Below are positions 1-64,000 of a stretch of 64,000 bases of DNA, piece by piece. Origin of the DNA: Malaciobacter marinus (GTDB lineage Bacteria; Campylobacterota; Campylobacteria; Campylobacterales; Arcobacteraceae). The stretch lies in NCBI RefSeq assembly GCF_003544855.1, contig NZ_CP032101.1, positions 2,108,001-2,172,000 of the forward strand. The letters run 5' to 3'. The notes under the pieces are model-generated. The model ran no database searches, was not told the DNA's origin, and saw nothing but the letters and a program-made list of their open reading frames with translations. A program made the translations under genes and the position numbers. How positions within the stretch are numbered: position 1 is the first letter of the stretch; every line of letters starts with the position of its first letter.

Positions 1-1
1 A

Positions 2-589
2 AAGTTAAAAGATTATGAAAAAGTATTAGAAGTTATTCAAGCTTTAGACGAATTAGAAATAGATGTAATAAGAGAAAGAATACATATAGAAACACTTAAA
101 ATACTAAATAATAATGAATTAACATATGAAGAAAAAACAGATAAATTATACTCATTTTACAAAATGAATCATATAATAGAAAGACTTTTTGTACAATTTT
201 TAATTCAATATAACAAAGACTTTTTATGGAAACATATAGATGAATTTGATGTAAATAAATTTACTGACTTATTGTGGTATTTAGATTTCAATGATATTGA
301 CTTTGATATTGTTGCTAATAATGAACAATTAAATCAAATATATAATGCAAAAGGTTATTTACAAACATGTAATCATAGTAGTGATTTTGTATTTGATATT
401 TTAATAGCTTTAAATAAACACGAGCACAAAATTCCTGTAACACTAGACTTTGAATTTATTTGTACTTCATGTAAGCACACTCACCCTATCTATGAATCAA
501 GATGTCCACATTGTCATAATATTTTAACTTATAAAGTAAAACACAATTTAGCTAAGGATTTAAATGAAAGAAATCAATCTTTACAGTGA
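2..589 (+). CDS. TPR-like protein with C-terminal zinc ribbon (5' end outside window)
   Basis: The reading frame is open from base 2, so the gene begins upstream of the window and only its last 195 residues are seen. The visible part is helix-rich and Lys/Glu/Leu-rich, as in tetratricopeptide-type proteins. It ends with two Cys-x2-Cys knuckles (CTSC and CPHC) about 12 residues apart, which should bind one zinc ion. In Campylobacter a TPR-type protein sits between dnaG and rnhA, and this gene is in the same place directly before rnhA, overlapping it by 26 bases. The architecture recalls LapB/YciM-type proteins, but I cannot show that function. The operon position suggests co-transcription with rnhA, rnc and aroC. 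Confidence 0.75.
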   Translation, partial: KLKDYEKVLEVIQALDELEIDVIRERIHIETLKILNNNELTYEEKTDKLYSFYKMNHIIERLFVQFLIQYNKDFLWKHIDEFDVNKFTDLLWYLDFNDIDFDIVANNEQLNQIYNAKGYLQTCNHSSDFVFDILIALNKHEHKIPVTLDFEFICTSCKHTHPIYESRCPHCHNILTYKVKHNLAKDLNERNQSLQ

Positions 590-1019
590 TGGTTCAAGTT
601 TAGGAAATCCAGGCCCTGGAGGCTGGGGAACAATACTTGAATATAAAGGTACTGAAAAAGAGTTTTGTGGTGGAGAATATAATACTACAAACAATAAAAT
701 GGAATTAATAGGTGTTATAGAAGGCTTAAAAGTATTAAAAGAGCCATGCATTGTAAATGTAATATCTGATTCAACTTATGTTGTAAAAGCTATAAATGAA
801 TGGCTAGTAAATTGGGAAAAAAACAATTGGAAAACTGCTTCAAAGAAACCTGTAAAAAATGTAGAGCTTTGGCAAGAGTACATAAAAGTTTCGAAACAAC
901 ACAAAATTAATGCTTTTTGGGTAAAAGGCCACGCAGGGCATGAGCATAATGAAAGATGTGATATACTTGCAAGAGAATTTGCAGAAAATTTAAAATTAAA
1001 AGGAAAAGAAAATGAGTGA
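564..1019 (+). CDS. rnhA: Ribonuclease HI
   Basis: Cytoplasmic endonuclease that cleaves the RNA strand of RNA-DNA hybrids, for example at R-loops and Okazaki primers. The 151-residue protein has the usual bacterial length. All four acidic metal ligands are visible: Asp9 (in YSDGS), Glu47 (in KMEL), Asp69 (in SDS) and Asp133 (in RCDILA), plus His123 in the flexible loop. The start overlaps the upstream TPR-like gene by 26 bases and the stop overlaps rnc by 8 bases, so translation is probably coupled. An rnhB gene for RNase HII lies separately at 18772-19338. Identification is secure. Confidence 0.97.
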
Positions 1020-1689
1020 CTACTCAAAATTAGAAAAGTGTTTGGATTATCAGTTTAAAAACAAAGATCTGATAATCGAAGCACTTACACATAAAAGTTT
1101 AAAAAAACCATACAATAATGAAAGATTAGAATTTCTTGGTGATGCTGTACTAAATTTAATAGTAGGAGAGTATCTATATACGAACTTTCCCCATTCAAAT
1201 GAAGGAGAGCTTTCTAAAATAAGAGCATCCCTTGTGAACGAAACTGGTTTTACAAAATTGGCAAATGACATAAAATTAGGTGATTATATTTTTATTTCAA
1301 CTGCAGAAGAAAGAAATAAAGGAAGAACAAAAGCCTCTATTCTTTCTGACGCTTTTGAAGCAATTATGGGAGCAATATATTTAGAATCAGGCCTTGAGAC
1401 TTTAAAGCCAATAATTTTAGATTTACTTGAAAAATCATATGATAAAATAAATTTAGATGTACTTTTTAGTGATTATAAAACTGCATTACAAGAGATAACA
1501 CAAGCAGAGTTTGGGACAATTCCTGATTATAAAATAGAAGGTTCTTATGGACCAGATCATAAAAAAGAGTTTGAAGTTTCAATTTGGATTGATGGTAAAA
1601 AATACGGACAAGCAAGAGGAAAAAGTAAAAAACTAGCTCAACAAGCAGTAGCAAAAATTGCCCTTGATCAATTTAAGGATCCAAAATAA
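1012..1689 (+). CDS. rnc: Ribonuclease III
   Basis: Double-strand-specific RNase acting on rRNA precursors and structured transcripts. It has 225 residues, the standard length. The signature [15 protein letters not shown] at residues 36-50 carries Glu40 and Asp44, and a second pair, Asp113 and Glu116, lies in DAFEAIMG. A double-stranded RNA-binding domain covers about residues 155-222 and ends with the Lys/Ala-rich helix [16 protein letters not shown]. The gene starts inside rnhA and its stop TAA shares one base with the aroC ATG (TAATG), so the three genes form one coupled unit. Confidence 0.97.
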
Positions 1690-2765
1690 TGAATACATTT
1701 GGTCATAAATTTAGATTTACAACTTTTGGTGAAAGTCACGGAAAAGCACTGGGTTGTGTAATTGATGGTGTTCCAGCTGGTATAAAAATTGATGAAGAAT
1801 TTATTCAAAATGAAATGAATAGAAGAAAACCAGGTCAAAATAAATATGCAACTGCTAGAAAAGAGAGTGATAGTGTTGAAATTTTAAGTGGTGTATTTGA
1901 AGGACTTACAACAGGAACACCAATTTCAATGGTTATTTTCAATGAAAATCAAAAAAGTAAAGATTATTCAAATGTAAAAGATCTTTTTAGACCAGGTCAT
2001 GCTGATTATACATATTTTAATAAATATGGAATTAGAGATTATCGAGGTGGAGGGAGAAGTAGTGCTAGAGAAACTGCCGCAAGAGTTGCTGCAGGAGCTA
2101 TTGCTAAACTTTTACTAAAAGAATTAGATATTGAAGTTCAAAGTGGAATTTGTGAAATTGATGGAATAAAAGCAAAAAATCATGACTTTTCAAATGTTCA
2201 AGATTCTGAAATTTATGCTTTAGATAAAAATATGGAACAAGAACAAAAAGATGCAATATTAAAAGCAAAAAACTCTCACAATAGTGTAGGAGGCGTTGCA
2301 TTAATAAATATTAAAAATTGTCCAATTGGTCTTGGTGAACCACTATATTTTAAGCTTGATTCACAATTTGCAAATGCAATGATGAGTATAAATGCAGTTA
2401 AGGCTATAGAAATTGGTGATGGCTTTGATGCAGTTAATAAAAAAGGCTATGAAAACAATGATGAAATTAGAGCAAAAGGTTTTAAATCAAATCATAGTGG
2501 AGGAATACTAGGTGGTATTTCAAATGGTGAAGATATAGATTTAAAAGTATATTTTAAACCAACACCTTCAATCTTTATAAAACAAGAAACAATTGATATT
2601 TATAACAATGAAGTTGAATATGAATTAAAAGGAAGACATGATCCATGTGTAGCAGTAAGAGGCAGTGTAGTTGCAGAATCAATGGCTGCATTAGTTCTTG
2701 CAGATATGCTACTATTGAATATGAGTTCTAAAATAGAAAATATAAAAAAAGTATATGATAAATAA
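1689..2765 (+). CDS. aroC: Chorismate synthase
   Basis: Last enzyme of the shikimate pathway; it converts 5-enolpyruvylshikimate 3-phosphate to chorismate using reduced FMN. The 358-residue protein has the family signatures: GESHG near the N-terminus, the [20 protein letters not shown] segment with [12 protein letters not shown] around residue 120, and [11 protein letters not shown] near the C-terminus. It overlaps rnc by a single base (TAATG). Transcription probably ends at the hairpin about 55 bases downstream. The rnc-aroC order is also found in Campylobacter. Confidence 0.97.
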
Positions 2766-2820
2766 ATAAAACTAATATTTTTAGTAAGTTTGAATTTATC
2801 TTTTTTGTATATAATTTCAA

Positions 2821-2853
2821 AAGTACCTCTTTGGTTAAGGGGTACTTTTTTTA
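2821..2853. terminator. Terminator between aroC and the NifX-like gene
   Basis: A 12-bp stem (AAAGTACCTCTT at 2821-2832 pairing with AAGGGGTACTTT at 2838-2849, one G-U pair) with a five-base loop is followed by a T-run on the plus strand. It is preceded by A-residues, so it can also serve the gene converging on the minus strand. Confidence 0.85.
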
Positions 2854-2854
2854 T

Positions 2855-3175
2855 TTATATTTTTTTCAATTTATCTTGAACAAAATCGCTATACAAAGCT
2901 AATACTTTTTTTCTGTTTGTTTCTTTAAAAATAGATACACCAACTTTTTTCAAATCTTCAATTGGTAAATCATTTGTATCTGATGTAACTAAAGCATTAA
3001 AACTATTATTTTTAAATAATTTAACAATATCTTCATTTCTATTTTCTAACATTTCAACTGAACTTATTGTTTGTCCACTTAAATTTAATACTGTAAAATA
3101 TTTTGCATTTGTAAAGTTTGTTGCAACTTCTGACATATAACTTAGATTTTCAACTGTAGGAAATACAATTCTCAT
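2855..3175 (-). CDS. NifX/NifB-C-terminal-like (dinitrogenase FeMo-cofactor biosynthesis domain) protein
   Basis: A 106-residue single-domain protein that looks like the dinitrogenase iron-molybdenum cofactor biosynthesis fold. It begins MRIVFPTVENLSYMSEVATN, continues with an AKYFTVL strand and an EMLEN turn, and has the alternating beta-alpha pattern of the family. These proteins bind iron-sulfur or FeMo-type clusters, but free-standing copies occur in organisms that do not fix nitrogen, and no nif gene is in this window. It is divergent from the DUF134 gene at 3596, whose C-terminal half belongs to the same fold, so the two probably share a biological role. Family assignment is by appearance and is moderate. 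Confidence 0.6.
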   Translation of the reverse strand: MRIVFPTVENLSYMSEVATNFTNAKYFTVLNLSGQTISSVEMLENRNEDIVKLFKNNSFNALVTSDTNDLPIEDLKKVGVSIFKETNRKKVLALYSDFVQDKLKKI

Positions 3176-3274
3176 TTTGTACCTTTAGAGTATATTATTT
3201 TTATAAAAGGATTTTTGTAAAAACTTAATATTTATTTGTATTTATCAAAAAAGTTTTTACAAAAATTATGGTGT

Positions 3275-3280
3275 TATAAT
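3275..3280 (+). promoter_or_regulatory. -10 element upstream of the candidate structured RNA
   Basis: A perfect TATAAT lies 8-10 bases before the first helix of the candidate RNA. There is no good -35 box, but the upstream stretch is T-rich (3253-3259), as is normal for Campylobacterota housekeeping promoters. It would place a start near base 3286, at the base of the first predicted helix. Confidence 0.5.
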
Positions 3281-3283
3281 CTT

Positions 3284-3525
3284 GATTGACCCAAGAGAGG
3301 AGTGTTATTTTGTATGTTAGGCTAGACAACTAAACAAAATGATCAATCTAATTATATTTGTTAATATATCTTCATACTTAACTCTAAAATTCATTCAACT
3401 AAGAATTAATTTGAGAGAGCGGGTTCACTTAGTTCTAATATGAAATAAAATATTATTTCATACAATTAATTCGAGTTAAGCCTTATGAACATATGACCGA
3501 ATGATATCATTTATTTGGTCATATG
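3284..3525 (+). ncRNA. Candidate multi-helix structured RNA in the gap before the DUF134 regulator
   Basis: The 420-base gap 3176-3595 holds no convincing protein gene but is full of complementary segments. Domain 1: GATTGA 3284-3289 with TCAATC 3343-3348, enclosing ATTTTGT 3307-3313 with ACAAAAT 3334-3340. Domain 2 is a three-way junction: CTTAACTC 3377-3384 with GAGTTAAG 3473-3480 encloses AACTAAG 3397-3403/CTTAGTT 3428-3434 and the ten-pair TATGAAATAA 3439-3448/TTATTTCATA 3453-3462. Domain 3: CATATGACCGAA 3490-3501 with TTTGGTCATATG 3514-3525 (one G-T wobble). A TATAAT sits just upstream, and the DUF134 gene appears to have its own promoter at about 3561. An independent small RNA or a long regulatory leader are both possible. 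I do not recognise it as tmRNA, 6S, SRP, RNase P or a riboswitch class I know. Random helices are common in AT-rich DNA. Confidence 0.4.
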
Positions 3526-3555
3526 TCAAGTACTTTTCCATGTTTTTAACAAGAT

Positions 3556-3566
3556 TATGCTAAAAT
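3556..3566 (+). promoter_or_regulatory. Extended -10 promoter for the DUF134 gene
   Basis: TATGCTAAAAT has the form of an extended -10 region 30 bases before the DUF134 start codon. With the AAGGAG ribosome site at about 3586-3591 it gives a short leader that excludes the structured region upstream. Confidence 0.45.
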
Positions 3567-3595
3567 TCATTATCCAATAAATTCAAAGGAGTTTT

Positions 3596-4186
3596 ATGGC
3601 AAGAGAAAAACTAGAACGTAAATTAAATTTAAAACCAGTATGTAAATATTTTGGTCCAAAAGATAAAGAAGCTAAAGAAGATGTTGTACTTTTACATGAA
3701 GAATTAGAAGCTATTCACCTTATGGACTCTTTTTGTATGTATCAAGAAGATGCAGCAAAAAAAATGAATGTATCAAGAGCAACATTTGCAAGAATTGTAA
3801 AAAGTGCTAGAAAAAAAATATCACTTGCATTAATAACAGGAAGTAATATAAAAGTACATGAAGTTAAAAATGAATTTCGTATTGCTATTTGTTCAAAAAA
3901 ACAAGATGAACTTGAATATGCTGAAGCTGAAGCTGAATATATTTGGATTGTATTTATAAAAGATTATAAGTTAAAATCTCAAAGCTGTATTAAAAACCCA
4001 ATGTATAAAAATGAAAATGAAGCTACATGTAATGTATTACCTGATTTACTACATGATTATGGAGTTAACTATTTTATGATAAGTGATGTAGATTATGATT
4101 TAAAAATTTCATTAATTGCAAAAGGTATTTATCCAATCTTAAAAGAAGAAATTCAATTAGAAAGTCTAGTAGATATTTTTCAGTAG
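3596..4186 (+). CDS. DUF134 helix-turn-helix protein fused to a NifX-like domain
   Basis: A 196-residue putative cytoplasmic regulator. The N-terminal half (about 1-95) looks like the DUF134 family: a basic start, a CKYFGP motif and a sigma-factor-like helix-turn-helix (YQEDAAKKMNVSRATFARIV, about 49-68) with conserved ELEAIHLMD before it. The C-terminal half (about 96-196) has the beta-alpha pattern of the dinitrogenase iron-molybdenum cofactor domain, a fusion known for this family. A strong AAGGAG site precedes the ATG. The divergent gene at 2855-3175 encodes the same type of C-terminal domain alone. The ligand and target genes are unknown. The fusion suggests DNA binding controlled by a cluster or metal cofactor, which is inference. 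Confidence 0.75.
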   Translation: MAREKLERKLNLKPVCKYFGPKDKEAKEDVVLLHEELEAIHLMDSFCMYQEDAAKKMNVSRATFARIVKSARKKISLALITGSNIKVHEVKNEFRIAICSKKQDELEYAEAEAEYIWIVFIKDYKLKSQSCIKNPMYKNENEATCNVLPDLLHDYGVNYFMISDVDYDLKISLIAKGIYPILKEEIQLESLVDIFQ

Positions 4187-4197
4187 AGGCAAGGTCT

Positions 4198-5046
4198 CTA
4201 CTTAAGTTGTGATTTCAATTCTTCTAACCTTGCAATTCTATCTTCAGTTGTAGGGTGTGTTCTAAAAAGTTCTGAAAACTTCATATCTTTTCCACTAAAA
4301 GGATTTATTATAAACATATGAGCTGTTTGTTCAGTTGCATTATGAATTTCTCCTCTTTTAGCATAACTTTCAAGTTTAGATAATGCACTTTGTAAACCAC
4401 TAGCATCACCAACTAACCTTGCAGCACCCTCATCTGCTAAATATTCTCTACTTCTACTTACTGTCATTTGAATAACTGCTGCTGCTAAAGGTAAAATAAT
4501 TGCTAAAACAATCATAACAAAAGGATTTGAGTTTTGTCTATCATTTCCTCCAAAGATTGCTGAAAACTGCATCATATTAGCAATCATTGCAATAGCACCT
4601 GCAAAAACTGCTGCAATAGTTCCAATTAATATATCATAGTGTCTTACATGTGATAATTCATGGGCAATAACACCCTCAATCTCTTTTTCATTTAACAAAT
4701 CCATAAGTCCTTGTGTTACAGCAACTGCTGCATGTTGATGATTTCTTCCTGTTGCAAATGCATTTGGCATATCATCAGGTATTATATAAACTCTTGGCAT
4801 TGGTAAATTTGCTTTGTATGCAAGTTTTTGTGTAATTTGATATATTAAGTGTCTTCTATCTATAATTTCAACTGCATTATATGAAGACAATACATGCTTA
4901 TCAGAATAATAATAAGCATAAAAATTCATTCCAGCAGCTAACAAAAATGCTATTAGCATTCCATTAGGGCCACCAAAAGAATATCCAATAAATACAAACA
5001 GCACAGATAATAAGGCAAGAAAAAAAACTGTTTTTATTTGTTCCAT
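4198..5046 (-). CDS. htpX: Zinc metalloprotease HtpX
   Basis: Inner-membrane M48-family protease for quality control of membrane proteins. The 282-residue protein has two N-terminal membrane segments (about 5-45), the zinc motif HELSH at residues 129-133, two further hydrophobic segments (about 143-160 and 175-195), and the third zinc ligand Glu201 in SREYLAD. The length is typical. It converges on the DUF134 gene, and a short inverted repeat (4182-4188 with 4196-4202) spans both stop regions but lacks a T-run, so it is a poor terminator. Confidence 0.95.
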
Positions 5047-5153
5047 TACTGCTTCCTTTAATTTAATTTTTTATATACTATTATATTATAATTTAACAAA
5101 TTTAATAAACAATTTAAATTAATTTTATAAATCTACTATTTATAGGAGATATT

Positions 5154-5645
5154 TTGAAAAAACTTTACTTAATTAGACATGCTAAATCTTCATGGAAAAA
5201 TTTGACCTTATCAGATTATGATAGGCCTTTAAATAAAAGAGGAAAATCAAATGCACCATTTATGGGAAATTTACTTCAACAATTAGGAGTTAAACCTGAT
5301 ATTATAGTTTCATCTCCTGCATATAGAGCAAGAAAAACTGCACAATTAATAGCAAAAGAAGTAAAATATAATAAAAAGAACATTGACTATTATGAAGATT
5401 TATATGAAGCATCAGTAAATAATATTATTGATACTTTAAAATACTTAGATGATAAAAATAATGTAGTATTTTTAATAGGGCATAATCCAAGTTTAAATTT
5501 ATTTGCAGAAGAATTTTTAGATTTTGATGAAAATATACCAACGTGCGCAATATTAGAAATAGAATTTTCTTGTCAATTATGGCAAGAAATCAATAGTTAT
5601 AATTGTAAATTAATAACATTTGAATATCCAAAGAAATATTTATAA
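5154..5645 (+). CDS. SixA-type phosphohistidine phosphatase, first copy
   Basis: Member of the histidine phosphatase (phosphoglycerate mutase-like) superfamily in its short SixA form, which removes phosphate from histidines of phosphotransfer domains. The 163-residue protein carries the catalytic RHA motif (Arg8-His9) and the second histidine His110 in LIGHNPS. Translation starts at TTG: a good AGGAG at 5144-5148 sits five bases before it and no ATG is better placed. The next gene is a diverged second copy 37 bases downstream. Several histidine kinases exist in this region, but the actual substrate cannot be read from sequence. Confidence 0.85.
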   Translation: MKKLYLIRHAKSSWKNLTLSDYDRPLNKRGKSNAPFMGNLLQQLGVKPDIIVSSPAYRARKTAQLIAKEVKYNKKNIDYYEDLYEASVNNIIDTLKYLDDKNNVVFLIGHNPSLNLFAEEFLDFDENIPTCAILEIEFSCQLWQEINSYNCKLITFEYPKKYL

Positions 5646-5682
5646 TATTTATTAAAATAAAAGAAAAAAGATAGGCTAATAA

Positions 5683-6156
5683 ATGAAAACACTATATTTA
5701 ATGAGACATGGACAAAAGGAACTAGATTCAACAAAAGATGATTTTGATATAAAATTAACAAATAAAGGAATCAAATATATTGAAGATATTTCAACTAAAC
5801 TTGTTGAAAATAATATTCAAATTGATTTAATTGCTTCAAGTCCAGCTTTAAGAGCAAAAGAAACAGCACAAATTGTTGCAAATAAATTTGGCTATGAGAA
5901 ACCAATAATATATAATGAAGTAATATATCAAGCATTTTTAAATGAACTTCATGAAATAATCACATATACATATGATACTGTTGATTCTATGATTTTAATT
6001 GGTCATAATCCATCATTAGCTATATTGGCTTTAAATTACTGTGGCTATAAAGAAGAGTTTGATATGGGCTATGTTATTAGAATTGATTTTCATTGTGATT
6101 CATGGATTGATGTGTCAAAAAATAATGCAGAATTTAAAAAAGTTTATAAAATATAG
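5683..6156 (+). CDS. SixA-type phosphohistidine phosphatase, second copy
   Basis: A 157-residue paralogue of the preceding gene, with RHG (Arg8-His9) and LIGHNPS (His108) conserved, and ASSPALRAKETAQIV matching the first copy's SSPAYRARKTAQLI. The two share the fold but differ over much of their length, so the duplication is not recent. They are probably co-transcribed. The stop codon lies in a hairpin that also ends mnmE. Confidence 0.85.
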   Translation: MKTLYLMRHGQKELDSTKDDFDIKLTNKGIKYIEDISTKLVENNIQIDLIASSPALRAKETAQIVANKFGYEKPIIYNEVIYQAFLNELHEIITYTYDTVDSMILIGHNPSLAILALNYCGYKEEFDMGYVIRIDFHCDSWIDVSKNNAEFKKVYKI

Positions 6157-6183
6157 GTAAATAAAAATTTATTTATTTACCTA
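6154..6183. terminator. Bidirectional hairpin between the second sixA-like gene and mnmE
   Basis: A perfect 12-bp inverted repeat, TAGGTAAATAAA 6154-6165 with TTTATTTACCTA 6172-6183 and a six-base loop, contains the stop codon of one gene and the end of the other. The stem is A/T-rich, so termination strength is uncertain. Confidence 0.6.
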
Positions 6184-7516
6184 AACAAAACTCACCAAAC
6201 ATAACATCTAGCATTTCATCATTTTCATATGGTCTTGTAATATTAGAAATAAAGTGCAATGCTTCTGTTATATGATGTGCAAAAAACTCTAATTCTCCAG
6301 TTTCAAGTGGCATAGAAGATTCTTTTATGTGATGAAGTGTTTGAAAAACACTATCTATTTGTCTTTTTGATATCAAAGTCATTTCATCACTATGAGTATT
6401 AGTATCAAGAATTTTTTCTATTTTAGTAACTAATGGTTGTATAGACTCTTTTGTACTTAAATTTGTATAATCATCTAATTTTGAAATATCAAAAACATTG
6501 TTTAAATCTGTTTTATTTAATACTTTTAAGATTTGTTTATTTGAAGTATTAAGTAATAAAGATAAAATTTTTTCATCTTCATTATCACAAGGCTTATTAT
6601 TATCAAATAAAGCAACAACTATATCTGCTTCATTAATAGCAGTGATTGATTTTTCAATACCAATTTTTTCAATAATATCAGAAGTTTCATCTCTTATACC
6701 AGCTGTATCAACTATTTTTATAATATGTGTTCCAATCTTTACAGACTCTTCAATTGTATCTCTAGTTGTTCCTGCTATATCAGAAATAATTGCTCTATCA
6801 TAATTTAAAAGTTTATTCAGCAGTGAAGATTTCCCAACATTAGGTTTTCCTATGATTGCAAGTTTAAACCCTTCAATCATTCCTTCTCTTCTTTTACTAG
6901 CTTCTAAAGTATTTTCAAGTTTTTCTTTAATATTTTTTAATTTTTCTTCTATTTTTTCAAAAATATCAGTAGGTAAATCATCTTCTGCATAATCAATACT
7001 AACTTCTGTATATGCAAGCATAAAAAGTAAATCTTCTCTAATATCTTCAACAAAATTAGTCAATTCACCTTTTAATTGTTTTGCTAAAAGTTTAACTGCA
7101 TCTTCACTTCTTGCTTCAATAATTTTAGAAATTGCTTCTGCTTTTGATAAATCCATTTTTCCATTAAAAAAAGCTCTTTTTGAAAATTCACCAGGATTAG
7201 CAATTCTTGCACCACAGTTTAATACTTCATCTAAAACCATGTTTGCAATAGCTACACCACCATGACATTGAAATTCAACAATATCCTCTCCCGTGAAAGA
7301 GAATGGTGCTTTAAAGTATAATAAAAGTCCTTCATCAATTGCTTCATCACTTTTAGTATAAAGTGTTGATAAAGTTGCTAGTCTTGGTTTTAGATTCTGT
7401 CTTTTTGATATTTTAAGAGCAATTGGTAAAGCTTCTTTACCACTAACTCTTACTATTGAAATTGAACCTATGCCATTTGCTGTAGCTATTGCTACAATTG
7501 TATTATCATCAAACAA
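6173..7516 (-). CDS. mnmE: tRNA modification GTPase MnmE
   Basis: GTPase that works with MnmG to add the carboxymethylaminomethyl group to U34 of certain tRNAs. The 447-residue protein shows the N-terminal formyl-THF-binding domain (about 1-120), a helical region, and an inserted G domain with P-loop GKPNVGKS at 223-230, DIAGTTRD, DTAG and NKTD. The C-terminus is CLGK, with Cys444 as the conserved C-x-GK cysteine. It is the last gene of the rpmH cluster and starts two bases after khpB ends. Confidence 0.97.
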   Translation of the reverse strand: MFDDNTIVAIATANGIGSISIVRVSGKEALPIALKISKRQNLKPRLATLSTLYTKSDEAIDEGLLLYFKAPFSFTGEDIVEFQCHGGVAIANMVLDEVLNCGARIANPGEFSKRAFFNGKMDLSKAEAISKIIEARSEDAVKLLAKQLKGELTNFVEDIREDLLFMLAYTEVSIDYAEDDLPTDIFEKIEEKLKNIKEKLENTLEASKRREGMIEGFKLAIIGKPNVGKSSLLNKLLNYDRAIISDIAGTTRDTIEESVKIGTHIIKIVDTAGIRDETSDIIEKIGIEKSITAINEADIVVALFDNNKPCDNEDEKILSLLLNTSNKQILKVLNKTDLNNVFDISKLDDYTNLSTKESIQPLVTKIEKILDTNTHSDEMTLISKRQIDSVFQTLHHIKESSMPLETGELEFFAHHITEALHFISNITRPYENDEMLDVMFGEFCLGK

Positions 7517-7518
7517 TT

Positions 7519-8388
7519 TTATTGCTCTTTACTTCTATATTCATTGACAAGTACATATCTATCACCTCTAACATTTGTCTTAACAGCAACATATTTGTTA
7601 GGGAACTCATCTCTTAATCTTTTTAATGCAATATGAACTAAAATACCATCTAAAGGTTTTGTTTTAAAACTACCTTTTTCATTAATTGTTGCAATTGCAG
7701 GTTCTAAATATGTATGTATAGACTCTTCTTGATTCTTTAAAAACTCTGCAACCTCTAGTCTTAACATCAAGCCATATCTTTCATTTATCCAATTAAATAA
7801 AATATAAGACAGTGCTTTATATCTATAGCCCTCTTTTCCAATTAAAAGTGCAGAATCAGCTCCAGTAAACTCTACATATAATGTTTCATTATCATAAAAT
7901 TCTACTTTTATGTCTTCAATTTCATAACATGTATTTGAAAATAATGAATCTATTCCTTCTTTTACTTCATTTAAAATAATTTGTTCATCTTTTTTTACAA
8001 TAACTTCATTTATTTGTTGTTTATCGCCAACTTCATAAAAATTATCAAAGATTTTTTCTTTTGAATGAATATTTGGAACTTTTTTATGTGATTTTTTTAA
8101 AGTAGGTTCTTTTTGTGTAGCAACTTTATTTGAGTCTTCAATTTTTTTAGATACATCTTCTATTTTTATATCTTTTTTTCTAAATCGATGTTCTTTTTGT
8201 TTATTATCATAAACTTTTCTATCTTGTTTTTCAACAACTTTAATAATAGCATTTTTACGACCAAAACCAAGAAAACCTTTTCTTGGTTGTTGATCAATTT
8301 CTATTTCTAAATTTGTAATTGAACAATTAAATTCATCTTTTGCTAATTCATATGCCTCTTCTAAACTATTTGCTTCAAACTTTTTCAT
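7519..8388 (-). CDS. khpB: RNA-binding protein KhpB (Jag / SpoIIIJ-associated)
   Basis: A 289-residue cytoplasmic RNA-binding protein. The N-terminal Jag domain (about 1-52, with EANSLEEAYELA and the PRKGFLGFGRKNAIIKV turn) is followed by a charged, low-complexity linker, a KH domain (about 155-215, with the variant GxxG loop IGKEGYRYKAL) and a C-terminal R3H domain ending in VLVNEYRSKEQ. Its place directly after yidC is the conserved location of jag. It lies between yidC (8 bases away) and mnmE (2 bases away), so it is co-transcribed with them. Confidence 0.92.
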   Translation of the reverse strand: MKKFEANSLEEAYELAKDEFNCSITNLEIEIDQQPRKGFLGFGRKNAIIKVVEKQDRKVYDNKQKEHRFRKKDIKIEDVSKKIEDSNKVATQKEPTLKKSHKKVPNIHSKEKIFDNFYEVGDKQQINEVIVKKDEQIILNEVKEGIDSLFSNTCYEIEDIKVEFYDNETLYVEFTGADSALLIGKEGYRYKALSYILFNWINERYGLMLRLEVAEFLKNQEESIHTYLEPAIATINEKGSFKTKPLDGILVHIALKRLRDEFPNKYVAVKTNVRGDRYVLVNEYRSKEQ

Positions 8389-8396
8389 AATTAATC

Positions 8397-10019
8397 CTAT
8401 TTTTTTATAGCTCTTTTCTTTTCAAACATTTTATTTATTGTATATTGTTGAGCTATTGTAAATACATTATTAACGAACCAGTATAGTGTTAAACCTGCTG
8501 GGAACCATAAGAAGAAGAATGTAAATACAACTGGTAACATTTGGAAAATTTTTCTTTGCATCTCATCTTGCATTGTATTTGGAGTAATTCTTTGTTGTAA
8601 CCACATTGAAGCACCCATTAATATTGGTAATACAAAATAAGGATCCATTTCTGCTAAGTCATGAATCCATAAAATCCATTCTGAACCTTTTAGCTCAATT
8701 GCGTTTAAAAGGACTCTATATATAGCAAAAAATACTGGAATTTGCAAGATAATTGGTAAACAACCACCCATTGGGTTAGCACCATGCTTTTTATAAAGTT
8801 CCATCATATGCATTGATGCTTTTTGTTTATCATCTTTATATTTTTCTTGTATTTCTTTAATTTTAGGAGCTAACTCTTTTAACTTGTTCATTGATACCAT
8901 ACCTTTGTATGATAAAGGATATAATACAAGCTTAATTAAAATTGTAACAATAACAATAGTCCATCCCCAGTTTCCAACAATATTATGAATATATTGTAAG
9001 AAAATAAACATAGGCTTTGCAATAAATGTAAACCAACCATATTCAATAACATCTGTTAACTCTGGATTTAAAGATTTTAAAGTTTTAAACTCTTTTGGAC
9101 CAATATACCCACTAAAGCTAATATTATCATTTCCATGAATAAAAGGTGAAGGATTACTTTCATTATCTGGCATTACTGTAATTGCTAATGATTTATTAAA
9201 ATTATAAATAACTGTTGCATAGTATCTATCAAAATTTGATACAAATTTAATTCCTGTATAGTTTTTAGTTTTATCTAAATCACCATCTTCAATTAACTCC
9301 ATTGTACCATCATTTTGTTTTACATACATACCATGATCAGCATACATATCAGCTAATACATTTGGTCTAAACCCATTTGTAATAAAAAACTTCTTTGCAT
9401 TTGTAGTTTTTACTTGTAAATCATAATGACCATCTGGATAAAATTTCAAAGTTTTTGTTAATGTAGTGTTTGATAACTTTTGTGTTAATACTAACTCTTG
9501 TGCACTTGTTTTTGCATCAACAGTACTTTTACTAGCAATAACATTTACTTTAAAAGCTTCATCATTTATATTTGCATCTGCAAATCTTACTTCTAAAGGT
9601 CTTAATTGATTTGCTTCAAAAAGCTTTATTTGCTCTTTATTTTCATCAATATACTGTTTATCTTGTAAAGTAACTTGTGCAATTCTACCTAAATTATCAA
9701 TTTCAAATATATTATGTTTTGTTTTAACTGTTGCAATAATATTTTTTGAAGCAACTGCTTTTGAAGAAAGTGCATCAACTGATTTTGAATTATTCTCTGC
9801 TGAAGCAGTAACACCATTTGCCATTGTACTTTGTTGTTCAACAGAAGGAGCACTATTTGCTTTTTGCACTTGCTCTTGTGTAATCTTAGCTTGTTTTGCT
9901 TCTTGTTGCGGCTTTAATACTAAAAACTCATATGCAATAAAAAATACAAAAACGACTAATGTCATAATTAACATTCGTTTTTGCATACCACCATTATTCT
10001 GATTCATGTTATTCATCAT
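8397..10019 (-). CDS. yidC: Membrane protein insertase YidC
   Basis: Inner-membrane insertase and chaperone that works alone or with SecYEG. The 540-residue Gram-negative form has an N-terminal membrane anchor (about 13-30), a large periplasmic P1 domain (about 60-320) and the conserved five-helix core (about 350-535) with the FFAIYRVLLNAIELKGSEW segment and a Lys-rich C-terminus. It overlaps yidD by 11 bases. The cluster order rpmH-rnpA-yidD-yidC is the widely conserved one. Confidence 0.97.
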   Translation of the reverse strand: MMNNMNQNNGGMQKRMLIMTLVVFVFFIAYEFLVLKPQQEAKQAKITQEQVQKANSAPSVEQQSTMANGVTASAENNSKSVDALSSKAVASKNIIATVKTKHNIFEIDNLGRIAQVTLQDKQYIDENKEQIKLFEANQLRPLEVRFADANINDEAFKVNVIASKSTVDAKTSAQELVLTQKLSNTTLTKTLKFYPDGHYDLQVKTTNAKKFFITNGFRPNVLADMYADHGMYVKQNDGTMELIEDGDLDKTKNYTGIKFVSNFDRYYATVIYNFNKSLAITVMPDNESNPSPFIHGNDNISFSGYIGPKEFKTLKSLNPELTDVIEYGWFTFIAKPMFIFLQYIHNIVGNWGWTIVIVTILIKLVLYPLSYKGMVSMNKLKELAPKIKEIQEKYKDDKQKASMHMMELYKKHGANPMGGCLPIILQIPVFFAIYRVLLNAIELKGSEWILWIHDLAEMDPYFVLPILMGASMWLQQRITPNTMQDEMQRKIFQMLPVVFTFFFLWFPAGLTLYWFVNNVFTIAQQYTINKMFEKKRAIKK

Positions 10020-10344
10020 TATTGTTATTCCACTCCCTATTTTTAACTACCAAATATCTATTATTATTCACAGGTATGTACCAATATTTGATTTTAATTT
10101 TTTTAAAATTTATATTATTATGCCTTATCAACTTTATAACAGGATAATCAATTCCACCTCTAAAAAGTTGATTACATTTTAATATCCGTGTTATTGTAAA
10201 ATAAATAGCCTTAAAAAATGTATTATTTTCAAATTGCCAAAGGGCATATTGTGAACAAGTTGGGTAATATCTACAACTTCCATATGAAAAAAACGATAAA
10301 TATTTTTGATAAAATCTAATTAAATACTTTACAATTCTTTTCAT
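10009..10344 (-). CDS. yidD: Membrane protein insertion efficiency factor YidD
   Basis: A 111-residue member of the YidD family, peripheral to the inner membrane and thought to assist YidC. The family signature is clear: LIRFYQKYLSFF, then CRYYPTCSQYA, then a helix and FRGGIDYP. The C-terminal 35 residues are Asn/Lys-rich and longer than in most YidD proteins. Its ATG overlaps the rnpA stop (ATGA) and its end overlaps yidC by 11 bases. Confidence 0.95.
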   Translation of the reverse strand: MKRIVKYLIRFYQKYLSFFSYGSCRYYPTCSQYALWQFENNTFFKAIYFTITRILKCNQLFRGGIDYPVIKLIRHNNINFKKIKIKYWYIPVNNNRYLVVKNREWNNNNDE

Positions 10345-10676
10345 TTTAGAAGTTCTAGTCTTTTAAGAGCAAAAATAAAATCTCTTTTTAACTCTTTTGG
10401 GTCTTTTTCAAAAATCTTTTGTTTAGCAACAAATATGTAGCTTCCAGTGGCTACTTGTTTTTCAAAAGAGACAAACATTCCTCTAAGTCTTCGCTTAGAT
10501 TTACTTCGCATCACAGCATTACCTACTTTTTTTGAAGCAACAAAAGCTACTTTAAAATCTTTTGCAGGCGAAAAAAAAGCGACAAAGGAATGGGTGTGCC
10601 ATTTTTTGTCGCTTTTATAGATCTTGTTAAAATCGCTTGAATTATTAATTCTGTGTTTTTTGCTTAAACAGCTAAT
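10341..10676 (-). CDS. rnpA: Ribonuclease P protein component, with apparent ATT start
   Basis: Protein subunit of RNase P, which matures the 5' ends of tRNAs. The frame encodes an RnpA-like protein: [15 protein letters not shown] at the start, [20 protein letters not shown] as the RNR-type signature, and a C-terminal [16 protein letters not shown]. No ATG, GTG or TTG occurs in frame before that signature, and an in-frame TAG lies just upstream at about 10680-10682. The only plausible initiation codon is ATT at 10674-10676, giving 111 residues and overlapping the last 13 bases of rpmH. An AAGG about nine bases before it could serve as ribosome site. The stop overlaps the yidD start by four bases. 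Gene identity is firm; the start is inferred. Confidence 0.88.
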
Positions 10677-10798
10677 CTTTTTCTACCTTTAGCTCTTCTT
10701 GCTTTAATAATTCTTCTACCGTTTTTAGTAGCCATTCTAACTCTAAAACCATGTGTTCTCTTTCTAGGAGTATTATGTGGTTGATATGTTCTTTTCAT
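10664..10798 (-). CDS. rpmH: 50S ribosomal protein L34
   Basis: The 44-residue, highly basic L34 starts [20 protein letters not shown] and ends KGRKRLAV, matching the family along its whole length. An AGAGGAAAG ribosome site lies upstream. It heads the rpmH-rnpA-yidD-yidC-khpB-mnmE cluster and its end overlaps the beginning of rnpA. Confidence 0.97.
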
Positions 10799-10834
10799 CT
10801 TTAGCTTTCCTCTTATTGACTAATTAAGTTGCGG

Positions 10835-10840
10835 ATTATA
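10835..10840 (-). promoter_or_regulatory. -10 element of the rpmH promoter
   Basis: TATAAT on the minus strand, 37 bases upstream of the L34 start codon. It is the only good promoter before the six-gene cluster. Confidence 0.55.
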
Positions 10841-10879
10841 GTTAAATACAGCTTAAAGTAACTTTAGTTTAAAGTCTTT

Positions 10880-12775
10880 TTAATCTATTGGAAGGGTTAT
10901 TTTAAAACATGCACCTTTATATTTTTCATTTTCAAACTCATACTCTTCATTTGAAAACTCAAGTGTTCCATCAAGATGTTTATTTACTATCTCATTACTC
11001 ATATAAAGCCCTATTCCCGTACCTTCTTCCTTTGATTTTGTAGTAAAATATGGTTCAAATATTCTATGTTTTATATGATCATTTATTCCATTTGCATTGT
11101 CTTTTATAAGAATAATTAAACTATTTTCAACTTTTTTTGCTTCTATAAAAATTAATTTTCTAAAATTTTGTTTTATTAACTCATCTCGTGCATTATTTAA
11201 AATATTGATTAAAACTTGTACAAGTTTACTTTCAAAAGAACAAAGCACAACATCTTCAATATTACTTATTAGTTCAATATCCTTATTTTTATACTGTGCA
11301 GAGACAAGTTTAAATGTTTTTTCAAAACTATCTTGAATATTAAACTCTTTTCTTGTTTTGTTATTTTTGAAAAAATTCCTAAAATCATCTATTGTCTTAG
11401 AAAGATATTGAACATTGTTATTTATTGAGTCTAAACTTTTTATCTCAAAATCATCTGTTAAAACTCCAATCTCTTTTTGCATTTTAACGCCAGTTGCGGC
11501 TGTACTAATAGAACTTAAAGGCTGTCTCCACTGATGAGCAATATTACCAATCATTTCTCCCATAGTTGCCATTTTTGATTGATAAGCTATCAAATTATCT
11601 TTTTGTCTATTTGTTTGTATTTGCTCTTCAATCTTATTTTTATAATTTAAAAATATTCTTTCAATTAATTTTGAAATATATATAGATATTAAAAGTAAAA
11701 TAATTGTTGAAATCACTGTTATTTTATAAAGTGTTTTTATCTCTTCTTTATATTTTTTTTCTAAAACTAACTCTTTTTCTTCTATTTGTTTATATACATC
11801 ATCCAAATAAAAGCCAGTTCCAATAATCCAATTCCACTTATCAAACTTTTTTATATAACTTATTTTTTCTATTTTTTTAATAACACTATTTGGTTTATCT
11901 ATATGGTCATATCTTAAATAATTACCTTTTTTTGAAACTTTTTTCATCTTTTCAAAAGATTTATTTATATTTTCTACAAAAGCCAAATCAGAAATGCTTT
12001 TTCCTATAAAATCTTTATTATAATAACTTAGATATTTACCTTTGTTATCTAAAACAAATATATATCCATATTTTCTATATTTTACACTGCTTAGATACTC
12101 TAAAATCTCTTTTTTTAAGTTTTGCTCATAATCAACTACAAATCTTCCAGTTCCTATATACAAATTTAAAGGTTCAATCTTTTTAAAAAAACCGATTTTC
12201 TTATACTCTTTATTGTCATTTTTAGGCCAATACCAAGAGTAGTATGTTTCATTTTTAGTTTTTAAGATTTCATTTAACTCTTTTGAAATGTTATTACTTT
12301 TAGAATCTTTATAATCTAGTAAATTTCTACCTTCAATACTTTTATCTCCACCATGTAAAATATTTACTCCATTAAAATCATAAATAAAAAAATACCCATC
12401 TTTTGCATAATTGATATTATTTAATACTTTTTTTATTTGTTCAAGAATTTTCTCTTTTTTTTCATCTTTATTCATATTATATACATTTAAAGATATTTGA
12501 TGTGCATTTAAAACTACTTTTTTTAACATCTGTTCTAAATTTTTTTCAGTATTTTTTTGTTTCATCTTTATGTAGTGAATTGTTTCAAGAACTTCATTTT
12601 TTACAAGCTCTTTATTTGTAGTTATATATTTTTGTTTTATCTCTTTTTTTTCTAGGTTTAAATTCTGTTTTTTTTCATATAATAAATAAAAATTAATAAT
12701 AATACAAAGAATAAGTATAAATATCGATGGGGCATATTTTATAATTTTTAGAATTTTATTTTCTTTTCTTATCAT
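10880..12775 (-). CDS. Membrane sensor histidine kinase with two Cache domains
   Basis: A 631-residue inner-membrane kinase. After an N-terminal membrane segment (about 12-32) come two sCache_2-like sensor modules: one around GYFFIYDFNGVNILHGG and one around YGYIFVLDNKGKYLSYY. A second membrane segment (about 350-368) and a coiled coil follow, then the phosphoacceptor helix with HQWRQPL at 414-420 and an ATPase domain with N box NILNNARDE and G box GTGIGLYMS. No response regulator is adjacent. The ribosome site sits inside a hairpin shared with the end of clpB. Its catalytic half is closely similar to that of the kinase at 15476-17599. Signal unknown; Cache domains of this kind bind small metabolites. 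Confidence 0.9.
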   Translation of the reverse strand: MIRKENKILKIIKYAPSIFILILCIIINFYLLYEKKQNLNLEKKEIKQKYITTNKELVKNEVLETIHYIKMKQKNTEKNLEQMLKKVVLNAHQISLNVYNMNKDEKKEKILEQIKKVLNNINYAKDGYFFIYDFNGVNILHGGDKSIEGRNLLDYKDSKSNNISKELNEILKTKNETYYSWYWPKNDNKEYKKIGFFKKIEPLNLYIGTGRFVVDYEQNLKKEILEYLSSVKYRKYGYIFVLDNKGKYLSYYNKDFIGKSISDLAFVENINKSFEKMKKVSKKGNYLRYDHIDKPNSVIKKIEKISYIKKFDKWNWIIGTGFYLDDVYKQIEEKELVLEKKYKEEIKTLYKITVISTIILLLISIYISKLIERIFLNYKNKIEEQIQTNRQKDNLIAYQSKMATMGEMIGNIAHQWRQPLSSISTAATGVKMQKEIGVLTDDFEIKSLDSINNNVQYLSKTIDDFRNFFKNNKTRKEFNIQDSFEKTFKLVSAQYKNKDIELISNIEDVVLCSFESKLVQVLINILNNARDELIKQNFRKLIFIEAKKVENSLIILIKDNANGINDHIKHRIFEPYFTTKSKEEGTGIGLYMSNEIVNKHLDGTLEFSNEEYEFENEKYKGACFKITLPID

Positions 12776-12781
12776 AAAACC

Positions 12782-12831
12782 TTCTCCTTCTATATTTTAT
12801 GATTATATCATATTTTCAAATAGAAGGAGAA
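12782..12831 (-). promoter_or_regulatory. Hairpin covering the ribosome site of the Cache kinase, with a -10 box in its loop
   Basis: Between clpB and the kinase gene a perfect 12-bp inverted repeat pairs 12820-12831 with 12782-12793. On the minus-strand transcript the 3' arm is ATAGAAGGAGAA, which contains the AAGGAG site of the kinase ATG at 12775. The loop holds TATAAT (12802-12807). Read-through RNA from clpB would hide the ribosome site, while RNA started from the loop promoter would lack the 5' arm and leave it open. On the plus strand the hairpin is followed by a T-rich tract. Confidence 0.55.
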
Positions 12832-12840
12832 TTTTTAATT

Positions 12841-15417
12841 TTATTTTATTTCAACTGTAATTTCATTATCCTTATAATCAAAGTTTATAACATCACCCTC
12901 AGATATTTTTTCTTCCAATATCATATCAGCCAATTTATCTTCAACTATTTCATATATGGCTCTTTTTAGAGGTCTTGCTCCATAAACAGGATCAAATCCT
13001 GCTTTTGCAATAAACTCTTTTGCACTTTGTGTTAATGTTATAGTTATATCTTTTTCTTCAACTTTTTTTCTAATACCATCAAATAAAATCTCTACGATAT
13101 TTGTTATTGCTTCTAAGTTTAATTGCTCAAATATAACAATATCATCAAGTCTATTTAAAAATTCTGGTTTAAAGTTTACTTTTAACTCTTGTAAAACCTC
13201 TTTTTTTCTACTCTCTTTATCAGATATTTCAATAATCTTTGAACTTCCTATATTTGAAGTTAAAATAATTATTGTATTTTTAAAATCAACCGTAACACCT
13301 TTATTATCAGTTAGTCTTCCATCATCTAATACTTGTAATAAAATATTAAATACATCAGGATGTGCTTTTTCTACCTCATCAAATAAAATTACACTATAAG
13401 GTTTTCTTCTAACTGCTTCTGTTAGTTGACCACCCTCATCATAACCTACATATCCAGGAGCTGCACCAATAAGTCTTGAAACTGCATGTTTTTCCATATA
13501 TTCACTCATATCAAATCTTATTAGTGATCTTTCATCATCAAATAAAAATTTTGCTAATGTTTTTGCACTTTGAGTTTTACCAACACCTGTTGGACCTAAA
13601 AACAAAAATGACCCTATAGGTCTATTTGCTTCACTAAGTCCTGCTTTATTTCTTTTAATTGCTCTACTTATTGCTTTTATTGCATCATCTTGACCAATAA
13701 CATCCTCTTTTAAAACAGATTCTACTTTTAAAACTCTTTGTTTTTCAGAATCCATCATTTTATTTACAGGAATTCCTGTCCATCTACTTACAATTGATGC
13801 AATTGAATCTTCATCAACTGAGTTTCTAAGAAGAGTTCCCTCCTCTTGCATTTTTTCCCATTTTTCTTCATTTTCTACTATTTGCTTTTCTAAAGTTGGT
13901 ATTTCACCATATTCAATAGATGCAGCTTCTTCAAATCTTGATTCTCTTTTTGCAATATTTGCTTTTGTTTTAAGTTCATCAATTTTTGCTTTTAATGTTG
14001 AAGTTGCATTAAAAGTATGCTTTTCATTCTCAAATCTTGACTCTAAGCCTCTTTTTTCTTCATCTTTGTTTGCTAATTCTTTTTCTATTTCTTCAAGTCT
14101 TTGTTCATTTTTTTTAGTTTTTTCCATCTTCAATGCTTCTTTTTCTACATTTAAAGACTCGATTTCTCTTTTAATTATTGATAAAGCATATGGTTCAGAT
14201 TCAATTTGCATTTTAAGCTCTGCTGCTGCTTCATCTATTAAATCAATAGCTTTATCAGGTAAGAATCTATCAGTAATATATCTATCACTTAATTTAGCAG
14301 CTGCAATTAGTGCACTATCATTAATCGTAACATTATGATGTGTTTCTAATTTTTCTTTTATACCTCTTAGTATTTGTAATGCTTCATTTACATTTGGCTC
14401 ATCAACTTTTACAGGTTGAAATCTTCTTTGCATTGCTGTATCTTTTTCAAAGTATTTTCTATACTCTTTAAGCGTAGTTGCACCAATAGTATGTAATTCA
14501 CCCCTTGCTAAAGAAGGTTTTAAAATATTAGCAGCATCCATACTACCCTCACTAGCACCTGCACCAATAATAGTATGTATTTCATCAATAAATAAAATTA
14601 CATTTCCAGCTTTTTTAACTTCATTTATAACAGATTTTAATCTATCTTCAAACTCTCCTCTATATTTTGCACCAGCAATTAAAGCACCCATATCAAGAGC
14701 AACAACCCTTTTATTAAGTAAACTTGTTGGAACATCTTTATTTACAATCTTTTGAGCAAGCCCTTCTGCTATTGCTGTTTTACCAGTTCCTGGTTCTCCT
14801 AATAAAACAGGATTATTTTTTGTTTTTCTAATCAAAATTTGCATCATTCTGTTTATTTGCTCATCTCTTCCAATAACAGGATCTAGCTCACCATCAATAG
14901 CTTTTTTATTTAAATCTGTTCCAAATTTTTCTAAACTTTCAAGTGTCTCATCAGATGTTGCACTATCAATTTTTGCCCCTGCTCTTATAGCTTCAAGCTC
15001 TTTTTTAGCATCTAAAAGATTTATATATTTACCTAAAACCTCTTTTATTTGCTTATCATCAAAATTAGCAATAAGCCAAGTATCAACAGCAATAAATTTA
15101 TCACCATTTGAGTTCATAAGCCCATGTGCTTTTTCAAGTGAACTCATAAAATTTCTTGATAATTTTATATTCTCTTTTGATACATTAGATACACTTGATA
15201 AGTTTGATGCAAGAGATTTTATTTCTAATTCAATTGCTGCTTTATCAATGTTCATTTTATTTAGTAATTGATTTAATACTGAATTTGTATTTGTTATTAA
15301 TGCCCACAAAAAATGTATTACATCTACTTCTTGATTTTTATTGTGTAGGCATAAAGATACTGCTGAATCTATTGTTTCAGCAACTTGGTTAGTTAATTGT
15401 TCAAATATCTTTTTCAT
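12841..15417 (-). CDS. clpB: ATP-dependent disaggregase ClpB
   Basis: Hexameric Hsp100 chaperone that rescues aggregated proteins with DnaK. From ATG at 15417 it has 858 residues, the normal length. It shows the Clp N domain, the first AAA+ domain with GEPGTGKT at 207-214, a long coiled-coil middle domain (about 395-525) and the second AAA+ domain with GPTGVGKT and [14 protein letters not shown] three codons upstream is in frame but overlaps the AGGAG site, so the ATG (eight bases after AGGAG) is chosen. A strong promoter with an HspR-like inverted repeat lies directly upstream. Confidence 0.96.
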
Positions 15418-15449
15418 TTTTAGCACTCCTTTAATTTATCTGCTAAATT

Positions 15450-15480
15450 ATTATAGCAAGTTGAGTGTTATAATGTCAAG
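15450..15480 (-). promoter_or_regulatory. clpB promoter with HspR (HAIR)-like operator
   Basis: On the minus strand TTGACA (15474-15479) and TATAAT (15450-15455) are separated by 18 bases. The -35 box lies in CTTGACA-N7-ACTCAAC (15460-15480), which matches the HspR operator CTTGAGT-N7-ACTCAAG at 11 of 14 positions with exact spacing. HspR represses clpB in several Campylobacterota. The element overlaps the end of the upstream kinase gene. The promoter is convincing; the operator is a reasoned guess. Confidence 0.6.
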
Positions 15481-17599
15481 TATTTTTCATATAATTAAAG
15501 ATTACTTTAAATTGGCATCCTGTATAAGCTTCATTTTCATAAGAAAATTTAATATTTTCTACTTCAATTATTCCTGCCATATGTTCAACTATTATTTGAT
15601 GAGTCATATATAAACCAATTCCTGTTCCTTGAGATTGATGTTTAGTAGTAAAATAAGGATCAAAAATTTTTGATTTAATATCTTCTTTAATACCTCCAGC
15701 ATTATCTTTAATAATCACAAAAACTTTATTTTTGGATACATATGCATCAATAAAGATAACTCTATTCTCAACATTATTTATCTTTAATGCATCTTTTGAA
15801 TTGTTAATTATATTTATAAATGCTTGTGTCAATTCATTTGCAAAGCCATTGATAAATAAATTTTGACCAACTCTTTTTTCTATTTTTATATAGTGATTTC
15901 GAATACTAGATTCAAGAAGTTTCAATGATCTTTCAATAATTTCATTTAAATCAATTCTTTCAATATCTTTATCTACTTTAAAAAAGTTTCTAAAATCATC
16001 TATTGTTTTTGATAAATATTTAGTATTTTTAATAATCATATCCAAAGAGTTATCTAAACTTTTATCATCTAATATTCCAAACTCTTTTTCAACTTTTAAA
16101 GCACCAGCAGCTGTACTAATTGAGCTTAAAGGTTGTCTCCACTGATGAGCAATATTACCTATCATCTCTCCCATTGATACCATTTTTGATTGTTGAGAAA
16201 GTAGTTTATCTTTATTTTTTAATTCAGTAATATCAATAAAGCAACTGATTTTAAACTTTTTATTATTTAAAGTAATAAACTTTCCTTGTCCCAATGCAGT
16301 AAATGTTTCATTTTCTGCATTTACTAACTCTAACTCATAAGGTGAGCTTTCAATATCTATTTTTTCTTTTACTAATTCAATAGATTTTTCAGATATAAAA
16401 TCAAACAAGCTTTTTCCAACTAATTGATTTTTATCATCTAACTTCATCAAGTTTAAAGCCACATCATTTACTTGATAAATCTTTTTTGAATCATGCACAA
16501 CTATTGCTTCCATAGTTGAATTTAAAAGATACTCAAAACTATTTCTTGCTGCTTTTAGCTTTTTTTCTCTTTTATCAATTTGTTTTTTCATTTTTTCAAA
16601 ACTACCAATTAAAGAAGTAATCTCTTTAAAATCTGATACTTTTATTTTTTTATTATAATCACCATCTGATATATCTTTTGTAGTTTCTTGTAAATAATCA
16701 AACTCATCAAAAATCTTATTAAATATTTTAAATACAAAAAATAGTGCAAAAGTTACGAAAATAATTACAATAAAAAATACAATAAAAGCTATACTTTTTA
16801 TTGCATCAATTACTTCACTTTGGTTTTGTCTTATTATGACAGTCCAACCTGTTTTTTTTATTTTTGAATACATACCAAGATTTATTAAATCTCTTTTTAT
16901 ACTGTTAAAACTTTTTATACTGAACTCTTTATTATTCTTTATAAGCTCTTCAAAAACCGTACTATTTTTAATATTAAATCTTTGAGTTACAAGTTTTTGT
17001 GCATCTGGATTAAAAATAAACACACCATTTTTATCTACCATTCTAATCATATGTGTTTCATCACTATTTTTAAATTTTGTAATAAAATTTGTAAGTTCCT
17101 CAAGCTTTAATTGAATAACAATAATTTTATTTTTATATTTTAAACTATATGAAATCGAAGGACTATTATTTGCAGAAGATAAAAATACATCAGACCAATA
17201 ATCAAGTTTTTCATCATTTAATTTTTTATAAAAATTTTTATTTGAATAATCAAAACCTTTATAGATATTATCCATATTTTTTCCAACAAAATCAACCAAA
17301 ATTCCATCTTTATTTAATATAAAAATAGATGAGATATCACTATTTAAATATAATACATCATTTAAATACTCATCACTTAGATTTTGTTTTTTTATACTAA
17401 AAGAGGCAATATTCTCAATTCTTTTTAAAAGTTTCAATCCTTCTGAATTTACTTGTTTTAAAACTTGTTTTTGAGTATGTTCAACACTTGTAATTTTTAT
17501 ATCATAAAAATTAAGCATAGTTAATATTCCAATTATTACAGAAACTGTAATAATCGATAAAATAATAAATGATGAAATTGTACTTTTTAAACTTTTCAT
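15476..17599 (-). CDS. Sensor histidine kinase with dCache-like, HAMP-like and PAS domains
   Basis: A 707-residue inner-membrane kinase. An N-terminal membrane segment (about 8-28) precedes a periplasmic double-Cache-like region (about 35-270, with SSIFILNKDGILVDFVGKNM and MVDKNGVFIFNPD), a second membrane segment (about 275-298), a HAMP-like stretch (FDYLQETTKDISDGDYNKKI), a PAS domain (about 350-465), then HQWRQPL at 485-491 and an ATPase domain with FINIINNSKDAL and GTGIGLYMT. It starts one base after a periplasmic binding protein gene ends, so the two form one unit. There is no adjacent response regulator. Its last bases overlap the clpB promoter. Confidence 0.9.
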   Translation of the reverse strand: MKSLKSTISSFIILSIITVSVIIGILTMLNFYDIKITSVEHTQKQVLKQVNSEGLKLLKRIENIASFSIKKQNLSDEYLNDVLYLNSDISSIFILNKDGILVDFVGKNMDNIYKGFDYSNKNFYKKLNDEKLDYWSDVFLSSANNSPSISYSLKYKNKIIVIQLKLEELTNFITKFKNSDETHMIRMVDKNGVFIFNPDAQKLVTQRFNIKNSTVFEELIKNNKEFSIKSFNSIKRDLINLGMYSKIKKTGWTVIIRQNQSEVIDAIKSIAFIVFFIVIIFVTFALFFVFKIFNKIFDEFDYLQETTKDISDGDYNKKIKVSDFKEITSLIGSFEKMKKQIDKREKKLKAARNSFEYLLNSTMEAIVVHDSKKIYQVNDVALNLMKLDDKNQLVGKSLFDFISEKSIELVKEKIDIESSPYELELVNAENETFTALGQGKFITLNNKKFKISCFIDITELKNKDKLLSQQSKMVSMGEMIGNIAHQWRQPLSSISTAAGALKVEKEFGILDDKSLDNSLDMIIKNTKYLSKTIDDFRNFFKVDKDIERIDLNEIIERSLKLLESSIRNHYIKIEKRVGQNLFINGFANELTQAFINIINNSKDALKINNVENRVIFIDAYVSKNKVFVIIKDNAGGIKEDIKSKIFDPYFTTKHQSQGTGIGLYMTHQIIVEHMAGIIEVENIKFSYENEAYTGCQFKVIFNYMKNT

Positions 17600-17600
17600 G

Positions 17601-18710
17601 CTAATTTATTCTTTCATATTCACTATTTTTAATAGTTGTAATAAAGTATTCTCTTGAAACATCTCCATACTTATCAAATATAATATGCCCTTGTAAACCT
17701 GTAAAAATTTTTTTTGTAAGTATATACTCTTTAATCTTCATAGGATTAGTAGTATTTTGTAAAGCTTGTATTAAAATCTTTGCAGTTTCATATGCTTGTG
17801 TTGCAAAGACTGATGGTTCATACCCATATAGTTTTTCATATTTTGACTTAAATGTCAGATAATTTGTATTTTTAGAGTTATCATCATATGCAGTTATAAA
17901 AAGCATCCCCTCAACAGCTTTTCCACCCTCTTGAATTAACTTATACTCTTTTGCCCAACCAGCAGAGACAAAAGTAGAATCATTGTGCTTTAATCTTAAA
18001 AATTGTGAAAGTTTTGCTACATCAAGTGAGTTTGCAATCATAAATATTGCATTTGGTTTTTTATCTTTAATATCATCTAAAATAGCTTTAAATCCAGCAT
18101 TTATATCAATCACTGAAACTATTGTTCCTTTTTTATTTTTTTCATATGAACTTTTAACATATTCAATAACACCCTTTGAATAAGAATTATTTTTAGAATC
18201 ATAATAAATAGCCATTTTATCTTTTTTATTTTCCAATAAATATTTTGACAACTTCAAAAATTTTTCTGCGCTATTTGATACTTGTGTTCTTATAAAATTA
18301 TCATCTTTTTTCGAGAACTCTTCACTACTTGCAGTTGCAGAAATAAGTAAGATATCTTTTTTATCTTTTACTTTGTTTACTGATATCTTTGTCATAGAAC
18401 TAGTCGTATTCCCAACTACTATTTTTATATCTTTTTTTATTAAGTCATTTATAGCATTTAAAGCTTTTTTTTCATCTTGTCCGTCATCTTTTGTGATTAT
18501 ATTTACTTTTTTACCATTAATTTTATATTCTATTTCTTCAAAAGCCAATTTAAAACCACTTAAAACACCATTTCCTAAAGAAGAATATTTTCCTGTAAGC
18601 CCAGAAATAAAGCCTATATTTATATTTTCTTCACTACTATTCTTTTTATAAAAGAAAAATGCGAAAAAAACAATAATTAAAACAATTAGTATCAATAGTA
18701 TTTTTTTCAT
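17601..18710 (-). CDS. Membrane-anchored periplasmic ligand-binding protein (LivJ/Peripla_BP_6-like)
   Basis: A 369-residue extracytoplasmic binding protein. One N-terminal membrane segment (about 3-23) without a clear lipobox or cleavage site is followed by INIGFISGLTGKYSSLG, the typical opening of branched-chain amino acid type binding proteins. IVGNTTSSMT and FATQAYETAKILI mark the two lobes. No LivHMGF permease or ATPase genes are near. It is followed after one base by a sensor kinase with its own periplasmic domain, which suggests that it presents ligand to that kinase and does not serve a transporter. That role is inference, and the ligand is unknown. Confidence 0.82.
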   Translation of the reverse strand: MKKILLILIVLIIVFFAFFFYKKNSSEENINIGFISGLTGKYSSLGNGVLSGFKLAFEEIEYKINGKKVNIITKDDGQDEKKALNAINDLIKKDIKIVVGNTTSSMTKISVNKVKDKKDILLISATASSEEFSKKDDNFIRTQVSNSAEKFLKLSKYLLENKKDKMAIYYDSKNNSYSKGVIEYVKSSYEKNKKGTIVSVIDINAGFKAILDDIKDKKPNAIFMIANSLDVAKLSQFLRLKHNDSTFVSAGWAKEYKLIQEGGKAVEGMLFITAYDDNSKNTNYLTFKSKYEKLYGYEPSVFATQAYETAKILIQALQNTTNPMKIKEYILTKKIFTGLQGHIIFDKYGDVSREYFITTIKNSEYERIN

Positions 18711-18771
18711 CTTAAACCTTAAGTTTTGTTAAACTATACGATTATACATGAATTATTATTAAAGGACAAAA

Positions 18772-19338
18772 ATGCTTTGCGGAATAGATGAAGCTGGGCG
18801 TGGACCACTTGCAGGTCCACTTGTAGTAGCAGGTGTAGTGCTAAAAGAGCAGATAAAAGAGCTTAATGACTCTAAAAAATTAACTGAAAAAAAAAGAGAA
18901 GCACTTTTTAAAGAAGTAATAAAATCAAGTGATTATCATATAGTTTTCAAAAGTGCCAAAGATATTGATACAAAAGGCATAAGCACTTGTATAAAAGAGT
19001 CAATTCAAGAAATTATGCAAAATGTAAACGCAAGTGAATATCTAATGGATGGAAACACCTCTTTTAATATTCCTACACTACAACATAAAATTAAAGCAGA
19101 TGCAAGTGTAGTTGAAGTTAGTGCTGCTTCTATCTTAGCAAAAGTAAGTAGAGATAGATATATGTGCGAAATTGCAAAAGATTTCCCAAACTATAATTTT
19201 GAAAAACATAAAGGCTATGGAACAAAAGCTCATATAGAAAAAATCAAAGAGTTTGGACGAAGCAATCAACATAGATTTACTTTTAAATTAAAAGATTTAG
19301 GTGAAGAGAAAATTGGAGTTCAAAAAAGCCTATTTTAG
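18772..19338 (+). CDS. rnhB: Ribonuclease HII
   Basis: Cleaves RNA in RNA-DNA hybrids and starts removal of single ribonucleotides from DNA. The 188-residue protein opens with CGIDEAGRGPLAGPLVVAG (Asp6-Glu7 and the GRG motif), has YLMDGN around residue 91 and ends the catalytic core with ASILAKVSRDRYM and KGYGTKAH. An AAAGGAC site precedes the ATG. It diverges from the binding-protein/kinase pair and converges with the thiamine-binding protein gene with one base between them. Confidence 0.97.
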   Translation: MLCGIDEAGRGPLAGPLVVAGVVLKEQIKELNDSKKLTEKKREALFKEVIKSSDYHIVFKSAKDIDTKGISTCIKESIQEIMQNVNASEYLMDGNTSFNIPTLQHKIKADASVVEVSAASILAKVSRDRYMCEIAKDFPNYNFEKHKGYGTKAHIEKIKEFGRSNQHRFTFKLKDLGEEKIGVQKSLF

Positions 19339-19339
19339 G

Positions 19340-19654
19340 CTATTTTGAAACTTCTCCTATAAACTCTTCAACTGATTTTATTTTTTGTTTTATTCTGTTT
19401 TCATGATTTTGTCTAATATCAAAAGTAATAGTTGAATAGACTCTTTTACAACCTGCTTTTTCTAAAACTTCATAACATTTACCAATCAAATTTAAAGCTT
19501 CACTCATTTTTTCTGTTTCTATAATAGTACACATAGAAGTCAACTGATAGTTATAACCACTATTTTTAATAACTTCAATTACCTTTGAAACCTCTTTTGC
19601 CTTACTTTCACCCTTATCAGTTGGAAACATAGCCATTTGAACTAAAATGCTCAT
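19340..19654 (-). CDS. MTH1187-family thiamine-binding protein (DUF77)
   Basis: A 104-residue cytoplasmic protein of the MTH1187/YkoF-like family (formerly DUF77), which forms small ferredoxin-fold tetramers and in characterised cases binds thiamine. The pattern is visible as a VQMAMFPTDKGESKAKEVSK opening, a YQLTSMCTIIE strand with Met-Cys-Thr, and a C-terminal DIRQNHENRIKQKIKSVEE helix. No thiamine biosynthesis gene or TPP riboswitch is nearby, so the physiological link is open. Confidence 0.8.
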   Translation of the reverse strand: MSILVQMAMFPTDKGESKAKEVSKVIEVIKNSGYNYQLTSMCTIIETEKMSEALNLIGKCYEVLEKAGCKRVYSTITFDIRQNHENRIKQKIKSVEEFIGEVSK

Positions 19655-19740
19655 CTTTTATTCCTTTTAGATTTTTTTATTTTGATACTTTAGTATTACT
19701 ATTATACAATATAATATAAATAAAAAAAGAAAGCGATTAT

Positions 19741-21936
19741 ATGAAAAGCAACCTATCTTATAAAAAACTTTTTGTTTTTTTAACAATAATTTTTGGAATA
19801 ATACTAACAGCAACAACTTATATAACTTTTAACTACATAAAAAAAAGTGATATTCATAAAATTTCAAATGATAATCTAAAAAAATCCATTAGCTATAAAA
19901 AGAGTTTTATGAGTGATTATTTTAAACCTTATAAAAATTCAATAAACGCAATATCTTCAAATAAAACTTTAGAAAAATATCTAAATAATCCAAAAAAAGA
20001 GTATCAAGATTTTGTAAAAGAGCTTTTTTCTTCATATTTAGTAACTTTTGAAAATATAAATCAAATTGAACTTTTAAATAAAAACAATAAAAACACAATA
20101 CAAATAAGTAAAAACTCAAAGATAAAAAATGTATTAAGTAGTAAAAACAAAAAAGAGCTTATCACAAAGTTTGAACAGTTTTCAAAAAATAATCTTTATG
20201 TTTCTACAATTGATTTTAATTCAACTAATCTTATTACAATTGATTTTGTAAAACAAATTACAAAAAACTATTTTATTGTTATAAATGTTGATTTAAAACA
20301 CTTTTTTAATACTCTAAAAGAATCAAGATTATATGACCTATTTTTGATAAATAAAAAAGGCAAGTATTTATTTTATAAAAATTTAAACTTGAATTTAAAT
20401 ACCATTAACAATAGTACACTTTATAATGACTTTTCTAAAAGAGAAGCTAAAAAAATCTTAAACAATAATTTAAGCCAAGGCAAAGATTTCATTTCAACAT
20501 TTACAAATATAAATAATCAAAACTATATTTTAATACTTAAAATGAAATATAAAAATCAAAATTTAAGTATAAGAGATTCTCAAAATTTTATTTTTATTGT
20601 TATTTTTTTATCTTTTATTATTTTAATACCCCTTGCAATTTATTTTGCAAATCTTCCTGATAAAGTTCTAAAAGAGTATGAAAAAAAGTTAATAACACAT
20701 AATATTACAGGATTAAAGAACTCTATTTATTTAGAAAAAAAACTTGAAAAAACTAAGAACTTCGCAAACTCTATAATTATTTTGGTTTATATAAATAATT
20801 GTAAAAAATTACAAAGTGTTTATGGATATACAGCATTAAATAAAATTTTAAAAGAAGCAGGAAGACTAATAAGTAGCTATAAAGAAAATGATCCAAATTT
20901 TGATGATATTTATTCCTTTGAAAATAATATTTTTGCAATAAAATACAAATATAGTGATGAAAATCAACTTATAAAATTTACACAACTTTTATTTAATGAC
21001 TTGGAAAATATTGAAATACTAATTGACAAAAATAGTTCAGTTTATCTTGATTTGACATTAGGAATAAGTAATCCCCAAAATTTAAATAGTAAAAATAAAC
21101 TACATGAAGCACAAATGGCACTAGATTATGCAATTGAAAAAAGAATTGACATTTTAGTTTATGACCCAAATATTAAATCAAAAGATATAAATAGCCTAAA
21201 TCTAAAGATATTAAAATCAATAAAAACAGCTATTGATAAAGATAATGTAATCTTACACTACCAAGCAATTTATAATAATAGAACTCAAAAAATAGAGAAA
21301 TTTGAGACCTTAATGAGAATAAAAAATAGTAAAAATGAGATTTTATATCCAAACTCTTTTATGGATATTGCAAAAGATTCAAAAAAATACAATAAACTAA
21401 CATACGCCATGATAGAAAAATCTTTTAAATATTTTCAAGATAAAGATTATGAGTTCTCAATCAATCTTAGTTTTTTAGATATTGTAGAAAAAGGTTTTAC
21501 AAAATATTTAGAATACAAAATAAATGAGTATGGTGTAGCAAAAAAGTTAGTAATTGAAATAGTTGAATCAGAAAGTATTTCAAACTATAAAGAGATAAAA
21601 AGATTTATTAGCACAATGAAAGAGCTTGGTTGTAAAATAGCAATTGATGATTTTGGAAGTGGTTACGCAAACTTTCAACATATTATTAGTCTTAGTCAAT
21701 ATATTGATTATATAAAATTTGATGGTTCACTAATTAGAAATATCCATAAAGATAGAAAATCTCAACTATTAGTAGGTGTGATAAAATTTTTATGCGATAG
21801 CTTAGGTATTAGAACTATTGCAGAGTTTGTAGAAGATGAAGAAACACTTAAGTTTGTTGATTCTATGGGGATAAACTATTCACAAGGTTACCATATAAGC
21901 AAACCTGTAAGCAATATAGAAAATATACCACAATAG
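19741..21936 (+). CDS. EAL-domain c-di-GMP phosphodiesterase with degenerate GGDEF domain
   Basis: A 731-residue inner-membrane protein: membrane segment about 9-31, a periplasmic Cache-like sensor region to about 280, a second membrane segment about 283-304, a GGDEF-like domain about 315-475 and an EAL domain about 485-730. The GGDEF site is replaced by SFENNIFAI at about 392-400, so cyclase activity is lost. The EAL domain reads ETL at 522-524 and keeps IEIVESES, DDFGSG (Asp636-Asp637), YIKFDGSLI, AEFVE and YSQGYHISKP, so it should be catalytically competent. The gene is preceded by an AAAGCGA-type weak ribosome site and stands alone. Confidence 0.9.
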   Translation: MKSNLSYKKLFVFLTIIFGIILTATTYITFNYIKKSDIHKISNDNLKKSISYKKSFMSDYFKPYKNSINAISSNKTLEKYLNNPKKEYQDFVKELFSSYLVTFENINQIELLNKNNKNTIQISKNSKIKNVLSSKNKKELITKFEQFSKNNLYVSTIDFNSTNLITIDFVKQITKNYFIVINVDLKHFFNTLKESRLYDLFLINKKGKYLFYKNLNLNLNTINNSTLYNDFSKREAKKILNNNLSQGKDFISTFTNINNQNYILILKMKYKNQNLSIRDSQNFIFIVIFLSFIILIPLAIYFANLPDKVLKEYEKKLITHNITGLKNSIYLEKKLEKTKNFANSIIILVYINNCKKLQSVYGYTALNKILKEAGRLISSYKENDPNFDDIYSFENNIFAIKYKYSDENQLIKFTQLLFNDLENIEILIDKNSSVYLDLTLGISNPQNLNSKNKLHEAQMALDYAIEKRIDILVYDPNIKSKDINSLNLKILKSIKTAIDKDNVILHYQAIYNNRTQKIEKFETLMRIKNSKNEILYPNSFMDIAKDSKKYNKLTYAMIEKSFKYFQDKDYEFSINLSFLDIVEKGFTKYLEYKINEYGVAKKLVIEIVESESISNYKEIKRFISTMKELGCKIAIDDFGSGYANFQHIISLSQYIDYIKFDGSLIRNIHKDRKSQLLVGVIKFLCDSLGIRTIAEFVEDEETLKFVDSMGINYSQGYHISKPVSNIENIPQ

Positions 21937-22009
21937 TTGCATAATTTAATAGTTTATTTACACTAAATTTGTTATATTTAATTTACAATATTTATAAGGA
22001 GAGTGCATA

Positions 22010-22351
22010 ATGCAGATTCAAATGACTGCTGAAGTAGTTTTATCACAGTTAGGCTATACAAAAAATGAGAGTTCTTTTCAACAAGCGGAAAAGATGATAG
22101 CTGCAACAAAAGGTTTTGATAAGTTTTCTAAACATATCATTAGCTTAAATGACCATTTAAAAAAGATGAATGCGTATGTTGCATTGTCAAATTCAACTGA
22201 ATTTTTAAAAATAAAATGTGATGGAAATGATGCAGATGAAATTTTAGAAGAGTTTCATAAAGAAGTAACTCATTGGGCAGATAAATATAATATTGAGTTA
22301 CAAAAACTAAACAATAAAGAAGTTTACTATATATTAGGAACAAAAGAATAA
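22010..22351 (+). CDS. Small hypothetical protein, 113 residues
   Basis: I do not recognise the family. The protein is soluble, probably alpha/beta and slightly acidic. It opens MQIQMTAEVVLSQLGYTKNE, has a Lys-rich helix around residues 28-50, and a second half with NSTEFLKIKCDGNDADEILE. A good AAGGAGAG site lies before the ATG. It is followed directly by a perfect 14-bp hairpin containing its stop codon. Codon use matches its neighbours, and I take it as a real, free-standing gene. Confidence 0.65.
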   Translation: MQIQMTAEVVLSQLGYTKNESSFQQAEKMIAATKGFDKFSKHIISLNDHLKKMNAYVALSNSTEFLKIKCDGNDADEILEEFHKEVTHWADKYNIELQKLNNKEVYYILGTKE

Positions 22352-22377
22352 AATAGAGAATTTTTCTCTATTTTATT
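22347..22377. terminator. Terminator between the 113-residue gene and msrBA
   Basis: A perfect 14-bp stem (22347-22360 with 22364-22377) with a three-base loop. It includes the stop codons of both converging genes and is flanked by T-rich DNA on the plus strand. Confidence 0.75.
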
Positions 22378-23230
22378 AAAATATTTTTTTTCGTGTATGA
22401 CAATAAGGAACTTTTCCTGTTCTTTCATAATAGTTTTGATGATAATCTTCTGCTGAGTAAAACTCACTTGCATTATGCAAAGTAGTAGCTACTATGTAAC
22501 CTTTATCACTTAATAAATCCAAAATTTTCATTGCCGTTTGTTTTTGTTTATCATCTATATAATATATCGCAGATAAATATTGACTTCCAATATCTGGACC
22601 TTGACCATTTGTTTGAGTAAAATCATGTATTTCAAAAAAATATTTTACTAACTCTTCATAAGTTATTTCACAACAGTCATACTCTACTTTTACAGCTTCT
22701 AAGTGACCACTCATTCCACTACAAACACTTTCATAAGTGGGATTTAGCGTATCTCCACCCATATAACCTGAAACCACACTATAAACACCTTCAAGTTTTT
22801 TGAAGTAATACTCAACTCCCCAAAAACAGCCAGCAGCAAAATAAGCAATACTGTGATTTTGACAACATTTTTCTTTGCTATCAAAAACTAAAGAGATAGA
22901 GTTTACGCAATGTCTTGTATTTTTAGAAGTAAATCCCTCTCCTTCAAAAACATGACCTAGGTGACCATTACAATTTGCACAAATGATTTCCATTCTTCTG
23001 CCATCTCTATCTGGTACTTTTTTTATTGCACCTTTTATTTCATCGTCAAAACTTGGCCATCCACATCCTGATGAGAATTTGTCTTTTGATTTAAAAAGAG
23101 GTTTAGAACATTTTTTACACTTGTAAATTCCCTCTTCATAAAAATCATTATATCTACCAGAAAATGGTTTTTCAGTACCTTTTTGCTCAATTACATACTT
23201 TTCATCTTCTGCTAATTCATTATATTTCAT
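22376..23230 (-). CDS. msrBA: Bifunctional methionine sulfoxide reductase MsrB-MsrA
   Basis: Repairs oxidised methionine in both stereochemical forms. The N-terminal domain (about 1-120) is MsrB: zinc pairs CKKC and CANC, the GCGWPSF motif and the catalytic cysteine in TRHCVNS. The C-terminal domain (about 127-280) is MsrA with the active site GCFWGVE and GHLEAVKVEYD, plus downstream YHQNY. The order B then A is the reverse of the A-B fusions in Neisseria and Streptococcus. There is no signal peptide, so the enzyme is probably cytoplasmic. It stands alone on the minus strand. Confidence 0.95.
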   Translation of the reverse strand: MKYNELAEDEKYVIEQKGTEKPFSGRYNDFYEEGIYKCKKCSKPLFKSKDKFSSGCGWPSFDDEIKGAIKKVPDRDGRRMEIICANCNGHLGHVFEGEGFTSKNTRHCVNSISLVFDSKEKCCQNHSIAYFAAGCFWGVEYYFKKLEGVYSVVSGYMGGDTLNPTYESVCSGMSGHLEAVKVEYDCCEITYEELVKYFFEIHDFTQTNGQGPDIGSQYLSAIYYIDDKQKQTAMKILDLLSDKGYIVATTLHNASEFYSAEDYHQNYYERTGKVPYCHTRKKIF

Positions 23231-23331
23231 TAAATTACCTTTAATTGCATCAATTAAACGAATAATAGCAAAGAAAACAACAAATACGATTAATAAAAAA
23301 AATAAATTCTACTTTTAAACTCTTTTAAACT

Positions 23332-23949
23332 TTAGCTAACTTTAAAAGTCGTTTCAATTAGGATTTCACCTTTATATAAAATTTTTCCAAGAAAAGTGTC
23401 ATTTACTTTAAACTCTCCAACTCCTTTAGGAGTGCCTGTCATAAGAATATCACCATCTTCAAAATCCAAAAAACTTATAGCTTCTTTAATAATTTCATTT
23501 GGTTTATGAATCATCATAGAAATATCACCTTTTTGTTTTAACTCTTCATTAACAAAAAGTTGTACTTCTAAGTGTTCAATATCTTTATTTATAGATACAA
23601 ACTTTGAAAAAACAGCAGAGTTTCTAAAAGCTTTTGCTCTTTCCCAAGGAAGTCCTGACTTTTTTAACTTTGATTGCAATTGTCTTAATGTTAAATCAAG
23701 ACCAAAGCCAACTGCGCTTATTTTATTTTCTTCAATCAAAAAAGATATCTCAGCTTCATAATGGCAAGAATCATGCTCTTTTGGAAAGACTAAATCAGAT
23801 GAAATAGAAGAGTTTGGTTTTATAAAAAAAACCATACTTTCAGGTACTTCATTATTTAACTCTTTTATATGCTCCACATAATTTCTACCAATACAAACTA
23901 CTTTTGATGGCTGAATCTTTATATTATCATCTAAAATTACACTATTCAT
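23332..23949 (-). CDS. Fumarylacetoacetate hydrolase family protein
   Basis: A 205-residue short FAH-fold enzyme. The family pattern is clear: VCIGRNYVEHIKEL near the start, FIKPNSS, HYEAEISFLIEE with the metal ligands Glu-x-Glu, and TGTPKGVGEF near the C-terminus. Relatives hydrolyse acylpyruvates or decarboxylate oxaloacetate; the substrate cannot be assigned here. It follows the Nudix gene by nine bases and is probably the last gene of a bioA-Nudix-FAH unit. Confidence 0.88.
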   Translation of the reverse strand: MNSVILDDNIKIQPSKVVCIGRNYVEHIKELNNEVPESMVFFIKPNSSISSDLVFPKEHDSCHYEAEISFLIEENKISAVGFGLDLTLRQLQSKLKKSGLPWERAKAFRNSAVFSKFVSINKDIEHLEVQLFVNEELKQKGDISMMIHKPNEIIKEAISFLDFEDGDILMTGTPKGVGEFKVNDTFLGKILYKGEILIETTFKVS

Positions 23950-23958
23950 TTACTCTTC

Positions 23959-24615
23959 CTAATATTTATTTAAAAAATCCAATAATATGATAGATGTCAT
24001 TCCCCATATTACATTATTTTTATATTTATATACCCAGACTTTATGTCTTTTATTTCCCCAAGGTTCATGATAAAACTTAGGAAGGTTAAGCTCTTCTACG
24101 GGAAAATAAATCTCTTTTTCTCCCTTTTCATTTATATGATAAGGTTTAACTTCACTTCTTAAAGTATATTCAACTGCTTTATTTTTTTTAAAAAAAGATA
24201 GAGGTATTAAAATAGTTTTTTCAACTTCACTCTTATCAATTTTCATAGTTTTTAAAGTTTTTTTCTTTATAACTCCAACAAAAACCTCAACAACAGCTCC
24301 AATAGGAGCAACCATTGTATCAAGTTGACCTACAATTTTTATATCTTTCTTTTTAATTCCAAGCTCTTCTTTTGTCTCTCTTAGTGCTGTTTGTTTAAAG
24401 TTTTTATCATGCTCTTTTTCAAAACCTCCACCAGGAAAACAGATATCTCCCCCTTGACTTATATTAGCCGCTCTTTTTTGAAATAAAATATGATATTCGC
24501 CCTCTTTTTTTACAAGTAAAATTAAAACAGCTGAATTAAACAATCTATGTCTTCCTAAAATATTTGGATGTTTAGGAAGATTAGAAAGCATTTTTTTCAA
24601 ATCTTTTTTTTTCAT
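23959..24615 (-). CDS. Nudix hydrolase, CoA-pyrophosphatase-like
   Basis: A 218-residue Nudix protein. The Nudix box is visible as GGGFEKEHDKNFKQTALRET followed by KEELGI, with a one-to-two residue expansion in the loop as in CoA- and NADH-diphosphatase relatives. The preceding FPGGG and the length fit the NudL/YeaB CoA pyrophosphatase group. It begins one base after bioA ends and is nine bases from the FAH gene. The exact substrate is inferred. Confidence 0.85.
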   Translation of the reverse strand: MKKKDLKKMLSNLPKHPNILGRHRLFNSAVLILLVKKEGEYHILFQKRAANISQGGDICFPGGGFEKEHDKNFKQTALRETKEELGIKKKDIKIVGQLDTMVAPIGAVVEVFVGVIKKKTLKTMKIDKSEVEKTILIPLSFFKKNKAVEYTLRSEVKPYHINEKGEKEIYFPVEELNLPKFYHEPWGNKRHKVWVYKYKNNVIWGMTSIILLDFLNKY

Positions 24616-24616
24616 T

Positions 24617-25882
24617 TTAACTCTTTATAGATTTAATAGCTTCAATCATAACTCTTACTATTTTTCTTAAATCCTCTTCACAAATACTATAAGCAACTAT
24701 TGAATAAATTAGTTTACCAAAAGGTCTTATCCAAACGCCATTTTCTACACAAAAATCTTGAATAGCTTGTGCATGTGAGCTGTCATTTAACTCAATTACT
24801 CCAATAGCTCCAATATTTCTTGTGCTTTTTACAAGTTTTAAATCCTTTGCTTTTTCTAACTCTTGCGTAAATATATTTTCTATATTATTAACTCTTTCTT
24901 GCCAAGGAGACTCTAAAAGTAGTTTTATACTCTCAATTGCAACAGAACAAGCCAAAGGATTTCCCATAAAAGTTGGTCCATGCATCAAAATACCAAGCTT
25001 TGAATTTGAAATAGTTTCACTTACATTTCTTGATGTAATCATTGCAGCCATAGTCATATAACCACCAGTAAGACCCTTTCCAACTGTCATAATATCAGGT
25101 TTTATATTAGCATGTTCGCAAGCAAACATTTTTCCAGTATGCCCAAATCCAGTTGCAATTTCATCTGCAATTAGTAATATATCATATTTTTCACAAAGTT
25201 CTTTTGCTTTTTCTAAAAATTTTGGATTATAAACTCTCATACCACCAGCACCTTGAACAACAGGCTCAATTATAAATCCAGCAACTTCTTCATGATGTTT
25301 TTTAAAAGTTTCTTCTAGAGCACTAATAGCTTCAGAACAATCACTATCAATTCCAATATTAGGTGCTTTTGTAAAAATATGTTTTGGTAAATATGAACCA
25401 TAAATACTATGCATAGAGTTATTTGGGTCACAAACACTCATTGCTGCAAGTGTATCACCATGATATGCATTTTCACAAGCTATAAATCTATATTTTTTTA
25501 AACCTTTTGCTTCTTGATATTGAATAGCTGTTTTTAAAGCAACTTCAACTGAAACAGAACCACTATCACATAAAAATACACTATGTAGACCTGTTAAATC
25601 AACTAACATTTTTGATAGTGTTGCTGCATTTTTATGGCTCATTCCACCAAACATAATATGAGGCATTATTTCAACTTGTTTTTTAATAGCTTCATTTAAT
25701 CTTGGATGATTATATCCATGAATTGCACTCCACCATGAGCTCATTCCATCAATCAACTCTGTATCATCCTCTAAAAAAATTGATGTTTTATCAGTTCTTT
25801 TTACAGGCAAAATCTTAGTTGTAGATGGCAATGAATTATATGGATGCCAAACATGTTCTTTGTCAATTTCTATCCAGTGCAA
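24617..25882 (-). CDS. bioA: Adenosylmethionine-8-amino-7-oxononanoate aminotransferase
   Basis: PLP enzyme of biotin synthesis, making 7,8-diaminopelargonate. Family features: DKEHVWHPYNSLP near the N-terminus, DGMSSWWSAIHGYNHPRLN, CENAYHGDTLAAMSVCD, LLIADEIATGFGHTG and the PLP lysine in TVGKGLTGGYM. I start it at TTG 25880-25882, five bases after a good AAGGAT site, giving 421 residues; longer in-frame starts reach up to 25939 but lack a ribosome site and add residues atypical for BioA. No other bio gene is in the window. It leads an apparent operon with the Nudix and FAH genes. Confidence 0.93.
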   Translation of the reverse strand: MHWIEIDKEHVWHPYNSLPSTTKILPVKRTDKTSIFLEDDTELIDGMSSWWSAIHGYNHPRLNEAIKKQVEIMPHIMFGGMSHKNAATLSKMLVDLTGLHSVFLCDSGSVSVEVALKTAIQYQEAKGLKKYRFIACENAYHGDTLAAMSVCDPNNSMHSIYGSYLPKHIFTKAPNIGIDSDCSEAISALEETFKKHHEEVAGFIIEPVVQGAGGMRVYNPKFLEKAKELCEKYDILLIADEIATGFGHTGKMFACEHANIKPDIMTVGKGLTGGYMTMAAMITSRNVSETISNSKLGILMHGPTFMGNPLACSVAIESIKLLLESPWQERVNNIENIFTQELEKAKDLKLVKSTRNIGAIGVIELNDSSHAQAIQDFCVENGVWIRPFGKLIYSIVAYSICEEDLRKIVRVMIEAIKSIKS

Positions 25883-26000
25883 AATTATCCTTTTTATTTT
25901 CATTTTATCAAAACTTGTTTTATAACTACTTTTAAACAAATTTATGATAATTTATATTGCTATATACTTATAGCAAAATATAATAAAATTAGGAGTTAGT

Positions 26001-26276
26001 ATGCAATATCATGACCTAGAATTGAAACATATTGCTAGTGTGGATGATAAAAGATATTTTATATCTACTATTAAAATGCACGTAAGACATACTTGGCTTA
26101 ATCAACACGACAACGTATACGTTTATGAGACTATGATTTTTAAAAAAGAAAAAAACAAAGTTTTATACCTTGAACCAATTTACACAAAAAGATACGATGC
26201 CTATGATAAAGCAATAAGCGGACATCAAGAAGCAATAGAAAATATAAAAAATATAGTAAATAAATCAAAAGACTAG
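26001..26276 (+). CDS. Small hypothetical protein, 91 residues
   Basis: Unrecognised. It is His- and Tyr-rich in the first half (MQYHDLELKHIASVDDKRYF, then KMHVRHTWLNQHDN), predicted to form beta strands, followed by a C-terminal helix (SGHQEAIENIKNIVN). No signal peptide or membrane segment. AGGAG precedes the ATG at proper spacing and a clean terminator follows the stop, which together support a real gene. Confidence 0.65.
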   Translation: MQYHDLELKHIASVDDKRYFISTIKMHVRHTWLNQHDNVYVYETMIFKKEKNKVLYLEPIYTKRYDAYDKAISGHQEAIENIKNIVNKSKD

Positions 26277-26301
26277 TGACTAAAAAACACTAGCCTTTTT
26301 T
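26273..26301 (+). terminator. Terminator after the 91-residue gene
   Basis: CTAGTG (26273-26278) pairs with CACTAG (26288-26293) around a nine-base loop and is followed by CC and six T residues. The stop codon lies in the 5' arm. Confidence 0.8.
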
Positions 26302-26386
26302 AAAGTTACAATTTGGTAACACCACAATAAATTTAACTTAAGTAAATAAGTGTCATTATTCCATCACATTTTACAAAAGGATGACA

Positions 26387-26599
26387 ATGACTTTTATTCC
26401 ACTATCAATACAACTACAACAAGCAGTTAAATCAAGTAATGCAACAAAAGTTGAAGAGTTAATTTTAAACTCTGATATAAAAACAGATTTAATAAAAGAG
26501 CATATTTTAATTAATGGACAAGAGGCTTTAATAAATCTTTTACCAAAGTTTAAAAGTAAAGGTTTAGTTTCAAATATAAAAGACTTATTAGAAATTTAA
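26387..26599 (+). CDS. Small hypothetical protein, 70 residues
   Basis: Unrecognised small helical protein beginning MTFIPLSIQLQQAVKSSNAT, with the C-terminal half KSKGLVSNIKDLLEI. The pattern resembles a short helix pair but I cannot name a family. Two ATGs compete: the one at 26381 directly abuts AAAAGG, so 26387 (five bases after AAGGA) is preferred. The stop lies at the edge of a strong terminator. Only one ribosome site and codon pattern support it as a gene. Confidence 0.55.
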   Translation: MTFIPLSIQLQQAVKSSNATKVEELILNSDIKTDLIKEHILINGQEALINLLPKFKSKGLVSNIKDLLEI

Positions 26600-26635
26600 A
26601 AGTGCTAGCTATCATTTTAACTAGCACTTTTTATT
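26599..26635. terminator. Strong bidirectional terminator before gntP
   Basis: AAAGTGCTAG (26599-26608) pairs perfectly with CTAGCACTTT (26621-26630) and is bordered by T residues on the plus strand and A residues on the other side, so it can stop transcription of both converging genes. Confidence 0.85.
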
Positions 26636-26636
26636 G

Positions 26637-27977
26637 TTATAGTAATATTCCTGCTAAGATATACACAATAAGAATTGTTACTAAACCTTGAACTAAAGTT
26701 GCCATTGTATATGATTTGTATGCAGTTGCAACATCCATTTGACTAAATCTTGAAACAACCCAGAAGAAACTATCATTTGCATGACTTACAGTCATTGCAC
26801 CAGCTCCAATTGCCATAACTGTTAGAACTTTACCCATTTCACTATCTAATCCTAAATTTGCAAGAAGAGGATACATAATAGTTGAAGTTACAACAAGAGC
26901 AGTAGTTGATGAACCTTGTGCTGATTTTAATGCAGCAGAAATAATAAAAGGAACGAAAATACCAAGACTTAATGTTTGTAAAGCATCACCTAAATATGTA
27001 CCAATTCCACTAGCTTTTAATACTGCACCAAGTGCACCACCAGCACCTGTAATAATAAGTATTTCACCAGCATTTTTTATACCCTCACCAATCCAGCCTG
27101 AAAGTCTTTCTTCATCAAATTTTGGTAAAAGCATAGTTGCAAATAATAATCCTATAAATAGTGCATTTGTTGGATTTCCTAAAAATATAAACAACTTATA
27201 AAAAGCACTATCACTCATATGCCCAAAAGATAATTTAACAATACTAGCAGTAGCCATAAGTAAAATAGGAATGAAAATAGGAGCAAATGATTTAAATGCA
27301 CTTGGTAATTCTCCGTATTTTTCTAATACTTCAGTATCTTTTTCTAAATCAACAAGTGAATCTTCACCACTTGTATAAATTTTACCTGAACGAACTGCCC
27401 AAAAATAACCAGCAAGCATTGTAATAATAGATATTGATATACCAAATATAATAACAAGCCCTAAATTATCAACCATTAAGTTACCAGCAGCAGCAATTGG
27501 ACCTGGTGTTGGGGGAACTAATGTATGAGTAGCAAAAAGCCCTGTTGCTAAAGCCACACTCATAGCAACACCAGAAACTTTTAGTTGTCTAACCATTGAA
27601 CGTTTTAATGCATTTAAAATAACAAAACCACTATCACAAAAAACTGGAACTGAAACAATATAACCTATAACTGACATTGCAAGTACAGGTCGTTTTTTTC
27701 CTACTACTTTAAGTATAACATCTGCCATTTTTATAGCCGCTCCACTTTTTTCAAGTATAACACCTATAATAGTACCAAGAACAATAACAACTCCAATATA
27801 AGCAAGTATTCCACCAAAACCTTTAGTAATCGTACTTGCAATCTCCATGTAAGCCATACCAACACTTATAGCTATACCATAAGCTGCAATAAGTAATGCA
27901 ATAAATGGATGTAACTTTAACTTACTAGTAGCTATAACTATAAAAGCTACAGCAACTAATAAAATAAATACCAACAT
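26637..27977 (-). CDS. GntP-family gluconate/organic acid:H+ symporter
   Basis: A 446-residue inner-membrane permease with about 12-14 hydrophobic segments. Family marks are VPVFCDSGFVIL around residue 115, THTLVPPTPGPIAAAGNL around 150 and QGSSTTALVVTS near residue 365. GntP members move gluconate, glycerate, fructuronate or serine-like substrates; no kinase or dehydrogenase neighbour indicates which. The start at ATG 27977 is eight bases after AAGGAG; a TTG two codons upstream is too close to the site. Confidence 0.88.
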   Translation of the reverse strand: MLVFILLVAVAFIVIATSKLKLHPFIALLIAAYGIAISVGMAYMEIASTITKGFGGILAYIGVVIVLGTIIGVILEKSGAAIKMADVILKVVGKKRPVLAMSVIGYIVSVPVFCDSGFVILNALKRSMVRQLKVSGVAMSVALATGLFATHTLVPPTPGPIAAAGNLMVDNLGLVIIFGISISIITMLAGYFWAVRSGKIYTSGEDSLVDLEKDTEVLEKYGELPSAFKSFAPIFIPILLMATASIVKLSFGHMSDSAFYKLFIFLGNPTNALFIGLLFATMLLPKFDEERLSGWIGEGIKNAGEILIITGAGGALGAVLKASGIGTYLGDALQTLSLGIFVPFIISAALKSAQGSSTTALVVTSTIMYPLLANLGLDSEMGKVLTVMAIGAGAMTVSHANDSFFWVVSRFSQMDVATAYKSYTMATLVQGLVTILIVYILAGILL

Positions 27978-28226
27978 AATCAAATCTCCTTGTGAATATA
28001 AAAAGAATACAAAAACATAAATTTTTAAATTTACTTTTAAAAATTATTTTATCTTCTTTTTTCTTAATGTAATAGGAATAAAGTTAATATTTTAAATATA
28101 TTTAAGCTTAATAAAATTGGAGTTTAAAAATTAGAAAGTGGCGATTTTTTGTTTAAGAATTTATTTGATTTATCTTCAAATGAAAAGATACTTTATATAT
28201 CTTATCAATTAAAGACGCTATTTAGA

Positions 28227-28328
28227 TTATTTTGAAGCTTTTTTTGCTTTCTTTTCAGCTCTTTTTTCTTTTAATGTTTTTGTTGCTGCTGTTTTAACTG
28301 TTTTTTGTGTATCTTTTCCCTTAGCCAT
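28227..28328 (-). CDS. Very small basic protein, 33 residues
   Basis: A short frame begins MAKGKDTQKTVKTAATKTLK and ends EKKAKKASK. It is made almost entirely of Lys, Ala, Thr and Glu, and an AAAGGA site sits six bases before the ATG. Similar tiny Lys-rich proteins of the form MAKGKxxxKxxxKxxAxKTLKEKRAEK occur in many marine and aquatic bacteria without a known role. The composition suggests a nucleic-acid-binding or disordered helix. I consider it a real gene because of the ribosome site and the resemblance to that family. Confidence 0.65.
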   Translation of the reverse strand: MAKGKDTQKTVKTAATKTLKEKRAEKKAKKASK

Positions 28329-28558
28329 GTAATTCCTTTGTTTATTTTTTATATTATAGCCTAATAAATAAAATTATACTTCTATTTTAAAAAATTAACT
28401 AATATAAACTACATATTACATATTAATAACAAAAATAATTTTATTTAAATATAATATATTATTATCAATTAAGGATGAATTTGTAAGTATATACTAGTTT
28501 AGAAGTAAGCTGTTAGTATAATCAAAATGAATCAATGTAGCAAAGGAAAGGATATTCA

Positions 28559-28840
28559 ATGATACATGAATCTAAAGATAATAACAATAACTTAAGTAAA
28601 CTACTTACAAGAAGAAGTTTTTTTAAAAGTATGGCTTTTCTTAGTTTAGTAACTTTTACAACAACTCGGTTAGAAGCAAAAGGTTCAAAAAAACAATTTA
28701 AATATCAAGAAACACCTAAAAATGGAGAAGCCTGTAAAGACTGTATTCACTTTTTACCAGATAAAAATAAATGCAAAGTAGTAGAGGGTTCAATAAGTCC
28801 TGAGGCTTGGTGTACTTTATATAATAATCCACCAAAATAA
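28559..28840 (+). CDS. High-potential iron-sulfur protein (HiPIP) with Tat signal
   Basis: A 93-residue exported redox protein. The N-terminus has a twin-arginine signal (TRRSFFKSMAFLSLVTF, Arg18-Arg19) that ends near residue 40. The mature part carries four cysteines in HiPIP order, Cys59, Cys62, Cys72 and Cys85, which should hold one 4Fe-4S cluster that shuttles electrons in the periplasm. AAAGGAAAGGAT precedes the ATG and a TATAAT-like box lies at about 28517-28522. A strong terminator follows, so it is monocistronic. Partner proteins are not in the window. Confidence 0.88.
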   Translation: MIHESKDNNNNLSKLLTRRSFFKSMAFLSLVTFTTTRLEAKGSKKQFKYQETPKNGEACKDCIHFLPDKNKCKVVEGSISPEAWCTLYNNPPK

Positions 28841-28852
28841 TCTTTAATAAAT

Positions 28853-28884
28853 AAGAAGACAAAAATTATTGTCTTCTTTTTATC
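28853..28884. terminator. Bidirectional terminator between HiPIP and trxA
   Basis: AAGAAGACAA (28853-28862) pairs perfectly with TTGTCTTCTT (28869-28878) over a six-base loop and is followed by TTTT. It serves the HiPIP gene and, in reverse, trxA. Confidence 0.85.
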
Positions 28885-29202
28885 TTATAATAATTCGTTC
28901 AATTTATCTTCTAATGCACCTTTTGTAGTTGCTCCAATTAATTGGTCAACTATTTTTCCATCTTTAAAGAAAAGAATAGTAGGAATTGATCTTATTTGAT
29001 ATTGTGCAGTTAACTCTTGCTCAACTTCTGTATTAACTTTACATATTTTTGCTTTACCATCAAACTCTTGTGCTAATTGATCAATAGTAGGAGCTAGCAT
29101 TCTACAAGGTCCGCACCATGGTGCCCAAAAGTCAACTAATGACACACCCTCTTTTACTGTTTCTTCCATATTATCTTGATTTAATTCTATATATTTTGAC
29201 AT
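28885..29202 (-). CDS. trxA: Thioredoxin
   Basis: A 105-residue cytoplasmic dithiol reductant with the canonical fold: SLVDFWAPWCGPCRMLAPT with redox cysteines 30 and 33, the cis-proline segment RSIPTILFF, and FKDGKIVDQLIGA. It starts ten bases after the peroxiredoxin gene ends and is therefore likely to be its electron donor, probably from a shared transcript. Confidence 0.95.
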   Translation of the reverse strand: MSKYIELNQDNMEETVKEGVSLVDFWAPWCGPCRMLAPTIDQLAQEFDGKAKICKVNTEVEQELTAQYQIRSIPTILFFKDGKIVDQLIGATTKGALEDKLNELL

Positions 29203-29211
29203 TTTTATTTC

Positions 29212-29808
29212 CTATAATTTATCTTCATTTTTACCTAAGTATTCAGCAACACCTTCTTTGTCTGCTTTCATACCCTCATCACCTTTATTCCATCCTGCTG
29301 GACAAACTTCACCATTTTCATTTGTAAAAATCATAGTATCTACCATTCTTACCATTTCATCAATATTTCTTCCAAGAGGTAAGTCATTGATTACTGCATG
29401 TCTTACTGTTCCATCTTTATCAATTAAAAATGAACCTCTAAGTGCAACAGATTCATTAAATAATACATCATAATTTTTTGCAATTTGTTTTGTTATATCT
29501 GCAACCATTGGGAAATTAACTCTTCCAATACCACCTTGTTCAACTGGTGTTTCTCTCCATGCAAAGTGTGAAAATTCAGAATCAATTGAACAACCAATCA
29601 CTTGAATTCCTCTTTCTTTAAACTCTTCAACTCTTTTTGAAAAAGCAATAATCTCAGAAGGACAAACAAATGTAAAATCTAAAGGCCAGAAAAATAATAC
29701 TGCACCTTTTTCACCAATATTATTATATAAATTAAAATCTTCTACAATTTGACCATCTGCAAGTACAGCTGTAGCTGTAAAATCTGGAGCTTTTTTTGTT
29801 ACTATCAT
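29212..29808 (-). CDS. Typical two-cysteine peroxiredoxin
   Basis: A 198-residue AhpC/Prx1-type thiol peroxidase that reduces hydrogen peroxide and organic peroxides. The peroxidatic Cys49 is in FTFVCPSE and the resolving Cys169 in EVCPAGW; a GGIG segment lies at about 92-95. The C-terminus ends AEYLGKNEDKL without a clear YF motif, suggesting a form that resists overoxidation. It is directly upstream of trxA. An AAGGAAA ribosome site precedes the ATG. Confidence 0.93.
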   Translation of the reverse strand: MIVTKKAPDFTATAVLADGQIVEDFNLYNNIGEKGAVLFFWPLDFTFVCPSEIIAFSKRVEEFKERGIQVIGCSIDSEFSHFAWRETPVEQGGIGRVNFPMVADITKQIAKNYDVLFNESVALRGSFLIDKDGTVRHAVINDLPLGRNIDEMVRMVDTMIFTNENGEVCPAGWNKGDEGMKADKEGVAEYLGKNEDKL

Positions 29809-29933
29809 TTTATTTCCTTTTTTTTATTATTTATTTTTTTTATGAAAGAATTATACATATATAATTTTAAAACAATATTAATAAATTTTATTAGAAGATA
29901 AAAATTATCCTAAGTAAAATTATTCAAATAACT

Positions 29934-31658
29934 CTATCTTAATAGATTTTCTTTTGCAACTTCTACTAATTCATCCCCTTTTCCATTTATAATAGTTCTT
30001 AACATATAAATACCAAATCCTTTAGCACTTTCAAAAGTAATCTTTGGAGGCATTGTAAGTTCTTGTTTTGCTGTTGTTACATCAAGTAAAGCAGCACCAT
30101 CGTATTTAAGAAAATCTTTTATTGTACTTTCTAACTCTTCTGGTTTCTCAACCTTATAACCTTTTACTCCAGCAGCATTTGCAATTGCTGAAAAATCAGG
30201 ATTTGTTAAATCTGTATTTTCATATAAATACCCACCAGCTTTCATCTCAATTGCTACAAAACCTAAAGAACTATTATTATAAATTACTATTTTAGCTTTA
30301 ATTTTATGCTGAATAAGTGTTAGAAAATCTCCCATTAGCATAGCAAAACCACCATCTCCACATAAAGCAATCACTTCTTTATTAGGACTACTAACTTTTG
30401 CTCCAATTGCTTGAGGAAGTGCATTTGCCATTGAGCCATGATTAAATGACCCAATCAGTTTTCGTTTACCATTCATATCTAAATATCTTGCTGCCCAAAC
30501 AGTAGGAGTTCCAACATCACAGCTAAATATTGCGTCATCACTTGCATATTTATTAATTAGTTTTGTTAAATATTGAGGATGAATCAAACCTACTTTACTA
30601 TTTTCACTTGCTAATTTATCAAATTTCTCAACTGTATTTTTATAATGTTTTAATGCACTCTTTAAAAATATATTATTCTCTTTTTTATCGATTTTTGGTA
30701 TTAACATTTCAAGAGATGATTTTATATCACCTATTAATGCTAAATCAAGTTGGCAGTGTCGTCCTAATGATTCTGGTTTTATATCTATTTGAATAATTCT
30801 TGCATCTTGAGGGTAAAATGCTTTATAAGGAAAGGTAGAACCTAAGACAAGTACTACATCAGAATTATCCATTGCATAATAACCTGATTCATATCCAATA
30901 AGTCCTGTCATTCCAACACTATTTGGATTTTCCCATTCTATATGCTCTTTTCCTCCTAATGCATGAACAACTGGCGCATTTAGTAATTGTGCAACTTTAA
31001 TTACTTCATCATGTGCATTTTTACACCCTGCCCCACATAAAAAAGTAATCTTTTCATTTTCATTTAATATTTTTGCTAGTTTTATTATATCATGCTCATC
31101 AGGTAATACTTTTGGCAAACTAGGCTTACTTAATAATAACTTTGAGTTTTCAGGCATTGGATTTAACATAACATCACCTGGAATAACTATTACACTTACA
31201 CCTTGTTTTAAAATCGCTTGTCTTATTGCTGTTTCTAAAATATTTGGCATTTGTTCAGGGTTTGAAACCAATTCACAAAATATACTACACTCTTTAAATA
31301 AATCTTGGGGATGTGTTTCTTGAAAATATCCACTTCCAATCTCACTTGAAGGAATATGTGAAGCAATTGCTAAAATAGGAACACCTTTTCTTTGACAATC
31401 ATAAAGACCATTTATAAGATGCAAATTCCCAGGTCCACAAGAACCAGCACATACAGCAATATCTCCACTTACTTTAGCATCAGCTCCTGCTGCAAAAGCT
31501 GCTGTTTCTTCATGCCTTGTACCTATCCACTCAATCTTATTTAATTTTTCTAAACTATCACTTAATCCATTTAAAGAATCACCAGTGATTCCCCATATTC
31601 TTTTTATACCTACTTTTTCTAAAAGTTTTGCGAAATACATTGAAATATTGTCATTCAT
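29934..31658 (-). CDS. poxB: Pyruvate dehydrogenase (quinone), PoxB-like
   Basis: Thiamine-diphosphate/FAD flavoenzyme that oxidises pyruvate to acetate and passes electrons to membrane quinone. The 574-residue protein has the three-domain layout: an N-terminal Pyr domain with GTRHEETAAFAAGADAKVSG (catalytic Glu), a central FAD domain (about 185-330) and a PP domain with the thiamine-diphosphate motif GDGGFAMLMGDFLTL. The C-terminal tail (about 540-574) is where PoxB binds lipid. Other members of this superfamily (acetolactate synthase, pyruvate oxidase) are less likely by overall pattern. It is monocistronic. Confidence 0.85.
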   Translation of the reverse strand: MNDNISMYFAKLLEKVGIKRIWGITGDSLNGLSDSLEKLNKIEWIGTRHEETAAFAAGADAKVSGDIAVCAGSCGPGNLHLINGLYDCQRKGVPILAIASHIPSSEIGSGYFQETHPQDLFKECSIFCELVSNPEQMPNILETAIRQAILKQGVSVIVIPGDVMLNPMPENSKLLLSKPSLPKVLPDEHDIIKLAKILNENEKITFLCGAGCKNAHDEVIKVAQLLNAPVVHALGGKEHIEWENPNSVGMTGLIGYESGYYAMDNSDVVLVLGSTFPYKAFYPQDARIIQIDIKPESLGRHCQLDLALIGDIKSSLEMLIPKIDKKENNIFLKSALKHYKNTVEKFDKLASENSKVGLIHPQYLTKLINKYASDDAIFSCDVGTPTVWAARYLDMNGKRKLIGSFNHGSMANALPQAIGAKVSSPNKEVIALCGDGGFAMLMGDFLTLIQHKIKAKIVIYNNSSLGFVAIEMKAGGYLYENTDLTNPDFSAIANAAGVKGYKVEKPEELESTIKDFLKYDGAALLDVTTAKQELTMPPKITFESAKGFGIYMLRTIINGKGDELVEVAKENLLR

Positions 31659-31767
31659 AAAAAATCCTTTATATTATAGTTGACATATGCTCATTATAAT
31701 CACATTGTTTTTAATATAGATTAATTATAGATTGTAAAGTTACAATTAAACTAAATAATAAAATTTT

Positions 31768-33075
31768 TTATTTAATATCCCCATTTATAAGTTTAATAAG
31801 TTTTTTTGCACTTTGTTTTGAACCATATAATGAACTATCAATTGCAAAATGATAGTTTCTAACATCTCTCCAATCTTTATTTGTAAAGTGTATAGAGTAG
31901 TTGGCTCTTTGTTCATCAGAAACAACTAAATCATGTTTTGTAAAAGGTGGTTTTACACCATAATCTTTATTTATTTTTTCTATTCTATATTCATCATTTG
32001 CATGAATAAAAATATTAATACAATTTGGATGATCTTTTAATATAAAATTAGCACAACGCCCTACTATTACACAAGATTTTTTAGCACAAAGTTCTCTTAT
32101 GATTTTACTTTGAACCAAAAATATTGCATCTTCTGGTGGTAGTTCATCATTTACATAAGCATAATTTTGTTCATATAAGTCATAAATTAGTGAGTTTGTA
32201 AGTTTTTGTTCATTCTCTTGTATATACTCTTTTGTATAACCTGTTTGTTCTGCACTTAAACGAATCAATTGCTTATCAATAAAAGAAATACCTAAGTGTT
32301 TTGCTATATATTTTCCAATCTCATGACCTCCACTACCAAATTCACGAGAAATAGTTATTACTAAAGTATCATTATATTTATTATCTTGGTTATTAACAAC
32401 TGTTTCTTTTGGTGATTTATTTGCAAACCATTTTTCAAATATTGGCATTTTATGACTATAAAATTTGATTAAAGTTCCAATTAATAAAGCAGCAATAACA
32501 CTACCCTCTCTTATTCCTTCTAATTTATACAAAAATACATATGAACTTATCAAACCTATAACAACCATCAAGCTATCCATAGAAATTTTTATTTTACCAA
32601 ACTCTTTTTTGAATGTTTGAGAAATAACAATAACCAAGCCTTCTAAAGGCAAATAAGTAAGTCTAGTTTTTACAACAAGAAATATTCCAAATGCCAAAAC
32701 AACACAAGCAAATAAGCACAATAATAATTGCTCTACATAGTTTGAAGGATACAAGTTTTCAATCAATACCATAGTCATATCAATACAATATCCAAAAACT
32801 ATAACAGCAGGAAGTTGTACTAATTGAAAGATATTATACTTTTTACGCAATATTATCATTTGAACTAAAATAAATAAAGCATTTAAAATAATTGTTAATT
32901 CACCTATAGTTAAAGAAAACTTCAAGCTATATATATAAGGAACACAAGAAATAGGAGATACACCAATGTCAGCTTTTACAGATAAGGATACACCTAATGC
33001 CATAATAAAAAGCCCTATTATAAAAACAAGAACTCTTATTATTAAGTTTGTAATTTTTTCTTTTTGCAATATCAT
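31768..33075 (-). CDS. Fusion of a YczE/YitT-like membrane domain and a cytidylate-kinase-like domain
   Basis: A 435-residue two-part protein. Residues 1-215 form about five membrane segments of the YczE/YitT-like type (IIGLFIMALGVSLSVKADIG, then GVSPISCVPY, and FGIFLVVKTRLTYLPLEGL). A short polar linker (about 216-236) leads to a cytosolic P-loop kinase-like domain (237-435) with REFGSGGHEIGKYIAKHLG at 244-262 and IIRELCAKKSCVIVGRCANF, as in the cytidylate-kinase-like family. The loop is FGSGGHEIG, not a classical GxxxxGK[ST], but it is usual for that family. What is phosphorylated, and whether the membrane part transports or senses it, is unknown. Confidence 0.82.
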   Translation of the reverse strand: MILQKEKITNLIIRVLVFIIGLFIMALGVSLSVKADIGVSPISCVPYIYSLKFSLTIGELTIILNALFILVQMIILRKKYNIFQLVQLPAVIVFGYCIDMTMVLIENLYPSNYVEQLLLCLFACVVLAFGIFLVVKTRLTYLPLEGLVIVISQTFKKEFGKIKISMDSLMVVIGLISSYVFLYKLEGIREGSVIAALLIGTLIKFYSHKMPIFEKWFANKSPKETVVNNQDNKYNDTLVITISREFGSGGHEIGKYIAKHLGISFIDKQLIRLSAEQTGYTKEYIQENEQKLTNSLIYDLYEQNYAYVNDELPPEDAIFLVQSKIIRELCAKKSCVIVGRCANFILKDHPNCINIFIHANDEYRIEKINKDYGVKPPFTKHDLVVSDEQRANYSIHFTNKDWRDVRNYHFAIDSSLYGSKQSAKKLIKLINGDIK

Positions 33076-33234
33076 ATTTATCTTCTTTTAATTTTGAAAT
33101 AATGATTTAATATAACTTTTGTAATACATAAACTAGAAGTTAAGTAAGAAAGCTTATTTATGAAGCTTTATTTTATAAAGATATGTTAATTTCATGAAAT
33201 TATACTACGAAGAAGCTTTTTTTATTTATAAGTA

Positions 33235-33267
33235 AAATAGAATATATTAATTTAATATATTCTATTT
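33235..33267. terminator. A/T-rich hairpin downstream of the slipin gene
   Basis: A 16-bp perfect stem, 33235-33250 with 33252-33267, around a single base. All pairs but two are A-T, so it is a weak candidate terminator for the nfeD-slipin unit or a protein-binding palindrome. Confidence 0.4.
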
Positions 33268-33287
33268 CTTAGATTTGAGTTTTTAAA

Positions 33288-34031
33288 TTAACTCTTTGGT
33301 GTAAAAAATTTACCTAATTCACTTCCAAAAGGAAAAACAATTGTATTTGTTTTATCACTTGAAATATCACTTAATGTTTGTAAATATCTTAGTTGTAAAC
33401 CTTGAGGATTTTGAGCTAAAATATTTGCAGCTTCTAGTAAATTTTGACTTGCTTCAAGTTCACCTTTTGAGTTAATAACTTTTGCTCTTCTTTGACGTTC
33501 TGCTTCTGCTTGTTTTGCAATAGCTCTTATCATACTTTCATCTAAATCAATATGTTTTATCTCAACATTTGAGATTTTAATTCCCCAAGCATCAGTTTGT
33601 TTATCAAGTATATCTTGAATATCTTCATTTAATTTTTCCCTTTCTGCTAACATTTCATCAAGTTCATGTCCACCTAAAACTGATCTTAGAGTAGTTTGAG
33701 CAAGTTGTGAAGTTGCATCATGAAAACTCTCAACTTGAATAATGGCTTTTTCAGGATCTATAACTCTAAAATAAACCACCGCATTTACATTTACTGAAAC
33801 ATTATCATGGGAAATAACATCTTGTGATGGTACATCAAGTACAACTGTTCTTAAATCTACTTTTTCCATCTTTTGAATAAAAGGAATTATAATAATTAAA
33901 CCTGGACCTTTAATTCCTGTAAATCTACCCAATGTAAAAATAACTCCTCTTTCATACTCTTTTAAAATCCTAATCGATGCTGCTAAAATTGCAACAACAA
34001 TAAAAACAATATATATAATACTCATAAACAT
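33288..34031 (-). CDS. Slipin/stomatin-like SPFH protein
   Basis: A 247-residue membrane protein with one N-terminal segment (about 2-20) and an SPFH domain: [40 protein letters not shown] and [16 protein letters not shown], followed by a coiled coil rich in [11 protein letters not shown]. Such slipins form ring or raft-like assemblies and are cleaved or regulated by the partner protease NfeD, which is encoded three bases upstream. GGAG lies before the ATG. The pair is a well known conserved operon. Confidence 0.92.
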
Positions 34032-34034
34032 TTT

Positions 34035-35303
34035 TTACTCCTTTGATTTTATATGAAGTGTCAAACCTTCCATAGATTCGACAATAACTTCATCGCCTTC
34101 ATTAATCTCTTCTTTACTTATGGCATTCCAAATTTCTGAATGAATTGAAACTTTGTAAGTATTACCTTGTTTTTTCACAACTTTTGCTGTAGCTGATTTC
34201 ATTTGATCTATTCCTGTTTTTACCTTTTGATCTTTTTGTTCAATTATAATTTTAAGCAAGTAAATAAAAATAGCAATACTGACTAAAACAAAAGCTACAA
34301 TAAGTGATAAAGATATATCTACACCCAATGTTTTTTCATCAAAAAGTATCAAAGAACCAAATACAAATGCAATAACTCCTCCTATTGCAAATACTCCAAA
34401 ACTAACAATAAAAATTTCCATGGTCATTAAAAATACACCAATAAAAATCAATAATAAACCAGCATAATCAAAAGGTAAAATATTAAATGCATATAAAGCT
34501 AAAGCACCACTTACTAAACCTGTAACACCTGGAAAAATTGCACCTGGACTTATTAATTCAAAGAAAATCCCATAAATTGCTAAAAGCATTAAACCATAAG
34601 CGATATTTGGATTGGAAAGATAAGAGAGTAACTTGATTTTAAAACCCTCTTCTACTGTTTGCAATGTGCTGTTTTGTGTATTTAATTTAATTTTTTTATC
34701 ATCAATTTTCACTTCAAAGCCATCTAGTTTTTTTAAAAGTGTATTTAAATCATCAGCCACAAAATCTATAACACCTAATTCTAATGCTTTTTGTGAGTCA
34801 ATACTAGCACCTTTAGTTACACTTTTCTTTGCCCATTGAATATTTTTGCCTCTAAGTTTTGCCAAGCTTTCAATATAAGCACTTGCATCATTTATAGCTT
34901 TTGTTTTTATAGCAGATGGTTTTTTATCATCATCTTTCATACTCATTTGTACAGGAGTAGCAGCGCCTACATTACTACCTTGTGTCATTGCTGCAATATG
35001 AGAAGCATATAAAATATAAGTACCAGCACTTGCAGCTCTTGCACCTTTTGGAGATACATAAACAACAATTGGAATTTTTGAATTAAGAATTTGTGAAACT
35101 ATATCTCTTGTGGAAGATAGTAATCCACCAGGAGTATTAAGCTCAAAAATTATAAGTTGAGAGTTTTGTTTTTTTGCATATGAAATTGACTTTTTGACAA
35201 AAGCATTACTGGCAGGATTGATAGCCCCATCATAAGCAAAATGCGTTATATTTGAAGCAAAAAGTGAAATACTTAAAATGAAAAAGAGAAAAAGCAATCG
35301 CAT
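34035..35303 (-). CDS. NfeD1b membrane serine protease (ClpP-class)
   Basis: A 422-residue membrane protein of the long NfeD type. A signal or anchor segment (about 1-17) precedes a ClpP-like protease domain with IIFELNTPGGLLSST and KGARAASAGTYILYA, where Ser92 is the probable nucleophile. About five membrane segments (about 225-350) and a C-terminal OB-fold domain (about 365-420, with KVVKKQGNTYKVSI) follow. The homologous Pyrococcus protease cuts the C-terminal part of its stomatin partner. It is in one unit with the slipin gene. Confidence 0.92.
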   Translation of the reverse strand: MRLLFLFFILSISLFASNITHFAYDGAINPASNAFVKKSISYAKKQNSQLIIFELNTPGGLLSSTRDIVSQILNSKIPIVVYVSPKGARAASAGTYILYASHIAAMTQGSNVGAATPVQMSMKDDDKKPSAIKTKAINDASAYIESLAKLRGKNIQWAKKSVTKGASIDSQKALELGVIDFVADDLNTLLKKLDGFEVKIDDKKIKLNTQNSTLQTVEEGFKIKLLSYLSNPNIAYGLMLLAIYGIFFELISPGAIFPGVTGLVSGALALYAFNILPFDYAGLLLIFIGVFLMTMEIFIVSFGVFAIGGVIAFVFGSLILFDEKTLGVDISLSLIVAFVLVSIAIFIYLLKIIIEQKDQKVKTGIDQMKSATAKVVKKQGNTYKVSIHSEIWNAISKEEINEGDEVIVESMEGLTLHIKSKE

Positions 35304-35324
35304 AATAAACTCCTTTATTAAAAC

Positions 35325-35353
35325 ATCATACCTTAGTAATATCTATAAGTCAA
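35325..35353 (-). promoter_or_regulatory. Promoter of the nfeD-slipin operon
   Basis: On the minus strand TTGACT (35348-35353) and TATGAT (35325-35330) are 17 bases apart. The AAAGGAG site follows just before the ATG at 35303. Confidence 0.6.
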
Positions 35354-35406
35354 TATAAAAATTAAGATAGTTACTGTTAAAATCATTTTAAAAATAAAGG
35401 TAAGAT

Positions 35407-36099
35407 ATGAAAGAGTTAGAGTTTTTACATAAAGACTTTTTTTCACCAAAAAAATATAAACAAATGGTCAAATCATATCAAGAAAAAGATGACCCAACAG
35501 GTTGGTTTGATAAAGTCTATGAAAGTGCAAAAGGTGATTACACAAAAGTTTTCTGGGCTGATTTGGAACCAAGTGCTTATTTAATAAAATGGCTAAAACA
35601 AAATCATATTAAAAAAACTAATAAAAAAGCATGTGTAATTGGCTGTGGCGTTGGAGATGATGCACAAGCTTTAAGTGATTTTGGTTTTGATGTTATTGCC
35701 TTTGATATTTCAAAGAAAGCTATTGATTTATGTAAAAATAGATATCCAAATAGTAAAGTAGATTTTACAGTTGCTAATTTATTTGATTTTCCAAAAGACT
35801 GGTTTGAAAACTTTGATGTAGTTTATGAATGTAATACAATACAAGTTCTTTTAGGAAACTATAGAAAAGAAGCAAAAAAAGCAATGTGTTCTTTAGTAGC
35901 AAAAGATGGATATATCTTAGTTTCATGTAGAAGTTCAAAAGAAGAAGATGAAAAAAAAGATGAAATTCCAAAACCACTTTTAAAAAGTGAAATTGATGAA
36001 TTTAAAATTACATATAAATTAAAAGAGAAAAGTTTTTTAGCCTATGATGATAATCAAACTCCAAGTATTCCACACTTTTTTGCAGTGTATCAAAAATAG
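35407..36099 (+). CDS. Class I SAM-dependent methyltransferase, TPMT-like
   Basis: A 230-residue cytoplasmic methyltransferase. The SAM-binding core is visible as ACVIGCGVGDDAQALSDFG at about 77-95, then VIAFDIS for motif II and FDVVYECNTI for motif IV. The N-terminal WFDKVYESAKGD and the layout resemble thiopurine/thiol S-methyltransferase-like proteins that act on small toxic compounds, but the substrate cannot be told. An AAGGT site precedes the ATG. It ends three bases from the convergent diguanylate cyclase gene. Confidence 0.82.
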   Translation: MKELEFLHKDFFSPKKYKQMVKSYQEKDDPTGWFDKVYESAKGDYTKVFWADLEPSAYLIKWLKQNHIKKTNKKACVIGCGVGDDAQALSDFGFDVIAFDISKKAIDLCKNRYPNSKVDFTVANLFDFPKDWFENFDVVYECNTIQVLLGNYRKEAKKAMCSLVAKDGYILVSCRSSKEEDEKKDEIPKPLLKSEIDEFKITYKLKEKSFLAYDDNQTPSIPHFFAVYQK

Positions 36100-36102
36100 A
36101 TT

Positions 36103-38556
36103 TTAATCAACAAATACTTTCACACAATTTCTATTTGAATTCTTAGCTTCATATAAAGCTTTATCAGCATTTAATAAAGCTTTATTGCAATCTGAATCTT
36201 TACACTCAACCACTCCAAAACTAGCTGTAACATTTATATTTTTATATAAAGGTTTTTTAGCAATTAATTTTCTTAGTTTTGAAGCTAAATTATAAGCATC
36301 TTCTTCTTTTGAAAAGGGAAGCACTACTAAAAACTCTTCTCCTCCCCATCTTCCAATAAAATCAGTCTCTCTTATATTTGCTTTTAATATATTTGAAAAT
36401 TCAATTAAAATCTTATCTCCTACTAAGTGACCATAGGTATCATTTATTTGTTTAAAATGGTCTATATCAATTATAATAATAGATAAAGGTTTTTTATATC
36501 TTTTTTTGTTTTTAAATTCAAACTCTAAAATCATATCTAATTTAGTTCTGTTATATAAAGAAGTTAATTTATCAGTTTGTGATATTTTCTCTAATTTTTT
36601 ATTTAGTGTGCTTAGTTTTCTATTTGATTTATAAATAATAAATAAGATTATAAGTAAAGATATTAATACAATAATTGAAACTATTTTTATTAGAAGTTCT
36701 GTATTTATTTTTTCTTCTTTTATTACAGTTAGCCATCTATTTAAAAGCTCCTCTTTTTCATGAGGCTTAACTGAATTTATAGCTTTATTCATTATCTTTT
36801 GAAGTATAATATTATCTTTTCTAATTGCTATTTTTGAACTACTACTAATGCTTATTTTTCCAGAAATTTTTATACCAGTTATTGAAGAGTTTTGCATATT
36901 ATATGCAAGTGATGGAAAAGTATCTACAAAAGCATAAATCTTATTGTCTTTTAATTTTTTTAATCCATCTAGTGTATTTTCAACATTAATAAAATTAAAA
37001 TCAGGATATCGATATCTTAATCGTTCTGCTATTGAGTAGTTTTTAATAACACCAATTTTCTTATCTTTTAACTTCTCAATTGAATCTATAAAAATCTTAT
37101 TATCTTTAGTTGCTATTACATTTGAAAAATTAAAATAGTCTTGTGTAAAATTTAAATATTTTTTTCTACTTATTGTTTGTCCTGTATTTGGTAAAACATC
37201 ACATTTACCCTCTTTTATTGCTTCTAATGATTTACTCCATGAAGATGTATTTATAAGCTCAAAATTAATTCCACTATTTTTTGAAAGTTTTGTTATAAAA
37301 TTTGCTATGATACCAACATATTTTCCCTCATGATTTATATATTCATAAGGTAAATAATTTGGATCAACACACATTTTTATTTTTTTGGCTTTATTTAAAT
37401 AATCAATCTCTTCTTTAGTAAATAAATAATCTTTACTCTTTATCTTTGTTACTTTTACTTTTTTAAACCATTTTAAATTTAAATTGTTTAGCTCTTCTTT
37501 GCTAATTTGTTTTTGTGCTTTTTCAATAATATTTTTTAATATATAATTATCTTTATTAAATGCAAAATAAAAGCCAAACTCTTTATCATCAGTGTTTTTC
37601 ATGGTCTTTAAGTTTGTAAATAGATGTTTATTTATATTATAATCCAATACACTTTTTAAGCCATATGAAGCATCTGCTTTATTGCTTGCTACTGCATTTA
37701 TCATCTCATATGTATTTTTTGTTGGATAAATATTGATTTTAGGATAAGTACTTTTAACCCTATCATAACTATGATAGCCCTTTACTAAAGCCACTGTTTT
37801 ACCCTCAAGTTCTTTGAAAGTATGAACTTCTTTATGATTAATTCTTGTAAGAATTGCAAGGGGAGAGCTTACATATGAATCACTAGTAAAAAGAAATCTC
37901 TCTTCTCTTTTTTTTGATTTTAAAATATTTACCATCAAATCAATCTCATTTTTTTCTAGCATATTCATAAAATCATCCCAATTACCTTGAACATATTTTA
38001 TTTCAATAGCAAGTTTATTTGCAATAAGATTCATATAATCAATAGAATAACCTTTTGCAAGGCCATCTTCATTGAAGTTATAAGGAGGTAAATTTGAATC
38101 ATTTTGTATTTTTAATACTGTTTTATTTTCTAAATATTTTAATTCTTCACTTGTAAACTTGATAATTTCTTTAAAATAAACAATAAGTTCGCCTATTTTT
38201 TCATCTTTATTATTTATAATATCTTTTTTATAAAATTGTGGAGTTTTATATAAAGTTTTATCAAAGGATTTATTTGTAAGCAGAGTTATAGTCTCATCAT
38301 TTCTTGAAGAACTAAACAAGTATTTTTTATCTTTTTTTATTTCAAAACCTATGATATTTTCATAGTTATCATAATATAATCTTAATAAATCACTAATCTC
38401 TTTTTTATTTTTATCATAATTTGAAGTTAAATATTTTAATTGATTAGCTAGTGTGTCTATATTTGATTTTATATTATTATTTAAAGAATACTTATTTGTA
38501 GCAAAAGATGAAACTTGAAATATTAAAAATATTAGTAATAAAATAATAGTTTTCAT
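36103..38556 (-). CDS. Diguanylate cyclase with two solute-binding sensor domains
   Basis: An 817-residue inner-membrane sensor that makes c-di-GMP. After a signal segment (about 1-19) and a linker region come two periplasmic binding-protein (SBP_bac_3) modules: one about 135-350 (DSNLPPYNFNEDGLAKGYSI, VALVKGYHSYDRVKST) and one about 365-600 (CVDPNYLPYEYINHEGKYVG, KIGVIKNYSIAERLRYR). A membrane segment (about 617-637) leads to a GGDEF domain with the active GGEEF at 738-742 and the inhibitory I-site RETD at 729-732. The tandem sensor domains suggest detection of amino-acid-like ligands. It stands alone on the minus strand. Confidence 0.9.
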   Translation of the reverse strand: MKTIILLLIFLIFQVSSFATNKYSLNNNIKSNIDTLANQLKYLTSNYDKNKKEISDLLRLYYDNYENIIGFEIKKDKKYLFSSSRNDETITLLTNKSFDKTLYKTPQFYKKDIINNKDEKIGELIVYFKEIIKFTSEELKYLENKTVLKIQNDSNLPPYNFNEDGLAKGYSIDYMNLIANKLAIEIKYVQGNWDDFMNMLEKNEIDLMVNILKSKKREERFLFTSDSYVSSPLAILTRINHKEVHTFKELEGKTVALVKGYHSYDRVKSTYPKINIYPTKNTYEMINAVASNKADASYGLKSVLDYNINKHLFTNLKTMKNTDDKEFGFYFAFNKDNYILKNIIEKAQKQISKEELNNLNLKWFKKVKVTKIKSKDYLFTKEEIDYLNKAKKIKMCVDPNYLPYEYINHEGKYVGIIANFITKLSKNSGINFELINTSSWSKSLEAIKEGKCDVLPNTGQTISRKKYLNFTQDYFNFSNVIATKDNKIFIDSIEKLKDKKIGVIKNYSIAERLRYRYPDFNFINVENTLDGLKKLKDNKIYAFVDTFPSLAYNMQNSSITGIKISGKISISSSSKIAIRKDNIILQKIMNKAINSVKPHEKEELLNRWLTVIKEEKINTELLIKIVSIIVLISLLIILFIIYKSNRKLSTLNKKLEKISQTDKLTSLYNRTKLDMILEFEFKNKKRYKKPLSIIIIDIDHFKQINDTYGHLVGDKILIEFSNILKANIRETDFIGRWGGEEFLVVLPFSKEEDAYNLASKLRKLIAKKPLYKNINVTASFGVVECKDSDCNKALLNADKALYEAKNSNRNCVKVFVD

Positions 38557-38708
38557 CTTGTAAAGAAATCCTTAAATGATCTACTTAAGTATATAATAAA
38601 TTCTAAAATATAAAACTTAATAATATATTCTAGGGCTTTTTCATAAAACAAACAATGTTTTATAATCACATTTTATTTTATTTTACTTTAAATTATTAAA
38701 TAAATATA

Positions 38709-38739
38709 TTGACAACATGAATAATCTTAGCTAAGATTA
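38709..38739 (+). promoter_or_regulatory. Rubrerythrin promoter with overlapping 18-bp palindrome
   Basis: TTGACA (38709-38714) and TAAGAT (38732-38737) are spaced by 17 bases. The perfect palindrome TAATCTTAGCTAAGATTA (38722-38739) covers the spacer end and the whole -10 box, the place for a repressor operator. Its half-site differs from the Fur/PerR consensus I know, so the regulator is unknown. Confidence 0.65.
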
Positions 38740-38761
38740 AGTTAATAAGAGGGGAACTATT

Positions 38762-39229
38762 ATGAATGTTTATGAATATGCAATGAAAGTTGAAAAAGAT
38801 GGTGAAGCTTACTATAATCACTTAGCTTCAAAAGCACCAAATAAAGGTTTGAAAAAAGTATTTCATATTTTAGCAGAAGCAGAAGTAAGTCACTACAATG
38901 TTTTTAAAAGTATGAGAGATAAAGATGGCTCAGATTTCAAAGCAATTGATATTTCAACAGATACAAAAACAATATTTGAAACTTTAAATGCCCAAAGAGC
39001 AAATGTAAGTTTTGATGCAGACCAAATTAAGTTTTATGAAGATGCTATAAAAAGAGAAGAAGATTCATACCAATTTTATATTGATAAAGCCCAAGAACTA
39101 GAAAATGAAGATGAAAAAACAGCTTTTATAAATATTGCAAAAGAAGAAGTAAAACACAAAGCTATTTTAGAAGAGATTATTCATTTTATTCAAGAACCAG
39201 ACAACTGGGTTGAAAGTGCAGAGTTTTAA
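38762..39229 (+). CDS. Rubrerythrin-like ferritin-family protein (no rubredoxin domain)
   Basis: A 155-residue four-helix-bundle diiron protein. Carboxylate and histidine ligands are visible as EKDGEAYY, EAEVSHYNVF, REEDSYQFY and EEVKHKAILEEI, the paired E-x-x-H/E-x-x-Y arrangement of the rubrerythrin group. The C-terminal rubredoxin module of classical rubrerythrins is missing, so electron supply must come from elsewhere. It may reduce peroxide or store iron. A GAGGGG ribosome site precedes the ATG. A promoter with a palindromic operator suggests stress-responsive control. Confidence 0.85.
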   Translation: MNVYEYAMKVEKDGEAYYNHLASKAPNKGLKKVFHILAEAEVSHYNVFKSMRDKDGSDFKAIDISTDTKTIFETLNAQRANVSFDADQIKFYEDAIKREEDSYQFYIDKAQELENEDEKTAFINIAKEEVKHKAILEEIIHFIQEPDNWVESAEF

Positions 39230-39249
39230 CTACTAAAGTCTGTATAAGT

Positions 39250-39279
39250 AAATAGTTGGCCTAAAAGGCTCAACTATTT
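39250..39279. terminator. Hairpin between the rubrerythrin gene and ribB
   Basis: AAATAGTTG (39250-39258) pairs with CAACTATTT (39271-39279), extended inwards by GCCT/AGGC with a bulged base. It lies between the two convergent genes. No long T-run follows, so the termination strength is uncertain. Confidence 0.55.
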
Positions 39280-39913
39280 ATCTTGCAATTTCTTTTCGAT
39301 AATTAATTATATCTTCAACACTAAGAATAGGCATAGAATATTTTTTGGAAACTTTTTGAATATCATCTGCTTTTGCCATTGTTCCATCTGAATTTGTAAT
39401 TTCACATAAAACTGCATATGGTGATAAATTAGATAACTTCATCAAATCAACACTAGCTTCTGTATGTCCTGCACGTCCTAGAACACCTTTTTCATTTGCT
39501 CTTAAAGGAAATATATGTCCAGGAGAAACAATCTTAGATACTCCATCACTAGAAATAGCTGACTTTATTGTTGTAACTCTATCTTGTGCAGAAACACCTG
39601 TAGTAACATTATCTTTTGATTCTATTGAGACAGTAAATGGAGTTTGAAATTTTGAGTTATTATTTTGAACCATCATTGGTAAGTTAAGTTTATCAACTTT
39701 TTCTTTTGTTAAACACAAGCAAACTATCCCACTACACTCTTTTATTAAAAGTGCCATTTGCTCTTTTGTTAGATTTTGTGCAGAAAAAATCATATCTGCT
39801 TCATTTTCTCTATCATAATCATCTACAACTATAACACCTTTGCCTTCTTGCAAGGTTTTAATTGCACCATCAATTTTTGATTTAAAATCATTATTCATAA
39901 TTTTTTGATTCAT
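39278..39913 (-). CDS. ribB: 3,4-dihydroxy-2-butanone 4-phosphate synthase
   Basis: Riboflavin-pathway enzyme that turns ribulose 5-phosphate into dihydroxybutanone phosphate and formate. The 211-residue single-domain protein has the family marks VVDDYDRENEADMIF (acidic metal site), GVSAQDRVTTIK, GHIFPLRANEKGVLGRAGHT and AVLCEITNSDG. It lacks the GTP cyclohydrolase II (RibA) half found in many Campylobacterota fusions. An FMN riboswitch lies 100 bases upstream on the same strand and should control it. Confidence 0.94.
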   Translation of the reverse strand: MNQKIMNNDFKSKIDGAIKTLQEGKGVIVVDDYDRENEADMIFSAQNLTKEQMALLIKECSGIVCLCLTKEKVDKLNLPMMVQNNNSKFQTPFTVSIESKDNVTTGVSAQDRVTTIKSAISSDGVSKIVSPGHIFPLRANEKGVLGRAGHTEASVDLMKLSNLSPYAVLCEITNSDGTMAKADDIQKVSKKYSMPILSVEDIINYRKEIAR

Positions 39914-40013
39914 TTTAGTTATACCTTTAGTTTTAAGTAAAACTTATTGAATCAGGGCTAATACTTAAAAATACTATCCTTATACTTTAACAATAAAAAA
40001 GATATATATTATT

Positions 40014-40146
40014 TTCTCTTCCATCCAGACTTTAACTGTTGGTTTTGGATTTACACCAAATCTGCTGACCTTTATAAAATAAAGCGCTCGTGGACTTCTA
40101 TATTGTATAGTTACCACCAGTAAGGAATCTCACCTTGCCCTGAGAA
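40014..40146 (-). promoter_or_regulatory. FMN riboswitch (RFN element)
   Basis: The minus-strand RNA has the RFN order: TCAGGGCAAGGTGAGATTCC, then TTACTGGTGGTAA, then GTCCACGAGCGC, then CAGATTTGGTGTAAATCC, AAAACCAACAGTTAAAGTC and TGGATGGAAGAG closing the aptamer. These are the conserved junction sequences of the six-helix FMN aptamer. It lies in the leader of ribB, so FMN is expected to lower riboflavin synthesis. No clear intrinsic terminator is visible between aptamer and ATG, so control may be at translation. Confidence 0.95.
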
Positions 40147-40209
40147 ATAAATTTTGATTATTTTATCCAAATTTTCATTATTTAAAAGTTAGAAAAATCA
40201 AAAGAAAGC

Positions 40210-40962
40210 TTATTTATCTATTTTTTTCCATATGGTTTTACCCGTGGCACAAACTTTATTTGTGCCTTTGATTTTTATAGTATGAACAAAAGAGTTTTCT
40301 GAACTATCTTTTTTTGTTGAAGATAAAATCACATCACCATATTGAGCTTCTGAGATAAAACGTCCATCAATAAAATACAAATAGTAGTTATTTAGTACCT
40401 CATCAGGTATTGATTCAATTAGCCATTGTAAATATCTAAGATTATTAACATGTTTATTTGTATCAGTATCGTACATATTTACTTTAAACTCTTTTCTATA
40501 CTCAAAAGAGTCAAGGGCTTCAATCTTATCACTTATATCATGTTCAAGAGATATTGATTTATATGATGACCACCTTTTTAAAAAGTCTGGATGTATTCTT
40601 TTAGGTCTTCTTTTTTTTATATCATAAAAAAGCCATAAACCTCTAGCTCTTCCTATGATATTGTAGTCTTCATCATAAATAATATTTTCTCTAAGCCCTC
40701 TAATAGCATGATATTTTGATATCCAAGTTCTAATAATGATTTTTTCTTTATACAAAGGATAGCGTTGCATTTGCATCACGCCAGATAACAATACCCATCC
40801 AAGATTTTCTGACATCAAAGATAAAAGATTATGCCCAGCATAATGACAATGCTCAGCAGCAGCTTCTTGAAGCAAAGTCAAAAGAGCAATAGGCGAAGCT
40901 TCCCCTAATCTATTCATCTCAAAAAATCTTAATTCAAACTCTTTATCAAAATAGTTTTCCAC
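40210..40962 (-). CDS. Acyl-ACP thioesterase
   Basis: A 250-residue double hot-dog protein of the acyl-ACP thioesterase family, which frees fatty acids from acyl carrier protein. The first hot dog has RFFEMNRLGEASPIALLTLL and ISKYHAIRGLRENIIYDED; the second carries the catalytic region VNMYDTDTNKHVNNLRYLQW with Asn and His as in plant and bacterial relatives. No signal or membrane segment is seen. A good promoter and AAAGGAG site lie directly upstream. It is separate from fatty-acid biosynthesis genes. Confidence 0.87.
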   Translation of the reverse strand: MENYFDKEFELRFFEMNRLGEASPIALLTLLQEAAAEHCHYAGHNLLSLMSENLGWVLLSGVMQMQRYPLYKEKIIIRTWISKYHAIRGLRENIIYDEDYNIIGRARGLWLFYDIKKRRPKRIHPDFLKRWSSYKSISLEHDISDKIEALDSFEYRKEFKVNMYDTDTNKHVNNLRYLQWLIESIPDEVLNNYYLYFIDGRFISEAQYGDVILSSTKKDSSENSFVHTIKIKGTNKVCATGKTIWKKIDK

Positions 40963-40983
40963 AAAAACTCCTTTACTAAATAG

Positions 40984-41012
40984 AATATATGTAATTTAAT
41001 CCCTATTGTCAA
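40984..41012 (-). promoter_or_regulatory. Promoter of the thioesterase gene
   Basis: On the minus strand TTGACA (41007-41012) and TATATT (40984-40989) are 17 bases apart, 20 bases before the ATG at 40962. Confidence 0.65.
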
Positions 41013-41024
41013 GAGTAAAGTATC

Positions 41025-41549
41025 TTACATCTTACAAATTAAATTTGCAAAACTATCTACTTCATCCCAGTTTGTATATTCGATTACACTTTTAGGATCA
41101 GTATCACCTTTTGTTAGCCACATAATAAATCTTATCATTTGTCTGTTAAAAACTCCATATTTTTGATAATCAAGTTTTCCACCAAAAACAGCTAAATTTT
41201 TTGGTTTCCATGATATCTGTTTTAAAAACTTAACTAAATATGGATTCGTTTCGGGTGTATTTTTATTTGGTTTTCTTGCAACAATATTTACAGAGAAAAA
41301 GGCATTTTTTTTCTCTTCTAAAATCTCTTGGTTTTTCTTTATAAATTCATATACTTTTTTATTATGTTTACCATATCTAATACTTGCGCCAATAATGATT
41401 TTATCAAATTGATTTAAATTGATTTTTTCACTATCAATTGATAATAATGTAACACTATTACTTTTTTGTTCAATAACATCTTTAATTTTATTACAAATCT
41501 TTATTGTATAATTATCTGTTGTTGAATAAACTATAATTATTTTTTCCAT
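41025..41549 (-). CDS. hemG: Menaquinone-dependent protoporphyrinogen oxidase HemG
   Basis: Flavodoxin-fold oxidase for the penultimate haem step, passing electrons from protoporphyrinogen IX to quinone. The 174-residue protein aligns by eye with E. coli HemG: IIVYSTTDNYTIKI (FMN phosphate loop), DKIIIGASIRYGKHNKKVYE, FFSVNIVARKPNKNTPETNP and IEYTNWDEVDSFA at the end. The membrane-associating insertion around residues 130-148 is present. It is alone; a disrupted small frame overlaps its start. Confidence 0.92.
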   Translation of the reverse strand: MEKIIIVYSTTDNYTIKICNKIKDVIEQKSNSVTLLSIDSEKINLNQFDKIIIGASIRYGKHNKKVYEFIKKNQEILEEKKNAFFSVNIVARKPNKNTPETNPYLVKFLKQISWKPKNLAVFGGKLDYQKYGVFNRQMIRFIMWLTKGDTDPKSVIEYTNWDEVDSFANLICKM

Positions 41550-41713
41550 TTAAAATCCTTATAATAATAAACCTTATCATGATGACTAAAAGCAATTTTT
41601 TGAAGTTCTTGCAAAGCTTATAAGTCATGAATATTTCCATAAGAAGATTGATTGATTTTAATGCCACTATAACTTGATGGCAAACTACTAGCATATAAAG
41701 TTAGTTTTAACAT
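41537..41713 (-). pseudogene. Possible small gene interrupted by one in-frame stop
   Basis: On the minus strand a GAGG site precedes ATG at 41713. The frame reads MLKLTLYASSLPSSYSGIKI and then NQSSYGNIHDL to a TAA at 41618-41620, and continues in the same frame with ALQELQKIAFSHHDKVYYYK to a second stop at 41537. The composition after the stop still looks protein-like. It may be a 58-residue gene with one nonsense change, or a 31-residue peptide followed by chance reading. The distal part overlaps the hemG start. No family is recognised, and random frames are common in AT-rich DNA. Confidence 0.3.
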
Positions 41714-42005
41714 AACTACCTCATCTAAGGTTTGTAAGAATTGTATGTTTTATACTACTACTTATTTCTTTGTAATAACCCCATAATTTTAGCAGTTGTA
41801 CACTGTGAATGTTCTTTTAGTATATTGATATTAAAGTTTATAACTATTTATTAGATGCAAACTTAAGTAAATTGATAGATGATTGATTCTTTTTGATATT
41901 ATTCTAAAATTTCAGTAAATTAAAATTCATTTTTGCATTAACTTAAGAATTGGAAATTAAAGAATATTAATAATTCTTTTGTTTATATAAACTAAGTTAT
42001 CGTTA
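41714..42005. other. Intergenic DNA between hemG and the restriction-modification locus
   Basis: With the disrupted small frame, the gene-poor gap reaches from 41550 to 42005. I see no convincing gene, no tRNA and no clear terminator in this part. There is a short palindrome GTTTATATAAAC at about 41981-41992 and a direct repeat GATAACGATAAC (minus strand) next to the end of the small gene at 42006. It is probably the edge of the inserted island. Confidence 0.5.
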
Positions 42006-42185
42006 TCATCCGACCCCTATTTTTCTATTTTTTCGACCCCTATTTTCCATCTCTCGAATCTTATCTAAATCAGTTAATGTTGGATGTTTAGCTTTAAGAT
42101 AAGCATTAAATGCAAAATAAGCTTTTGTAAAATATACATAATAATCTATATCTATTGAATCTCTATAAATTTTAAACTTTTGCAT
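42006..42185 (-). CDS. Small hypothetical protein at the end of the RM locus, 59 residues
   Basis: Starts at ATG 42185, overlapping the end of hsdS by 14 bases, with GGAG eight bases before it. It opens MQKFKIYRDSIDIDYYVYFT and continues KAYFAFNAYLKAKHPTL, a Tyr/Phe-rich amphipathic region, then a helix and a basic tail NRGRKNRKIGVG. The tail is encoded by a tandem repeat (see the repeat entry), so the protein may once have been longer. I do not know the family. The translational overlap suggests it belongs to the restriction-modification transcript. Confidence 0.55.
   Translation of the reverse strand: MQKFKIYRDSIDIDYYVYFTKAYFAFNAYLKAKHPTLTDLDKIREMENRGRKNRKIGVG
42011..42046. repeat. Two copies of CGACCCCTATTTT, 23 bases apart
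   Basis: The 13-base word CGACCCCTATTTT occurs at 42011-42023 and 42034-42046 (on the minus strand AAAATAGGGGTCG). It encodes the end of the 59-residue frame. GC-rich words are rare here, so the pair stands out. It may be a small REP-like or palindromic-repeat relic. Confidence 0.6.
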
Positions 42186-43593
42186 TAATAAACTCCATAG
42201 ATACATTTTCCCCATCTTCAATAGCAATCTCAACAGCTCTTTTTGATACTTCTAAAAGTTGTTTTGATTCTTCTTTTAATTTAAAAGATTCTTTTATTTT
42301 TTCTTCTATTTGAGTTTGTATATTTATATCTATTATTGGGATTAAAACCTCTGCTATTTCAGATGGTTTCCAATGTTTAATTATAGAACCTCCTGCATCT
42401 CTTTCACTCTGCATTTGTACGATAATACTATTTAAAACTAATGTTAGATATTCAGGTAACACATCATCTTTTTTTAGAGTAAGATGCAGTAATGCACCAG
42501 AAGTTACAATATTTGTATCATCTTTAATATTATAAGCTATTCCAACTGTTCCATCTTTTGATAATAAAATAGTATTTCTCTTAGGTTGTAGTTTTTCTAA
42601 TGTTTCATTATCGAATAAATTTTCTGATAAATGGATATCAGGACTAGATAATCCAAACTTTGTAAGATTAGAAACTCTTACAAATGGTATACCACTATCT
42701 TGATATGCTTCACTTCCTGGTTCAACAGATTTAAGTATATTTACAATATTTCCTAATGTATCATATTTACTAGATGTTACTTTTTCAATAACATCATCAT
42801 ATTTTGGTTGATAATACTCACTATCAAGTCGCCCACTAGTTCCAAAACTTTCGCTAAATGATTTGATAGATACTTGCTCTTTTGATGGTTTAAAATCTAA
42901 TAAATCAAGTTCTTTTAAAAGTAGTTCTTCTGCTTGTTTATAAAGAGTTTTACTTTGTTCTAGTTTTTCTTTTGATAAATTATAAATGTCAACAACTTTT
43001 AGTTTAAATGAATTATTAGGATTAAATACAGGTAGTTCCCTTGTAAGTCCAATTGTTAAGTGAGGTTGAGCAGTCATAGAAGAAGAACGAATCATTAGAT
43101 TATAACTTGTATTGGATAGCAAGTATAAATATAAAAACTTATAGTCTACTTCAGATAACTGTGATGAGTTTAAGAAAATCAAATCCCTAGTAACAGCAGT
43201 ATTTTGTTCAATTAATCCAACTCTCGCAATACTACCACCTTTAGTAATAACAATATCACCTTTATGAATTACCTTCAATGTTTTAAAACTGTCATCTTCA
43301 ATAATTTCTTTCGGTATTTTTACACAATTATCATAATTAATATGAGTATCAACATCAGCCACTCTTAAAAAAGGAATATTTCCTTTATTATAAAAGGGTT
43401 CAAGAGATGGATAAAAAGCACTTGCGTCTACTTTTATACTTAAATCTGAAAATGAACTAAATAAGTGAATTTTAGATTTAATATTATTCATTATGTGTAA
43501 ATACTTTTTTTGTACATAATCACTATCTAATCTGAAAGTATCAACTTCTAAAACCTTACTAAGTTTAAGTTCAACAACTTCAAGCCCATCCAA
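42172..43593 (-). CDS. Specificity (S) subunit of a restriction-modification enzyme
   Basis: A 473-residue HsdS-like DNA-recognition subunit with two target-recognition domains, about 45-205 (SSFSDLSIKVDAS to LTRELPVFNPN) and about 255-445 (YDTLGNIVNILKS to IAEVLIPIIDIN). Each is followed by a conserved helical spacer (KLEQSKTLYKQAEELLLKEL and IEEKIKESFKLKEESKQLLE). The first usual start is TTG at 43593, but the frame stays open upstream and reads FGKVNSPFDEAKYKALLDGL in the typical way of such N-termini, so initiation probably lies 13 or more codons further up at a non-standard codon (GTA 43630-43632 or CTT). It follows the nuclease-methylase gene directly. Confidence 0.88.
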   Translation of the reverse strand: MDGLEVVELKLSKVLEVDTFRLDSDYVQKKYLHIMNNIKSKIHLFSSFSDLSIKVDASAFYPSLEPFYNKGNIPFLRVADVDTHINYDNCVKIPKEIIEDDSFKTLKVIHKGDIVITKGGSIARVGLIEQNTAVTRDLIFLNSSQLSEVDYKFLYLYLLSNTSYNLMIRSSSMTAQPHLTIGLTRELPVFNPNNSFKLKVVDIYNLSKEKLEQSKTLYKQAEELLLKELDLLDFKPSKEQVSIKSFSESFGTSGRLDSEYYQPKYDDVIEKVTSSKYDTLGNIVNILKSVEPGSEAYQDSGIPFVRVSNLTKFGLSSPDIHLSENLFDNETLEKLQPKRNTILLSKDGTVGIAYNIKDDTNIVTSGALLHLTLKKDDVLPEYLTLVLNSIIVQMQSERDAGGSIIKHWKPSEIAEVLIPIIDINIQTQIEEKIKESFKLKEESKQLLEVSKRAVEIAIEDGENVSMEFINAKV

Positions 43594-43628
43594 TAAAGCT
43601 TTATATTTAGCTTCATCAAAAGGGCTAT

Positions 43629-45800
43629 TTACTTTCCCGAAAAGCTTAGATTCTCCTTTTTAGCAAACTCATTAAAAGCTTCTGCAATACCATCTTGTGT
43701 AAATTCATCATGATTAAATAAATCGTGGTCAACTATTAAATGATCGTGACTATCTAAAACTAAATTTATCTCTTCTGTAGGATTTACCCAGTTTATTACA
43801 TCATCTTTTGTAAGAGCACTTCTTTTAAACTCTATTCCATTTATTATTTCACCTGAATCTTTGATTTTATATTTTGTAGCTTCATCAATACTTCCGTATT
43901 TATTTATAAAATCTTCTTTTGTATATTTTATTAGCTTATGGTTTTCAAAAATTGAAACATATTTTTGTTTTACATAAAGTTTCTCACCACTGTTATCTTT
44001 ACTTGGACTTTGCATAGTTGCAAAAAAGATATTGTAATCATCTTTTTTAGGACAAATTTCATCATCCCATTTTTGAACTATCAAGACACTTGTCTTAGTC
44101 CCTGTATGTGGTTTAAAAACATTTCCATGAAGTCCAACAACTGCTAGTATTCTACATCGTTCAGCTATATAATCTCTAATATGTTTATCGCTAGAGTTAT
44201 TAAATCTTCCTTGTGGTAAAACAACAGCCATACGACCACCACTTTTAAGCATATCAAGATTTCTTTCTATAAAAAGTATATCTCTTCCTACTTTTGTTTG
44301 GTATTTTCCATTTGATTTTTTACCTAGTTCATATCTATGTAAAATACGACTCTCTTTTATATCTCCTGCAAAAGGTGGGTTTGCCATTACTATGTCAAAG
44401 TTAAATTCTTTATTTTCGTTTTTTATTGCTCTTAGTTTTTTAAGTCTTTTCCAACCCTCAAAATATGTATCTTGCCACTCTTCATCTTTTGTATTTTCAT
44501 CCCATCTTTCAAAATCTAATGAGTTCATATTTAAAACATTTGTGTGACCATCTCCTGCAATGATATTTAACATTCTAGCTACTCTTACAGTCTTTTTATC
44601 AAAATCAATTCCAAATACTTTTTCTTTTACGTATTTTAAAGCTCTAGGATGTTTTTCTTCTGCTGTTAAAAGATGTGATAGTGGAATACCTAATTCTTTA
44701 TATATTTTTCTCCATACATCAAAAACTGCATGGATAGGGAAACCACAACTACCTGCTGCTGTGTCAATCATATATTCATGCTCTTGTGGATTTAACATCC
44801 TTACACACATATCAATAGCATATCTAGGTGTAAAGTATTGCCCTTTTTCTCCTTTTGCATTTTTGTTTACTAGATATTCAAAAGCATCATCAATTACATC
44901 AAGATTTGAGTTGAATAGCTTTACATCTTGTAAAGAACTAACACAAACTGATAGATGAGAAGGTGTTAAATCTATTGTTTCATCATCTTTAAATATTCCA
45001 CCCCATTGCTCTTTTGCTTGACTGAAAAGATTTACAATCTTTTCTTTTAACTCTCTATCGCTCTCACCATAATTTCTAAATTCAAGATTTTTTGTAAAAC
45101 CTCTAGTATTTTGAAGTTCATCAAAAAGTTTTATAAATATCAGTTTAAAAACTTCTTCAAAAACATCAACTCCTGCATTTGCTAAAACTTCATCCTCCAT
45201 ATCCAAAACTATATTTTTTAGGCTTCTTCTTTGAGTTTTTAGTATATCTTTTTTAATCAAGTCTTGGATATTAAACTCTTCTTTTAATACATCTTTTAAA
45301 CTTTGATGAGAAGATGGTATGTCAGGAATTGGTTCAAAATAATTTGGGTCTTTTCTATGATAATATACAGTTTGTTCACCATTTGACCATATAGCCATAG
45401 TAGCACCTGTAGAGTTACAATAACTTTTTAACTGCTCTTTACCATCTTTTAATTTTGGTTTTTTTACTTCTATTACTATATAAGGAACTGTAGGTTGTAC
45501 CTTATCCATGATAACTATATCAGCTCTTTTAACTTCTCTTCCAAAATGTACTGAAAATTCTATTTGCATACGATTATAAGGATAATCATAATCTTTGTGA
45601 AGTGATAGCAAAAAAAGTTGTCTTACAATCTCTTCTGGTGTTAGTTTTATATCTTTTTTTCTAACTAAACAGTTTATATAATAAGCCTGATGTCCTTTTA
45701 GCTCTTTTTCAAAAATTAAAGTTTCTATTTCTTCTATGTATTCAGATTTAAATTGTGTTAATTTATAGTTTGTATCTTTTAATATTTCACTTATTTTCAT
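43629..45800 (-). CDS. Fused restriction nuclease and N6-adenine methyltransferase (BcgI-like / HsdM-like)
   Basis: A 723-residue protein that joins two activities. Residues about 1-150 look like an HsdR-type N-terminal PD-(D/E)xK nuclease: Asp94 in RADIVIMD and Glu111-Val-Lys113 in YIVIEVKKPK. Residues about 180-620 are an HsdM-type methyltransferase: helical N domain, KGQYFTPRYAID at 319-330, SAM motif DTAAGSCGF at 346-354 and the catalytic NPPF at 474-477. There is no helicase/translocase. With the separate S subunit next door this is the organisation of Type IIB enzymes such as BcgI, and unlike Type I. ATG at 45800 has an AGGGC-type site. Confidence 0.88.
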   Translation of the reverse strand: MKISEILKDTNYKLTQFKSEYIEEIETLIFEKELKGHQAYYINCLVRKKDIKLTPEEIVRQLFLLSLHKDYDYPYNRMQIEFSVHFGREVKRADIVIMDKVQPTVPYIVIEVKKPKLKDGKEQLKSYCNSTGATMAIWSNGEQTVYYHRKDPNYFEPIPDIPSSHQSLKDVLKEEFNIQDLIKKDILKTQRRSLKNIVLDMEDEVLANAGVDVFEEVFKLIFIKLFDELQNTRGFTKNLEFRNYGESDRELKEKIVNLFSQAKEQWGGIFKDDETIDLTPSHLSVCVSSLQDVKLFNSNLDVIDDAFEYLVNKNAKGEKGQYFTPRYAIDMCVRMLNPQEHEYMIDTAAGSCGFPIHAVFDVWRKIYKELGIPLSHLLTAEEKHPRALKYVKEKVFGIDFDKKTVRVARMLNIIAGDGHTNVLNMNSLDFERWDENTKDEEWQDTYFEGWKRLKKLRAIKNENKEFNFDIVMANPPFAGDIKESRILHRYELGKKSNGKYQTKVGRDILFIERNLDMLKSGGRMAVVLPQGRFNNSSDKHIRDYIAERCRILAVVGLHGNVFKPHTGTKTSVLIVQKWDDEICPKKDDYNIFFATMQSPSKDNSGEKLYVKQKYVSIFENHKLIKYTKEDFINKYGSIDEATKYKIKDSGEIINGIEFKRSALTKDDVINWVNPTEEINLVLDSHDHLIVDHDLFNHDEFTQDGIAEAFNEFAKKENLSFSGK

Positions 45801-46110
45801 TTTTGCCCTCTTAATTCAATATGTGATTTTAGCTTAATCTAGTTGTAGTATTGCTTTGTCATTCAACTATTTATTAAAGATACATTATATAAAATACACC
45901 CTAAAATCAACAACTAATATACATCACTTAAGGGGTTAGTTGCTACCTAGTTATTTTTATGAATTTAATAATGACACAATAAATATTATTTTATTAATCG
46001 TATATTAGTTCAAAAGTTAGGATATCTTAAAAACTATATTATAAAAGAAAGTTTAATTTTTAAAGTGATTACGAAGAAAGATTGTTTCTAAAAACAATCT
46101 TTCATTCTTT
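45801..46110. other. Intergenic DNA between the RM locus and purH
   Basis: 310 bases with no gene I can support. It should hold the promoter for the minus-strand RM genes. An inverted repeat, CAACTAA (45911-45917) with TTAGTTG (45936-45942), lies about 110 bases before the methylase start and could be an operator or a leader hairpin. The hairpin ending purH occupies its right edge. Confidence 0.5.
46076..46103 (-). terminator. Hairpin downstream of purH
   Basis: A perfect 12-bp stem, GAAAGATTGTTT (46076-46087) with AAACAATCTTTC (46092-46103) around CTAA. The following bases on the minus strand are only moderately T-rich, so it is a probable, not certain, terminator. Confidence 0.6.
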
Positions 46111-47643
46111 TTAGTGCAAGAAGTGTCTTTTTCCTGAAAAATAAAGTGCCATTTCGAACTCATTGGCTGCTTGTATAATCTCATCATCTCTTATACTTCC
46201 ACCTGGTTCGATTACACATTTTACACCAGCTTCTTGAGCTGCATCGATACTATCTCTAAATGGGAAAAATGCTTCACTTGCTAGTACTGAACCACTTACA
46301 TCAAGTCCTAAATCTTCTGCTTTTCTTAAAGCTGCTTTTGCTGCATCTACTCTACTTGTCATACCCATACCAACAGCTACCATTGCAGAGTTTTTCACAT
46401 ATACTACGCAGTTTGATTTTGTCAAACTTGCTACTTTATATGCTATTTCCATATCTTTTATTTCTTGTTGTGTTGCTTCTCTTTTTGATTTTAGTTCACT
46501 ATTTTTAACTTCATCATCTTCTACTTTATCAGCATCTTGATATACAAAACCACCATCAACAATTTTGAAGTTAAAATCATCATTTGAAAGTTCTAGTTTT
46601 TTTGTACCTTGTTTAAATAGTTTGATTCTTTTCTTTTTATTTAGTTCTTGTTCAGCTTCAGGTGTAAAATCAGCTGCAAAAACTACTTCTAAAAAGATTT
46701 CATTCATTTTAACTGCAAGGTCTAAATCAACTATTCCATTTACTGCAACAACTCCACCAAATGCAGAGATTGGGTCACATTTTAGTGCTTGTGTGTATGA
46801 TTCTAGTAGTGTATCTTTAATAGCAAAGCCACATGGATTTCCATGTTTTACAATACATACTGCATTTTCATGACCAAATGCACTTGCTATTCTAGCAGCA
46901 CCTGAGATATCTCCCATGTTATTGAAACTAGCTTCACCTTTTAAAGTGATAAATTTATTTGATAGGTGTTTATCAAACTCATATAAAGCACCTTTTTGAT
47001 GTGGATTTTCACCGTATCTTGTATCAAATACTTTCTCACCAACGATAAATTGTTTTGCACCCATTCCATTGTTGAATCTTTTGTTCATATAGTTTGCAAT
47101 CATAGAGTCATAGGCAGCTGTGTGCTCATATGCTTTAATCATCATATCTCTTCTAAACTCAACTGTATTTGTATCATTTTTAAGGTTATTTAATACAGTA
47201 TCATAATCAGCTACATCAGTTACAATTATAACACTATCGAAGTTCTTTGCAGCACTTCTAACCATAGCTGGTCCACCAATATCAATGTTTTCAATAATTT
47301 GTTCAAAATCATCTGTTTTTTCAATAGTGGCTTTAAAAGGATATAAATTTACACACACTAAATCAATACCCTCAACACCAAGCTCTTTTGCTTGTGTTTT
47401 GTGTGAGTCTTTATCTCTTCTATATAAAATTCCACCATGGATATATGGGTTTAAAGTTTTAACTCTTCCTTCAAAACACTCAGGAAATTTTGTAACTTCA
47501 TCTGCTTCTATTACAGCTATTCCTGCTTCTTGAAGTTTTTTATAAGTACCACCTGTACTAATTATTTCATAACCTAAACCTACTAACTCTCGTGCGAAAT
47601 TTTCAACACCACTTTTATCACTAACACTGATTAATGCTCTCAT
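46111..47643 (-). CDS. purH: AICAR transformylase / IMP cyclohydrolase
   Basis: Bifunctional enzyme for the last two steps of IMP synthesis. The 510-residue protein has the N-terminal cyclohydrolase domain ([40 protein letters not shown]) and the C-terminal transformylase domain ([33 protein letters not shown] and [14 protein letters not shown], ending GKRHFLH). An AGGGAGA site lies before the ATG. It follows purL, but a strong terminator lies between them. Confidence 0.97.
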
Positions 47644-47667
47644 TAAAATGTTCTCCCTATAAAATTT

Positions 47668-47708
47668 TAGAAAATAAAAAAGCCAAACTCAATTTTGAGT
47701 TTGGCTTT
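47668..47708 (-). terminator. Strong terminator between purL and purH
   Basis: On the minus strand a 14-bp stem, AAAGCCAAACTCAA (47695-47708 strand-reversed) with TTGAGTTTGGCTTT (47679-47692), has a two-base loop and is followed by TTTTTTATTTT. It lies 15 bases after purL and only 36 bases before the purH ATG, so purH needs read-through or its own short promoter. Confidence 0.88.
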
Positions 47709-47722
47709 AGCAAGATTTGTTC

Positions 47723-49936
47723 TTACAAGTCTTGTTCAATAACTTGTTTGAACTTATTAAAGTATATATCACTAGCTTTTGATAACTCAACTTGTATATC
47801 ATTGATAATAATTGATTTACCTTTTACCACACCTATTTGTTCAAAAGAGATTTCATTCTCTTTTGCTACTGCTTCAAATGCCTCTTTGTTAGATGTTTTT
47901 ACTTCCACCAATGCTCTACTTAAAGATTCAGAAAAAATATCTTTTGAATCATCAAGCTTAACATTTACCTCAACTCCTTTATCTCCAACAACTGCCATCT
48001 TTGATAATGAAACAGCAATACCACCAACATTTACATCTTTTGCAGATACTAAAAGTGATTGTTTATTTGCTTCAATAACTGTATTCCAAAGTTTTAACTC
48101 TTTTTCAAAGTCAACTTCTGGATGAGCTCCAGCAACTTTGTCATACATTTTTTTCATATATAAACTTCCACCAAACTCAGATTTTGTATCTCCAAGTAAG
48201 TAGATTAAGTTTCCTTCATTTTGTAAGCTTGATGGTAAAACTTTATTTGCATCATCATTTACACCAACCATTGCAATTGAAGGTGTTGGGAAAACTCCAA
48301 CACCATTTGTTTCATTATAAAGTGAAACATTTCCACCAACTACAGGAGTAATTAGTTCTCTACAAGCATCTTTAATACCCTCGCAAGCTTGTGCAAACTG
48401 CCACATAACTTCTGGATTTTCAGGATTACCAAAGTTTAGACAATCTGTGATTGCTTTTGGCATTGCACCTGTCATTGCTACATTTCTTCCTGATTCCATA
48501 ACCGCTGCACTTGCACCTAATTTTGGATCAATATAACAAAATCTTGTATTACAATCAGCACTCATAGAAAGAGCTTTTCCAGTCTCTTTTACTCTAATTG
48601 AAGAACCATCTAATTTTCCTGGTCCTTTAACTGTATTTGTTTGTACCATTGAATCATATTGGTCATATACCCAAGATTTATCAACAATTTCCATATCACT
48701 AAACATTACATCAAAGGCTTCTTGATTTGAAATATTTTTATCTAGTGATATATTTTTTATATCTTTTAAGTATTCTGGCTCTTTTACAGGTCTATCTAAA
48801 ACAGGAGCTTGCTCACTTACTGGTTGAACAGGTACTTCAGCACATTTTTCTCCATGCCAAAATAGTTCCATATTTCCAGTATTTGTTACTTCACCAATAA
48901 CAGCAACATCTAATTCCCACTTTTCAAAAATATCAATAATTTTTTGCTCACAACCTTTTTTTGCACAAATAAGCATTCTTTCTTGAGACTCACTAAGCAT
49001 AAAATCATAAGGAGTCATTCCAGTTTCTCTTGCTGGAACTTTGTCAAGATGCATAATCATACCACTATTACTTCTTCCTGCCATCTCAAATGAAGATGAA
49101 GTAAGTCCAGCAGCACCCATATCTTGAATACCAATAATTAAATCTTCTTTAAATAACTCTAAGCAAGCTTCTAAAAGTAGTTTTTCAGTAAAAGGATCAC
49201 CAACTTGAACAGTTGGTCTTTTTGATTCACTATCTTCATCAAATGATGCACTTGACATAACAGCTCCACCAAGTCCATCTCTTCCTGTTTTACTTCCCAC
49301 ATACATAACTGGATTTCCAACACCCTCAGCAATTCCTAAAAAAATCTCATCAGCTTTTGCAAGTCCTAAAGTAAATGCATTTACAAGGTTATTTCCAGCA
49401 TAGCACTCTTCAAAAGTTGTTTCACCACCTATTGTTGGTACTCCCATACAGTTACCATATCCACCAATACCAGCAACAACACCTCTTAATAAGTATCTAT
49501 GTTTTTGTGCAGTTTCACTATTACCTTCAATTCCAGCAAATCTAATAGAGTTCATATTTGCAACTGGTCTAGCACCCATTGTAAATACATCTCTTAAGAT
49601 ACCACCAACACCAGTAGCTGCACCTTGATAAGGTTCAATAAATGAAGGATGATTATGTGATTCCATTTTAAAAACAGCAGCATAGCCATCTCCAATATCA
49701 ATAACACCAGCATTTTCACCTGGCCCTTGAATAACCCATGGAGCTTTTGTAGGGAAACCATTTAGGTGTTTTTTACTTGATTTATATGAGCAATGCTCAC
49801 TCCACATAGCAGAAAAGACACCAATTTCAACGTGATTTGGTTCTCTTTTTAAAATATCTCTAATTTGACCTAATTCCTCAAGTGTTAAAGAGTGCGCTAG
49901 TGCAATCTCTTCAATATTCATCTCTTTTTCTTGCAT
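47723..49936 (-). CDS. purL: Phosphoribosylformylglycinamidine synthase subunit PurL
   Basis: Large subunit of FGAM synthase, ATP-dependent. At 737 residues it is the short PurL type that works with separate PurS and PurQ subunits, unlike the long E. coli enzyme. Visible motifs are [15 protein letters not shown] with the catalytic His, [34 protein letters not shown] and [14 protein letters not shown]. Genes for PurS and PurQ are not in the window. It is followed by a strong terminator and then purH. Confidence 0.97.
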
Positions 49937-50002
49937 CTGTTACCTTAAAAGTTATTTAATAGTTAATGTGCGATTATATCAAAAAAGGGGTTAAAAAAAC
50001 TT

Positions 50003-50959
50003 TTATCCCTCAGTTAGAATTTTTATCGTATTATCTTTTAATTCAATAAAAAGTTCTTTTTTACCATCAAATTTATGATTTCTTGTTCTATATTTTTCAT
50101 CCATCAAAACTTTATACATTTTTTTATTTAGTGAATTAGGATAAGGTATAATATTTATATTTGAAAAAATAATAGTTTTGTCTTCTTTTCTTGAAAAAAT
50201 TCTTTTTTTATATTGTGAAAAACCATCTAAATCCAAACCATCATATCGTTTAAAGTCATTTGAATAAAAAGATAAGTATCTTTCAATATCAGATTTTCTC
50301 CATGCGTCTTTCCATTTATAAATAAATGATAAAATTGAACTAATATCATCTTTTTTTACTTTTTCAATTTTAGCTTCTGATATTAAAACAAGAGCATCAT
50401 TTAAGCTAATATTTTTATCCAAATTCATTAAGTTTGGATTATCCAAAGCAATACATCCTTGAGTAAACTCTTCTCTTTTTTCATCTAAGGGCATTCCATG
50501 AATCCAAATTCCATGACCTTTTTTATTCATTGCTTTGTCAAAAGTATTTGGATAAGAAGTCACAAGTGCAAGTGGCCCATAAAATGAGTCAAGTTTTGTA
50601 AGTTTAGAAGTTAATTCATATACTCCCTCAGGAGTTTTCAAATCACCTTCAACTTGCTTATCTCCTGATTTTTCTCCAACTATTACATCATCTTGAACTA
50701 CTTGTGAAAAAAGATTATTTATATTTTTTAAAACTTTTAACTCTTTTGTACCTTTTTCTACTAAAATTAAAAATTTCGTAGATTCATAATAACCATATGT
50801 TACATCTTTTTTTTCTAAAAAGTTATTCCAGTAACTCTTTTCTTGTAGTTGTTTTTCAAGTTTCTCTTTTACAGCATCAATTCCTTGTGTTCTATAAACA
50901 TCGATTAAATCTGCAAATAAAAAAGTCACACAAAAGGCGAACAAAGCCAAAATACGCAT
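50003..50959 (-). CDS. YkuD-family L,D-carboxypeptidase, Pgp2/Csd6-like
   Basis: A 318-residue periplasmic peptidoglycan enzyme. A signal peptide (about 1-16, LALFAFCVTFLFA) precedes the YkuD catalytic domain with His154 in WIHGMP and Cys169 in TQGCIALDN. A C-terminal domain (about 205-318, with WKDAWRKSDIERYLSFYS) has an NTF2-like look. This YkuD plus NTF2 arrangement is that of Pgp2/Csd6, the L,D-carboxypeptidases that set helical cell shape in Campylobacter and Helicobacter. A second shape-type peptidase diverges directly beside it. Confidence 0.87.
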   Translation of the reverse strand: MRILALFAFCVTFLFADLIDVYRTQGIDAVKEKLEKQLQEKSYWNNFLEKKDVTYGYYESTKFLILVEKGTKELKVLKNINNLFSQVVQDDVIVGEKSGDKQVEGDLKTPEGVYELTSKLTKLDSFYGPLALVTSYPNTFDKAMNKKGHGIWIHGMPLDEKREEFTQGCIALDNPNLMNLDKNISLNDALVLISEAKIEKVKKDDISSILSFIYKWKDAWRKSDIERYLSFYSNDFKRYDGLDLDGFSQYKKRIFSRKEDKTIIFSNINIIPYPNSLNKKMYKVLMDEKYRTRNHKFDGKKELFIELKDNTIKILTEG

Positions 50960-51036
50960 TTAAACACTCCAAATATTTTTTTTTAAGTTTTGCAATTGTA
51001 TAATATTACCCCTAATTTTTATATAAAAGTAGTCTC

Positions 51037-52215
51037 ATGAAAATAATATTTACATTAATCATATTTTTAACATCTGTTTTTGGATTACAAGTTCAAGAAT
51101 TAACATGGCCAAAAGGTGAAAGTTTTTTAACCTTTCTAGATAAGTATAATATCTCTCAAAATCTCTATTTTAGTTTAGAAAAAGAAGATAAAGAGCTTTG
51201 TTCAGAAATTATTGCAGGTATTGATTATAACCTAATGTTAAATGAAGATGGTAGCTTAAAGCAAGTTTTAATACCAGTTTCAGAAGAGATGCAACTACAT
51301 ATTTATGAAGCAAAAAAAGGTAAATATATATTTGAAGCAATACCAATTGCATATGAAGAAATTGATGAAACAATAGCAATTGAAATTCAAAGATCACCAT
51401 TTAAAGATATATTTGATGCAACAGAAAACTTAGCCTTAGCAAATGAAGTTATGAGAGTTTATGGAAGAAGTGTTAACTTTAGAGGTATTCAAAAAGGTGA
51501 TTTTGTAGCACTAAAATATAAACAAAAAGTTAGAATGGGTAAATACTTTGGAAACCCTGAATTAATTGCTGCTATGGTAGAAGTAAACGGAAAAAGAAAT
51601 TATAGATTAAAAAATAGACACAATGAAAAATATTATGATGAAAAAGGAAATGGTTACTCAAAAACTTATTTTTTCCAAATTCCTTTAACTTACAAAAGAA
51701 TTTCAAGCCAATTTACAAGAAAAAGATGGCACCCTGTATTAAAAAGATATAGAGCCCATCTAGGAACAGATTTTGCAGCCCCTAGAGGAAGAAGAATATA
51801 TGCAGCTGGTGATGGAAAAGTTATCTTTAAAGGAAGAAGAGGAGGATATGGTAATACCATAATCATAAGACACTCAAATGGATATAGAACACTTTATGCT
51901 CACCAAAGTAGATTTAAAAGTGGTCTTAGAGTTGGAAGTTATGTAAGAAAAGGTACTCACATAGGATATGTAGGAAGTACAGGTCTTAGTTCTGGACCTC
52001 ACTTGCACCTTGGATTATATAAAAATGGAAGAGCTATTAATCCTTTAAAAGTAATAACAAGAGGAAAAGAAGTAAAGCTTTCAGGAAAACAAAAAGCAAC
52101 ATTTATAGCAAATACAAAAGATTATGTTCAAGAGCTTGATTTAGTAGTTAGTGACCAAAATAGAGAACTTCCTACAAAATTTGCAAGAAAAGAGAGTTAT
52201 ACAGTGTTACAATAA
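51037..52215 (+). CDS. M23-family peptidoglycan endopeptidase, Pgp3/Csd3-like
   Basis: A 392-residue periplasmic zinc peptidase. Signal peptide about 1-17 (IIFTLIIFLTSVFG), an N-terminal regulatory region about 20-215, and a LytM/M23 catalytic domain about 219-345 with His241 and Asp245 in HLGTDFAAP, His289 in LYAHQS and PHLHLGLY (His322-x-His324). The overall length and order fit Csd3/Pgp3, which trim peptide crosslinks in Campylobacterota cell-shape control. It diverges from the Pgp2-like gene 77 bases away. Confidence 0.88.
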   Translation: MKIIFTLIIFLTSVFGLQVQELTWPKGESFLTFLDKYNISQNLYFSLEKEDKELCSEIIAGIDYNLMLNEDGSLKQVLIPVSEEMQLHIYEAKKGKYIFEAIPIAYEEIDETIAIEIQRSPFKDIFDATENLALANEVMRVYGRSVNFRGIQKGDFVALKYKQKVRMGKYFGNPELIAAMVEVNGKRNYRLKNRHNEKYYDEKGNGYSKTYFFQIPLTYKRISSQFTRKRWHPVLKRYRAHLGTDFAAPRGRRIYAAGDGKVIFKGRRGGYGNTIIIRHSNGYRTLYAHQSRFKSGLRVGSYVRKGTHIGYVGSTGLSSGPHLHLGLYKNGRAINPLKVITRGKEVKLSGKQKATFIANTKDYVQELDLVVSDQNRELPTKFARKESYTVLQ

Positions 52216-52231
52216 AACTCAAGGAGTTTAA

Positions 52232-53584
52232 ATGCAAAATGATAATATTATAAAAGACCCAAATGAGCTTTTAGAAAAAATAGATAATCTGCACCCCTCA
52301 GATATTGCTTACTCATTGAGAAAAATTGAAAATGAAAGTATAGAAGACTTTTTTTATATTTTAAAAACTATCCCAGATGAACTTTTAGGGGAAGTTCTTT
52401 TAGAACTTCCTGATAATCTACGAGACTCTGCTTATGAAGAGTTATCAATCCAAAGACTTACAGATGCTGTTGATTTACTTGAATCAGATGATGCAACAGA
52501 TATTATCCAAGAAATAGAAGAGATTGATAAACAAAAAGCAAAAGATATCTATGAGGGATTAGAAGAAGAAGATAAAAAAGATATTGAATGGCTTAAAAGA
52601 TATGAAGAGGATGAAGCTGGTGCATATATGCAAACTGAGCTATTCTCTGCAAAATTAAGTGAAACTATTGGAGAATCAATAAACAGACTTAAAAATGCAA
52701 AAGCAAATGATGAATTAGTAAATATTCATCAAGTTTTTGTAGTAAATGATGAAAAGTCACTTATAGCTTCAGTTTCACTTGAAGATTTAATAATCTTTGA
52801 TTTTGATAAAACCTATGAAGATATTTTAAATGAAGCAGATGAGTATAAATATAGACCCTTTAAAGTAAGTGACAATACACATATTGATGAAGTTGCAAAA
52901 CATTTTGAACAGTATGATTTAAATGTTGTTGCTGTTGTTGGTTATCAAGATATGCTAATGGGAAGAATTACAAGTGATGATATTTTAGATGTAATTGAAC
53001 AAAATGCAACAGAACAAATGTATCAATTAGCAGGTGTACATGAAGATTTTGAACATGAAGACAATCTTATTACTACTGCAAAAAAAAGAGCAATTTGGTT
53101 ATTTTTAAACTTAGGAACAGCGATTTTAGCTTCACTAGTTATTGGTTTATTTGATCAAACAATACAAGCATATGTTGCATTGGCAATTTTGATGCCAATT
53201 GTAGCATCAATGGGTGGAAATGCAGGAACACAAACATTAGCTGTTATGGTAAGACAATTAGCACTTGGAGATATTGAACTTGAAAATGCAAAAAATGCAG
53301 TAAGAAAAGAAGTATTTATCTCTTTAGTTAATGGTGTGCTATTTGCTATAATTATGGGATTTATTGCATGGCTTTGGTTTGATGAGAAACTTCTTGGCTT
53401 GGTTATTGCTTTATCTATGGTAATTAATCTTTTTAGTGCAGGTTTTTTTGGAGCTTCAATTCCCTTATTATTAAAAAAATTCAATATTGATCCAGCTGTT
53501 GGAAGCACAGTTTTACTTACTACAGTTACTGATATAGTGGGCTTCTTTAGTTTCTTAATGTTAGCTAAAGTAATTCTTTTATAA
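52232..53584 (+). CDS. mgtE: Magnesium transporter MgtE
   Basis: A 450-residue magnesium channel. The cytosolic N domain (about 1-125, with LHPSDIAYSLRKIE and the EEIDKQKAKDIYEGLEEED helix) and the tandem CBS domains (about 130-255, with a RITSDDILDVIEQNA end) sense magnesium; five membrane helices (about 285-450, with PIVASMGGNAGTQTLAVMVR) form the pore. AAGGAG precedes the ATG 16 bases after the upstream gene. A small MerR-type regulator gene follows after 38 bases. Confidence 0.95.
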   Translation: MQNDNIIKDPNELLEKIDNLHPSDIAYSLRKIENESIEDFFYILKTIPDELLGEVLLELPDNLRDSAYEELSIQRLTDAVDLLESDDATDIIQEIEEIDKQKAKDIYEGLEEEDKKDIEWLKRYEEDEAGAYMQTELFSAKLSETIGESINRLKNAKANDELVNIHQVFVVNDEKSLIASVSLEDLIIFDFDKTYEDILNEADEYKYRPFKVSDNTHIDEVAKHFEQYDLNVVAVVGYQDMLMGRITSDDILDVIEQNATEQMYQLAGVHEDFEHEDNLITTAKKRAIWLFLNLGTAILASLVIGLFDQTIQAYVALAILMPIVASMGGNAGTQTLAVMVRQLALGDIELENAKNAVRKEVFISLVNGVLFAIIMGFIAWLWFDEKLLGLVIALSMVINLFSAGFFGASIPLLLKKFNIDPAVGSTVLLTTVTDIVGFFSFLMLAKVILL

Positions 53585-53622
53585 AATGCCCAAAATTAAA
53601 ACTGGTAAAGGAAAATTTAAGG

Positions 53623-53967
53623 ATGGCTTTATTGAATAATGAAAAGTGTATTTTACCTTTAAGTAGTATAGCAGAACTACTAACTACAAAATCAAGAACT
53701 TTAAAAATGTATGAAGAAAAAGGATTATTTCCTAAAAAACAGAATCAAACAAAGAAACTTTACTCAATTACTGATGTTAGATTTATTGCATTTGTACATT
53801 ATCTTGCAAGTGTAAAAAAAATAAATGCAAATGGAATAAAGTATATTCTAGAAATGCTTCATACTAATATGGATGAGAAAAATAGAAATGAATTTTTAGA
53901 TATAGTTGAAAGTAAATTAGAAAAGATATCAACAAATGACGTAGAAGATATTGATAATTTCAAATAA
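53623..53967 (+). CDS. Small MerR-family transcriptional regulator
   Basis: A 114-residue protein with a MerR winged helix-turn-helix: LSSIAELLTTKSRTLKMYEE followed by KGLFPKKQNQTKKLYSITDV and the wing into a dimerisation helix around residue 60. There are no metal-binding cysteines, and the C-terminus is a short acidic helix, which recalls HspR-type or orphan MerR proteins. Start choice is uncertain: ATG at 53623 has AAAGGA ten bases upstream, while TTG at 53632 is also possible. It is probably co-transcribed with mgtE and ends before a strong terminator. Confidence 0.8.
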   Translation: MALLNNEKCILPLSSIAELLTTKSRTLKMYEEKGLFPKKQNQTKKLYSITDVRFIAFVHYLASVKKINANGIKYILEMLHTNMDEKNRNEFLDIVESKLEKISTNDVEDIDNFK

Positions 53968-53985
53968 CTAGTATATTTTATAAAT

Positions 53986-54030
53986 AAAAAAAGGGGAACA
54001 AGAGTATATTTCTTGTTCCCCTTTTTTATT
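53986..54030 (+). terminator. Strong terminator after the MerR gene
   Basis: AAAAGGGGAACAAGA (ending 54003) pairs with TCTTGTTCCCCTTTT (54011-54025), loop of seven bases, followed by further T residues. It is the most stable hairpin in the window by eye. Confidence 0.9.
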
Positions 54031-54162
54031 TTTAAGTTATATTCTCACATTGTTTAAATAATAAGCTTTTAAGCTATTTTACTATATTTTACTACTAATA
54101 TGTAATTAATGTACATACAAATTGTTTTTTTATTACATAAAATATGTAACAATAGGAGTAAC

Positions 54163-55749
54163 ATGAGTAAAAAATATTCAACTGACTATGAGATAGGTCA
54201 GGACAACTTACAAAAATTCGGATTAGACATTCATAATCCTGTATTTATAATAAGTGCTTTAATTGTTTTAGCATTTGTTATAGTTACTGCAATTTTCCCA
54301 TCAACAGCAAATGAAACATTAGATGGTGCAAAATGGTGGGCAATTAATAATTTTGATTGGTTATTTATGTCTTCAAGTAATATCTTTGTTATATTTTGTC
54401 TATTTCTTATTTTTTTACCAGTAGGTAAAATAAGAATTGGTGGAGAAAATGCAAAACCTGATTTTTCTAAAATGTCTTGGTTCTCAATGCTATTTGCAGC
54501 AGGAATGGGTATAGGATTGATGTATTGGTCTGTTGCTGAACCAGTAGCATATTATACAGATTGGTGGCATACACCTTTAAATGTTGAAGCCAATACACCT
54601 CAAGCAAGAGAATTAGCAATGGGTGCTACAATGTTTCACTGGGGATTACATCCTTGGGCAATTTATGCAATTGTTGGCTTATCATTGGCTTTCTTTTCAT
54701 ATAGCAAAAAATTACCACTTACTATGAGATCAGCTTTTTATCCAATTTTAGGTGATAAAATTTGGGGTTGGCCAGGTCATGTAATTGATATTTTAGCAGT
54801 ATTTGCAACTATATTTGGACTTGCAACTTCTTTAGGACTTGGAGCACAACAAGTGGCATCTGGATTGCACTTTTTATTTGATGTTTCAAATGGAGTTGGC
54901 ACACAAATCATTATTATTGTGTGTATTACAGCTATTGCAATTGTATCTGTTGTAAGAGGTTTAGAAGGTGGTGTTAAAATATTAAGTAATTTAAATATCA
55001 TTTTGGCTTTTTTATTGATTATGTTTTTAATCATTGTTGGTCCAACAATTGGCATCTTCAATGGTTTTTTAGATACAGTTGGCGCTTATGCTATAAATAT
55101 GCTTGATTTAGCTAATTTTGTAGGAAGAGAAGATCAAGAATGGTTTCATGGCTGGACAATATTTTATTGGGCATGGTGGATTGCATGGTCACCTTTTGTT
55201 GGTATGTTTATAGCAAGAGTTTCAAAAGGTAGAACAGTAAGAGAGTTTATTATTGCTGTTTTATTAATCCCAACACTAATTACAGCTGTTTGGATGAGTG
55301 CTTTTGGAACAACTGGAATTGATCAAGTAATAAATGAAACAGGTGCTTTAGCAAATGGACTAACAAATAAGTCATTGGCAATGTTTCAAATGTTAGAAAA
55401 TCTTCCTTTATCTTCAATTACTTCATTTTTAGCAATATTTTTAGTAATTGTGTTTTTTGTAACATCTTCTGATTCAGGTTCATTAGTAATTGATAGTATC
55501 ACAGCAGGTGGAAAACTAGATGCTCCAACAACACAAAGAGTTTTTTGGGCAGTTGTTGAAGGTGCGGTTGCTATATCACTTTTATATATGGGTGGAAAAG
55601 AAGCATTATCAGCACTTCAAGCAGGTTCAATTACCACAGCATTACCATTTACAATTATCTTATTAGTTATGTGTTTTAGTCTTTATAAAGGATTAAATAG
55701 CGAATTAAAACATCTTGATTCATTAAAAGAACAAGAAAAAGGTAAATAA
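54163..55749 (+). CDS. BCCT-family transporter (choline/glycine betaine type)
   Basis: A 528-residue inner-membrane carrier of the betaine/carnitine/choline family, driven by proton or sodium gradients. About 12 membrane segments are visible, with the family motifs GMGIGLMYWSVAEPVAYY and FYWAWWIAWSPFVGMFIARV (Trp-rich substrate box) and the downstream SKGRTVREFI. I start at ATG 54163, five bases after AGGAG; an upstream in-frame ATG at 54109 has no ribosome site. Betaine uptake would help in salt stress, which fits a marine host, but the substrate is not proven. Confidence 0.9.
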   Translation: MSKKYSTDYEIGQDNLQKFGLDIHNPVFIISALIVLAFVIVTAIFPSTANETLDGAKWWAINNFDWLFMSSSNIFVIFCLFLIFLPVGKIRIGGENAKPDFSKMSWFSMLFAAGMGIGLMYWSVAEPVAYYTDWWHTPLNVEANTPQARELAMGATMFHWGLHPWAIYAIVGLSLAFFSYSKKLPLTMRSAFYPILGDKIWGWPGHVIDILAVFATIFGLATSLGLGAQQVASGLHFLFDVSNGVGTQIIIIVCITAIAIVSVVRGLEGGVKILSNLNIILAFLLIMFLIIVGPTIGIFNGFLDTVGAYAINMLDLANFVGREDQEWFHGWTIFYWAWWIAWSPFVGMFIARVSKGRTVREFIIAVLLIPTLITAVWMSAFGTTGIDQVINETGALANGLTNKSLAMFQMLENLPLSSITSFLAIFLVIVFFVTSSDSGSLVIDSITAGGKLDAPTTQRVFWAVVEGAVAISLLYMGGKEALSALQAGSITTALPFTIILLVMCFSLYKGLNSELKHLDSLKEQEKGK

Positions 55750-55750
55750 A

Positions 55751-55780
55751 AAAGTAAAGTAGCAATTGCTACTTTACTTT
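55751..55780. terminator. 30-bp perfect palindrome between the BCCT gene and folE
   Basis: 55751-55780 reads the same on both strands (AAAGTAAAGTAGCA in the first half). It contains the folE stop codon and is flanked by A-run and T-run, so it should act as a bidirectional terminator for the two converging genes. Confidence 0.85.
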
Positions 55781-56346
55781 TGCAAAGAAGAAGAAACGAT
55801 AGTTAAAAATTCATCTTTTGTTTTTTTATTTTGTTTAAACAAACCTCTAAGCGCTGAAGTAACAGTAGTAGAGCATATTTTTTCAACACCTCTCATCTCC
55901 ATACACATATGTCTTGCATCAATCATAACAGCAACACCTTTTGGTTTTAAAGTATCATTTAATGCATCACAAATTTGTTCAGTCATTTGTTCTTGAATTT
56001 GTAATCTTCTAGCAAATACATTTACAACTCTTGGTATTTTACTAAGACCTACAACTTTTCCATTTGGGATATATGCAACATGAGCTTTCCCAATAATTGG
56101 TAACATATGATGTTCACATTGACTATAAAATTCAATATCTTTAATAACAACCATTTCATCATTTGTACTTGTAAATAGTGCAGATTTCAAGATATCTTCT
56201 GGATTCTCTTTATATCCACCACAAATAAATTCAAAAGCTTTTCTAACTCTACTTGGAGTTTTTTCTAAACCTTCTCGTGTCACATCTTCACCAATGTACT
56301 CTAAAATATTTCGTATTGAGTCTTCAAACTCTTGTTCTTTACCCAT
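55774..56346 (-). CDS. folE: GTP cyclohydrolase I
   Basis: First enzyme of tetrahydrofolate synthesis, forming dihydroneopterin triphosphate. The 190-residue protein carries the zinc and catalytic motifs [20 protein letters not shown] and a later Cys in MCMEMRGV, and the family end RGLFK. It begins ten bases from the Cts-like ctsF gene and shares its strand. Its stop lies in the 30-bp palindrome. Confidence 0.95.
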
Positions 56347-56355
56347 TTTTTTCCT

Positions 56356-57537
56356 TTAAAACTTTATCATATCACTCATACTCCACATTGGAATAAATAT
56401 TGCATATATAATCCAAAGAATCAATCCCATTATTAATAAAAATACAATAGGTTGAATCCAAAAAGAGAGTGACTTTACTTTATTTTCAAAACTTATTTTA
56501 TAAACTTTTTCTATTTCAAAAGTGACTTTTGATAAATTATTTGATTTTTCTCCTGTATTAATTAAATTTAACACAAAACCATCAAATAAATTTGTAATCT
56601 CAAAAGCAAAAGATATACTTTTACCACTTTTTATCAAAGTTTCAATGAGCGATATTTTATCTAAAAGATATTTGTTTTTAATTAAATAACGAAGACTACT
56701 TAAAGTATCAAAAAACTCATAATTTGCTTTTTGTAAAATATTCAAAATTATAAATATTTTATAAAGTTCAAATTCTAAAACTATTTTGCTAAACAAAGGT
56801 ATCTTAGTAATTACTATTTTAGACACTACATATTTAAAGTTATCACTTGTTTTATAAAAAATATATAAAGATAAAAGAATCATTGAAAAAAATAATATTA
56901 TATAAAAAATGTACATATGTAAAAACTCTTTTAAGGCATAAAGTAAAACAGTTGCATTATTTGCTTTTATTGCACTACTATTAATCAAAGGTTCAAAAGC
57001 AGGTAATACAAAATAAAATATTGCTAGTATAGAAAATATCAAGGTTAATAACAATACAAAAGGGTAAAAAAAAGCTTTTTTAAAACTATTTTTTACTTCT
57101 AATTGAAACTTCAAAAGTTTACTCAAAGCTTTTATAGCTAGGTTTAAATCACCATTTTTATTTACAATCTTAAAAAAACTTTTAACAATATAATCAACTT
57201 TAAATTTTTGTTCATCATAATTTAAGCCTTTTGCATTTTTAATATTATTTGACAAATCTTTTAAAAACTCTTTATGTTTTTTATTTTTTCTATTATTTCT
57301 TAAAATATTTAAAGAAGTTGTAACATCAATATTAGAGTCCAACATCAAATCAAGTTCATAAAAAATTTGATATATCTCTTTTGTATCAAAACTATATTTA
57401 GTTTTTTTAAACTTTGTTTTTACTTCTTTTTTTATTTTTATTGTATTTTTAGGTAGTTGAATATCATCTAAACTATCACAAATTATAATTTTAGAACAAA
57501 GTCTTGAGTTTTCTTGGTAATATACTTTATATTTCAT
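56356..57537 (-). CDS. ctsF: Inner-membrane GspF/CtsF-like protein
   Basis: Platform protein of a type II secretion or transformation machine. The 393-residue protein has two T2SSF-type domains, separated by membrane segments (about 165-190, 210-235 and 365-390), with FDTLSSLRYLIKNKY and TGEKSNNLSKVTFEIEKV as the family patterns. The start at ATG 57537 is preferred to TTG 57543 because it is spaced better from AGG. It is the last gene of a tightly overlapping operon after the ATPase. In Campylobacter the equivalent gene ctsF is needed for DNA uptake. Confidence 0.78.
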   Translation of the reverse strand: MKYKVYYQENSRLCSKIIICDSLDDIQLPKNTIKIKKEVKTKFKKTKYSFDTKEIYQIFYELDLMLDSNIDVTTSLNILRNNRKNKKHKEFLKDLSNNIKNAKGLNYDEQKFKVDYIVKSFFKIVNKNGDLNLAIKALSKLLKFQLEVKNSFKKAFFYPFVLLLTLIFSILAIFYFVLPAFEPLINSSAIKANNATVLLYALKEFLHMYIFYIILFFSMILLSLYIFYKTSDNFKYVVSKIVITKIPLFSKIVLEFELYKIFIILNILQKANYEFFDTLSSLRYLIKNKYLLDKISLIETLIKSGKSISFAFEITNLFDGFVLNLINTGEKSNNLSKVTFEIEKVYKISFENKVKSLSFWIQPIVFLLIMGLILWIIYAIFIPMWSMSDMIKF

Positions 57538-58906
57538 CTTCAAAGCCTAGTACTTTATAAACCTCATCTAAAGTTGTTAAACCTTTTTTCACTTTATTTT
57601 TTGCATCAAAATATATATCTTCATAATCTTTAGAATCTAAATATGTTTTATACTCACAGTTTGAACTATTTTTTGCAATTAGTGAGCTCATCTTTTCATC
57701 TATTTTTATATGTTCACAAATAGCAGTTCTTCCTTGATATTTTGTATAATTACAGTTTTTACATCCTTTAAAACCACAATCTGGACAAACTTTCAAAACA
57801 AGTCTTTGATAAAAAATCGATTTTAAAGTTGAAGATAATAAATAACTTTGCGAATTCAAATCAAGAAGTCTGCTTATTGAGTTTAATGCACTATTTGAAT
57901 GTATTGTTGATAAAACCAAATGACCAGTTAATGAAGCTTGAATAGCTATTTGCAAGGATAACTTATCTCTAATTTCTCCAATAAATATAATATCAGGATC
58001 TTGCCTTAATATATTTTTTAAAACTGATGAGAAACTAACATCTAATTTATCATTTACATTTATTTGCGTTATTCCATCAAGTTTATATTCAACAGGATCT
58101 TCTACTGTGATAATTTTTTTGTTATCTAAATCAAAACTTTTTAATATTGAATACAGTGTAGTTGTTTTTCCACTTCCTGTTGGTCCACAAACTAAAACTA
58201 AACCTTGTGTTAAATTAGATATATTACTCAAAGAGTTATAAATTGATTTAGAAAACTCTAAATATTTTAAATCTTTTTTTATACTTTTATTATCTAAAAT
58301 TCTAAGAACAATTGATTCACCTGATATAGTTGGTAAAATCGAGACTCTAAAATCATAACTATTTTCATTTAATTTTTCATTTATTCTTCCATCTAAAGCT
58401 TTTCTATATTGAGTAATATCCAACTTTGCTTTTAACTTTATAATTGAGCTAATTACTTTATAAAAAACCAACTCAAAACTAATTATATGTTTTAGCTTTC
58501 CATCAATTCTAAACCTTATAAAAAGATGTTTTTCATTTGTTTCAATATGTATATCACTTGCTCTTTTTTCAATACTAAATTCAAGTAAGAGTTTAAAAAA
58601 TTTATCTATATGATTTTGGGAATTCTCTTTTAGATTTTCTAAACTTTTTTTATATAATAAATACAATTCATATCTTGTATCAAAATCACTTAAATAAAAA
58701 AGTACCTCTTCTTCTTTGATATTTATAAAACTTGTCAAATTAAAAAAACATTTTTTCGCAAAAGTTATATCACTTTTTTTACAAACTGCACAGTAAGAAT
58801 ATACATCATCTTCATAAATAGGCAATATTAAACTCTTTTGCAAAGCATTTATATCAAACTTTTTAATTAACTCATAATCAATAACAAACTCTTTAATTTT
58901 ATTCAC
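57527..58906 (-). CDS. ctsE: GspE/CtsE-like secretion ATPase
   Basis: A 459-residue hexameric motor ATPase. Motifs in order: ASDIHIE (about 117-123), Walker A GPTGSGKT at 241-248, GEIRD with the His-box LTGHLVLSTIHSN, and the zinc tetracysteine CPDCGFKGCKNC near the end. The N-terminal N1/N2 region (about 1-100) is short. Initiation is at GTG 58906, with AAGGA seven bases upstream. It overlaps the previous gene by 8 bases and ctsF by 11 bases. It should energise a type IV pilus-like or DNA-uptake device. Confidence 0.88.
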   Translation of the reverse strand: MNKIKEFVIDYELIKKFDINALQKSLILPIYEDDVYSYCAVCKKSDITFAKKCFFNLTSFINIKEEEVLFYLSDFDTRYELYLLYKKSLENLKENSQNHIDKFFKLLLEFSIEKRASDIHIETNEKHLFIRFRIDGKLKHIISFELVFYKVISSIIKLKAKLDITQYRKALDGRINEKLNENSYDFRVSILPTISGESIVLRILDNKSIKKDLKYLEFSKSIYNSLSNISNLTQGLVLVCGPTGSGKTTTLYSILKSFDLDNKKIITVEDPVEYKLDGITQINVNDKLDVSFSSVLKNILRQDPDIIFIGEIRDKLSLQIAIQASLTGHLVLSTIHSNSALNSISRLLDLNSQSYLLSSTLKSIFYQRLVLKVCPDCGFKGCKNCNYTKYQGRTAICEHIKIDEKMSSLIAKNSSNCEYKTYLDSKDYEDIYFDAKNKVKKGLTTLDEVYKVLGFEDEI

Positions 58907-59483
58907 TACTAATCCTTTTTTCCCATTTATTATCTATTAACACATAATCAAAGACAATTGAGTCTATGTTTTTTACTAAATAATCACCTTTGTTTTTTAA
59001 AAATTTCAATTCATTTTCTTTGATAATATCTTTATTGATAAATTCATAATTTTTTGAAAGTTCAACAAAAAAATGCCCTCTTACAATATTTGATTTATTC
59101 TTTATTATTAGATTCTTTATATTTGTGTTTGAACTTATTGTTTCAATAAATTGTGTTGTATAAATTAGTTTTAGCAGTGAAGTCTCTATTTTGAACTCTA
59201 TGTTATTTTGTTTTTTAATTAAAGAGTTTATTTTTATTTTCTCTTTTTCAAAATAATTACTAAGCAATAAAAAGAGTTTTTCTTCATTTATTTTCTTCTC
59301 TTTTATTTTTACTACTAAAGAACTATTGGCATTTTTAAATTCTTTGTTTTTATTAAAATTCTCAACTAAAAATATTATTATTAGAGTGAAAAATATTGGT
59401 AATAAAAATAGTTCTATTTTATTTAAAAGAGTAAACTTTTTTATTTTCTTATCTATTTTCTTGTATAAATAACTTTGCTTCAT
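58899..59483 (-). CDS. Single-pass membrane protein of the Cts-like operon, PilO/GspM-like
   Basis: A 194-residue protein with a basic cytosolic N-terminus, one membrane segment (about 22-42) and a Lys/Glu-rich periplasmic domain with a helix then a beta-rich end. The shape fits the PilO or GspM alignment proteins, although I cannot see sequence identity to any. It overlaps the gene before it by 35 bases and the ATPase gene by 8 bases. Its job is probably to link the inner-membrane platform to the outer part of the machine. Confidence 0.6.
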   Translation of the reverse strand: MKQSYLYKKIDKKIKKFTLLNKIELFLLPIFFTLIIIFLVENFNKNKEFKNANSSLVVKIKEKKINEEKLFLLLSNYFEKEKIKINSLIKKQNNIEFKIETSLLKLIYTTQFIETISSNTNIKNLIIKNKSNIVRGHFFVELSKNYEFINKDIIKENELKFLKNKGDYLVKNIDSIVFDYVLIDNKWEKRISSE

Positions 59484-60279
59484 ATTTATTACTTTGTTTG
59501 TTATGTTCTAAAAAATTCACCTTAGCACCTATTTTTTTAGAAAAATTTTCTATATTTACTACTTTATTAGAAGTTACAAGTAAGTCTATTTTATTTTCTT
59601 TTATAACTAAATTTTTAAACTTTAGATTATATGTAAAGGAGTTATTTAAAATATCAATTAACTTTTTTGTTTTTAAATCTTTTTTTTCTTTAGTGAGTAA
59701 GACTTTATTTTTTTCACTATCCTTTGTTTTATTTTGAGTATAAAAATAGTAATTTGATAAAAAAATCATACAAAAAATACAATTTAACATAAAAGCATAA
59801 AGATAGTTGTTTGAAGAAAAATCAATTATATTATATTTATTTTTCTGACTTTTACCTATAAGTTTTTCAAAGCTTTTATTATCAAGGTTCATTATAGTTG
59901 AGATTTCAATATTGAGTTTATTTTTTATTAGCTGTATTATTTCATTTTCACTTAGTTTATATTTTAAATTCAAAAAGTAGTAGAGTTTTTTATTTTTTAA
60001 AAGTATTAAATAAGAATCATAAAAAAGTAAAGTATATAAGCCATCACCATTTATATTATCTAAAAAGAGTAAAACAAAATCATTTTTTTCAAATACAAAA
60101 ACTTGATAAGAGTTTAGTTGTTCTACATAACTATAATAAATATACTTATGTTTATAAGATATATTCTTTAATTGCAAATTTGAACAAATAAACTCTTTGA
60201 TATATTTATCATCTATTTGCTCATTTACATGTATTAAAATAGTAAAAAAGTAATTATTTAAAATGCTAAACTTTTCCAT
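59449..60279 (-). CDS. First gene of the Cts-like operon, PilN/GspL-like
   Basis: A 276-residue protein with an N-terminal cytosolic domain (about 1-155, alternating strands and aromatics such as YKHKYIYYSYVEQLNSY), one membrane segment (about 161-181, LYAFMLNCIFCMIFLSNYYF) and a periplasmic part with Lys-rich coiled coil and strands. The layout resembles PilN or GspL fused to a small actin-like-less cytosolic domain. The gene heads the operon; the flanking photolyase gene ends 30 bases away. It may correspond to Campylobacter CtsP or CtsX but I cannot prove it. Confidence 0.55.
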   Translation of the reverse strand: MEKFSILNNYFFTILIHVNEQIDDKYIKEFICSNLQLKNISYKHKYIYYSYVEQLNSYQVFVFEKNDFVLLFLDNINGDGLYTLLFYDSYLILLKNKKLYYFLNLKYKLSENEIIQLIKNKLNIEISTIMNLDNKSFEKLIGKSQKNKYNIIDFSSNNYLYAFMLNCIFCMIFLSNYYFYTQNKTKDSEKNKVLLTKEKKDLKTKKLIDILNNSFTYNLKFKNLVIKENKIDLLVTSNKVVNIENFSKKIGAKVNFLEHNKQSNKYEAKLFIQENR

Positions 60280-60308
60280 AAAGAAAGTTTAGCATAAAAA
60301 TAATAAAA

Positions 60309-61700
60309 TTAATTATTTATAAACTTTTTTGCTTCACTTAAAAAATGTTCCCTTGCAAATTTATGTTTTATTATAGGTTTTGTATATCCTTTTATAGTAT
60401 TTGAAAAAAGAAAATCTTCATCATGAATATCTTTTGCTTTTATATTATTTAAAACTTTTAAATGCTTTTTGATATACAATGCATCTTTATCGAACTTTTT
60501 TGCTTGTAAATATGGATTAAAAACTCTAAAATATGGTTGTGCATCTATTCCTGTACTTGAACTCCACTGCCAAGAAAGTATATTTGAAGCTGCATCGTAA
60601 TCCATAAGGTGTTTTGCAAAAAAAGCTTCTCCTTTTTGCCATGGAAGCATTAGATGTTTACAAAAAAATGAAGCTACAATCATACGTACTCTATTGTGCA
60701 TATACCCAGTAGTAAGTAATTCACTAACACCCGCATCAATAATAGGAACTCCTGTTTTTGCACTTATAAATTTTTCATAATAGTCTTTCTTGAAACTATA
60801 AGGAGCATAGCTTCTAAAATCTTGGGTATGAAGTTTAGGAAAGTGATATAAAAGTGAAGCATAAAAATCTCTAAAAACAAGTTGTCTAAAAAATCCTTCT
60901 GTATCAAAACCTTGTTTTTTTAAAGTTATTAACTCTCTTAATATACTTCTTATGCTTATTGTTCCAAATCTTAGATCAACACTTAAATTAGAAGTTGCAT
61001 CTTCGTTTAAATAATCTCTTAAATCTTTATAGCTTATAAGTTTAGATTTTAATTGTTTTAATTTTTTTAAAGGTGATTCGTATTTTATACTATTTTGTTT
61101 AAATCCAATTGTATCAATACTAAGTGTTTTTTGAACAAGCTTATTTTCTTTAAACTCATTTATATAATCAAAAAATTCAAAATTACTTAATTTATTTGTT
61201 TCAAGTTCATATTTTAAAGAGTGCTCTTTTGTATAAACTTGTTTTGCTTCTTTATAATATGGAGAAAAGACAACATAAGGTGAAGAATCTTTTTTCAAAA
61301 TCTCCCTTGGTTCATAAATATAACAATCATATAAAGGTATAAAATTAATTATTTTAGATACTTCTTCATCTCTTTTTCTGGCATATTTGTCATAATCAAC
61401 ACTTGCGTAAACTTCATCATAAGCTTTTGATTTTAAATACTTAAATACATCAATAACATCTGCATAAAATATTGCTAAATCTAAATCATATTTTTTTAAC
61501 TCATCTTTTAATTGTATTACTTTTTTAAAAATATAATCAACTCTTTTATCATCACTACTTAGTTCAAGCAAAATCTCTTTATCAAAAATAAATATAGGCA
61601 AAACTTCATTTGCTTTTATTGATAAAAGCATAGAGTCATCAACTCTTAAATCTCTCCTAAACCATAAAACTGTTTTTTTATTTTCCACTATTAATATCAC
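60309..61700 (-). CDS. phrB: Deoxyribodipyrimidine photolyase
   Basis: A 463-residue DNA-repair flavoenzyme that splits UV-made pyrimidine dimers with blue light. Family features: VLWFRRDLRVDDS at the start, VFSPYYKEA, and the FAD-binding core TGYMHNRVRMIVASFFCKHL with QWSSSTGIDAQPYFRVFNP. Two GTG starts compete (61700 and 61688); both overlap the end of the DUF523 gene. The neighbour DUF523/DUF1722 gene and photolyase genes are linked in many bacteria. Confidence 0.93.
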   Translation of the reverse strand: MILIVENKKTVLWFRRDLRVDDSMLLSIKANEVLPIFIFDKEILLELSSDDKRVDYIFKKVIQLKDELKKYDLDLAIFYADVIDVFKYLKSKAYDEVYASVDYDKYARKRDEEVSKIINFIPLYDCYIYEPREILKKDSSPYVVFSPYYKEAKQVYTKEHSLKYELETNKLSNFEFFDYINEFKENKLVQKTLSIDTIGFKQNSIKYESPLKKLKQLKSKLISYKDLRDYLNEDATSNLSVDLRFGTISIRSILRELITLKKQGFDTEGFFRQLVFRDFYASLLYHFPKLHTQDFRSYAPYSFKKDYYEKFISAKTGVPIIDAGVSELLTTGYMHNRVRMIVASFFCKHLMLPWQKGEAFFAKHLMDYDAASNILSWQWSSSTGIDAQPYFRVFNPYLQAKKFDKDALYIKKHLKVLNNIKAKDIHDEDFLFSNTIKGYTKPIIKHKFAREHFLSEAKKFINN

Positions 61701-62625
61701 TTCTCAATGCTAATTTATCAGGATAAGGATGTAAAAACTTTTGTTTTAACAAAAACTCTTTTTCATACTTTACACTAAACATTTTAATAAGTGCAATTAC
61801 TGTAATTAAAGGAATAATTTTTTCTTTGTATTGAGCTATTAAATCTTTTAATTCTATTTTTTCTTGTGAAGTTAAATCTTTTTTAAAAAATCCAACCATA
61901 TGTTCTAAAACATTTACTGTTTTACTTATTTTACTCTTAGTTGCAATAGTTTGTTTAAATAACTCTTTATATTCACCCATTACCTCTTGTAAACTCTTTT
62001 TTTCATGATTTGCCACTATATTTCCAAGTTCTCTATATAAAACTTCATTTTTTGATTGGAGTAAATATTTATAAGATGTATGAAATTCAACTAATTCTTT
62101 AAACTTTGTAATATCTTTACTTAACTCTTCCACATCACTATATGCAAAAATTTGCATAATAAAGTTTTCTCTTAACCAAGCATCATTAAGTCTTGCTTCT
62201 TCTTCTATTGGAAGATATTTAAACTTCTCTTTACACATAGCAGCAAATACACCATCTTTTTTACCTTGAGGCATTCCATTTTCATAATATTTTGTACTAC
62301 CTAATCCACAGCTTGGAGATTTTGATTTTAATATTATTCCACAGATTTCTTGTTTTTTGAGGTTATCTATCTCTTTTTTCGAAGCTTCTAATACTTTAGT
62401 TGTAACATCTTCTTTTGAAAAAACTGTTTTAAGTTCTAAATCTTTTTCTTTTTCACTAATTATTCTAATTGTCTCTCTTGGTGTTCCCATTGCTAAATGT
62501 TCAGGACAAAAAGACACAAACTGTGCATATTCAGATAGTGTTTTAAGAACAAATTTATTCATTTGATTTGAACCATCATATCGTACATTATTTCCCAATA
62601 AACAACTTGATACAGCTAATAACAT
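61678..62625 (-). CDS. DUF523-DUF1722 protein (YbgA-like)
   Basis: A 315-residue two-domain protein. The N-terminal DUF523 part (about 1-150) has VSSCLLGNNVRYDGSNQMN and the cysteine motif SKSPSCGLGSTKYYENG, seen in TudS-type iron-sulfur proteins that desulfurate thiouracil. The C-terminal DUF1722 part (about 180-300, with FHTSYKYLLQSKNEVLYRELG) is the YbgA domain. It overlaps the photolyase gene by 23 bases on the same strand. The joint role with photolyase suggests nucleobase repair or salvage, but the chemistry is unproven. Confidence 0.85.
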   Translation of the reverse strand: MLLAVSSCLLGNNVRYDGSNQMNKFVLKTLSEYAQFVSFCPEHLAMGTPRETIRIISEKEKDLELKTVFSKEDVTTKVLEASKKEIDNLKKQEICGIILKSKSPSCGLGSTKYYENGMPQGKKDGVFAAMCKEKFKYLPIEEEARLNDAWLRENFIMQIFAYSDVEELSKDITKFKELVEFHTSYKYLLQSKNEVLYRELGNIVANHEKKSLQEVMGEYKELFKQTIATKSKISKTVNVLEHMVGFFKKDLTSQEKIELKDLIAQYKEKIIPLITVIALIKMFSVKYEKEFLLKQKFLHPYPDKLALRSDINSGK

Positions 62626-62969
62626 AAATAATCCTCAATTTAATTTCATTTTTTAATTATATCATCAATAGTTGTTCTTTAATACACAAAATATGTTCAT
62701 TGATGACAACTTTTTACTATATGTTTTTATTATAATTTATATAATAAAGGATAATAAGTAAGCTTTTTGATACTATATGTAACACAATATAGGTAATTTT
62801 ATTTAAAAAAACTTATAAAAATATATTAATAAAATTAATTAAGACTATTGGATAATTTTAATGTGTAGAATTCACACTCCCAACAAATTTACATATTTTA
62901 TACATAATTTATAGTTTCATTTTGAAACATTAAAATTAAAAATGTGTAAATATAAACAGGAGAGAGAGG
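62626..62969. other. Intergenic region before the DUF485-actP operon
   Basis: 344 bases with no gene that I can support. It contains the promoter region for the acetate operon, including two copies of AATGTGTA (near 62860 and 62940) and a small hairpin GTTTCA (62914-62919) with TGAAAC (62923-62928). The repeats lie where an activator could bind; no known site is recognised. Confidence 0.5.
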
Positions 62970-63284
62970 ATGAACGAAAAATTAGTAGAAAAGATAGAAA
63001 ACCATCCACAATACCAAGAACTTGTTAATAAAAGAAGAAGTTTTAGTATTAGGCTTGGAGTTTTTGTTTTAGTTATGTTTTATGCATATATCTTAACAAT
63101 TGCATTTAACAAAGAGATTTTGGCTACGAAAATAGGCGATGGATTAACAACAATAGCTTTTCCAATAGCCCTAGCAATTTTAGTAATTAGTTTTATAACT
63201 ACAATTATTTACGTAATAAGAGCTAATGGTGAGTTTGAAGACTTAATCAATAAAGTAAAAGATGATGTAAAGGATGAGTTATAA
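62970..63284 (+). CDS. DUF485 membrane protein (YjcH-like)
   Basis: A 104-residue inner-membrane protein with two membrane segments (about 29-49 and 60-84) after a charged N-terminus containing [20 protein letters not shown], the DUF485 signature. It corresponds to YjcH, encoded before the acetate symporter ActP in many bacteria. A CAGGAGAGAGAGG region precedes the ATG, and its stop overlaps the actP start (TAATG). It may help assemble or regulate ActP. Confidence 0.9.
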
Positions 63285-64000
63285 TGATTAGATTACTAGC
63301 ATTACTTTCAATCTTTTGTGTTTCAGTTTTTGCAGCGGGAGATGCAAACTTTGAGGCAACTAAAAGAGATTTAAATATTCCAGCCATTATTATGTTTTTT
63401 ATATTTATTGTAGGAACATTAGGTATTACATACTGGGCGGCAAAAAAAACAAAATCTGCAAGTGATTTTTATACAGCTGGTGGTGGAATTAGCGGATTCC
63501 AAAATGGTATGGCAATTGCTGGAGATTATATGTCAGCAGCAGCATTTTTAGGTGTTTCTGGACTTATTTACTTAAAAGGTTATGATGGAGTTATTTATGC
63601 TGTTTCATTTTTAGTTGGTTGGCCAATTATTCTATTTTTTATGGCAGAAAAATTAAGAAACTTAGGAAAATTTACATTTGCAGATATTGCTGCTTATAGG
63701 CTAGGACAAAAAGAGATTAGAACTTTGGCTGCTTTTGGTTCTCTTTCTGTTGTGATTTTATATCTTATTGCTCAAATGGTGGGGGCAGGAAAACTTATAC
63801 AAGTTCTATTTGGAATGGAGTATGAATTTGCTGTTATTTTAGTTGGTGTTATGATGATAATATATGTTACTTTTGGTGGCATGTTAGCAACGACTTGGGT
63901 TCAAATAATAAAAGCATGTCTTTTATTAACAGGTGTATCTTTTATGGCTATTATGGTTTTATATCATTTTGATTTTAATTTTGAAACTTTAGCAGTTAAT
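63284..64000 (+). CDS. actP: Cation/acetate symporter ActP (3' end outside window)
   Basis: The first 239 residues of a sodium:solute symporter family protein; the frame is still open at the window end. A signal-like start ([20 protein letters not shown]) is followed by [60 protein letters not shown] and [16 protein letters not shown], all matching E. coli ActP closely. It overlaps the DUF485 gene by one base. The pair takes up acetate as carbon source. Confidence 0.95.

What the first reader, a model, noticed from the sequence alone, without database searches (positions are those of the whole stretch)
3275..3525. Candidate structured RNA with three helical domains before the DUF134-NifX regulator
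Seen: a TATAAT box is followed directly by six mutually compatible helices in three domains, including a three-way junction with perfect 7-, 8- and 10-bp arms, all in a 420-base gap without a credible gene. The downstream gene seems to have its own promoter at 3556-3566. It does not match tmRNA, SRP, 6S, RNase P or riboswitch motifs I know. Inference: an independent small RNA or a metal/cofactor-sensing leader linked to the two NifX-type genes on either side.
Basis: partly seen in the sequence, partly recalled or inferred. Interest (0 to 1): 0.6.

Follow-up and report, generated by a model that had tools for sequence, protein, structure and literature searches.

The report
Regulated minus-strand small RNA candidate
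The gap holds what looks like a conserved regulatory RNA, but read from the opposite DNA strand to the one proposed, and its most striking hairpin is really a DNA switch (promoter plus repressor sites) that probably turns this RNA on and off.

Summary

(1) The strongest hairpin (about 3486-3530) is a DNA element: a double palindromic operator (TGAACATATGTTCA-like) around a sigma70 promoter (TTGACA-17-TATCAT) that fires on the MINUS strand. All 31 aroC-linked DUF134 loci read have this TTGACA, 30 with a -10 at 17 nt. The same operator precedes cydA beside a second DUF134 paralogue. Without the palindrome the fold z-score drops from -4.9 to -1.6.

(2) The rest (about 3205-3495) behaves like a minus-strand RNA: in 6 of 6 genomes of the genus, with invariant loops. 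A covariance model of the Malaciobacter core finds the syntenic RNA in another genus (E 1.5e-4 to 1.4e-3 over 81 kb). A syntenic covarying RNA occurs in 16 genomes of a third genus.

(3) Pairs predicted on both strands show 30 G-U cells against 2 A-C on the minus strand; other strand measures are mixed.

Best reading: a DUF134(NifX-like)-controlled RNA with pyrimidine-rich loops, stand-alone in two genera, possibly a nifX-like leader elsewhere. No RNA data exist; targets and trans action are inference, and an anti-Shine-Dalgarno test gave no support.

The parts
3205..3495 (-). proposed RNA transcript, ends approximate (5' end about 3494, 3' end about 3205-3211)
   Evidence: promoter position; conserved in 6 of 6 genomes of the genus; no transcript data
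3280..3352 (-). core domain: closing stem, inner hairpin, pyrimidine-rich single strand
   Evidence: covariance model R2 finds it in 6 of 6 genus genomes and the syntenic core of three genomes of another genus; by energy alone it is no better than shuffles (z -0.6)
3291..3306 (-). pyrimidine-rich unpaired strand AACACUCCUCUCUUGG, the same in 6 genomes apart from the length of the G run at its edge
3317..3333 (-). inner hairpin UUAGUUGUCUAGCCUAA; UCUAGCC shared with the second genus
3397..3434 (-). second hairpin, 7-bp invariant stem, 24-nt loop with CCCGCUCUCUC
3377..3384 (-). 3' arm of the long-range 8-bp helix closing the hairpin-2 domain
   Evidence: pairs in 6 of 6 genomes; 2 G-U in one genome on the minus strand
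3473..3480 (-). 5' arm of the long-range 8-bp helix
   Evidence: in M. halophilus it lies next to the -35 because of a deletion
3439..3462 (-). 10-bp hairpin, not conserved
3211..3266 (-). 16-bp A+T-rich inverted repeat with 24-nt loop, T-rich tail on the minus side: candidate terminator
   Evidence: not called a terminator by the scan
3501..3529 (-). sigma70-type promoter TTGACA (3529-3524), 17 nt, TATCAT (3506-3501), TG before the -10
   Evidence: best match in 3100-3700, 11 of 12 (10 sites of 9 or more found, 4.5 expected); conserved
3516..3529 (.). operator site 1, overlaps the -35
3486..3499 (.). operator site 2, downstream of the -10
3275..3280 (+).
3596..4186 (+). DUF134 regulator, HTH plus NifX/ORP-like C-terminal domain; presumed repressor
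2855..3175 (-). 106-aa NifX/ORP-fold protein downstream of the RNA
3194..3221 (-). weak candidate separate promoter for the 106-aa gene (TTTACA-16-AATAAT)
   Evidence: 10 of 12

Best explanation
A structured RNA of roughly 280-290 nt is transcribed from the minus strand, from a promoter whose -35 and start region lie inside two palindromic operators probably bound by the divergently encoded DUF134/NifX-like regulator (autoregulated repressor arrangement). It folds into a closed hairpin domain (8-bp long-range helix plus a 7-bp hairpin) and a core domain (covarying closing stem, inner hairpin with a UCUAGCC loop, pyrimidine-rich strand), and in this genus probably ends at the 3211-3266 inverted repeat. 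Most likely it works as a redox- or metal-linked base-pairing sRNA whose invariant pyrimidine-rich loops contact purine-rich mRNA sites. Shown by comparison: conservation, covariation, strand bias of the shared pairs, promoter/operator conservation, synteny. Inferred: transcription, repression by DUF134, the 3' end, trans action, the signal. My confidence is about 0.75 for a minus-strand RNA, about 0.8 for the operator/promoter, and about 0.45 for trans action.
For: Genus: 6 of 6 genomes, loops invariant. Model R2 built from the genus core: over 22 loci, its only hits outside its own genus at E up to 1 are the syntenic core of another genus (4 loci from 3 genomes, E 1.5e-4 to 1.4e-3, same strand); the combined fitted alignment gives covariation 0.347 against 0.159 shuffled, 0 of 500 shuffles as high. 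A third genus: 16 genomes, 21 pairs, 6 with changes on both sides, score 0.249 against 0.169, 0 of 500, slid controls at most 0.083. Strand: pairs predicted on both strands, 30 G-U cells against 2 A-C on the minus strand. Promoter: TTGACA in 31 of 31 loci, 30 with a -10 at 17 nt. The region is kept without the 106-aa gene in 6 loci of 2 genera, so it is not only its leader. Operator upstream of cydA in 9 of 16 loci and in the own genome, each next to a DUF134 gene by the places.
Against: No transcript data. RNAalifold energy of the longer region favours the plus strand in the window's genus (-60.7 against -57.0) and in g14 (-63.4 against -55.1); it favours minus in g15 and g19. In the union of pairs predicted on either strand there is no strand bias (109 G-U against 132 A-C). 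The core alone in the genus covaries weakly (62 of 500 shuffles as high) and by energy is no better than shuffles (z -0.6 minus, -1.1 plus). Without operator and inverted repeat the fold is only z -1.9. In the scan of 104 whole genomes R2 found only one of the three genomes of the second genus (G035, E 0.005). In M. halophilus a deletion removes the -10 and one operator and would leave the 5' arm of the 8-bp helix upstream of a start from this -35. Complementarity to a Shine-Dalgarno consensus is not above composition (mean z -0.14 minus, -0.84 plus, lower meaning stronger). The 11-mer target search found no target shared between genomes. No consensus terminator was called. R2 does not find g14, g10 or g19.
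Confidence: 0.55

Rival explanations
1. Minus-strand 5' leader (cis-regulatory, attenuator or sensor) of the 106-aa NifX-like gene, co-transcribed from the operator promoter.
For: The gene lies downstream on the same strand in 25 of the 31 loci (6 g1, 16 g19, 1 g10, 2 g9); in g9 the operator promoter sits directly before it; g19 shows no terminator-like repeat before its start (by eye).
Against: In g14 and g15 (6 loci) the region is kept without the gene. The g1 inverted repeat lies between RNA and gene, and a separate weak promoter is possible.
Confidence: 0.27
2. Plus-strand sRNA or leader from the TATAAT at 3275 as proposed by the first reader, perhaps with GGA motifs binding CsrA.
For: TATAAT kept in 6 of 6 genus genomes; lower plus-strand alifold energy in g1 and g14; stronger plus-strand single-sequence z; GGA motifs seen by eye on the plus strand.
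Against: Changes in the shared stems are G-U on minus and A-C on plus; TATAAT is common by chance; no -35 found for it; by eye it is not kept in g14, g15 or g10.
Confidence: 0.1
3. No RNA: only conserved DNA sites (operators and inverted repeats) in A+T-rich DNA.
For: The operator palindrome and the inverted repeat carry most of the folding signal.
Against: Covariation in two sets with 0 of 500 shuffles; cross-genus model hit; invariant loops away from the promoter.
Confidence: 0.08

Closest known systems
RsaE/RoxS of Firmicutes (PMC4409812, passages read)
   Same: C-rich unpaired regions proposed to pair with Shine-Dalgarno sites; transcription by a regulator responding to O2/NO; here the operator is shared with a cytochrome bd gene
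   Different: No Rfam hit here, other phylum, different regulator type (DUF134, not a two-component system); targets unknown
RepG of Helicobacter pylori (PMC8295292, listing with the start of the abstract only)
   Same: Campylobacterota sRNA that targets a G-repeat in an mRNA leader; two g14 copies carry C9-C10 tracts on the RNA strand
   Different: No sequence or synteny relation was tested beyond the Rfam scan
Unnamed Arcobacter sp. L intergenic candidates of Stav et al. 2019 (PMC6429828, passages read)
   Same: Related bacteria; structured intergenic regions confined to Arcobacter left unnamed

Membership tests
Any Rfam 15 family | covariance-model score at gathering cut-off | tested here: not met
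   none in 3176-3600 at gathering; best chance-level E 0.23
Trans-acting sRNA (RoxS-like way of working) | stand-alone transcript with own promoter and terminator | tested here: inconclusive
   promoter conserved; terminator only a candidate; no RNA data
Trans-acting sRNA (RoxS-like way of working) | loops complementary to Shine-Dalgarno or mRNA sites | tested here: not met
   Shine-Dalgarno complementarity not above composition; no shared target found with one 11-mer. This lowers the anti-SD claim, not the existence of the RNA
Riboswitch or cis leader of the nifX-like gene | always upstream of the regulated gene on the same strand | tested here: not met
   region kept without the gene in 6 of 29 loci that have the region; in the 3 g14 loci its identity rests on place
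CsrB/C-type CsrA sponge | repeated GGA in hairpin loops on the transcribed strand | tested here: inconclusive
   GGA motifs seen by eye on the plus strand, not counted; the shared-pair strand test disfavours that strand
DUF134 (PF02001) | score over the curated cut-off | tested here: met
   61.8 bits against cut-off 27
NifX/ORP (PF02579) | sequence score over the curated cut-off | tested here: not met
   106-aa protein 19.2 against cut-off 26.3 bits; DUF134 C-terminus no hit
NifX/ORP (PF02579) | fold | tested here: met
   106-aa model against 2yx6, E 2.7e-9, TM 0.83; DUF134 model against 2yx6, 1o13 and 9ian, E 2.6e-5 to 2e-4

The most novel reading that the evidence does not exclude
A new family of Arcobacteraceae sRNAs, the first known RNA output of a DUF134/NifX-domain regulator, sharing its operator with cytochrome bd, so that an iron- or molybdenum-cofactor-like sensing domain drives both a respiratory oxidase and a base-pairing RNA.
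Probability: 0.35. Interest if true: 0.7.

Novelty: new member of a known kind. Interest (0 to 1): 0.5.

Why it matters
DUF134 proteins are annotated as of unknown function. This locus gives them a candidate operator (TGAACATATGTTCA, usually two copies about 30 bp apart), candidate targets (cydAB, a NifX-fold gene, an RNA) and an autoregulatory layout that can be tested directly. If the RNA is real it is a conserved, probably environmentally controlled sRNA in a family of bacteria for which the paper listings seen here showed no sRNA study by title or abstract start.

Tried and rejected
Rejected: tmRNA, SRP, 6S, RNase P and known riboswitches (no Rfam hit); a repeat or mobile element (one full copy in the own genome; the other 48 matches at E up to 10 are short); a small protein (ORFs of 20-34 aa only; one-base indels inside the conserved core across the genus). 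The anti-Shine-Dalgarno idea was tested with mononucleotide shuffles and got no support. Target search with the 11-mer AGAGAGGAGTG, up to 1 mismatch, in 4 of 6 genus genomes: 61 hits against 30 for the reversed pattern; 23 of the 61 are AGAGATGAGTG. Context was read for 31 of 61. A few stand at an ORF start (L187, L196, L204, perhaps L221), but none of the three proteins tested has a counterpart at another hit apart from a partial 42% match; the full set was not tested, and hairpin 2 was not searched at all. Model R1 (third genus) hit 6 of 398 genomes drawn from the order, all of that genus; whether its other 10 genomes were in the draw is not shown. R2 in 104 family genomes: 16 with a match at E up to 1, namely 6 of the genus, G035 at the expected place (E 0.005), and 9 others with 10 hits at E 0.05-1 taken as chance and not followed; G019 and G115 of the second genus gave none there, though their loci match. 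In one search one of three proteins was taken with wrong coordinates and turned out to be aroC. In one search three g19 sequences were cut wrongly; this was redone. The NifX start-site table failed for most loci (my pattern), so nothing is claimed from it. Papers: DUF134 (22 papers, listing only), Arcobacter small RNA / sRNA (listings), DUF4492 (none), Malaciobacter transcriptome (listing), anti-SD sRNAs (listing), RoxS (listing, passages), PMC3847290 (passages), PMC6429828 (passages). No listing showed a description of this RNA by title or abstract start.

Full report
Place. The window lies in a 2.92-Mb single-contig genome. Genome G003 of the same genus has the same upstream sequence as a contig of Malaciobacter halophilus DSM 18005, hence the genus name used here. 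The gap 3176-3595 separates a minus-strand 106-aa gene (2855-3175) from a plus-strand DUF134 gene (3596-4186); aroC lies beyond the former and an M48 peptidase gene beyond the latter. Pfam sequence scores for the small protein stay below cut-off.

The observation. The fold is real on the given interval (z -4.9 plus, -3.1 minus), but it rests largely on the palindrome at 3486-3530 (z -6.5 alone). 3273-3480 gives z -1.6 (plus) and -1.9 (minus); 3205-3495 on minus, with the inverted repeat and part of the operator, gives z -4.2; the core alone gives z -0.6 (minus) and -1.1 (plus). The palindrome is conserved across genera and is a DNA element. In all 31 aroC-linked DUF134 loci read (6 of the window's genus g1, 16 g19, 3 g14, 3 g15, 1 g10, 2 g9) the minus strand has TTGACA, and in 30 a hexamer matching TATAAT in at least 5 of 6 places follows 17 nt on. 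TGAACATATGTTCA-like sites sit on the -35 and beyond the -10; one locus (L071) has a degenerate second site and one (L046, M. halophilus) a deletion. The 31 loci are 30 of the 55 matches (48 of 104 genomes searched had a match) plus one locus; the other matches were not read at this level, apart from the cyd-linked ones below.

The regulon. The own genome has a second DUF134 gene (40% identical) divergent from a small gene and cydA, with the same double site (I recognise the small gene as DUF4492 from memory, not from a call). Upstream of cydA the sites occur in 9 of 16 loci: g1 5 of 5, and G069, G016, G006 and G011; the 7 loci of g14 and g19 lack them. By the places each of the 9 stands next to a DUF134 gene. 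Genomes with the RNA locus but no cydA hit exist (for example G014, G019, G034, G036). So the site goes with DUF134 neighbours, and the aroC-linked copy seems to control something else. In g9 that is the 106-aa gene directly. In g1, g10 and g19 the structured region lies between, and in g14 and g15 (6 loci) the region is there and the 106-aa gene is not.

The RNA. In g1 the region is in 6 of 6 genomes. Its loops are invariant while the closing stem changes. The core pairs in 98.1% of cells with two double changes, weak by itself (62 of 500 shuffles as high). A covariance model of the core (R2), run over 22 loci (80,804 bases), returned at E up to 1 only g1 and the syntenic g15 loci (E 1.5e-4 to 1.4e-3, 4 loci from 3 genomes), all on the minus strand. 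The fitted alignment shows 7 pairs with double changes (71 of 500 shuffles reach 7) and a covariation score of 0.347 against 0.159, 0 of 500; such an alignment leans towards its model. In 104 whole genomes G035 was the best hit outside the genus (E 0.005), while G019 and G115 of the same second genus gave no hit in that scan, which uses stricter filters. In g19, 16 sequences aligned without a model give 21 pairs, 6 with double changes, 97.8% paired and 0 of 500 shuffles, around a nearly invariant interior loop AUUGUCUUUUCCCUAGUCAUUACUUUUUUUCACUC (one sequence has one change, the U run varies). R2 does not reach g19, g14 or g10, so homology there rests on place and general layout only.

The strand. 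Pairs predicted on both strands show, read on minus, 27 G-U and 2 A-C in g19, 1 and 0 in g1, 2 and 0 in g14, 0 and 0 in g15. The 8-bp helix found by hand pairs perfectly in 5 of 6 g1 genomes and with two G-U in the sixth, which on plus would be two A-C mismatches. Against this, the union of pairs has no bias (109 against 132), and the longer-region alifold energy favours plus in g1 and g14 and minus in g15 and g19. I weigh the shared pairs most, because they are chosen without preference for a strand; most of that signal comes from g19. The cells are not independent, since related genomes share changes.

The 3' end. The 3211-3266 inverted repeat (16 bp, loop 24) is kept in g1. Similar repeats with other loop lengths stand at the same place in g10, g14 and g15, with a compensated change in two g15 genomes and T-rich sequence on the minus side in most (by eye). 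The terminator scan does not call it, so it is a candidate only.

How it may work. The regulator probably represses the RNA and loses its hold under a signal read by its NifX-like domain (inference). The RNA may pair with purine-rich mRNA sites through its loops. The tests I could make gave no support for that: Shine-Dalgarno complementarity was not above composition, and one 11-mer search gave twice the control's hits but no target shared between genomes. RoxS/RsaE (PMC4409812, passages) is the nearest in way of working, with an O2/NO regulator and C-rich loops; this is analogy, not membership. The leader reading remains open for g1, g10 and g19.

A result against. In M. halophilus a deletion between the two sites removes the -10 and would place the 5' arm of the 8-bp helix upstream of any start from this -35. 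Either the promoter has moved, or that arm is not needed there, or this part of the reading is wrong.

Noticed in passing
G000:C1:2239922-2242343: A second DUF134 paralogue shares a double-operator promoter region (2241665-2241701) with a divergent small gene and cydA; this suggests DUF134 control of cytochrome bd.
   Followed up: partly
window 31680-31693: TTGACATATGCTCA, an operator-like site (3 mismatches to the palindrome; about 9 such expected by chance in the window, 10 found), just upstream of a minus-strand thiamine-pyrophosphate enzyme gene (29934-31658) and next to a TATAAT.
   Followed up: partly
window 40009-40151, minus: FMN riboswitch (Rfam RF00050, 120.3 bits).
   Followed up: no
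G000:C1:90869-91099: A third, partial DUF134-like stretch (39% identical, one stop inside).
   Followed up: no
L058 and L067, upstream of DUF134: Two g14 genomes carry a run of 10 and 9 G on the plus strand (C on the RNA strand), perhaps variable in length; the third g14 genome (L069) has only 5.
   Followed up: no
L046/L131 upstream of DUF134 (M. halophilus): Deletion between the two operator sites that removes the -10 of the minus-strand promoter.
   Followed up: partly
L202 around position 1500 (G005): A G9 tract next to AGAGAGGAGAG, seen in the target search.
   Followed up: no
L072, L073 (g9): Three operator-like sites instead of two between DUF134 and the NifX-like gene.
   Followed up: no
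window 5154-5645 and 5683-6156: Two tandem genes that look alike (SixA-like phosphohistidine phosphatases, label recalled from the sequences, not searched).
   Followed up: no
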